Source: Antedon mediterranea (lineage: Eukaryota > Echinodermata > Crinoidea > Comatulida > Antedonidae). From it: DNA of 64,000 nucleotides. The first letter of the stretch is position 1; each line of letters opens with the position of its first letter. Below, one piece after another: positions 1-64,000 of this stretch. A model generated the notes under the pieces. That model worked only from the letters and a program-made list of their open reading frames with translations. It was not told the DNA's origin and searched no databases. The position numbers were made by a program, and so were the translations under genes. The DNA lies in the NCBI RefSeq assembly GCF_964355755.1, contig NC_092671.1, forward strand, positions 15,633,501 through 15,697,500, written 5' to 3'.

Positions 1-149
1 CTGGTAAATAAATATAAGTATATAACAAAACCGAAAAAGATTAATAAATGATGAAAAAACCTTTTTTGAAAATGAAAAAGTTAAAGAAATTCTTTAACAA
101 TTTGAAAATGAAATTAGACATTTTTGGGAATAACACATTGATTTTATAG

Positions 150-357
150 ATTCTTACCGTTACATCAAGTGATTGGACATTTGGATCTTGCACAAGAAAA
201 TGGAACACTTGTTCCCAAACAGGACTGCTGTTATCAACGATTATCTGAAATAGAAGAATGTGTAAAATGTAATGAGAAAAATGGAATACAATTTAAATTT
301 TATCGAGGTTTTTTTATTGCACACTTGACAGACGATAGTAAAGATAATGCATGCTAA
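150..357 (+). other. Unrecognised short ORF, antisense in E-Syt intron
   Basis: An acceptor-like TTTATAG precedes an open frame ending at a TAA at 355-357 (about 69 codons). It is Cys-rich in the middle (DCCYQRL, EECVKCNEKNG). I do not recognise a family. It could be the last exon of a plus-strand gene outside the window, a transposon remnant, or chance. The rest of 1-853 is AT-rich E-Syt intron with nothing recognisable. Confidence 0.2.
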
Positions 358-853
358 AAAATACTACTATCTGGTATGGTAGTTTCTAAATCTACACCAG
401 ATTTTGAAATTGGAGCAGCTGCGGCCATTGTATCGATGCAGATTTTATCAAAAAGGTTGTGAACATGTAACATGCTTAGTAAAATCACAAAAAGATTCTA
501 GCATAGTTGTAACAAAAGTTTGCAGAAAATAATTTGGCTTTTTATGAAGACTAATAACTATTTAAGAATTTTACCTTTTGATAAATAAGAAGTTTTTAAA
601 AAAAGTTTTTAAATATTTATATAATATCAAAAAGAACTTACACGACTTTTGTGTTCCACATGACCTAAGGACAGAAGACAGTATGGACTAGGCAAACTAG
701 ATGATTTCTTGGACGTCTATGCGAGAATATAAAAACATTATTACATTTTGAGTAGTGTTATGAATGTACAGTACTGGTACATGCTAGCACATTGACTTTG
801 CGCCAACCACTCGCAGAATAATGAATCATACAGTACATCATTATCATACTTAC

Positions 854-3800
854 AGGTAAATCTTTGGCCGAGTCAAGACGAACAATTAAAATTGCTGATG
901 ACACAAGTTCACCCATTGTGGACTCAATATGACGACACTGAGCAAGTTGCTAAAAAATATGTATGAATATAACATGAGTGAAATAAACAATTAAATTTAT
1001 ACATTTTAATTAATATGCAACATGTATATGATTATGATAGTGTATACACATCTATTTACAGTCACTAAAACATAACATTAAACATTATTTATTAATAAAC
1101 TGCTTTTAGTATATGAACTTGTTGATATATATATTGAAATTCATTTTCTAAAGAAAAGAAATTATCTGCGCTTTTGAGTACAATAATATTAGATGGATCA
1201 AAGGGCGAGAGTGGTACGAGATCTAAAATCTTGTCCACTCCCAATATGCAAACTACTATTTCCATAGATTTTAGCAAGAGACTTAAGGCCAATTTACACA
1301 GACAAGCGGTAATGGTAATAAAATATACAATCTATGTTATTCCTTATGACCATTTAAACACAACGCGGAGCGGACGGTAGAAACAGATTCTATGGACAAG
1401 CTACACAGTTTTCCGCTTACCACTCGTCTGTGTAAATTGGCCTTTAATTTGATAGGTTTGATGTAATGCTATAATTTATTAATAAGTAATAAACACATAT
1501 TTAAGTAATGTATGTTATTTTCTTGGGCAATCCAACACTTACAGCCTCAGCTATGGTGTGGAATTTGACAATTTTAAACCGTAAATAAAATATAAATATG
1601 TTAAATAAACAAATGTGCGATTCTGCTTTTAGTACTTACAACATTTAGGTCGTTCATTGTATGACTCAAACTAAGCCATGTTAAGTTTATGTGTAGTTCA
1701 CCATTTGTAGCATCTTCTAAAGGTAACCACTGTAATAAAAACATGAATATGTCAAAGCTAACAGTGCTGTGAACTTGTCATGTTAAGTGTTATTATGTTA
1801 TATTAATTATTCTTATATATTATTATTATTATCAAGCAATTCTCATTCTCACAGATTTCCTCATCTTTATCGTTTCAAATTAATTAATTAAATTTCAGTA
1901 TTTCACCGGGCGGTTTAGAATTAATGTTCTTTGCCTGATTTGTTTATACATATATATATAAACAAATAAGGCAAAGAACATTAATTCTAAACCGCCCGAT
2001 GAAATACTGAAATTTAATTAATTAATTTGAAACAATAAAGATGAGGAAATCTGTGAGAATGAGAAAAAGTCGCCCCAACCGAGACTCGAACTCGGACCGC
2101 CTGCTTGATATGCAGATGTCCTAACCATTAGACCACTGGGGCTTTCATGATATTGTTCGAACTCGATTGGATATCGACTCTTTAACATTCTCGGCGTGGT
2201 ACGGCAGAACTGCACTAGTCCTCAGTTGTACGCACGCGCAACAGAGATCAAATTGATACGCCCTCATCTTTCAGTATTTTTATTCTCGAGGCGGGATCTC
2301 CGAAGAGATACTTTTATATATTATAAACACAGCAGGCAAAGAACATTATTATTATAATATTATTATTATATACATATACATATATATATATAAACAAATC
2401 AGGCAAAGAACAGTAATTCTAAACCGCCCGGAGATATACCGAAATTTAATTAATTAATTTGAAACGATAAAGATGAGGAAATCTGTGAGAATGAGAAAAA
2501 GTCGCCCCAACCGAGACTCGAACTCAGACCGTCTATATATATACAAACAAATGTATCATTTCTTTAGTCCGATTTTTAATATGCGGCTAAAATTTTTATC
2601 GCCACAATGTAAGTGTCAAGTTTTTTGTTTGTTACAAAATGGAGGTTGTGCTGAATTTTTCCGGATCATCAGCACAATTTTAACCTTCCAAAAACAAAAT
2701 TACAATGCAATTTCCAGGGATGTGGGCGCCATTACATTCCTAAAATTAGTCCCGGGAAGAAGATTTTAGGCCGCAAAATAAAAAGTTTGCGGAACGCTGC
2801 TTTAGTCAACTTGAATTTACAATACAGAATGTGATATAAATTCTGAAAAAACTGCAAAAGCATTTCCTAAATAAATACAGCAATATATATAGCATTGTAC
2901 TCACTGAATCCAGGCTTCCAGCTTGTGAAATATGATCAATGTCAAGACTTAGGCTAAAAATTAAAAACAAAACAATTATTAAATAAAACATTTATGTTCA
3001 TTGTTACCATATGAATTTGATTCCAAATTTCAATGAAAATATAACAATTTAGTATTGTGATGATGTTTTTTCTTGAGATGAATGACTAGTACAAAATTGT
3101 TTTTTTTGAGATGAGGCAACTGGTGTCACACCATCTAACAAAACAATTAGTGAGTTGATGTTTTCCTTGATATGAGATGACTGGTGCATCAAACAAATTG
3201 TTATGTAATACTGTAGTCAATTCTCAAAAATAAATTATAGAAATGCATGTTTCATATGCATTCCCCTTATCCCCCAGCTATATCTATTTTTGTCTCTTAT
3301 TACACTTTCCACAACAACCTTGCTTCTCCTACACCTTATACTGTTCCCTTCCACTACCTACACACCTTACACTCTGGTGCAAATGAATCAAACAAAAAAA
3401 GTGGTATTAAATATTAGTTTACCTATTGTTCGTAAATATAAATAATTGTGCAAAAACATATGAAATAATACTCATAAACTGATGGTCGATAGATAAATAA
3501 AACAACATAATACAAAAACAAATATGATCACAATTGAAAAATTGAATGTTCAAATGATTCCTCCTCATCTCTATGATGTCAACTACACACACATGGGTTA
3601 CCAATGATATAGAAATATGTGGTGAGCAACAGTGCTGCCATGATAATGTTGGGCTAGAGGCTCAGTTGTATTGTTGGTGCAGAGTGGTGCAAGTAGATAT
3701 AATTTCTATTACAGATGAAATATATTGATTATAATATGTTTAAATAGATATATATATATAATATATATAAAATATATAATTCCTTTAATATATAAATAAA

Positions 3801-6800
3801 TGCTTGTTAGAATAGTATAGTATATAGTATAGTAGTCAAATTTAATAATATGACGACCTATACACATATATACGTGCTTTTGAGATAGGTAGGTTTAGTT
3901 TTATAATCTCGACTACCATTTTATATTTCTGCTAAAAATACCATTACGTCCACCAGTACTGCTGCAACTCCTAGGCAACCACCCTTAATTGTGCAGATTC
4001 ATTACACCCCCAACAAAGTACAACATTAGGTTTCAATTACCTATTATGATTTGTTCTGCTTTAAATGACACAAAAAGGAAAACTGGGAGTCAAAAATTAT
4101 TAAACCATCATCCCAACTTTCTATTTTGTTAGACAGTTTTGAAATGTTATATGGAAAGCATGTTTTGCCAATATTGGGAGGTTAAAGGTCAACATTTGAC
4201 CTCAGACTCCCACTCACTTTCCAAGAGGGTCATCTGAACTGTGTGTATCATAATCAAAGAGGTCTAGGTTTAGAAACTGCCCATCAATCACATCAACTAC
4301 TGCCTGAAATTAAAAATTTAATGTCAATGTCAATCTTCTTTTTTTATAAGAAAAGGGGTATGACCACATCTATTCCAATTAGAAGTGGTTCCATACATTT
4401 TGTATAATAAATAGTAATAAATAATAATCATTCTCGCGCAGATGTAGTGACATTTCTTGAAATTTCAGAAGTTAAAAACTTTTCAATCATCAATCGCAAA
4501 AGTATGGAACCACAAAACAAGATTGAAATACACATGGCATCCGCTGCAAGACTCACTTTCCCATTGGATCATCTTTGTCTGCGTCTTTATCAAAAAGGTC
4601 AATTTCCACTGTCTGCCCGAGTTTCTCAAACACGACAACCTAGAGACAAATAAGAGCCTTGCAAACTGGTCATAACCAATCATGCATTTCCTTATATGAT
4701 TCGTTCTAAATTAACTAAAAAAATACTATTAAAGTGTATTATTATTTATGCCTATTAGTATATTGGGACCCAACAAACTGTCCCTTTAATGGGTGCTCGC
4801 TTAATATGGGTTAACCATAGTGTTAAAAATATATATTTTATAGCCTTTTTTTCAGTTTATGTAAAAGTGTCCCTTTATAGGGGTGTACCCTAAATAGGTG
4901 TGTCCCCTAAATAGGTGTGTCCCCTAAATGGGTGTGTCCCCTGAATAGGGATGCCCCAAATAGTTCTACTGTATTATAATTGAAATCTATTAGACCTGAA
5001 TTTAAGTCTTCACCTTATCAAAACTATCTAGAAGAATACCATACTTAAACACTGAATATTACTATCTAAAGTTAATCGATGCAAACACCGAAGTGAGATA
5101 CCTGGATACTTATGTTGAATAGCTCTATCTCTAAATAACACTGCTGTATGAAATGGAACAACTTCTTTGAATAGCTAAAAAACTACACATTTTAAGCATG
5201 CAATAATCAAAGATAAAAATGAAGTGGAGCTGTAGCTTGGTGGTTAACATGCTTGCCTTCAATCCTGACCTAGTGCCAAGGTTGTAAATCCACTCCCTGG
5301 GCCTTAAATTAGATTTAGTTTTTAATAACGATAAATTATAAAATAGTTTATCCATTCTGTAACTAGCGAGTTTGTGCTTGCTGTTGGATGAGTATGAAAA
5401 AGAAGTTTAGAGTATTTAGTTTTACTAAGTATTACAAACATCATGCGCTATAACTAGCAATGTTATTCTAATTTCCTAATTCTATGGACATTACCTCTCG
5501 TTTTTAAACATGCCATAATAAAATCTAGTATGAGAATGGAGAAAGCATACAGTTTGTTATGTCAAAATAATATAAATGTCTAGTACTGTAATACAATTAT
5601 CATATATAATGAAACGGTTAGTAAAATCTATCTATAAGTGTCATAACATTATGATTCTAATTGGGCATGAGCAGTCAATTGGGTTGTGAGACGGAACTTA
5701 TTATCGACTGACTCACAACTCAATTTAAACCTCATGTACACAAGCTGTAAACATAACCATGATGGATTTGACATTAAAACTAAAAAAAGTACATGCAAAA
5801 AGGTAAAATCTGTAGGCAGTTACCTCAAAATATTTATTCCAACTTGGGTCACAGGTATTATTTATCACCTTTGTTTTGAACTTGTGAGCGCCCACTGAAA
5901 AAAAACAAAAAAACATCTATAATACTCAAGATTAAATGATTAAAAAAATTAATAGTATGATATAGTCTACTTAGGCTATGTTTCCAAAGCTGTAAGAAAA
6001 TTATCGGTTAATTTTTTAACCATAATTATTAAAACAATATAGTGCGCATTTGCAGACATTACCGAACAACCAACTACCCAATCACAGTGCAACAATTTGA
6101 CTTTTAGGTTAAAGGTTAACATTATTGCATTTTATCCGATAATTATAAACTGATTTGAATCAGACAACTATTCTTGAGCGGAACAGTTTCCACAGAAAAT
6201 TTATTGGCATTTCCTTTTTTTTTTGTGTTTAGTGAATATAGAATGACATCTTTTTCAAATTTCCCAGAATGGGGTTACTCCTAAATTAGAACAGGGGGTA
6301 GGCATTCTACTACAGACATTTAAGACTATCTACTTCAAATCAAATAGGGGAATAGTACCTTCCACAACCACATAGGGGTCAGACTTTCCCTTCTTTAAAA
6401 ATCCGATATCCATTTTCATCAAATTTCGAGCTTCCACAATATTGATTCTCAATACACCCTAAAAAACAAAATCCACTTAGTATCAGTTATTGATGAAATA
6501 ACATGGAAAGCAAAGAAAAACAATACAGGCAATATGAAAATTATATAATACATAATTTATAATTATGACACCAGGGGCTTTTAGTGAATGAATTATTAAT
6601 ACAATAAAGCATTGGGCAAGAAGTAATGGATACAGATTATTTATTTACAGATAATTTAATAATTGAGTGGTTAATGATATTGTAAAACATAAAGGCAATA
6701 TAGGTATATACCATGTATTCTGCTTAACTGCATAACATGGCGTTAAGTTTGTGGTGGGTTTAACTGGGAATTGAAATGTATTGGACTGAACCAAGGCAAT

Positions 6801-9800
6801 CCAACAACAGGACACTGAGCTCGCCTTGACAAAATAGGAACTCAAAACAGTTTTTTTTTAATCTTGTATCTTGCTGCGACAAATACCAACAGTACTGTAC
6901 ATAATCTGTGACATGTGGTGTCTGTTAAGGGGCATGGACCTGATCGTGTCCCAGCCACCGTTAAAACCCTTTGATCTCTGGAGCTCAGCATTCTGTTCTT
7001 AGATTGCCTTGACTGACTTAGTATGTTAATACAATTTAAAATATTGCCATAGGTAAACCCTTTGATCTCTGGAGCTGCATTCTGTTCTAGATTGCCTTGA
7101 TTGAACTTATTGAAGTTTACTGCACTGCACATTTAGAAGTGCGTCAATATTCACATGACAGAGGTGTATTACCACATAAGTATATTAATACAATTTTAAA
7201 TATCGAGTTGCTGCCACAGATAAACCCATTGTGTGTTTTACCACATTAGTATATTAATACAATTTTAAATATTGAGTTGCTGCCACAGGTAAACCCATCG
7301 TGTGTATTACCACATTAGTATATTAATACAATTTTAAATATTTAGTTGCTGCCACAGGTAAACCCATTGTGTGTATATACCACATTAGTATGGTAATACA
7401 ATTTGTTGCCTTACCTCAGGCATGGGGTATTTCAAACTTGTCAGGTCCACATCTTCCATAAGACTGACGGGTATACGGTTTGGCAACACAAGGAAATGCG
7501 CAATTTGATCCTCAATGATGTTACGAAGGATACCACTAACGAAAGAAAAGTGTAATATTTATATTTACACATCTTTATTCATTTACGTTTGCTTATTTAA
7601 AATTATTTCCTCAACTTAATTTATTCTCCTGTTCATAATATGTTGAAGATTTTTTTGCAGTAAGTAGCCATTAATTTTTTAATTGGACATTTTTAAAATG
7701 ATATGTCTGACAAATGACAAAACACCATCTGATATTGTTCAGTACCAATTAACAACAGGTTTTTTGTCATCTGGTACTGGTTCAATGATTTTCACAAGAG
7801 GTGAACGGAAATAAACCATCACTGTGACACAATGATAAAAGAAATTCCACATTTTAACCTCAACAATTTTTAACAATTTTAAATATATATAAAAGTAATT
7901 AGGTAATAATCTAAATTATTACAAATTTAGATATCACAATCATCAATTGTGATTGAATAATAAGTGGAGAAGCTTCAGACTCTCACAGGTAAGAAAAATC
8001 AGTTGAAAAAGCCAACATTTCTTTTCATCTCATTTTTCATTTTATTTTGATTTTCTATATATAGAGAGAGCTTGTAGCCCCACTATTTTATTGATTCTTT
8101 GAACTAAATATAGCTGCACATGCAAATATTCTTAATGCATTTATCGATAAAGATATTTATCTCACCTTATGCCTGGGATGTCAAGTACATCTGCTAAATT
8201 GGTTAAATTAAAATCTGTAGCCTGAAAGCGAGTAGATTATATACTTTAAACCATTATACTATAATTAAGAGCATAAAATTAGAAAATTGTGGATGTAAGC
8301 CCTACGAAAGAGAGAAAAGGTTACCCCTTGTTAACTTCTCCACAATTCCAGTAATTGAACAATAATTAATGCACAATGGGTAACATAAATATAATGTGCA
8401 ATGTAATACACTAAATGGGTAAAAAAGATGTCGGTAATTGAGCATTAATGCACAATGGGTAACATAAATATAATGTGCAATGTAATACACTAAATGGGTA
8501 AAAAAGATGTTGGTAATTGAGCATTAATGCACAATGGGTAACATAAATATAATGTGCTATTATTGTAAATACTAAATGGGTAAAAAAGATGTCGGTAATT
8601 GAGCATTAATGCACAATGGGTAACATAAATATAATGTGCTATGTAATACTAAATGGGTAAAAAAGATGTTGGTAATTGAGCATTAATGCACAATGGGTAA
8701 CATAAATATAATGTGCTATGTAATACTAAATGGGTAAAAAAGATGTCGGTAACTGAGCATTAATGCACAATGGGTAACATAAATATAATGTGCTATGTAA
8801 TACTAAATGGGTAAAAAAGATGTTGGTAATTGAGCATTAATGCACAATGGGTAACATAAATATAATGTGCTATGTAATACTAAATGGGTAAAAAAGATGT
8901 CGGTAATTGAGCATTAATGCACAATGGGTAACATAAATATAATGTGCAATGTAATACTAAATGGGTAAAAAAGATGTCGGTAATTGAGCATTAATGCACA
9001 ATGGGTAACATAAATATAATGTGCTATGTAATACTAAATGGGTAAAAAAGATGTTGGTAATTGAGCATTAATGCACAATGGGTAACATAAATATAATGTG
9101 CTATGTAATACTAAATGGGTAAAAAAGATGTCGGTAATTGAGCATTAATGCACAATGGGTAACATAAATATAATGTGCAATGTAATACACTAAATGGGTA
9201 AAAAATATGTCGGTAATTGAGCATTAATGCACAATGGGTAACATAAATATAATGTGCTATGTAATACTAAATGGGTAAAAAAGATGTTGGTAATTGAGCA
9301 TTAATGTACAATGGGTAACATAAATATAATGTGCAATGTAATACTAAATGGGTAAAAAAGATGTTGGTAATTGAGCATAAATGCACAATGGGTAACATAA
9401 ATATAATGTGCTATGTAATAGTAATACTAAATGGGTAAAAAAGATGTCGGTAATTGAGCATTAATGCACAATGGGTAACATAAATATAATATACAACGTA
9501 AAAAAAGATGTTGGTAATTATAACTTACAGGTTTATTCAGAAAGAAGAACGACATTCCACCAATCAGAGGCATGATATTCACCAATGGTTTAATCTCTAC
9601 ACGAAGAGTTCCATGGAGCTATTGTTAAAAAAAAACATTTACCAAAAACTTCATTATTTACTTTAATATATATGTTAACAATGCTAATGATACAGAGTTT
9701 ATACCTAATTACTGTAAGCACTTAAGGATAGTTAGGATACTTAAATATAATTTTGGTTTTAACAGAGTATTAAAATAAAAATATATATATTCTTCACTTT

Positions 9801-10471
9801 ACTGTGTAAAATTAATTCTTAAAAATTTAACATAATATGTGTTTGTTTGGTGGTACAGTATTGTACTGTATGTATACACAATCTGCCATTTCAAAGAATA
9901 TTTAGGTCTATATACATTAATATATTATGAATTTATAAATATAAAGTCTGCATTTCACTCAATATTGACAAAATAATAATCAAATTCAAACACCTGGCTT
10001 GAAATATTGATAAACAAATACTTATGAATCATGCACATGTAACTTTCTAAGTAAACAAAATAGTTAATAATTTATGGCATTAGCCAACCTTATTAATCAA
10101 TAATAGCTAACTTGACTACACATAAAGTATAACATACTAAACTATACTGTACTTGTTGTTTGCTAGCCACTTTGATTCTACAAATATTTAATTTAATAAT
10201 TTGTAAATATAGCACAGTACTTGCATTGTTGAGAATGTTTATTTCATTAAATTAAAAAAGTGCCTGTGGCCATATTCACCATTCACACTTGGGCTAAAGG
10301 AAACACTTGCCCTTAAAATAAAATAAAAATCTCCTATCTAAGTGAATACTAATACAAATACTACAGTACATACTGTACATACATAGTTATTGAGTAAAGT
10401 GAAATACTTTTAAGGGACATATCTGTTTTCCATTAAGCATTGGGTAAGCTAGATATTTCTTAAACTTCTTT

Positions 10472-10506
<35 letters not shown>

Positions 10507-13500
10507 TTCAAGATCCAACAGTGTAAGGAAAAAACACCAAAACAGGATCGCCATAAAATATACATTTGATTTACATAAAAAAGAACAAGGAACAAACAGA
10601 TTTATATATTATTAAAAATGACATTAAAAGCAGAAGTATTACAACTAAAAATATCGATATAAGGAAACATTTGAACTACACTATTATAAGAATGAGCAAC
10701 CCGACAAAAAATACCGTTTTTACATACATTAACACGAGAAAACTGCACTTTTAAAAGATTATTAATACGAAGTTTACGCACAGGGACACGAAAATGAAAT
10801 TGAGAGACAAATTTACAATCAAACTTTGAATTTAGGCATTTAAAATACCCATGCATATAAGATATTTGGACAAAATTCCACAAGCAGAACCCTACTATAT
10901 TTATCCTAAAATGTGTTAGCTTAGAAAGTGCAATGTACTGCAATTTAGTATGGCAATTAGAGCAAGTTATCATACAGGTCTAGATATGACTCCAATTAAC
11001 CATATGGTATCTGTACTGTATTCAAAATTACCAGCCGTCAGAAATACATAATTTGGTTTTATTTTTAAATACTGTATTTATTAGCAATAAAAATACAATG
11101 CAATGCTTAAAAAACTACAGTTATCAATGTTTATTTGAATATATCCCATCAGAGTGTAAAACTCTTCCCTGATCCAATTCTGAAACTTATTTGGTGGAGA
11201 ATATTCATAAGCTACTGCCAGTGATTTCACGTTAAGTAGCGAAAATAAAAATATGGAAACTGAGGTACATCAGGGGCGTAGGCTCTGGGGGTAAAGGGGG
11301 TGTTAGCAGCCAGCCTAACCATCTGTACATCTTGCCTATATGATCACTATACAATATACAGGTAGAAGAAATTAATCGCTATTATCAAAGAACTTATAAC
11401 ACAAGAATCTCCTGTTCGTCCGAAGCGCGTAACAATTTCGAAAGGCATTGTGGGATAGAATAGAGCTATGGGTGCCGCCATTGTGAGCCATGGAGTAGGG
11501 CGCCCGCATCAAATTAGAAAGTCAAAATCATAGAAGGGATCTGCTAATGCTCTAGGGGGGATAGAGTAATTGACTGAGGAGTAGGGCGCCCGCATCAAAT
11601 TAGAAAGTCAAAATCATAGAGGGGATCTGCTAATGCTCTAGGGGGGATAGAGTAATTGACTGAGGAGTAGGGCGCCCGCATCAAATTAGAAAGTCAAAAT
11701 CATAGAGGGGATCTGCTAATACTCTAGGGGGGGGGGGGGGGTAGAGTAATTGACTTCCTAGTTTGGAGGGGGCGCTGCTCCATGCTGTGAAATGGCGTCG
11801 CCCAGTTTGACCTTTTAACCCTGTACTTCCGATACTGTGTTTTGAATGCAAATTGAAGAACAGGAGATTCTTGTGTTATTATAAGTTCTTTGCTATTATT
11901 AAGACTTATAGAAACTATAGAAAGCAATAAAACTATTTAACTAAATAATTTAATAGAAAAACAACGGTGAAACTTATTGGTTGGAAGTTTATTAGCAATA
12001 CAACAACATTCAATATTATTTACTGATACTGATTGATATTTATTTTCCAAAAGAAAGAAAACAGAAATACATTTAAAACAGGCATGAAAAATAAAATATA
12101 GTATGTATTAGGCCACTACAAAAATGGCAGTACAACTATAAACTTTGTTTAAACAAAATTAAATAATTATTAAACTTACTTGGATGTCTTGAATTCCGGC
12201 TTTAATTCTTTTGAGAGTTTTAAAACTGATTTCAATGTCACAGTCACCGGCATAACTGTGTTGATAAAAACATAAGTTCAATTAAAATTACTTTCACCAG
12301 TGGGTGGTAAGGCCTACCGTACTAATTGTATAAATATTCTTCAATGCTATTTTCAGTTGTTATTAAAACTACATGCTGTCAACTCATTCTTAAAGGTTTA
12401 ATTTCTTGATTACTAACTATAGGACTAATCAACTCTCCCTATACTGGGCTCTCTGAAAACTGAAAGCTCTTCAAGACGTTTTTTTTTCAAAGGTTCCAAC
12501 ATTATTATTTATTTACCAATAAAATCACTTTCAGAATACCAGACTTTTCAGAATACCAGACATAAGCCAGTGTAAGGATGTTATGGTATTGGTAGATTTG
12601 ACTGTATAAAGTATTGTAAATAACTAGATAACTATATCAGGTGTACTACTACTATAGTACTGGGAATAAGTGGCTACAAATAACAAACTTACAACAACTC
12701 CAAATCCATGACAATTTCATCTCTGGCAACTTTGTCTGTGTACACTTTTACTCCTCCAATTCTAGGAGGCTGACAAAAGAAGCACAAAAAATATGATTGA
12801 TTAAACACAAAGAATAAGGAATAAAATGGAAGGAGGAAATGGAAGGAGGAAGAATTGGAAAATGGTTAGGAGGAAAGGGAAAGAAGTATATTAGCCAGTA
12901 CAGGATATAAAAATATGATGTACATTACAATTTTATTAGATATGCATAAAATGCAACTAAATTCTCAGGTTTGAAATCAAATATTTCCTTTTTATACTAG
13001 GCCTACTAATAAATTATATTATTTTATTTTTTTATTTTATTTCATACTCATCCAACAGCGAGTAACCCGCCAATTACAGGATGGATAAACTATTTAATAA
13101 TTTCACAAGACAAACATATACACAAGATGCTCTACATAAACAAAGACTTATTATTAAGTCTTTGGGAGTGGAGTTGTAATTTGTCATGAGAAAAAAACCC
13201 TGACATATGACAGGGCTTGAACCCAGGACCCTTAGATTGGTAGCCAAGCATCATAACCACCAAGCCACAGCTCCACTATAACAAATTATATTACAAACAC
13301 AGGTTTTTCACAATCCACAAATATTGCTATACCCATTATGCATAATGTACATTTTCAACAGGATTTGATGATGACATAAAAATACAAATGTTTATGAGTT
13401 GAATGGAATACTATTTTTAGTTGAAGACTGATTGTCCTATTCTAATGAGATATTAAGTAACTAAACTATATAGAAAATTCTCAAAATGTTACAAAAATTT

Positions 13501-16500
13501 TAGTTTGCATTTAAAATAGAACAATTATATCAAATGTTATTTATAGTAAAACTAATAAATTGAAACATTGAAATTAAAAAATCATACAAAACATACTTAT
13601 TCTTTTAGTACAGTACATACTGCTTTTTTGTGGAAATATATGCTGTTTATGATGACATATGATACTGTACATCCAATAAAAAAGGGCCAATTAAAAAAGG
13701 TTAATTCAAGTCTAGATAATTATAGACAACCTGCAATACCAAGATCCATTAAAGTATAAAGAAAGAAGAAAAAACTTACATATCGCCCTAGCTTGATCTT
13801 CTCAAACCTAAAAGATTTGAGATAAGATGGGAGGGCCTCTTGTACGGATGGTTCGACAGTCTCTTTCAATAAATCTGTTACATAACCTTCGATAAATGGC
13901 CACAGTTGCTTCACAATCTAAGCAAATTTTAGAAGAAGGTAATTTAGATAAATACTTCAATTGGAGCGTATTGGTATAAGACAACCTTTTTGAACATGGA
14001 AATGGAATATGGTGAAGGGGGAGGTGGAGAGAAACGGGTGCGGAGGAAAGATGGCAGAGATATATAGGGGTGGAGGATACAGGCAAAGAGAGAGAAGGGT
14101 GTGGAAGAGGGGAGGGATGCGTGAAGGGTGTGGAGGAGGGGGAGAGCAGTGAGAGAGGGATGTGGAGTAGGGAGGAGTGGTGAAAGAGAGATATGGAGGT
14201 GAGACAGATAAACTATAATCTTTGAACTTTCCTTAATGTATTCCTGCATACAGCCTACAACATCTAAAGACTTAAAACAACATACTGTAGTACAGGATAT
14301 TGTGTCAGTATACTTTGAAATTATAACACACCCACAAAGGTCATGGGGACATCCTGTGCACATTAAATATTATTTACAGCAAATTAAATTCAAATAATGA
14401 TTTGAATATTGATTGCTTTGTTACTTGAAATTTGTGGTGAAATCGGTTAATATGGTTAAAAAAAAAAAAATGTAAAACACTGTATTCAATGTACTGTACA
14501 GTACTTCTTTGTTTTATTATATAATGTAAAGTTGATAATACTTTACTTAGAAACATGTTAAAGGTTCTCAGATTTGGATTTTAATTGGAAGTAAAACTAC
14601 CACTGTATAAAAAAAACGACTGTACCTTGTTTAACCATTCTGCCCTTTCGGTGTCTGGAAAATAAACCTATAAAAAAAACAATAAACATACTGTATTTAT
14701 AAATGAAAACTTGTTTTTCTAATATGGCAACCACTGCAATACAACTTCAGTTTATAAAACACATTTTCTTTTATTTTACAAAATAATCTATGGTTTTCTT
14801 TCTTTTGGGTTGGTTTTTCTCAATTTTGAATTGACTGAATTCTGTAATCAATACAGTACGATACCATAGCAGTTTTTGTACTGTAACTGATGACCTTACA
14901 ATCAACTTACAAAGAAACTAAAATTGACTAAACTGTACAGTTTGGCACATAAATAGTTTTGTTAAACAAATTCTATGACATGTAGGATTATCTTGTGTAG
15001 GTTTTTCTTTCATCCTTTGAATTAGGGATTGGTATTCATTAGGAATGCTGAGTATGTTTAGCAGTGATCAATTCAAAATATCTTGCCTGTGTCGTGTACA
15101 GTTAACATGCTAGGTACAGTTGTAGAAGGTACACTTGTAGTAGGTACGATACAGTTGTAGTAGGTAGAGTTACTGTACTGTACACACTGTGTGCTATATA
15201 CAGGAATAATATGTCTATCACATTATCAGAGTATGTAGGTACTTTGAATTATCATAATAGTCACAGGGAAGCGAGATTGTGATGAAAACCAAATAAATGG
15301 ACCCGAGTATCTTGATAAGCAGGCGGGTTGTATGCTCCTTAAATCAATTTCAAGGAATTATTTATTTATTTACACTGCTGTATCCTAACCAACAGGGCTT
15401 GTTATGACCCACACCAAACCAAAGGATTCACAAAGTGGGCCAGTGCTACGTACGAGTATTAAGTAGGCTGTTTGTAGTGCTGTATTTAATTATTTTCACT
15501 TACATACTGTAACTGTATCCTAACCAAGAGGGCTTGTTATGACCCACACCAATCCAAAGGATTCACAAAGTGGGCCAGTGCTGTATCTTGCGAGTACTGT
15601 ATTCATTAACTAGGCACATGGTACGCTTCATTCAAATCAATTGCACAGGTTTTTTTACAGTTTAGTTACATACCTTATATTCTAACCACCTTCCTCTATG
15701 ACATACTGTAGGGGGTAGTCTCACAATCTACTACAACATCTTAACCTCTGTCTACACTATCAAACTAGTTTCACAAAAAAAGTGTGATGTGCCCAAATAT
15801 GGTAGTAATATGACATCATGTCTATAGGCACATCACATTTTTTGGTTAATAACGTTTGATAGTGTAGAAAGAGCTTTGGGCTTGATATTAGTTAGCTACA
15901 AACCAGGCCTACTGTAAACACTGTAGATACTGTACTGTAACCCTAAATTTGCCATAAAAGTATGTAAACCCTTACACCGAAACTAATCTTCTGTATATTT
16001 CTGAGTTAGACTACTGTATGATGATTTATGCAAACAAAAGTATAGGGATGAGCCTATCAGCATGGTCAACCATGAGTATAATTTTGTTAATAGTTAAAAA
16101 CAACCCACACAACATGCTATGATACTAGTGATGAATATCTCAATTGTACACTTGTTTTTGTTTTTTATTAACCACAAGAATGGTTAAATCTTCAGAAAAT
16201 ATAACTACTAATCCTTGATAGATACAGTACACTATTCAGTTTATATGAATTGTTGTAAACATATCTAAATATAATGAAAGAGATAAATACTGTCAGTAGT
16301 GAAATAGTAAAATCAATAACAAGTTTTTATTTGGCACAATTATTGTGCTGTTGGTTTTACAGATTTACTGTAAAGTGGCACTACACTTTTTTGAAAAGTA
16401 AAACATGGTGTGGGTAGATACTACATTGTATATTGTACTTTTTCTATTTATGCGATTTGCACAATTTGAAACCTCACAAGGATCCTCTTGCACGAACATT

Positions 16501-17452
16501 TTCAATCCAAGTACCGTATTTTGATTTAAATTTAGAAAATTTCAAACAGTGCAAGGTATTTTCAGTATTTGATAAATCAATCAAAGCTTGTAATCTGTTA
16601 CGCATAATAAATATAAAAAATGACATTTTATAACACAAGAAATAAAACATTTTATGTTTCAATCCGAGAGACGAGAAAGCGTGATTGGCTTGAGTGCATA
16701 ATAGATTACGACAGGGATTTTCCTTTATAATGCCTTGTTACAGTGTTAACTTGTGTTAAAATAGCACAAGTTACATGCAATTTGAAATTGCACCAAAAAA
16801 TCCTCCTGCAATTTGAAATTGCGCAATAATTTTTATTATTATATGATGTTCATAAATCTGTGAAAATAAATACGATTATAATCGATGATACTGACACATA
16901 CACAGTTTAACGAAATCTAGACCTAGCATTCATGATTCCTTTTATGCTGGCATAAAAAGTTGTAATTGCATCCACTGGAGGAAAATAGGCATCTGCTGAA
17001 CTAACTACAGCAGAGTAGATTACTGGCCTAGCCTAGCTAGTAGTAGTAGTACACTATAGTAAGTAGTAGTAGGCCATTTCTTTACACTAAATTAAAATAA
17101 AGATTTGATTTACCCATGACGGCAATTCTTGAACAGCAGCTTCTATTACTTGTCTTTCACTTGTTACTGCTTGTCTGGCAACTAAAAGTTTGACTTCTTT
17201 TCTTTTAGTTGCTTTTTCACGAAGCAACAGTACAATCACTATCATGAATACCCAGCTACTACTGAAGCCACAGTATCCCATAAACCAAATCGAAAAAAGC
17301 ATGAAAAATACACCGACATACTTCTTCAGAATTGGTAAGAGGTCATCTACAGCATGCGACGTTGTCTCTTTTATATCTGGTGTTGTCTCATCGTCTAAAT
17401 TCGAATTTAAATCATCCGAATCTGCAGCTCCACTTGAGGTTGAAGCCTCCAT
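854..17452 (-). CDS. ESYT: Extended synaptotagmin (E-Syt), 5' part, cut by left window edge
   Basis: ER-anchored tethering and lipid-transfer protein of ER-plasma membrane contacts. Coding exons: 17452-17114, 14667-14626, 13917-13780, 12769-12693, 12255-12180, 9618-9529, 8221-8166, 7535-7415, 6458-6359, 5894-5824, then either 4639-4557 or 4303-4218, then 2953-2905, 1729-1640, 949-854. All have GT-AG borders and matching phases, giving about 476 residues. Residues 1-42 are acidic and Ser-rich. Residues 43-77 are a hydrophobic hairpin membrane anchor. The SMP lipid-transfer domain runs about 110-300 and opens with PDTERAEWLNK and QLWPFIEGYV. C2A runs about 305-425 (GVLRINIVEARNL, GKSDPYVVV, and a calcium loop in the alternative exon). 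The last exon starts C2B (ILIVRLDSAKDLP). Human E-Syts share this order. The rest of C2B and any further C2 domain lie outside the window. The start is the first ATG of exon 1, beside a conserved upstream motif. ESYT2 versus ESYT3 class is not resolved. Confidence 0.93.
1281..1447. mobile_element. MITE with TTAA-flanked terminal inverted repeats
   Basis: A non-coding element of about 165 bp. The left end TTAAGGCCAATTTACACAGA is mirrored by the right end TCTGTGTAAATTGGCCTTTAA. The imperfect match extends further inward over AAGCGGTAA / TTACCACTC. TTAA at both borders would fit a piggyBac-type target duplication. It lies in the intron between the last two E-Syt exons of the window. Confidence 0.7.
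1841..2064. repeat. Long inverted repeat formed by two head-to-head SINE bodies
   Basis: The arm starting at 1841 (TCTCATTCTCACAGATTTCC) and the arm ending at 2064 are about 104 bp each. They are nearly perfect reverse complements around a TATATATATA centre near 1952. Both arms are the body of the same SINE family. The minus-strand copy retains a tRNA-like head at 2071-2142. The RNA of either strand would fold into a roughly 100-bp duplex. It lies in an E-Syt intron. Confidence 0.85.
2071..2142 (-). repeat. tRNA-derived SINE head (tRNA-like fold, anticodon AUC)
   Basis: The minus strand folds as a full cloverleaf: acceptor GCCCCAG/TTGGGGC (7 bp), D stem GTCT/GGAC, anticodon stem TCTGC/GCAGG with loop ATATCAA, and T stem CCGAG/CTCGG with loop TTCGAGT. 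A box TGGTCTAATGG and B box GTTCGAGTC are present. The anticodon would be AUC. Metazoan Asp tRNAs use GUC, so this is more likely a SINE head than a working tRNA. It is followed by the SINE body shared with 1841-1945 and 2398-2494. About 75 bp upstream of the head (to about 2215) may belong to the element. Confidence 0.75.
2398..2530 (-). repeat. Truncated copy of the same tRNA-derived SINE
   Basis: Starts with CAGGCAAAGAACAGTAATTC and repeats the body and the start of the tRNA head (GTCGCCCCAACCGAGACTCG) seen at 1960-2095, then breaks off after about 2530. AT microsatellites lie just before it. The remaining stretch 2531-4217, apart from the E-Syt exon 2953-2905, is AT-rich intron with a TA-rich run near 3745-3790 and nothing else recognised. 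Confidence 0.75.
4218..4639 (-). other. ESYT: Mutually exclusive E-Syt exon pair (C2A calcium loop 3)
   Basis: Exon 11a (4639-4557, 83 nt) and exon 11b (4303-4218, 86 nt) both start in phase 0, end in phase 2 and have donor AA|GTGAGT. Their translations are homologous: both start with a V-V dipeptide region and end LFDxD...DDPxGK. Joining 11a to 11b gives AAG CAG TAG, an immediate stop, so only one can be used per productive transcript. Exon 11a encodes LFDKDADKDDPMGK, close to vertebrate E-Syt. Exon 11b encodes LFDYDTHSSDDPLGK, one residue longer and spaced like a PKC-type C2 loop. No transcript evidence is available. Confidence 0.8.
5223..5403 (+). repeat. Second tRNA-derived SINE family, plus-strand copy
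   Basis: The head GTGGAGCTGTAGCTTGGTGG looks like a tRNA A-box region. The tail runs from ATAAATTATAAAATAGTTTA to TGTTGGATGAGTATGAAA. The same head and tail occur at 13276-13021 on the minus strand, and the tail alone at 32735-32820. The B-box region is degenerate here. It is intronic in E-Syt. Confidence 0.75.
6955..7412. repeat. Tandem repeats of about 68 bp and related units in an E-Syt intron
   Basis: From 7165, about 3.6 copies of a 68-bp unit (TATTACCACATTAGTATATT ... TTGCTGCCACAGGTAAACCC). Just upstream, 6965-7110 holds two copies of a segment with CCTTTGATCTCTGGAG and TTCTAGATTGCCTTGA. The array ends a few bases before the donor side of exon 7535-7415. Confidence 0.8.
8340..9522. repeat. 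77-bp minisatellite, about 15 copies
   Basis: The unit contains TAATGCACAATGGGTAACAT, ATAAATATAATGTGC and ACTAAATGGGTAAAAAAGAT. Most copies are 77 bp; some have 2 extra bases (TAATACACTAAAT). Copies differ at a C/T site (GATGTCGG or GATGTTGG), which alternates in the first half of the array. It fills the intron between E-Syt exons 9618-9529 and 8221-8166 and ends within 10 bp of the first. Confidence 0.95.
10473..10985 (-). pseudogene. LINE 3'-end fragment (RT C-terminus and A-rich tail)
   Basis: On the minus strand a frame encodes a segment homologous to the C-terminus of the LINE at 57556-59200. Shared landmarks are a K-x-x-NS-x-F block, R-V-N-x-x-KNG-I/F and a D-I-F block near the end. 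The plus strand starts with a (TTTA)n run at 10470-10509, the reverse of a 3' tail. The frame is open for about 123 codons but only the end of the element is present. Region 9619-10472 before it shows nothing recognisable. Confidence 0.75.
11380..11897. mobile_element. TIR element of about 520 bp with internal 86-bp tandem repeats
   Basis: The left end ACACAAGAATCTCCTGTTC is mirrored by GAACAGGAGATTCTTGTGT at the right end, and the match extends outward through AAAGAACTTATAA to about 35 bp. Inside are three near-identical 86-bp repeats starting at 11492, 11578 and 11664 (GGAGTAGGGCGCCCGCATCA), the last ending in a run of G. No coding capacity. It looks like a non-autonomous DNA transposon with an internal minisatellite. 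Confidence 0.75.
13021..13276 (-). repeat. Second tRNA-derived SINE family, minus-strand copy
   Basis: On the minus strand the head GTGGAGCTGTGGCTTGGTGG is followed by the B box GGTTCAAGCCC. An unrelated middle part follows, then the family tail ending GTTGGATGAGTATGAAAT and an AAATA-rich run. This is the most complete copy of the family also seen at 5223 and 32735. It lies in an E-Syt intron. Confidence 0.8.
13985..14205 (+). repeat. Polypurine tract with imperfect GGA/GTGGAG repeats
   Basis: About 220 bp that is almost all A and G on the plus strand, built of degenerate short repeats (GTGGAGGAGGGGGAG, GTGGAGTAGGGAGGAG). It sits in the second E-Syt intron, so the transcript carries the pyrimidine strand. 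A smaller purine tract is at 12825-12890. Confidence 0.8.
15383..15590. repeat. Two direct repeats of about 70 bp
   Basis: Both copies contain AGGGCTTGTTATGACCCACA and AAAGGATTCACAAAGTGGGC, starting about 125 bp apart. Coding capacity is absent. They lie in E-Syt intron 1 (14668-17113), which otherwise holds one MITE and no recognised exon. Confidence 0.8.
15751..15868. mobile_element. Hairpin MITE, about 118 bp
   Basis: The end TCTACACTATCAAAC is mirrored perfectly by GTTTGATAGTGTAGA. Inner segments AAAAGTGTGATGTGCC and GGCACATCACATTTTTT are also complementary, so almost the whole element folds on itself. Intronic in E-Syt. Confidence 0.8.
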
Positions 17453-17554
17453 GTTTCTTGGTTTAGTTAGTTGTTTTGTTATGAGGAATGCATTGGATGC
17501 AGTGAAGCGAGTAAAATAACCTTAATCAACGATATCCAGGTCAACCTTTTTTAT

Positions 17555-17615
17555 GAGGGCGCTATAATAATAATATTAACAGAGCCATATAACTCTTTAT
17601 AATATGGCTCTGAAT
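17555..17615 (-). promoter_or_regulatory. ESYT: E-Syt upstream motif: ATATGGCTCTG-N18-CGCCCTC plus palindrome
   Basis: In gene orientation CAGAGCCATAT is followed by its mirror ATATGGCTCTG, then 18 nt later CGCCCTC, about 100 bp upstream of the E-Syt ATG. The same core with the same 18-nt gap lies just upstream of the PECR ATG (48714-48760) and at 43122-43158. The ATG inside the motif would open an 8-codon upstream ORF if transcribed. The role in transcription is inferred from position only. Confidence 0.4.
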
Positions 17616-17942
17616 ATATATATTTGAACATACACTTTTGTAACAGTGGCACATATTATCAGGTAGATTACATCTCCCTGATATTATGAAGGTGCGTTCT
17701 ACATCAAAATTTACTAAAACCACATTACAATGCTAACTATAATAATAATAACAATGTAATAATACAAAAAATCAAACAGTAGGCTACCCTGATATTTTAC
17801 AAACCCCTTCACCACCTCAAATCTAGCCTCAACAAATCCGCATTTTTCTTGAATCAATATAACCTTTAATAACATATAAATTTAAATTAATACAAATAAA
17901 ATACAGTAATGATCAAATTTTTACACAACAACACATCAAGTT

Positions 17943-18219
17943 TTAATTTAAGAGATCAGATCTTTTTTTCCAACATTTTTTCACGAGGCTCTTAGTATAT
18001 AATTTATCCGTCAATTTTGCCAACTGCAATTTTTTCTTTGCTTCCAACTTTTCGAAATCTTGAAAAACTGTTTTAAAGCCATTGGAAAAAAGTTGTTTTT
18101 TAAATTCTGCAAATTCATCTTTTCTGATGCTATCAAGTGCAGCAAGTTAACAGAAAGTGAATTATATCTTCATTATTCTTTAAATTACATAAATCAATAA
18201 ATAATTTTAGCCGAGCCAT
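17943..18219 (-). pseudogene. Frame-broken small ORF, death-fold (pyrin-like) resemblance
   Basis: An ATG at 18219 (MARLKLFIDLCNLKNNEDI) opens 28 codons that stop near 18133. A +1-shifted frame starting just after a TAA continues for 66 codons to a TAA at 17943, including LDSIRKDEFAEFKKQLF and, near the end, KKRSDLLN. Its spacing of Leu, Phe and Lys resembles helices 1-6 of pyrin/death-fold domains. This is a judgement by eye, not a search result. No splice site joins the two frames sensibly, so it may be a decayed gene, one exon of an unseen gene, or chance. It sits between the divergent E-Syt and DNase genes. Confidence 0.3.
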
Positions 18220-19768
18220 AATTATTATGGCTCTGAATTTTCGAATACCAAAATACCGATATATAAGAATGACACTTCAGTTGGCAGAAAAATACACCAA
18301 ACCGTTACGTTCGCTACATGATACAATGAGACGTGTACGCATGACCAATAAATTGCGTTGATGACGTTGATGACGACTAACCACTTCGATAAACAAAACT
18401 AAAACAAATTTAAGCAACAACTATAATCGATTCACAACTGTGAGATTATTAGAAAAGGAATCAAGAAACATAGACAATTATTTGACAATCTGTAATGATG
18501 ATGACACTATATAAATAATAATAAATACGTTGAGTGAATAAAGTTTTCACTGTGTGTCACTTGCTCTTTCTGACAAATCATACAATATATTTCCAAATGT
18601 TGTCCTTAACTCCCACTGATTGATAGTGTACTTATAGTTTCGTTTAGTTATTCATGTTTTCTTCTTTTTCTCAATATTTTCTGTTCTGGTTTGTTTTTTT
18701 ATTCAAAGGTGAATGATCAATAAATAAACACAATTATGATAAACGTCTTCACATAAAACTTTAAAAATCAATCATTTAGATGCCGAGTTCCTATAACGTA
18801 TTACAAAAAATAGATAGAAAAGCAGGTCTATAACAATGTGAACTACATTAAATACATTATACTACTAAATGACAAACGGACAAGAAATCCTATCGTAATT
18901 GAAAACAAAAAAACAAAACACGTTAAACAAAACATGAGCAATTATAAGCATGCATGTATGGAGTTGAACCTCTCACTCTGATCATTATGAAAATAAACTG
19001 GGACTAATTATAAAATCAAAAATCAATGTATCAGATACTATCTATTTTCATTAAAAAACTGATCCTTGATAAATTCCAATATCATAGTATAAAACAAAGT
19101 ACGATATCGTTCAACGAGTAAAGTCTGAATTATAATATTATTTGTGTAACTAAACCATCTGTTGTTATAACATGTTCTGAATGACCTACGTCAATCGTTT
19201 CTTTATCATCCCGATATGTGTTTGATAACACACATGCGATTTTGTGATGTCACAGGATATAATTAGTAGCCCGCCTATAATTATCACCAGACTGTATCCA
19301 TTAAAATTGTGAGATATTGGACAAAAGTTAATTAACACATAAACTAAACACTTTATTATCTCATTATAGGTGAGATAAGATTATGAATATATTATATAAA
19401 CACACAATACTCAGACTAAACATAATTTTAGTTTGAAGGAGAGAAACAACTATACGTTGAGTGAATAAACTGAACGGCCTGGAATTCCAATCCAATCGCA
19501 AGCATTCATTTCGTAGAAAGAGCATCTACAATAGGTTATCTAAAACCTGAAACAGAAACTTAGAAGTTAGTTTCTTGTAAACCATCTTTCGAAATTACTG
19601 AACCCGGCTTTCAATTCATACACGGAAACAGCGGTCACAACAACAGAGACCATCCTGACGGAAAGCAATAAGACCTACTCCAAATTCAGTAAACCATTGT
19701 TGAAATATTATTGTTATAATAATCATTTCCTTCTTTATCAGCGTAAACTCAGCAGAATCAGATTTAAA
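18220..19768. other. Intergenic region upstream of the DNase gene
   Basis: AT-rich. It contains a near-palindrome GAGCCATAATTATTATGGCTC at 18213-18233 overlapping the start of the neighbouring ORF. No further exon is convincing. The DNase promoter and 5' UTR should lie here; I could not place a TATA box with confidence. Confidence 0.4.
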
Positions 19769-21755
19769 ATGTACATTTTTCAGTGTATAACTGTTCTGGT
19801 CATCTTGGTAACACAATGCTTCGGACTGGTGAAATTCTCAGCTTTCAACATACAGACTTTTGGACAAAGCAAAATGGGGAAACCTGAAGTCGTTGACAAA
19901 CTTGTAAAAGTAGGTACATTTTTGGAACCAAAAATCAACTCTACAATCACAATCTAGCTAGATTTTAGAAAATGTGGGAGTCAACATCACTTATGTTGAC
20001 ATAAATTAGAAATTACATTTTTAAATGTAGTCATAAAATAATTTTAAAATCATTAAATTAATTCTTTTGCTCCGATTTACTTAATTTAACATTTGATTAC
20101 AAGTTTGAGTTTGGCAGTGCTTGACATTTTAGTTTACCAGATAAGCTAGTTGACGTGATGTTGACGCAGATTTGTTTTCTTATTTTTATAGATTATTATG
20201 AGGTACGATCTTGTCCTAATTCAAGAGATTCGAGACAGCAGTGGTACTAGCATTGTACAGCTGTTAAATGATGTGAATGCGTAAGTAAAACAATATTTAT
20301 AAATAGCCAAAATTAAGGAAATGAAGTAAGATAACTTATGGGTATAAATATATAATTTCTTTCATTTTTTCCCCACCAGCGAATCTTCGTCCGATCCATA
20401 CGAGGTAGCCATTGGGTCAAGAGTTGGACGTTCATCGTACAAAGAACAATACGCATTCTTCTACAAGTAAACCATTATTATTTATTTGGTCACTAAATAA
20501 ATAAAGATAATTTTTAATAAAAATAAAAAGCACTATGTTAAACTTCAATACTTGATTGGAGTGATATCTGCATGCCTGTCCAATTTTTCCAGTTTTTAGG
20601 CCTGTAACCTAATCATTTTGAATGAATATTTAATTAAATAAAATATTTTGGCCTAGGCCTATATGAAGTAAACTAAACGTGATTTGCAATGTTCTAGGAG
20701 GAGCAAGCTAACTGTAAGCGATACATACGAATACGAGGACGGAATCGAAGGTTACGATCCTCCCATTGACGAGTTCATTCGTGAGCCGTTTGTGGTGAGA
20801 TTTAGTTCACCATCGACCCAAGTTAACGACTTTGCTATTATTCCTATCCATACTACTCCTGATGCGGCAGAAACCGAGATAGATAGTTTAACAGATGTTT
20901 ACGATGACGTGGTATGTAAATGGGGTCTAGAGGTAAGGAATTAACTAAGACAACTAACATAATTAAATTCTATAATCAGTATACGAGTATAATATTATAG
21001 GCATAGTATTCTAATATAGACCTACTATTATCTTAGGATGTCATAATCGCAGGAGATTTTAACGCTGATTGTTCTTACGTCACAAAATCTGAATGGCCTT
21101 TCATTCGTCTGCGTACTCAAACAAGATTTGATTGGCTGATTTCAGATGACGAAGATACAACTGTATCGACCACAGACTGCGCATATGACAGGTAAACACC
21201 ATGGTTTCAAAAAGTTTACTCACAACCATCATGAATCCACAACGATGACCACCACTGCCCGGAACGATGACTACTATGAATGTCCAGGACGATGACCACT
21301 ACTATGATGACGTCTCTTGTGTATTCAAGAAGAGACTTTGTTGAGAACAAGCATTTATGTTCAGTTCAGTAATTGATTCAAATTAGAACAATCGAGAAAT
21401 TATTATAGCATTTTAGAGCGTTTGCACAGTATGGAAACAGTAACCACACCGTTACTTACGGTTTAACCATTCTCCATTGTAGATTTGTTATCGCTGGTTC
21501 AAATCTGAAATCTAGCTATCAAACAGGATCTGCCGGAATTTTTGATTTTGAAAATGCTTATGGACTCACTTATGCCGAGGTACGGTAATCGAGTAGAACC
21601 AATAGATACGTGTATTTTGGAAAGTTTATGTAATATGTTTTTATGTGTCTAACCTTTTCACTAGAATTTAAATTGAATTAACAATATTACAATAATCTCG
21701 ATTTCAGGCAAAAGACGTGAGTGACCACTACCCGATTGAAATGGTATTAAAGTAG
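19769..21755 (+). CDS. Secreted DNase I-family endonuclease (DNase1/DNase1L3-like)
   Basis: Exons 19769-19909, 20192-20280, 20380-20466, 20698-20932, 21037-21191, 21483-21579, 21708-21755; 852 nt, 283 aa, the usual family length. A signal peptide covers about residues 1-19. Mature-enzyme landmarks are all present: FNIQTFG, metal-binding Glu in LIQEIRD, Glu in FIREPFVV, catalytic His in IPIHTTPD, AGDFNAD, CAYDR and catalytic His in VSDHYPIE. It should hydrolyse DNA endonucleolytically outside the cell with Ca2+/Mg2+. The Cys pair of the essential loop disulfide is kept (NADCSYV and TDCAYD). The second, small-loop Cys pair of mammalian DNase I is absent, as in DNASE1L3, but the basic C-terminal tail of DNASE1L3 is also missing. 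A poly(A) signal AATAAA lies near 21901. Confidence 0.95.
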
Positions 21756-21855
21756 ATTGATATGGAATGGGGTTTATGGAACCTGAGACTATACAATAGT
21801 TATCTCAGATGGAACAACAGTGGACTTTCACCAAGTCGTAAACTCCTTGGCTTAC

Positions 21856-22795
21856 ATAATATGAATATGTAAACATCAAATCTGCATTAAATTTAAAGTG
21901 AATAAATATTGAAATTATAAAATGTGTGGTTGTGTAGTGATGCTGTTATTTAATGTTATCATGTTACAATAAAAAGATGAACAGATAAAGAAAGAACCTT
22001 TCGAACAAAAACTTTGACATACATTATGTTATAATTAAAGGAAAAAATATTTGTATACAGCATGCACTGTATCAGCTACTGGTTACTAGCACTTCCATAA
22101 TAATAACGTGTCAGATAATTTAGATGTTCTATTTGTCCTTGTATACTGCTCTAAATTAATGTACAGCGCTTTGGTCTTTTTTTTTTTTTTTGGAAAAGCG
22201 CGTTATATAGTATAGTATATATAATACTGTATATTTCATAACGACGGTTGCCATCTCTATCTTCTTCGAATTAAAAAAAAAATCAAATTCTAGTGATCGA
22301 AGAATATGAACTTTGATGTACTAGTTGCCATCATTCATGTTTGGTTGATCGCGTATCATATCTAGCATTGTCAAAAATATAAAGTGAATAAATATTGAAA
22401 TTATAATATGTGTATTGTTGCGGTTATTTAATGTTATCATGTTACAATAAAAACATGAGCAGATAAAGAGAGAACCTTTCGAACAAAAACATTGACATAC
22501 ATACATGATGTTATAATTTAAGCACAGATATAAATATAGCATGCACTGTATCAGCTATATTGGTTACCAGCACTTTAAGTTTCAAACATAATAATACTGC
22601 ATACTTCATTTGAACGACGGTTGCCATCTCTATCTTCTTCGGAATTTTTTTAATCGAATTCTAGTAAACGAAAAATATGAACTTTGATGTTGCCATCATT
22701 CATGTTTGGTTGATCGCGCATATAATCGAATTCTAGTGAACGAAGAATATGAACTTTGATGTTGTCATCATTCATGTTTGGTTGATCGCGCATAT
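21856..22795. repeat. Roughly 520-bp tandem duplication downstream of DNase, with shorter repeats
   Basis: The segment starting GTGAATAAATATTGAAATTA at about 21898 and running to GCATGCACTGTATCAGCTA recurs from about 22384. A second module with TGCCATCTCTATCTTCTTCG and ATCATTCATGTTTGGTTGAT occurs three times between 22250 and 22795. The first copy overlaps the DNase 3' end. The remainder to 23028 is AT-rich without a visible gene. Confidence 0.8.
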
Positions 22796-23028
22796 GATTG
22801 CTCAAAACATTCAGAATATCATAATGAACAACAGTTTATAAGATCTCGGAGAAGAATACCAATTTATCTCTAACATATTTACTAATAAATCATTAATTAA
22901 TGAATTGACTTGTACCATTGAATCTTGGTACAAAGTCTACCATGTCTTACTCATAATATGATATATTATAATATTAAACACTGCAGTATTTCATCACAAT
23001 TGTAGCTGATTACAATCACAACATCAAG

Positions 23029-24589
23029 ATGTTAAAATATTGGCTGTTATTTGGGTTTGTCTTATCCGTTAATGCTGCGACGCCTAATCAAAATGTTATT
23101 GGTGGCAGGAACCAGCTTAAAGCTCACGCAAGACCACGAAGGACAATAGGTTTTACAATCTTTATATTTTTTATATTTAGACTTTAGTGAATATAGAATG
23201 GAAAGTTTTCAGGGGAAAAACACTTTTTCAAACTCTTGTATAGGCTGCAATGTCGTGCATTTAATAATATATATATAACACACATATACAACACATAACA
23301 AATTTCCGGCAACCAAAGTATGCATCGTTCCTCAATGCAATGTAAAAGTGTGTTAAACTTTTGTTACAGAAAATGCTAGGAATAATGATATGAACATCAG
23401 AATGGAGGTATGTATAATAGTAAATAAACTTATAACATTTAAAGATATATTGTCTCCCCCTGAAAATGTTTTTTGTTTGTTTTTTGAATGTTTTGTTGAA
23501 TATGTTAATTAATAGCACATAATAGTTATTCACTTTGACCAAAAATTGGATCGAACAAAAAAATGTAAATGGACAATACATCTTTAATTTTTTTAATTAT
23601 TTGTACACGTTTTGTTTTGTCGCTACTGCGTCATTTGTAAAAACAAAATTCTTATTGGTCCCGTCTGTTTTGAGGTTTTTTAAAATATAGTAGGCCTATA
23701 TATGCACGTCGTTCATAACTCATGTGCAATAAAGACAACTAGATCGAATGATATTTTGTAATAATGACTGAAAATTGTTTTCTCCAGAACACAACAGTTA
23801 ATGCAACAACACCGAAAGCGAACGCGACGACGACGTTAGAAACAGTTAAACTTACGACGAATCTTACCAGCACAGAAGCTATAACTACAGCCAACATGAC
23901 TACCAGTACCATGGATGGACACGAGACTACTAAACCAGGTGTTACATATACATATGATGTAAGAAAAGCTTTGTTATTGAAAATACTGTTTCGATATTTA
24001 GTAGCTCAATGGAATAAGTGCGCGTAATTATACGGTAACTTTATGCCTACATTTGAGAATACTCGGGTGGCATTCGAACCTATCACCTTCACATCACGGT
24101 TTCCATACCTTTAAACTATCAAGCTTGTGCTGAGGGTTAGATTTGAGTCCAATGAAGCAGGTACTGCACTGACAGGATGATTATTTAAGAACTACTTTTC
24201 GTATTTTGCGTAATGGAGCTAAGTTATGCCAGCCAGATGTTGTTGTAGCCATACATTTGAGAATACTTGCAAACAAATTCGCAGGTAGGCCCCAGTTAGG
24301 GACTCCAAGAACATCTGACCATTTAACAAAGCAAATTTAATTCAAAGCCTTGCTTAAAAGTAGTTTTCACATCAATAAAAAAAAAAGAAAAATTAAGCGC
24401 CGTTTAAATTACAATTGATTGTTACCCGGCCAGCTGTGCATTCTTGATGGCGGTAACATTTTTCTTTTTTAACAGGATGATTTGTCCGGTGGAGCTGTAG
24501 CTGGGATAGTAATTGGTACTATAGCTATCTTAGTCCTCGCAACAGGATTAACTGTAGTATTGATCAAGAAAAAAAGTTCGTTTGAGTAG
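23029..24589 (+). CDS. Small Thr-rich mucin-like type I membrane protein
   Basis: Exons 23029-23149, 23370-23407, 23788-23958, 24476-24589; 444 nt, 147 aa. The first donor is weak (ATAG|GTTTTA), but phases match throughout. A signal peptide covers residues 1-17 (LLFGFVLSVNA). A basic stretch (RPRRTI) comes next, then a Thr-rich ectodomain with five N-X-T sequons and many candidate O-glycosylation sites. One membrane helix follows (VAGIVIGTIAILVLATGL), then a short tail IKKKSSFE. This is the layout of a small cell-surface sialomucin or glycophorin-like protein. I do not recognise a named family and such sequences diverge fast. Confidence 0.75.
23438..23589. mobile_element. TIR element, AAGATGTATTGTCC family, copy 1
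   Basis: The left end TTTAAAGATATATTGTCTCC and right end GGACAATACATCTTTAA are mirror images with TTAA at both borders. It is non-coding and lies in an intron of the mucin-like gene. Related copies are at 25206-25495, 26655-26957, 29341-29914, 35772, 38107-38236 and 45614. Confidence 0.7.
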
Positions 24590-25205
24590 TGTGGAATTAA
24601 TCCAAGAACTAGTATAAAAGTACAATAAAAATACAATACATATGTAAAAAGTCTTCAAATTAATGTTTACTTGCTTTTTACCGTAAATTACACAATAAAA
24701 TTATAGGCGTATATATAGCTATCATTAGTAAAATCGTTAGTAAACATTACGTTATTGGTATTTGTTAAACGTAAACGTAATTTAAGTATTATAGGCTATA
24801 ATTAATATATAAAAAACGTATAAATGAATTATTTACATAACAGTTCAAATATTGTATTACCTATATTATTTTTTTTTTATGTAGGCCTAAAATTATTATT
24901 TATCATAAACTTGGTAGTTTCATTAAAAAAATGTAATGTTTGGTATTTTTTTCAGTTCGATTTTATAATAAAAAATAATGTAGTTTTAAGGAAATAGAAT
25001 AACGTGTTTAAAAAAAACCAGAAAATTTAGTGGCATAGAACATCTCTCTAAACCATAGGCCTAATGTAGGTTATTTTAAACCAACAATATTTTAATATTT
25101 AATAGGAATGTGTCGGATTCTTTTTTTTCTCGAAATATTTTTCTTCTTGAATAAATAGGCCTACAATATTTGTCACGTATATAGAATTCTGCATTATCGC
25201 GTTTG

Positions 25206-25495
25206 ATATAGATATATTGTCCCCCCGAAACAATATTTTTGAAATATTTTTGTTGAATATGACATTTAAATATACCTGAAAAAACTGTAATTTAAAGCAA
25301 AAAAATAGTAAAATTGGTTACATGCAGCCAATGGAATGGGTTTTAGGTTGAATTGAGATGTTTATTTTGTCTTTTTATACATAAAAACATTTTTTTTTAC
25401 GAAAGTGGTTAACTTATTACAAAAAGGCAAGCCTTATAATTGATTAATCTGCATTTTTCGTGTTTTTGGGACAATACGTTTTCAAAGGAATGACC
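25206..25495. mobile_element. TIR element, same family, copy 2
   Basis: Left end ATAGATATATTGTCCCCCCG and right end TTTGGGACAATACGTTTTC. Internal blocks CTGTAATTTAA and GGGTTTTAGGTTGAAT are shared with copy 3 (26655-26957). Intergenic between the mucin-like gene and SLC22; 24590-25205 around it has no visible gene. Confidence 0.6.
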
Positions 25496-25687
25496 AATCG
25501 CATCGAACAAATAGTAGAATGGTAACATAATTATACCGTAACTTTATACATTCCAATTTCCAATCCTCTCTATCACTGTGTAACACTTACTGCAAAATAC
25601 ACAGACGTTATCACATGATATCTGTCAAATACCTACCGGTACCGAGTTACAATTTTTTGGAAATTATGATTACTGAAAATCTATGAT

Positions 25688-28600
25688 TTAAACTTTTGTA
25701 TTTTCATTGTCATCTTCATTGGGTGCGATTGAATATGCTGACGTCACCAGTGGTGTGTTTCTTATGTTTTCTCCATCTTCGATAGATTCCGGTAGAGGTC
25801 GGTTTAATGTTTCGGGCAAGAGCAGCATAATTAAACCTGCTATCGCAGATAGTACAGCAAACAGTACCATAGGTACCCATGAAACAGACTTTCCCTGCAA
25901 ACATAACAGCAACATGAATGTCTACAGAACATCAAGGTACACTACATTCTGAGCATGATAGAAACCTAAATTTGATAAACTCAATGTGAAATCGAAAATA
26001 TATTTGATCTTACCGAGTACATGATATAAGGAGCCGAAATTCCACCAATTCGAGCCATCATAGAACATTCTCCTATTCCAATGGTACTGCACAAAAATAA
26101 TAAAATAATGCGACAAAACAATTCACATAACACAAGACACATCCGTGTAGTTTCAAAGCATTGTATGCCTAAAGTAACTATTCTTATATCTACATATTAT
26201 ACGACCACTTCTTGCAATTTATTAAATTTACCGTATAACCGTTGGAAAGAGTTCGGACGAATATATCCAAACAACGGTGTATGTCAATGTTATACAAAAC
26301 TTGCCAATAAAAGCCATCGTGATTATGAGCGGCGTGAGGTTAGTACCATTACCTAGAATGTAAACATATTTGGATAAATGTGATGCAGTTGTCTCCACAC
26401 CTTTATGTAAAATGGAATCTTCCTGTAAAAATTCCTATCATTTTGTATAATAATACACGATAGTAGTAGTGATATAGGAAGCCTTACTAGTTTCCACTGG
26501 AATGACAATTGTCATGATGCAAGCAACAGAAGCAAGTATATGAAAGAAAAGAAGCAACTGCCGGCGACCGAATCTGCAAAGAAAATATGAATTTATTCAG
26601 GCAAGACTGGCTATCCATTCTATCACAAATTAACATGTTGCATAATATTTAAATATATTATTGTCCCCGTTCAAATTTGTTGGCTGGACATGCCCAATGT
26701 TAAACTATAATTGTTATTCCCAATTAACAAAAATTGGATCGAAAAAAAAATTACCTGCAAAACTGTAATTTAAGGAAAAAAAAACGAACTGAAAGTCAAT
26801 GTTGGGTTTTGGTTGAATGTAACAGTCTGTTTTGTATTTTATTTTGTGTTCGTTTTGTTCCTCCGGAAGTGATTAACAAAAACCAACAAATTTAAAATCT
26901 AATTTTATTAATCATCATTTTTTTATGATTTTGGCGAACAATACATCTTTAAAGTTATTTTTTATAATTGCCACCTTTTGTCATGGTTGGATAATTGTCT
27001 GGATTGATATACATTATAGCCAACTTCTGTCGTAAACGTCAATGTCTTCCATTCATCTGAATGATGACTAAGCCAGGACTGTTTAAAGCACTTTTGGCTG
27101 GTCCCAACATTGATCAAGGGTTTCTCTCGTCCAGTACCCACCTTAACTAGAGGAGAAACATAAGCCAATACGTAGGAGGCGTTGCTTAACTTGGGTGAGC
27201 AGCTGACGGGAACCGGTGTTTCAACGTGGTAAGGCCGTAATAATTGATATCATTAACGTACCTAGGTAATGCCCATATTTGAACAATGTATGCTGGAACC
27301 TCAGCTAAGCCAATAATAAAGAAGTTTAGGAATCGGTCTCCTGCCAAAGCAGACGAATTTAGCGACAACCCATAGTAAACTGAACTGTTTACAGTCCTAA
27401 ATTTAAAAATAAATATGATAAAAGTTCTTTGTATTGTATTTAAAAAAAGGAAATATGACATAAATATGATTGTCGAAAGTATTTATACAAAAAAATTTTC
27501 TAATCTATGAAACCTACCACATGAAAAACAACACCAAAGTCCATCTTCTCAAATTCGGTGTTCGTACGGTGTCAAACACAGAATATTTCTTTGCATGGGA
27601 TCCAGGATTCTTTTCTTGTTTTGATTCTTCTTCAAGAAAGCTACAATCGACTCTGTTGAATCTTGCCATTTTCTCAAGAACGCGTCTTGCGTCCTCGTGA
27701 CGTCCAACCGACTGAAGCCATCGTGGAGACTCAACAAGAAACCTATAAAAAAAGCAGATAATAGTATTTAGGTAAAAAACTACAGAAACAAACTCTCTGT
27801 GATTATTGTCATTTCCAGATACATATTCCAGTACTATAGGTTTGACGATGTGAATTAGATTAAGATTCTGTATATACAATTTTGAATATTATATTAATAG
27901 ATGCTAAACACATCACGTGTAAAATAAGAAAGTAGGTCCACGGTATCATTGGAACTTAAAATCTTACCACCAGAATAGAAGAGCAGGTATCATAGGAAGT
28001 GTGATGGCCAATTGAAAATGTCGCCAGTTTTGTAACAGGTACGCGATTGGTGTCAGTACACATAGACCAAATCCCCATGCAGTAGTAGCGATACAGCAGG
28101 CTAGTGATCGTTGCTTTGGTCGGAATAATTCCAATAATAAAATGAAGGAACAAGTCAACTGGCCCTAAAAACATAAATACAACATATTTTATTTTACTTC
28201 CGATATCGGTGTTTGATTTATTTATTGGACGATCATACCATGCTAGAAACAAGATTCAAATTTCATTTCATTCACTTTTATTGGCAACAAAAATAAATGT
28301 CAAACTTACGGAATAGGAAATTAAATTTAAGCTAATCAAGTATAAAAACAATAGTAATTAAAGAAGAAGGGAAAAAGCTACAAATATTTTAAATTTTAGT
28401 TTATCAGCTCAGATTCTATTGTTTTTTTGTATTCGTGTTCTTCATGTATTTTATATTTGGCAATAAAAGAATAAGAATAAGAATCAGATGCCCTGAATGA
28501 AAAAACATTTAGATCCCTCGAGTTAGAATGATCCTACGGACGGCTATCAAGAAAACATTATTTTCAACTCCGTCATATCCAATTGTAAATAAATTATTAT

Positions 28601-30249
28601 CTAATTGATAAATAATCTTACCATAACAAAATTTGCTAAAAAGAACCAGACGATGACGAAGGCAATGTAGCTGTGAATAAACACTAAAATAATACCGCAG
28701 ACGATTGTTCCCATCATGCAAAGCCAAGTAACAGTTTTGCGCCCAAACAGGTCAGATAGCTGACCAGTGATCACAGCCCCAGCAAGAACACCACAGAAAA
28801 ATATAGAAATTGCATTTGGGGAGAGTATAGCTTGGTCACATACCAAATCGAACTAGTTGAGATAATAAAAAAAATTAAAAAAGTTATTATGAGTATGCGA
28901 TTCAGTTATAAAATACAAATAATAAAAACGTAACTGTCAACTATAGAAAATGCCAAGGTCTCGAAAAAAACCTTTCAATAATAACAAAACAGAGAGACAA
29001 AGAATTAAACTATATTGTTCAGAGTTGTTTCTTGTCAGTAAAGTTTTATTTTCGTTTAAACCTTGAAATTCAGGAATAAACCGGCTTACATTGTAACACT
29101 TTACAAATCTCTTAACACGGTAATGTATCCAAATGTAAAAAAAAAAATAAATGCTGATTTTCTTATATAAGAATAATATAAAAAAAACAAATTAATGTAA
29201 GTTTCTAGTACAGTAATTGACACATTGTTTTCGATCAAATGTCTTGATTGCAAATTAATTAACCTAACTACTCAAGATATCAAACTGTATTATGTTAATT
29301 TTATTAATGGTTTCGATAAGGAACTTTATATATTTTATCTTCAAAGATGTATTGTCCCTTTGACTAATTCCAACAAAATTAAAAAAAAAGATTTTGAAAA
29401 AAGTGGGTCATTTTGAAGTATCATAATACTAGTTACTAACTTTCACCAAAAATTAGTCGAAAACAATCATTTTTAATTAAAATACAGACGTTTTTTTGTT
29501 AAAAAAATAACTTTGACTTCCAGTAAAAGTTTTCGATCAAAACATATTTCATAATGCAACGCGCTTGTTTGGCTATTCTCTATGCATAATCATAAAATTT
29601 CCTTGCGATCTGTGTGAAAACACCTTCTCAACCGTGACGAGTTGTAAACAATCTTAATTACATCATGAATTTATGCTTACTCGCGTGGTTTGAAATCTTT
29701 GTTTACTATCGCTCGCGACGATCATCCAGACGAAATGTAATCAAATTAATTTACCAATTAATTTACCTGTTAATCACGTAAACTTGTTGTTTTTGGCTCG
29801 AATTTTCGACCTAAAGTGACTAACTTTAATATTAATTTGATATGGCCAATTTAAATTGAGAATATTTTTACCTTCATGTTTTGTGTTTCAAGGGACAATA
29901 CATTTCTAAGTTTTCACTAGGACGGAAAAGGGTAAATGATTACCTCTGTTACTAATGAAGTTACTTTGTCAGATTCTTCATAAACCCATCCATCTACACA
30001 GCTAGTGGTCTCATTTCCATCAAATGTGTACATACTGCATTTTGCAAACGTTCCATCTTCTTCAATCGGTATGGCAACGTCAATCTTCTCGTCTGTTTTG
30101 CAATGATGCGATGGTGTGTACAAGATAAATATAGATGACATAATTTGCCAACTGGTAAACACTCCTTGAATTATCGGTGCAACAATAAGAAGAATGACTT
30201 GATATCGGCCAAAACCTCCTATTTTCTTAAGACATTCGTCGATATCCAT
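25688..30249 (-). CDS. SLC22-family organic cation/anion transporter
   Basis: Exons 30249-29944, 28852-28622, 28164-27968, 27742-27518, 27396-27262, 26573-26488, 26352-26232, 26086-26014, 25894-25688; 1581 nt, 526 aa, close to the 540-560 usual for SLC22. It is a major facilitator protein with 12 predicted helices in the plasma membrane. The N-terminus MDIDECLKKIGGFGRYQ and a large Cys-containing first outer loop with an N-glycosylation site (DGNETTSC) are typical. Also present are the MFS loop LSDLFGRKTV, the family motif VESPRWL, FGRRQ in the 8-9 loop, SSELFPTVIR and the final motif LLPETLNRPLPESI. Substrate cannot be read from sequence. The ATG at 30249 is chosen because it starts the conserved N-terminus. 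Confidence 0.94.
26655..26957. mobile_element. TIR element, same family, copy 3
   Basis: Left end TATTATTGTCCCCGTTC (degenerate), right end GAACAATACATCTTTAAAG. The internal sequence parallels copy 2 (ACCTGCAAAACTGTAATTTA, TTGGGTTTTGGTTGAAT). It lies in an SLC22 intron. Confidence 0.6.
29341..29914. mobile_element. TIR element, same family, longest copy
   Basis: Left end CAAAGATGTATTGTCCCTTTG and right end CAAGGGACAATACATTTCTA. About 570 bp, non-coding, in the first SLC22 intron. Its left part (CTTTCACCAAAAATTAGTCG) recurs inverted at 38107-38236. Confidence 0.65.
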
Positions 30250-32158
30250 TTTGATATCTAACCTAAGAACAAAAAGTTTTGTCAAGCGTTTTTACTAAAC
30301 TGTACCAGAATAACAATAAGTATTAAATGGATCTACCTGCAAGTTGTGACAATATAAATGGTACACATTAATATATTAATGTCAAGAAAAATCACCAACT
30401 AAGCTATCTACAGGGACGGATGTTTTATTAAATTTGATTTACAAAGGCAGTTATATATTAATGTCATTACTGAACTGCTCCTAATGTTGTATGATAAACC
30501 CCTGGTGCCTACCTGAAGTTATTGAAAATACACTGCCCTTTCGCAGGCAGCAAGCGTCAATGGCGCTGAATCAGTTTTGTCTATAGTTTTTTGAACCGGT
30601 AAAGGCCTCCAATAAAACAGGTGAATAATAAACCTACATCAGTACAGTAGTGTTGCAAAGTATATTAAATCCTATTTTTATAATTACAAAAAATCTGATA
30701 AGAGGACAATCGAAATTTACACTTCATTGAGGCTTCAAACCGTTAGGCACTGCGTACAACAATGATGTACATAGAAGGTATAATAATATGAAAGGGTGTA
30801 TTTGTCAAAAGTCTAACAAAGGGTCATGTCTATACTGAATTAAGGTTTCCGAACAGAAAGAGTTTTTCTAACAATGTAAAGGTTCACACAATAATAAGAA
30901 TATCAAATAGTATGGCCTTGATTAGGTATATAGTGCATGTACAGCAGCTATAGTTTATCTAATGGCAAAATTGATGTAACATGATGCAAATAATGACGGT
31001 CATCATGAAAAAAGAGAGATATACGTAGGCAACGCAGGCAACGTTCAATCGACACCGTGACTGAGCACAAGCGTTTTGCTGCGTCATGAATGATATACAG
31101 GTGTTCTGTTTGACACACACACAAAGAAACATAAATAATTTAAGCCTTTTTTCGAGTGGGGTTGTTGAGTACCCTGCCAACTATAAATTAGCCTCAAATT
31201 AAGTATGTCTCTACATACGTGAACTAACCCGCCTCCTACGTAATAAATCACTCACTGGTAGACATACACCTGTTGCCTCCCCTGCCTACGACTATAATAT
31301 CAAATACACTTTATCAATGTCTACTAAAAAAGAAACAGAAAATGTTGATAATTACTGCAGTAGGCCTACAACCTTACCTGTTTACTGCAGTACCTTACCT
31401 GTTTACCACGAAATAGACAGGAAACTTGTGAATTGAATACCACGTCTTCTTACGTCAAGCGAAACAAAAACCAGAAGCATCGAAGCATCACTTGGCAAAT
31501 TTTTACGCTATTCTTTCTTACACATTGATTTCATTCAACCCATAACCATTAGAATGTATAGCTTTAAAACTGGATTTCTTTGAATATAATTATTTTACAT
31601 AAACCACAAAACTAGAGTATATAATTTCTAATACTTTAACACTATATACTTTTTGTAAAAACCCTATAAAATGTGGAGTGGGGGGGGGGGGGGTACTTAC
31701 GGCCTTGCCATCGTTATTTAAGACCTGTTAATTTAAAATGTTAATATGATATATATAGACTTCTAATAGCATTTCCAATAATAAAACATCAATTTTAGCG
31801 CAATATAAGACACCAACTTTGTTCGTTTCGCGAACGCGAAGCTTGTCGATCAGTTTAACATTTTTGGTGTCTATATCGAGCTAAAATTGAGGTTTTATTG
31901 TTGGAAATTAGAAGTCTATATATATCATATTTCGTTAAATTAACAGGTCTTAGTAGGTCTTGGTAGTTCTTGGTATTTAGGAGGACTAGTTATTTATTGT
32001 CATTTGATTCATGAAGATAAAACACATGACATTATTGTAAAGTATTTTATATATACTCAATTGGCGTTCCATAGACATTAAAATGAAAACACGCTCTCGC
32101 GCGGAAAAAACCACCACAAATCGACAAAAAACTGATTAGAAATTTTAACATAAATACA
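30250..32158. other. Divergent intergenic region between SLC22 and PEX11
   Basis: Contains a run of 14 G with neighbours (31680-31694), and a palindromic element at 31719-31952 listed separately. The promoters of both genes must be here. I see no additional exon. Confidence 0.4.
31719..31952. mobile_element. Palindromic MITE, about 234 bp
   Basis: The left end TAAGACCTGTTAATTT is mirrored by AAATTAACAGGTCTTA. The complementarity continues through most of the element (TATATAGACTTCTAAT / ATTAGAAGTCTATATA; TTTTAGC / GCTAAAA). The loop holds CGCGAACGCGAAGCTTG. Confidence 0.8.
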
Positions 32159-34171
32159 ATGTCAATGTCGAAACAAACACAAAACTCTGTTATCCGTGAT
32201 TATGTTAAATACACGAGCTATACAGAGGGAAGAGATAAAATTTACAGGTAATTTATTTAAACTAGCCTAGGCTTGGATAGCTAGGCCTAGGCTAGAGTTT
32301 AGTAAAAAGATAGGCCCAAAACATTGTTGTGTGCAAATTTCATTTTTGCACCAACCATGCAGGCTGACCTGGGAAAAACGAAAACTTGTGTGGCGAGGCA
32401 GAAGGCTATCTGAAAGTAAACCATATCGTTTGATTTATCTTTAGGACAATCCAGTATGCTTCCAGATTTGTATTATGGTATCTTTCAAGGCGGGATAGTG
32501 TGACATCGTTTCACCAGAAAGTCAAGAATTTGGAGTCGGCAATTACAACATCAAGAAAATGTAAATAAAACATTATTTGTCTGACATTGATTGTCGTGAT
32601 TGGTTTTTTTTTTCAGATTCATCATATTTTAATCATATAGTATACCTTATATATAATATTTAATACCTGTTTTTCCCAAAAAATAAATAAATACTGTATG
32701 TCTTAAGACTGAGAAGAGACTTAGTTTATAAGCACGATAAATTATAAAATAGTTTAGTCATACTGTAATTGGCGAGTTACTTGCGGTTAGATGCATATAA
32801 AATATAAATAAAATAAACATTAACAAATTAAAATCAGTGTTAAACAGTGTTGTATGATAACTTGCTTTCAAAATCAAATGCTAACATTCTAATTTGCATA
32901 ATTGCATTGAGTCATGTTGGTTTGGACCGCATTAATTACAAATATAACCTTCGCTGTGTCTTTAACAGACTAGCGATAGATTTAATTTCAGCACAACAAT
33001 TGCAAACAAATCTTGCAACATTTATCTGCCTAATAGAATCAGTATTCACAACAAATTTTTCCCAACAGTATTCAGAATGTTGAGATGCATCGATTTTTCA
33101 CTGAAGGCTGTAGATGCATTGCGTACAACAGATGAAAAGCTCAAAATGTTTGCACTCATCGGAAGTATTGGGAAAGCCGGTTGGCTAGTGCTTGACCATG
33201 CGATATGGTTTGGACAAATCAAAGTTTTCACGGTACACAATTATGTTTAAATTAACATTTGTAATTTAATCTGTGTTTGATTGCAACTTTGTACAGTACA
33301 TAATCATGAATTTGAATTAATAATTTGTAGTGCATTTCTTAGACTATAGACCATGTATAAATACAGCATGTTTAAACTTTACATATTTCTCCAGCCTTAT
33401 TAATACAATGGTTCCTTAATTAAATGATTCTGGTTACTTAGGCGTCTACCAAATCTGTAACATGATTTACCGATTCTAATTCTTTGCTTCCTTCTGATAG
33501 GTTGAAAGTCAACGATGGGCAAAGCTTTCATATTGGTTATGGTTGATTGGTGTGACGGCTCTCGCACTCCGTGATTTCCGTAAAATCAATCTGCTAGTTG
33601 CTCAAGCCAAAAAATTAAGAAGCCAGAGTGAAAGAGAAGAGAAAACTGCAATTAAAGCTGAACTTGATAAAGCAAGAATTGAATTTTTGATTGATGTCTC
33701 AGATGCGTTTATCCCACTCGCAGCGTTGAACTTTTGCAGCAAAGGTCTTGGTGCATTAGGTGGTGTGATTGCCTCGATAGCAGGTGGCTATCTTGCATAT
33801 GAGAAAAATATTGTCGCTAATAGGTAAATAATTGCTTCACATTATATGAAATCATCATTTTTATATCATAATTATGTTGATGCTGATTGATGATTGGCCA
33901 ACACATTTGTGGACAGTATCCTAACAATTCTATTGATAATTTATTAAATATTTTATCTAATGTCAATTCTAGTGGGTGTAGGGTCTCTGACAATTGTAAT
34001 TTGGGTTCCAAATATGTACTAAAGATTGTCACATTGATTTGAGTGTTTTTTAAATATAAGTTGAAAGGAAAGTACTACTTTTATATTTTATTTTGTATGT
34101 ATTTTTAAAGTGGAAAAATCAAAGCAAACATGATTGATTATGCATTCCCACCAAAATACACTGCAGAGTGA
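32159..34171 (+). CDS. PEX11: Peroxisomal membrane protein PEX11 (alpha/beta type)
   Basis: Exons 32159-32247, 32445-32560, 33069-33232, 33501-33823, 34111-34171; 753 nt, 250 aa, as usual for PEX11. PEX11 inserts in the peroxisomal membrane and drives elongation and division. Landmarks: N-terminal RDYVKYTSYTEGRDKIYRT, then TIQYASRFVLWYL and KNLESAITTSRKLFRMLR (amphipathic helix region), the central WLVLDHAIWFG, and a C-terminal region with FLIDVSDAFIPL and a hydrophobic Gly-rich segment GALGGVIASIAGGYLAY. The last exon adds a short polar tail (SGKIKANMIDYAFPP). It is convergent with PECR, stop codons 309 bp apart. Confidence 0.93.
32735..32820 (+). repeat. SINE tail fragment in PEX11 intron 2
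   Basis: ATAAATTATAAAATAGTTTA and GTAATTGGCGAGTTACTTGC followed by an AAATA-rich end match the 3' part of the SINEs at 5223 and 13021. No tRNA-like head. Confidence 0.65.
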
Positions 34172-34480
34172 GTGACACCCAATCCAGTATAAGTCAGCAT
34201 AAGTAACAGAATTCTTTATTTTTTTGAAAATTATATGCACTAACATTAGGTTTCATTGCATTAGAATGTTACCATCACATCGCACAATTACAGTATGTAA
34301 AAATTGTGCCTTTGATTAATATAAAATATATAGGCTGGTTACCAAAATTCTTATATTGTTTTAATGCCACTTGCTAATATGTTCGACATTCAACAATTAT
34401 ATTTTAATTATTTTATTAACTGCAGATATATTATTTTTAAAATCCATTTACAAATCTTTATTTTCTTCTTTTACCATTAT

Positions 34481-48692
<14,212 letters not shown>

Positions 48693-48713
48693 GTTTTTCT
48701 AAACTAAAATATA

Positions 48714-48760
48714 GAGGGCGTCCTACCAATAACACAATCAGAGCCATATAAAGCTCTGAA
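48714..48760 (-). promoter_or_regulatory. PECR: PECR upstream motif: ATATGGCTCTG-N18-CGCCCTC
   Basis: In gene orientation CAGAGCTTTATATGGCTCTG is followed after 18 nt by CGCCCTC, 22 bp before the PECR ATG. Same core, orientation and spacing as upstream of E-Syt. The ATG in the motif is out of frame with the PECR start, so it would form an overlapping upstream ORF if included in the mRNA. Confidence 0.4.
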
Positions 48761-48840
48761 CACAATAAATAACCGGGAAAACTATATCATAAAATTAACA
48801 AGGCCAACAGCCATAAGTCGCGTGCTCTCAGAAAAAAAAT

Positions 48841-49007
48841 GAACTTTCAAAAATTAATGTACTTTAAAACTTTTCTGTACATCAAAACAGTTCAAAGAGT
48901 ACAAAAAGCGATAAAACGCATAGTGATACCGGACCGACAGACAGACCGACAGGCCGACCGACCGACCGACATAGTGAACTATATAGTCGCGTCCACGCGA
49001 CTAAAAA
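48841..49007 (+). mobile_element. Helentron/HINE-like 3' end: GACC/GACA microsatellite plus hairpin
   Basis: A tetranucleotide run (GACAGACAGACCGACAGG, then four GACC-type units) at 48932-48973 is followed by a perfect hairpin GTCGCG-TCCA-CGCGAC ending at about 49001 and then TAAAAAT. Tetranucleotide tract plus terminal hairpin is the layout of Helentron-associated elements in other invertebrates. The satellite begins directly after the hairpin. The assignment is inferred from architecture. Confidence 0.35.
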
Positions 49008-52000
49008 TATACTATAAAAATGTATTTCTTATTTTATTTAAAAAATCATGAGTCTCCTCTCCTTAATTGCCTAAGTCACACAGCTGACTTAGGCAGCAGA
49101 AACACAAAAAACGATCTGAGCATGTGCAAATGTATATAAAAGCACTCATATAATGTACAGAGGGCAGTATAAAGATATAAGCAGTGAGTTAGGCAGATCA
49201 TAAAGTCAGCTCTCCTTAATTGCCTAAGTCACACAGCTGACTTAGGCAGAAACACAAAAAATATAGTATATTGATATAAGCAGTGAGTTAGGCAGAAAAA
49301 CAAAACAAAAATTATGACTTAGACACTTTTGTTATGAGGCTGTCGATATCATCTATATACAAAATTTAATAGCATTAGCTCTTCAGATTAAAATTAATAC
49401 TGATGATTTTAGAAAAGGAAAGTAGCAATAAAAGAGAAAGAATTTGTAACAAATGGGTTAAAAAATATACTATAAAAATGTATTTCTTATTTTATTTAAA
49501 AAATCATGAGTCTCCTCTCATTAATTGCCTAAGTCACACAGCTGACTTGGGCAGAAACACAAAAAATATAGTATATTGATATAAGCAGTGAGTTAGGCAG
49601 AAAAACAAAACAAAAATTATGACTTAGACACTTTTGTTATGAGGCGGTCGATATCATCTATATACAAAACTGCTACCTTTAAGTAACAAAATTTAATAGC
49701 ATTAGCTCTTCAGATTAAAATTAATACTGATGATTTTAGAAAAGGAAAGTAGCAATAAAAGAGAAAGAATTTGTAACAAATGGGTTAAAAAATATACTAT
49801 AAAAATGTATTTCTTATTTTATTTAAAAAATCATGAGTCTCCTCTCCTTAATTGCCTAAGTCACTCAGCTGACTTAGGCAGAAACACAAAAAAACGATCT
49901 GAGCATGTGCAAATGTATATAAAAGCACTCAGATAATGTACAGAGGGCAGTATAAAGATATAAGCAGTGAGATAGGCAGATCATAAGTCAGCTCTCCTTA
50001 ATTGTCTAAGTCACACAGCTGACTTAGGCAGAAACACAAAAAATATAGTATATTGATAAAAGCAGTGAGTTAGGCAGAAAAAAAAAATTATGACTTAGAC
50101 ACTTTTGTTATGAGGCTGTCGATATCATCTATATACAAAAAATGCTACATTTAAGTAACAAAATTTAATAGCATCAGCTCTTCAGATTAAAATTAACACT
50201 GATGATTTTAGAAATGGAAAGTAGCAATAAAAGAGAAAGATTTTGTAACAAATGGGTTAAAAAATAAACTATAAAAATGTATTTCTTATTTTATTTAAAA
50301 AAGCATGAGTCTCCTCTCCTTAATTGCCTAAGTCACACAGCTGACTTAGGCTGAAACACAAAAAAAAACGATCTGAGCATGTGCAAATGTATATAATGTA
50401 CAGAGGGCAGTATAAAGATATAAGCATTGAGTTAGGCAGATCATACGTCAGCTCTCCTTAATTGCCTAAGTCACACAGCTGACTTAGGCAGAAACACAAA
50501 AAATATAGTATATTGATATAAGCAGTGAGTTAGGCAGATCATAAGTCAGCTCTCCTTAATTGCCTAAGTCACACAGCTGAATTAGGCAGAAACACAACAA
50601 ATATAGTATATTGATATAAGCAGTGAGTTAGGCAGATCATAAGTCAGCTCTCCTTAATTGCCTAAGTCACAAAGCTGACTTAGGCAGAAACACAACAAAT
50701 ATAGTATTATTGATATAAGCAGTGAGTTAGGCAGAAAAAAAAAATTATGACTTAGACACTTTTGTTATGAGGCTGTCGATATCATCTATATACAAAAAAT
50801 GCTACCTTTAAGTAACACAATTTAATAGCATTAGCTCTTCAGATTAAAATTAATACTAATGATTTTAGAAAAGGAAAGTAGAAATAAAAGAGAAAGAATT
50901 TGTAACAAATGGGTTAAAAATATACTATAAAAATGTATTTCTTATTTTATTTAAAAAATCATGAGTCTCCTCTCCTTAATTACCTAAGTCACACAGCTGA
51001 CTTAGGCAGAAACACACAAAAAAACGATCTGAGCATGTGCAAATGTATATAAAAGCACTCAGATAATGTACAGAGGGCAGAATAAAGATATAAGCAGTGA
51101 GTTAGGCAGATCATAAGTCAGCTCTCCTTAATTGCCTAAGTCACACAGCTGACTTAGGCAGAAACACAAAAAATATAGCATATTGATATAAGCAGTGAGT
51201 TAGGTAGAAAAAAAAAATTATGACTTAGACACTTTTGTTATGAGGCTGTCGATATCATCTATATACAAAAAATGCTACCTTTAAGTAAACAAAATTTAAT
51301 AGCATTAGCTCTTCGGATTAAAATTAATACTGATGATTTTAGAAAAGGAAAGTAGAAATAAAAGAGAAAGAATTTGTAACAAATGGGTTAAAAATATACT
51401 ATAAAAATGTATTTCTTATTTTATTTAAAAAATCATGAGTCTCCTCTCCTTAATTACCTAAGTCACACAGCTGACTTAGGCAGAAACACACAAAAAAACG
51501 ATCTGAGCATGTGCAAATGTATATAAAAGCACTCAGATAATGTACAGAGGGCAGAATAAAGATATAAGCAGTGAGTTAGGCAGATCATAAGTCAGCTCTC
51601 CTTAATTGCCTAAGTCACACAGCTGACTTAGGCAGAAACACAAAAAATATAGCATATTGATATAAGCAGTGAGTTAGGTAGAAAAAAAAAATTATGACTT
51701 AGACACTTTTGTTATGAGGCTGTCGATATCATCTATATACAAAAAATGCTACCTTTAAGTAAACAAAATTTAATAGCATTAGCTCTTCGGATTAAAATTA
51801 ATACTGATGATTTTAGAAAAGGAAAGTAGCAATAAAAGAGAAAGAATTTGTAACAAATGGGTTAAAAAATATAGTATAAAAATGTATTTCTTATTTTATT
51901 TAAAAAATCATGAGTCTCCTCTCCTTAATTGCCTAAGTCACACAGCTGACTTAGGCAGAAACACAAAAAAACGATCTGAGCATGTGCAAACGTATATAAA

Positions 52001-55000
52001 GGCACTCAGATAATGTACAGAGGGCAGTTTAAAGATATAAGCAGTGAGTTAGGCAGATCATAAGTCAGCTCTCCTTAATTACCTAAGTCACACAGCTGAC
52101 TTGGGCAGAAACACAACAAATATAGTATATGGATATAAGCAGTCAGTTAGGCAGAAAAAAAAAATTATGACTTAGACACTTTTGTTATGAGGCTGTCGAT
52201 ATCATCTATATACAAAAAATGCTACCTTTAAGTAACACAATTTAATAGCATTAGCTCTTCAGATTAAAATTAATACTGATGATTTTAGAAAAGGAAAGTA
52301 GAAATAAAAGAGAAAGAATTTGTAACAAATGGGTTAAAAAATATACTATAAAAATGTATTTCTTATTTTATTTAAAAAATAATGAGTCTCCTCTCCTTAA
52401 TTACCTAAGTCACACAGCTGACTTAGGCAGAAACACACAGAAAAACGATCTGAGCATGTGCAAATGTATATAAAAGAACTCAGATAATGTACAGAGGGCA
52501 GTATAAAGATATAAGCAGTGAGTTAGGCAGATCATAAGTCAGCTCTCCTTAATTGCCTAAGTCACACAGCTGACTTAGGCAGTAACACAAAAAAACGACC
52601 TGAGCATGTGCAAATGTGTATAAAAGCACTCTGATAATGTACAGAGGGCAGTATAAAGATATAAGCAGTGAGTTAGGCAGATCATAAGTCAGCTCTCCTA
52701 AATTGCCTAAGTCACACAGCTGACTTGGGCAGAAACACAACAAATATAGTATATTGATATAAGCAGTGAGTTAGGCAGATCATAAGTCAGCTCTCCTTAA
52801 TTGCCTAAGTCACACAGCTGACTTAGGCAGAAACACAAAAAATATAGTATATTGATATAAGCAGTGAGTTAGGCAGAAAAACAAAACAAAAATTATGACT
52901 TAGACACTTTTGTTATGAGGCTGTCGATATCATCTATATACAAAAACTGCTACCTTTAAGTAACAAAATTTAATAGCATTAGCTCTTCAGATTAAAATTA
53001 ATACTGATGATTTTAGAAAAGGAAAGTAGCAATAAAAGAGAAAGAATTTGTAACAAATGGGTTAAAAAATATACTATAAAAATGTATTTCTTATTTTATT
53101 TAAAAACCATGAGTCTCCTCTCCTTAATTGCCTAAGTCACACAGCTGACTTAGGCAGAAACACAAAAAAACGATCTGAGCATGTGCAAATGTATATAAAA
53201 GCACTCAGATAATGTACAGAGGGCAGTATAAAGATATAAGCAGTGAGTAGGCAGATCATAAGTCAGTTCTCCTTAATTGTCTAAGTCACACAGCTGACTT
53301 GGGCAGAAACACAACAAATATAGTATATTGATATAAGCAGTGAGTTAGGCAGATCATAAGTCAGCTCTCCTTAATTGCCTAAGTCACACAGCTGACTTAG
53401 GCAGAAACACAAAAAATATAGTATATTGATATAAGCAGTGAGTTAGGCAGAAAAACAAAAAAAAATTATGACTTAGACACCTTTGTTATGAGGCTGTCGA
53501 TATCATATATATACAAAAATTGCTACCTTTAAGTAACAAAATTTAATAGCATTAGCTCTTCAGATTAAAATTTATACTGATGATTTTAGAAAACGAAAGT
53601 AGCAATAAAAGAGAAAGAATTTGTAACAAATGGGTTAAAAAATATACTATAAAAATGTATTTCTTATTTTATTTAAAAAATCATGAGTCTCCTCTCCTTA
53701 ATTGCCTAAGTCACACAGCTGAGTTAGGCAGAAACACAAAAAAAACGATCTGAGCATGTGCAAATGTATATAAAAGCACCCAGATAATGTACAGAGGGCA
53801 GTATAAAGATATAAGCAGTGAGTTAGGCAGATCATAAGTCAGCTCTCCTTAATTGCCTAAGTCACACAGCTGACTTAGGCAGAAACACAAAAAATATAGT
53901 ATATTGATATAAGCAGTGAGTTAGGCAGATCATAAGTCAGCTCTGCTTAATTGCCTAAGTCACACAGCTGACTTGGGCAGAAACACAACAAATATAGTAT
54001 ATTGATATAAGGAGTGAGTTAGGCAGATCATAAGTCAGCTCTCCTTAATTGCCTAAGTCACACAGCTGACTTGGGCAGAAACACAACAAATATAGTACAT
54101 TGATATAATCAGTGAGTTAGGCAGAAAAACAAAACAAAAATTATGACTTAGACACTTTTGTTATGAGGCTGTCGATATCATCTATATACAAAAAAATTCT
54201 ACCTTTAAGTAACAAAATTTAATAGCATCAGCTCTTCAGATTACAATTAACACTGATGATTTTAGAAAAGGAAAGTAGCAATAAAAGAGAAAGAATTTGT
54301 AACAAACGGGTTAAAAAATATACTATAAAAATGTATTTCTTATTTTATTTAAAAATCATGCGTCTCCTCTCCTTAATTGCCTAAGTCACACAGCTGACTT
54401 AGGCAGAAACACAAAAAAACGATCTGAGCATGTGCAAATGTATATAAAAGCACTCAGATAATGTACAGAGGGCAGTATAAAGATATAAGCAGTGAGTAGG
54501 CAGATCATAAGTCAGTTCTCCTTAATTGTCTAAGTCACACAGCTGACTTGGGCAGAAACACAACAAATATAGTATATTGATATAAGCAGTGAGTTAGGCA
54601 GATCATAAGTCAGCTCTCCTTAATTGCCTAAGTCACACAGCTGACTTAGGCAGAAACACAAAAAATATAGTATATTGATATAAGCAGTGAGTTAGGCAGA
54701 AAAACAAAACAAAAATTATGACTTAGACACTTTTGTTATGAGGCTGTCGATATCATCTATATACAAAAACTGCTACCTTTAAGTAACAAAATTTAATAGC
54801 ATTAGCTCTTCAGATTAAAATTAATACTGATGATTTTAGAAAACGAAAGTAGCAATAAAAGAGAAAGAATTTGTAACAAATGGGTTAAAAAATATAGTAT
54901 AAAAATGTATTTCTTATTTTATTTAAAAAATCATGAGTCTCCTCTCCTTAATTGCCTAAGTCACACAGCTGACTTAGGCAGTAACACAAAAAATATAGTA

Positions 55001-57555
55001 TATTGATATAAGTAGTGAGTTAGGCAGAAAAAAAATTATGACTTAGACACTTTTGTTATGAGGCTGTCGATATCATCTATATACAAAAAATGCTACCTTT
55101 AAGTAACAAAATTTAAGAGCATCAGCTCTTCAGATTAAAATTAACACTGATGATTTTAGAAAAGGAAAGAAGCAATAAAAGAGAAAGAATATGTAACAAA
55201 TGGGTTAAAAAATATACTATAAAGATGTATTTCTTATTTTATTTAAAATATCATGAGTCTCCTCTCCTTAATTTCCTAAGTCACACAGCTGACTTAGGCA
55301 GAAACACAAAAAAACGACCTGAGCATGTGCAAATGTGTATAAAAGCACTCTGATAATATACAGAGGGCAGTATAAAGATATAAGCAGTGAGTTAGGCAGA
55401 TCATAAGTCAGCTCTCCTTAATTGCCTAAGTCACACAGCTGACTTGGGCAGAAACACAACAAATATAGTATATTGATATAAGCAGTGTGTTAGGCAGATC
55501 ATAAGTCAGCTCTCCTTAATTGCCTAAGTCACACAGCTGACTTGGGCAGAAACACAACAAATATAGTATATTGATATAAGCAGTCAGTTAGGCAGAAAAA
55601 CAAAACAAAAATTATGACTTAGACACTTTTGTTATGAGGCTGTCGATATCATCTATATACAAAAAAATTCTACCTTTAAGTAACAAAATTTAATAGCATC
55701 AGCTCTTCAGATTACAATTAACACTGATGATTTTAGAAAAGGAAAGTAGCAATAAAAAAGAAAGAATTTGTAACAAATGGGTTAAAAAATATACTATAAA
55801 AATGTATTTCTTATTTTATTTAAAAACCATGAGTCTCCTCTCCTTAATTTCCTAAGTCACACAGCTGACTTAGGCAGAAACACAAAAAAACGATCTGAGC
55901 ATGTGCAAATGTATATAAAAGCACTCAGATAATGTACAGAGGGCAGTATAAAGATATAAGCAGTGAGTAGGCAGATCATAAGTCAGTTCTCCTTAATTGC
56001 CTAAGTCACACAGCTGACTTGGGCAGAAACACAACAAATATAGTATATTGATATAAGCAGTGAGTTAGGCAGATCATAAATCAGCTCTCCTTAATTGCCT
56101 AAGTCACACAGCTGACTTAGGCAGAAACACAAAAAATATAGTATATTGATATAAGCAGTGAGTTAGGCAGAAAAACAAAACAAAAATTATGACTTAGACA
56201 CCTTTGTTATGAGGCTGTCGATATCATCTATATACAAAAACTGCTACCTTTAAGTAACAAAATTTAATAGCATTAGCTCTTCAGATTAAAATTAATACTG
56301 ATGATTTTAGAAAACGAAAGTAGCAATAAAAGAAAAAGAATTTGTAACAAATGGGTTAAAAAATATACTATAAAAATGTATTTCTTATTTTATTTAAAAA
56401 ATAATGAGTCTCCTCTCCTTAATTACCTAAGTCACACAGCTAACTTAGGCAGAAACACACAAAAAAACGATCTGAGAATGTGCAAATGTATATAAAAGCA
56501 CTCAGATAATGTACAGAGGGCAGTATAAAGATATAAGCAGTGAGTTAGGCAGATCATAAGTCAGCTCTCCTTAATTGCCTAAGTCACACAGCTGACTTAG
56601 GCAGAAACACAAAAAATATAGTATATTGATATAAGCAGTGAGTTAGGCAGAAAAAAAAATTATGACTTAGACACTTTTGTTATGAGGCTGTCGATATCAT
56701 CTATATACAAAAAATGCTACCTTTAAGTAACAAAATTTAATAGCATCAGCTCTTCAGATTAAAATTAACACTGATGATTTTAGAAAAGGAAAGTAGCAAT
56801 AAAAGAGAAAGAATATGTAACAAATGGGTTAAAAAATATACTATAAAGATGTATTTCTTATTTTATTTAAAATATCATGAGTCTCCTCTCCTTAATTTCC
56901 TAAGTCACATAGCTGACTTAGGCAGAAACACAAAAAAACGACCTGAGCATGTGCAAATGTGTATAAAAGCACTCTGATAATGTACAGAGGGCAGTATAAA
57001 GATATAAGCAGTGAGTTAGGCAGATCATAAGTCAGCTCTCCTTAATTGCCTAAGTCACACAGCTGACTTGGGCAGAAACACAACAAATATAGTATATTGA
57101 TATAAGCAGTGTGTTAGGCAGATCATAAGTCAGCTCTCCTTAATTGCCTAAGTCACACAGCTGACTTGGGCAGAAACACAACAAATATAGTATATTGATA
57201 TAAGCAGTCAGTTAGGCAGAAAAACAAAACAAAAATTATGACTTAGACACTTTTGTTATGAGGCTGTCGATATCATCTATATACAAAAAAATTCTACCTT
57301 TAAGTAACAAAATTTAATAGCATCAGCTCTTCAGATTACAATTAACACTGATGATTTTAGAAAAGGAAAGTAGCAATAAAAGAGAAAGAATTTGTAACAA
57401 ATGGGTTAAAAAATATACTATAAAAATGTATTTCTTATTTTATTTAAAAACCATGAGTCTCCTCTCCTTAATTGCCTAAGTCACACAGCTGACTTAGGCA
57501 GAAACACAAAAAAACGATCTGAGCATGTGCAAATGTATATAAAAGCACTCAGATA

Positions 57556-59073
57556 TTATCTAAACTTGAGTTTAATCAGGAGGTTATAGAAAAGCACATT
57601 AATGAAATTGATTCTCATAAGGCTTCAGGTAATGATGGTCTAAGTAATATTGTTTTGTCTTTAGCTGCCAAACCTCTTTCTTTCCCTTGTAAAATTTTAT
57701 TTGAAAGATGCATTTCTGAGAAACGTTTTCCGATAAAATGGAAGCAAGCTAACGTGTGCCCTATCTTTAAAGCTGGTTCTAAATCTGATGTACGCAATTA
57801 TAGAACGGTTTCATTGTTGCCAACTATTTCTAAAGTTTTTGAAAAAATTGTTCACGACCAAATTTTTAAACATATATCACCAGTTATTAGTGACCATCAA
57901 CACGGATTTTACCCAGGAAGGTCTTGTGAAACAAATTTGTCTGTTCTGTTGTCACATGCGTATGACGCAATAAATGCAAAAGGGCAATGCGAAGTTGTAT
58001 ATACAGACATGGCTAAAGCCTTTGACAGGGTCTCCCATAAGTTGCTCTTGTTTAAACTTCAACAATTTGGTCTAAATCACGATTTAATTTTATTTTTTAC
58101 AAGTTATTTATCGGACAGGTTTCAGAGAGTCACTTTTGATGGTAACGCGTCTGAATGGCTTCCAGTTTTATCTGGAGTGCCTCAGGGGTCTATTTTGGGG
58201 CCTCTTTTTTTCATTATGTTTATTAACGATTTTTCCTTTGTTCCTCGTCATTCTAATGTTCTTATGTTTGCTGACGATATCAAATTATTTAAGTCTATAC
58301 AAACTTTAAATGATATGTTGTTGTTACAAGAAGACGTTGACAGACTCATTCACTGGTGCGACACTTGGAATATGTCAGTCAATGCCTCTAAATGCAAATC
58401 AATGTCTTTTACTCTTAAGAAAAAACCCATCTATTTTGACTTTTATATTAAGAATATTATACTTGAAAGAGTCTCTGTTCACAAAGACCTTGGTGTTTTT
58501 TTAGATAGTTCATTAACCTTCTGTAAACATATTGATTTTATAGTCTCTAAATGCAATAGACTTTTGGGTTTTCTTTGGAGACATTGCAGACATATCAACG
58601 ATAAAAAGGCATTAGTTATTTTATACAAATCTTTAGTTAGGTCGAATCTTGAATTCTGCAGTGTTATTTTTAACTCTATTTCTCTTGCCCAGTCTTCTAG
58701 ATTACAAAGTGTACAGAACAAGTTTTGTCGATTTTATGTGCGTAAATTTGGTTCTATTAGCAAAGACGTTCTTTTTAATTTAGCGGGTAGGCGTAAGTTA
58801 TTTGATTTAATTTTTCTTTTTAAGGTTGTGAACTCAATTTTTCATGGTAATTTTGAAGTGTACTTTCCTATTTCTGTTCCACAATATCAATTGCGTTATC
58901 CTGCTTTATTTTCTATATCAAGAGGGAGGGTAAATATTACTAAAAATGGTTTTGTTAATCGTTTGCCTAAGTTATACCATTCACTATGTAAAATTGATGG
59001 ATCTGTTGATATTTTTTTTGATTCCCTTGCTTGTTTCCGTCACAAGGTTTTGTCTAATGTCAGTAATATTTAA
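57556..59073 (+). CDS. Partial LINE reverse transcriptase, open frame
   Basis: 505 codons open from the insertion point to a TAA. The frame has no native start codon because the 5' end is missing. RT landmarks by residue: SHKASGNDG (about 22-30), DMAKAFD at 151-157, SGVPQGSILGP around 206-216, catalytic FADD at 238-241, then the thumb and a C-terminal region with FLDSSL and SRGRVNITKNGF. This is the order of CR1/L2/Jockey-type non-LTR elements; the clade is not resolved. The endonuclease domain is absent, so this copy cannot move alone. The absence of stops suggests a recent insertion. Two decayed relatives lie at 10473-10985 and 47283-48120. Confidence 0.93.
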   Translation, partial: LSKLEFNQEVIEKHINEIDSHKASGNDGLSNIVLSLAAKPLSFPCKILFERCISEKRFPIKWKQANVCPIFKAGSKSDVRNYRTVSLLPTISKVFEKIVHDQIFKHISPVISDHQHGFYPGRSCETNLSVLLSHAYDAINAKGQCEVVYTDMAKAFDRVSHKLLLFKLQQFGLNHDLILFFTSYLSDRFQRVTFDGNASEWLPVLSGVPQGSILGPLFFIMFINDFSFVPRHSNVLMFADDIKLFKSIQTLNDMLLLQEDVDRLIHWCDTWNMSVNASKCKSMSFTLKKKPIYFDFYIKNIILERVSVHKDLGVFLDSSLTFCKHIDFIVSKCNRLLGFLWRHCRHINDKKALVILYKSLVRSNLEFCSVIFNSISLAQSSRLQSVQNKFCRFYVRKFGSISKDVLFNLAGRRKLFDLIFLFKVVNSIFHGNFEVYFPISVPQYQLRYPALFSISRGRVNITKNGFVNRLPKLYHSLCKIDGSVDIFFDSLACFRHKVLSNVSNI

Positions 59074-59200
59074 ATGTTGTCTTGTTATCTGTTGATTTTT
59101 GCTTGTATATTATATGTTATATTTTACGACTTTCAGCCCTGTTAATGGTGACGTTTGGTCACTGTAGGGTGATGATGAAATAAAATAAAAAATAAAATAA
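57556..59200 (+). mobile_element. 5'-truncated LINE inserted in the satellite
   Basis: A 1,645-bp insertion flanked by the 5-bp duplication AGATA (57551-57555 and 59201-59205); without it the satellite reads through exactly (CACTCAGATAATGTACAG). It starts inside the RT coding region and ends with a short 3' UTR and an AAATAAA-rich tail (GATGATGAAATAAAATAAA). Truncated start, target duplication and tail are the marks of target-primed reverse transcription. Confidence 0.93.
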
Positions 59201-62200
59201 AGATAATGTACAGAGGGCAGTATAAAGATATAAGCAGTGAGTAGGCAGATCATAAGTCAGTTCTCCTTAATTGTCTAAGTCACACAGCTGACTTGGGCAG
59301 AAACACAACAAATATAGTATATTGATATAAGCAGTGAGTTAGGCAGATCATAAGTCAGCTCTCCTTAATTGCCTAAGTCACACAGCTGACTTAGGCAGAA
59401 ACACAAAAAATATAGTATATTGATATAAGCAGTGAGTTAGGCAGAAAAACAAAACAAAAATTATGACTTAGACACCTTTGTTATGAGGCTGTCGATATCA
59501 TCTATATACAAAAATTGCTACCTTTAAGTAACAAAATTTAATAGCATTAGCTCTTCAGATTAAAATTTATACTGATGATTTTAGAAAACGAAAGTAGCAA
59601 TAAAAGAGAAAGAATTGGTAACAAATGGGTTAAAAAATATACTATAAAAATGTATTTCTTATTTTATTTAAAAAATCATGAGTCTCCTATCCTTAATTGC
59701 CTAAGTCACACAGCTGACTTAGGCAGAAACACAAAAAAAACGATCTGAGCATGTGCAAATGTATATAAAAGCACCCAGATAATGTACAGAAGGCAGTATA
59801 AAGATATAAGCAGTGAGTTAGGCAGATCATAAGTCAGCTCTCCTTAATTGCCTAAGTCACACAGCTGACTTAGGCAGAAACACAAAAAATATAGTATATT
59901 GATATAAGCAGTGAGTTAGGCAGATCATAAGTCAGCTCTGCTTAATTGCCTAAGTCACACAGCTGACTTGGGCAGAAACACAACAAATATAGTATATTGA
60001 TATAAGGAGTGAGTTAGGCAGATCATAAGTCAGCTCTCCTTAATTGCCTAAGTCACACAGCTGACTTGGGCAGAAACACAACAAATATAGTATATTGATA
60101 TAATCAGTGAGTTAGGCAGAAAAACAAAACAAAAATTATGACTTAGACACTTTTGTTATGAGGCTGTCGATATCATCTATATACAAAAAAATTCTACCTT
60201 TAAGTAACAAAATTTAATAGCATCAGCTCTTCAGATTACAATTAACACTGATGATTTTAGAAAAGGAAAGTAGCAATAAAAGAGAAAGAATTTGTAACAA
60301 ACGGGTTAAAAAAAATACTATAAAAATGTATTTCTTATTTTATTTAAAAATCATGCGTCTCCTCTCCTTAATTGCCTAAGTCACACAGCTGACTTAGGCA
60401 GAAACACAAAAAAACGATCTGAGCATGTGCAAATGTATATAAAAGCACTCAGATAATGTACAGAGGGCAGTATAAAGATATAAGCAGTGAGTAGGCAGAT
60501 CATAAGTCAGTTCTCCTTAATTGTCTAGGTCACACAGCTGACTTGGGCAGAAACACAACAAATATAGTATATTGATATAAGCAGTGAGTTAGGCAGATCA
60601 TAAGTCAGCTCTCCTTAATTGCCTCAGTCACACAGCTGACTTAGGCAGAAACACAAAAAATATAGTATATTGATATAAGCAGTGAGTTAGGCAGAAAAAC
60701 AAAACAAAAATTATGACTTAGACACTTTTGTTATGAGGCTGTCGATATCATCTATATACAAAAACTGCTACCTTTAAGTAACAAAATTTAATAGCATTAG
60801 CTCTTCAGATTAAAATTAATACTGATGATTTTAGAAAACGAAAGTAGCAATAAAAGAGAAAGAATTTGTAACAAATGGGTTAAAAAATATAGTATAAAAA
60901 TGTATTTCTTATTTTATTTAAAAAATTATGAGTCTCCTCTCCTTAATTGCCTAAGTCACACAGCTGACTTAGGCAGAAACACAAAAAAACGATCTGAGCA
61001 TGTGCAAATGTATATAAAAGCACCCAGATAATGTACAGAGGGCAGTATAAAGATATAAGCAGTGAGTTAGGCAGATCATAAGTCAGCTCTCCTTAATTTC
61101 CAAAGTCACACAGCTGACTTGGGCAGAAACACAACAAATATAGTATATTGATATAAGCAGTGAGTTAGGCAGATCATAAGTCAGCTCTCATTAATTGCCT
61201 AAGTCACACAGCTGACTTGGGCAGAAACACAACAAATATAGTATATTGATATAAGCAGTGAGTTAGGCAGATCATAAGTCAGCCCTCCTTAATTGCCTAA
61301 ATCAGACAGCTGACTTAGGCAGAAACACAAACAATATAGTATATTGATATAAGCAGTGAGTTAGGCAGAAAAAAAAAATTATGACTTAGACACTTTTGTT
61401 ATGAGGCTGTCGATATCATCTATATACAAAAAATGCTACCTTTAAGTAACAAAATTTAATGGCATCAGCTCTTCAGATTAAAATTAACACTGATGATTTT
61501 AGAAAAGGAAAGTAGCAATAAAAGAGAAAGAATATGTAACAAATGGGTTAAAAAATATACTATAAAGATGTATTTCTTATTTTATTTAAAATATCATGAG
61601 TCTCCTCTCCTTAATTGCCTAAGTCACACAGCTAACTTAGGCAGAAACACAAAAAAAACGATCTGAGCATGTGCAAACGTATATAAAAGCACTCAGATAA
61701 TGTACAGAGGGCAGTTTAAAGATATAAGCAGTGAGTTAGGCAGATCATAAGTCAGCTCTCCTTAATTGCCTAAGTCACACAGCTGACTTGGGCAGAAACA
61801 CAACAAATATAGTATATTGATATAAGCAGTGAGTTAGGCAGATCATAAGTCAGCTCTGCTTAATTGCCTAAGTCACGCAGCTGACTTGGGCAGAAACACA
61901 ACAAATATAGTATATTGATATAAGGAGTGAGTTAGGCAGATCATAAGTCAGCTCTCCTTAATTGCCTAAGTCACACAGCTGACTTGGGCAGAAACACAAC
62001 AAATATAGTATATTGATATAAGCAGTGAGTTAGGCAGATCATAAGTCAGCTCTCCTTAATTGCCTAAGTCACACAGCTGACTTGGGCAGAAACACAACAA
62101 ATATAGTATATTGATATAAGCAGTGAGTTAGGCAGAAAAACAAAACAAAAAGTATGACTTAGACACTTTTGTTATGAGGCTGTCGATATCATCTATATAC

Positions 62201-62494
62201 AAAAAAATTCTACCTTTAAGTAACAAAATTTAATAGCATCAGCTCTTCAGATTACAATTAACACTGATGATTTTAGAAAAGGAAAGTAGCAATAAAAGAG
62301 AAGGAATTTGTAACAAATGGGTTAGAAAATATACTATAAAAATGTATTTCTTATTTTATTTAAAAAATCATGAGTCTCCTCTTCTTAATTGCCTAAGTCA
62401 CACAGCTGACTTAGGCAGAAACACAAAAAAACGACCTGAGCATGTGCAAATGTGTATAAAAGCACTCTGATAATGTACAGAGGGCAGTATAAAG

Positions 62495-63066
62495 TGTAAT
62501 ATAACGATATACTTTTATATTTAAGAAATTGACCTTTGTATCAGAATTCAAATAGGTTCACAAACTTGACCCAGAAAGTCCAGAGGAGAGTTTGTCCAGA
62601 TGTTTTAATGACCATTTAGTTTATAATAGAGTCCCTAAAGAAAACACTTAGCTTAACTTCGTGACAATTCCCATCGTAAAACAATTAGATATTGACAGTT
62701 TTAAGCAGAGATTCGACAGGGCCAATTCATCATTGTAACCTCCCCAGATAAAATCAATCATTCCCACTTAAACACCCCTGGATCAACTTAGGACCAATCA
62801 TTAGCTCCATAAATGATGTAATGACATTATGCAAATGAACTGAGCCAATATACCCCCTAGTTTCAAAAGAGCCCAGACACACCTCACAGCCACTTCTTCA
62901 GAGGAACATCTACACCTCACAGCCACTTCTTCAGAAGCAGACCTACACACTTCACACCTCACCGACAGCATCATTGATCCTCCGTTCCTTATCTTTACTT
63001 ATAGTTGTATATTGTACTGAAGTATTAGTCTTCATTAGTACCTCAACAACGCAACACTATATTACA
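62495..63066 (+). mobile_element. 5' LTR of an LTR retrotransposon
   Basis: Begins TGTAATATAACG and ends CACTATATTACA; the ends are inverted (TGTAATATA / TATATTACA), 572 bp. It interrupts a satellite unit after GGGCAGTATAAAG. Right after it TGGTGGAAGACCC has the TGG start of a tRNA primer-binding site. A 30-bp direct repeat (CACCTCACAGCCACTTCTTC) lies at 62880-62940. The 3' LTR is outside the window, so the target duplication cannot be tested. Confidence 0.8.
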
Positions 63067-63813
63067 TGGTGGAAGACCCAAATTTCATAAGGAACAGAGT
63101 GAGAAAACAGAATAACAAGAAAACAAGAAATAAACACTTAACAAGACACGAAGACAAAGACGAAGACAAAAATAACCATATTTGTTTGAAAAGAGAAAAC
63201 CAGAAATTTACTTTGACTCAAAAGACAAGCTGAAATTATATTTGAATGAGATCGAGACAAGCAGAAATTTTATCAAATTATTACCATTGGATGAAGACAA
63301 AGAAGATAATCGAGGAAGACACAAAAGACAAGCTGAAATTATATTTGAATGAGATCGAGACAAGCAGAAATTTTATCAAATTATAACCATTGGATAAAGA
63401 CAAAGAAGATAATCGAGGAAGACCCAAGAAGAATCAAAACAGAAGCAAGCGGACAAGAACTGTTTCGTTTGGACACTTTCAACTTCACGCCGTTTTTTTT
63501 TTTCGATCGTTTTTTTAACATTTACTTTTTTTGAACATTGATGAACACCTTTCGCATTTTTTTTTAATTCGTTGTTTGAAAATTTGAACATTGATGAACA
63601 CTTTTAACATTTTTTTAATTCGTTGTTTGAACATTTAAACATTTTGAACACTTTTTGCATTCCTTTAATTCATTTTTAATTGGATCCGAAGCATTTGGGG
63701 TAAGTCAAAACCATTTTGATTTTTGATTTGTAACCTTGATTGAAAAAAGTGAGAGTTTACATACATATACACTAAATTGTTTTTGATATTTTGATTAATT
63801 AATATTATAAAGT
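63067..63813 (+). mobile_element. LTR retrotransposon leader region
   Basis: Starts with the primer site, is purine-rich to about 63470, then T-rich. A roughly 103-bp direct repeat (AAAGACAAGCTGAAATTATA ... GATAATCGAGGAAGAC) occurs twice at 63220-63425. In 63540-63650 TTGAACATTGATGAACAC and ATTTTTTTAATTCGTTGTTTG recur. No coding frame. Confidence 0.7.
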
Positions 63814-64000
63814 ATGGTCGACGTTGTTGATAACGAAGTAATTTTAAATGAGCCCGTCAATCCTCATCCCGTGCCCCACCTAAGACAAACCGATTTCCTT
63901 CCCAAAAGATATGACGGTTCCATAACCGATCACAACCAATGTAGTGCACACTACTTATCGTTTACCGACTACCTTGAGGCCCACACTTTAGAAAACCCTG
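63814..64000 (+). CDS. LTR retrotransposon gag start (cut by window edge)
   Basis: The first ATG after the leader opens a frame that runs to the window end (62 codons). It contains LPKRYDGS and a following segment with FTDYLEAH, similar in layout to the start of Ty3/Gypsy-type gag (a PxFxG-like motif, then an aromatic and acidic helix). The zinc knuckle and pol lie beyond the window. Ty3/Gypsy assignment is tentative. Confidence 0.65.
   Translation, partial: MVDVVDNEVILNEPVNPHPVPHLRQTDFLPKRYDGSITDHNQCSAHYLSFTDYLEAHTLENP

Follow-up and report, generated by a model that had tools for sequence, protein, structure and literature searches.

A putative pair of mutually exclusive exons for calcium loop 3 in the C2A domain of an extended synaptotagmin gene

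The closest described system is arthropod Esyt2, for which the text of Craxton (2010, PMC2823689) describes mutually exclusive exons that alter the first C2 domain. In the same paper, the legend of additional file 43, which belongs to an alignment of arthropod Esyt2 exons, names phase 0 and +2 introns, with their assignment to the exon borders left unstated. The survey covered Strongylocentrotus, Branchiostoma, Ciona, Lottia, Capitella, and Nematostella, and its passages on Esyt2 name such exons for arthropods alone. A later list (2018, PMC6071210) gives D. melanogaster Esyt2 a cluster composed of three mutually exclusive exons.

Here we describe an extended synaptotagmin (E-Syt) gene with two adjoining homologous exons in its C2A domain. 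The gene lies on the (−) strand at the left end of the window, by which we mean the whole stretch of DNA that was analysed (64 kb); positions given without a contig name refer to this window. At the level of the published text description, arthropod Esyt2 is similar to this locus in its gene family, in the domain concerned (the first C2 domain), in the naming of phase 0 and +2 introns, and in mutually exclusive exons, which are predicted at the present locus. Unlike the cluster of three listed for D. melanogaster Esyt2, the present locus has two exons and belongs to a deuterostome-like genome.

More distant parallels are found in other C2 domains. The alternative C2B exons described for invertebrate Syt1 also swap part of a C2 domain (PMC2823689), although they belong to another gene and affect another C2 domain. 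According to the passages on Caenorhabditis Syt1, its alternative C2B exons also grow in length, by 2 or 3 residues (PMC2823689). Homologous tandem exons that substitute for each other are likewise treated in work on human tandem duplicated exon substitutions, according to which many fly/human orthologue cases arose in parallel (PMC9741552); neither ESYT nor synaptotagmin occurs in its main text (0 occurrences). A literature search on E-Syt splicing, in which subscription journals were thinly covered, brought up no such pair outside arthropods, which is weak evidence of absence. The C2A domains of dysferlin and Piccolo are known to occur in splice forms with different calcium binding, by way of an alternative first exon in dysferlin and of a small insertion in Piccolo. 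As in these two proteins, alternative splicing would retune a calcium-binding C2A domain at the present locus; unlike them, it would do so with a tandem homologous exon pair, and in an E-Syt. The exon-swap design is already known, and what is new is the taxon; the interest of the pair lies in this and in the contrast of two loop types. In this respect the sequence-only reading, which set the pair against vertebrate E-Syts alone, needs correction, as arthropod Esyt2 had already been reported to carry the design in its first C2 domain (PMC2823689).

The E-Syt gene and its tandem C2A exons

Judged from its predicted exons, the gene is an extended synaptotagmin with an SMP domain. Two exon matches to the SMP family (Pfam PF17047) are located on the (−) strand, one at 9526-9621 (contig C2:15643026-15643121; 27 bits, at the cut-off) and the other at 13783-13920 (contig C2:15647283-15647420; 25.7 bits, under the cut-off). 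The genome of 354 Mb yielded no further PF17047 matches at E ≤ 0.1, with three candidates scored in a search that weak matches can escape. An open frame at 17087-17521 (−) contains, by frame reading, a putative N-terminal exon (MEASTSSGAADSD...). This frame includes a hydrophobic stretch, judged by eye, as is sought for the N-terminal membrane hairpin of E-Syts.

The C2A domain is encoded by an exon chain composed of 6458-6359, 5894-5824, exon A or exon B, 2953-2905, and 1729-1640, all on the (−) strand. The first constant exon (6359-6458, 100 nt) harbors the loop-1 aspartates (...KMD..., ...KGKSDPY), as seen in an alignment to human E-Syt2 (4NPJ), and the second (5824-5894, 71 nt, phase 1 to 0) ends with ...TTT GAG followed by gt. 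Downstream of the pair, in-silico splicing gives a constant exon of 49 nt (2905-2953, phase 2 to 0) and the last C2A exon of 90 nt (1640-1729). The best PDB matches of both isoforms are the human E-Syt2 C2A structures 4NPJ, 4NPK, and 4P42, with E-Syt2 scores of 122 bits for the A isoform and 101 bits for the B isoform. Together with the SMP matches, this agrees with the earlier assignment of the exons to an E-Syt C2A domain. In addition, a weak C2 match at 152-238 (−) (contig C2:15633652-15633738; 18.4 bits, under the cut-off) is read as part of C2B, and a second C2 match above the cut-off is located within the neighbouring 10 kb (contig C2:15626715-15626867, 41.5 bits). Pieces of C2B and C2C were also read by eye in the locus. 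These matches and pieces suggest that C2B and C2C are present, so that a three-C2, E-Syt2/3-like layout of the gene is likely.

Exon A (4557-4639 (−), 83 nt) encodes the peptide VVVFEKLGQTVEIDLFDKDADKDDPMG with a loop 3 of E-Syt2 length, and aligns to 4NPJ without a gap. Exon B (4218-4303 (−), 86 nt) encodes AVVDVIDGQFLNLDLFDYDTHSSDDPLG, and its loop 3 is longer by one residue, which appears as a one-residue insertion against 4NPJ. Both exons begin in phase 0, end in phase 2, and have lengths of 2 mod 3, and they are flanked by a preceding exon (5894-5824) that ends in phase 0 and a following exon (2953-2905) that begins in phase 2. Each of them possesses its own AG acceptor and its own donor. 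The donor sequence is identical in the two exons (AAA then gtgagt); the earlier statement that they use the same donor therefore holds for the sequence and not for the site, there being two separate donors, one per exon. Otherwise, direct reading confirmed the coordinates, splice sites, phases, and peptides first proposed for both exons. The locus thus combines the usual features of a mutually exclusive pair, namely adjoining homologous exons of similar length and equal phases with splice sites of their own.

Spliced in silico, A alone or B alone results in an open C2A domain, and both isoforms pass the Pfam C2 threshold (88.5 bits for A and 86.0 bits for B). Joining A to B leads to an instant stop (...MGKQ-stop, AAG CAG TAG), which reproduces the stop noticed in the sequence-only reading, and skipping both exons leads to another (...FEPKS-stop). 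Such a break of frame upon inclusion of both exons or of neither is usual, though not universal, in mutually exclusive pairs. Here it follows from the asymmetry of the exon, which runs from phase 0 to phase 2. Since any tandem duplicate of a 0-to-2 exon is frame-incompatible with its source, exclusivity at the protein level comes free.

We consider it highly probable, on the strength of these sequence features, that the two exons are a mutually exclusive pair which arose when one C2A exon of an E-Syt2-like gene was duplicated in tandem. According to this model, each transcript would carry one exon, either A or B, and nonsense-mediated decay would clear the mis-spliced products. The two resulting proteins would be distinguished by loop 3 and by the strand that runs into it, and this difference would probably tune how calcium triggers lipid transfer and the tethering of the ER to the plasma membrane.

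Calcium loop 3 in the two predicted forms

The alignments to 4NPJ are in line with the earlier proposal that the swap affects a C2A strand together with calcium loop 3, and that the loop of B is one residue longer. In exon A, loop 3 has the sequence DKDADKDD. The longer loop of exon B shows D, D+2, S+5, and D+8, counted from its first Asp. Through loop 3, A aligns with human E-Syt2 without any gap (LFDKDADKDDPMG vs LFDEDPDKDDFLG), whereas B is gapped against E-Syt2. Conversely, the loop of B aligns ungapped with a dysferlin C2 stretch (LFDYDTHSSDDPLG vs LYDYDLLSKDEKIG), where A needs a gap. The same spacing of 0, +2, and +8, with Ser at +5, is present in the loop of Syt1 C2A. For plant SYT1, the ligands described in the C2A crystal structure include Asp332, Glu334, and Glu340, which correspond to positions 0, +2, and +8 (PMC8380656). 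Moreover, exon A contains three Lys and two Glu, and exon B is devoid of Lys or Glu at those places.

The acidic residues of loop 3 are retained in both exons, and the loop-1 aspartates are located in a constant exon. From these residues, A looks like an E-Syt2-type loop and B looks like one with Syt1/dysferlin-type spacing, and both look calcium-competent. Because both exons retain the acidic loop residues, neither form is predicted to lose calcium binding. The comparison suggests that the swap tunes the calcium response rather than turning it on or off, and the most likely effect is probably an altered calcium affinity or membrane insertion.

Vertebrates possess separate E-Syt1, E-Syt2, and E-Syt3 genes with different calcium responses. 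An animal with a single E-Syt gene, as counted by the SMP search, may gain two C2A calcium sensors by way of splicing. In addition, two natural forms of one protein that are identical apart from the swapped loop would constitute a clean tool for studying the role of C2A loop 3 in calcium-triggered lipid transfer.

The intervening intron and the divergence of exon B

Exons A and B are separated by an intron of 253 nt (4304-4556 (−)), which contains two inverted-repeat arms at 4385-4400 and 4498-4513, each 16 nt long and 94% complementary to each other. The predicted fold of the intron (MFE −56.6 kcal/mol, z −3.35) is matched in stability by 1 of 200 shuffles, and in it the donor of A is paired with sequence that lies upstream of the acceptor of B. 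A hairpin of this kind could mask both of these regions, thereby blocking the joining of A to B, as an added layer that is compatible with the duplication model. The shuffles and the well-matched arms speak for such a layer; however, the A donor would be masked also when the use of A is needed. Furthermore, among 502 windows of equal size (the region of the intron included), 91 fold equally well by raw energy and 37 do so when GC content is corrected for. We give the hairpin little weight because so many equal windows are as stable, and we regard its contribution as doubtful. As the main cause of exclusivity, RNA structure can be set aside for the same reason, being a weak extra at most.

Other mechanisms linked to the intron were also considered. 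A length of 253 nt seems too long for a steric block of splicing, and such a block by a short intron accordingly appears not to apply here. Incompatibility between U2 and U12 sites does not account for the exclusivity, as both donors are GTGAGT, of the ordinary major type. A mobile-element origin of the intron was rejected, as its only genome match at E ≤ 0.001 is the intron itself, in a search that carries a caveat about very common words.

The relationship of the two exons was evaluated by a chance scan, which collected all stop-free AG...GT stretches of 77-95 nt with lengths of 2 mod 3 from both strands of the 64-kb window (n=359) and scored them against the human E-Syt2 segment by global alignment with BLOSUM62. 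Among the 359 candidates, A scores 80 and B scores 42, followed by a third-best score of 7; the mean is −26 with an sd of 11, A and B counted in. The scan thus contains no third copy of the exon among stretches of this length in the window, and the exon B peptide has one genome-wide match at E ≤ 0.001, which is exon B itself. A and B share 57% nucleotide identity and 13 of 28 aligned residues, and B is far above chance, which agrees with the homology claimed at the outset. Over 27 codons, dS between them is about 2.5 and dN about 0.47, with dS near saturation and imprecise.

Exon B looks constrained in its sequence. In a simulation of neutral drift, fresh copies of A accumulated substitutions only (no indels), and those at 54-60% nucleotide identity were retained (n=4000). 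The reading frame is open in 1097 of these 4000 copies, the observed protein score of 50 is reached in 14, and score, open frame, AG, and GT are all intact in none (0/4000). Under milder drift (0.5 substitutions per site, 64% identity), the score is retained in 609 of 4000 copies; the argument for constraint thus hangs on the observed divergence, because milder drift alone often retains the score.

These results bear on whether exon B is an unused relic, that is, a duplicate no longer spliced into mRNA. The greater divergence of B from human E-Syt2, visible in its lower scan score, would fit a relic, but B is open, has its AG and GT, shares the donor hexamer of A, and retains the acidic loop residues. 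Its dN is also well below dS, an excess that could partly stem from constraint on A alone, and at the observed identity no drifted copy retained score, frame, and splice sites jointly. We therefore judge the relic to be unlikely. Least probable of all, and improbable by a wide measure, is a pair that serves mainly as an expression switch, in which stop-containing mRNA with both exons or neither would reduce the amount of E-Syt made, the two proteins differing in minor ways: early stops do arise from double inclusion and from double skipping, but they follow automatically from the exon phases, and the retained C2-like loop of B is left unexplained.

Several artefactual or external sources of the pair were also addressed. 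An assembly duplication is at odds with the 57% nucleotide identity of A and B. A genome search with the spliced A form (293-nt query) revealed no retrocopy, its four matches being the exons of the gene itself. Among pattern matches to form A in viral and prokaryote contigs, no relatives were present (0 of 9 and 0 of 32).

The host genome and the origin of the pair

The genome comprises 354 Mb in 18 contigs, among them C2 with 40.9 Mb, C11 with 22.3 Mb, C12 with 0.57 Mb, and C18 with 13 kb, which suggests 11 chromosomes if the contigs are ordered by size. A homeodomain query gave 37 matches in the genome, of which 12 form a single run on contig C2 at 7.83-8.21 Mb, 11 on the (+) strand and one on the (−) strand. 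This run (contig C2:7827797-8206135, about 380 kb) displays an apparently full Hox order from posterior to anterior, in which a single gene of posterior type is inverted, and looks like an intact deuterostome-like Hox cluster. By eye, we take its members to be Hox1 to Hox8, one Hox9/10-like gene, and three Hox11/13-like genes, so that four would be posterior-like. In the frame read, the protostome UbdA peptide is absent from both genes that occupy the Hox7/Hox8 position. As judged from these gene sequences, the Hox pattern points to a deuterostome, most likely an ambulacrarian. A search for Chitin_bind_4, an arthropod cuticle family, gave 0 matches and 0 candidates in this genome, which alone shows little, since the control genomes are silent as well. 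With the Hox run also unlike that of protostomes, an arthropod genome is unlikely. A search for COX1 as a marker of the taxon gave 0 matches.

Because the genome points to a deuterostome, the pair would be either convergent with the arthropod one or older than arthropods. On balance we favor, with some reserve, a reading in which the C2A loop-3 exon that is duplicated in this E-Syt, from a deuterostome and probably an ambulacrarian, is the one duplicated in arthropod Esyt2 as well. Either the asymmetric exon was hit at least twice, or a switch of bilaterian age was lost in most lineages, and the combination of a Syt1/dysferlin-type loop with an E-Syt2-type loop would provide two calcium sensors from one gene. 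The exclusivity that an asymmetric exon brings for free may explain why the same exon would be duplicated repeatedly. If the same exon was truly chosen in distant phyla, the pair would clearly exemplify exon duplication that is either convergent or very old.

A second group of homeobox genes was observed on contig C5 (29971190-30066467), where three matches, the third of them weaker, lie within about 95 kb. Two of these we read as Xlox/Pdx-like and Gsx-like, presumably members of a possible ParaHox cluster. Elsewhere in the 64-kb window, an exon of a Sugar_tr-family transporter gene is located at 27514-27888 (−) (37.9 bits) and an exon of a PEX11-like gene at 33501-33827 (+) (54.4 bits). A 516-aa open frame at 57523-59073 (+) encodes a reverse transcriptase domain (Pfam RVT_1, 114.7 bits) and represents a retrotransposon piece. 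In addition, very stable fold-backs of −92 to −112 kcal/mol are predicted for 253-nt windows whose upper ends lie at 2024, 2151, 2278, and 40251, possibly corresponding to inverted-repeat elements.
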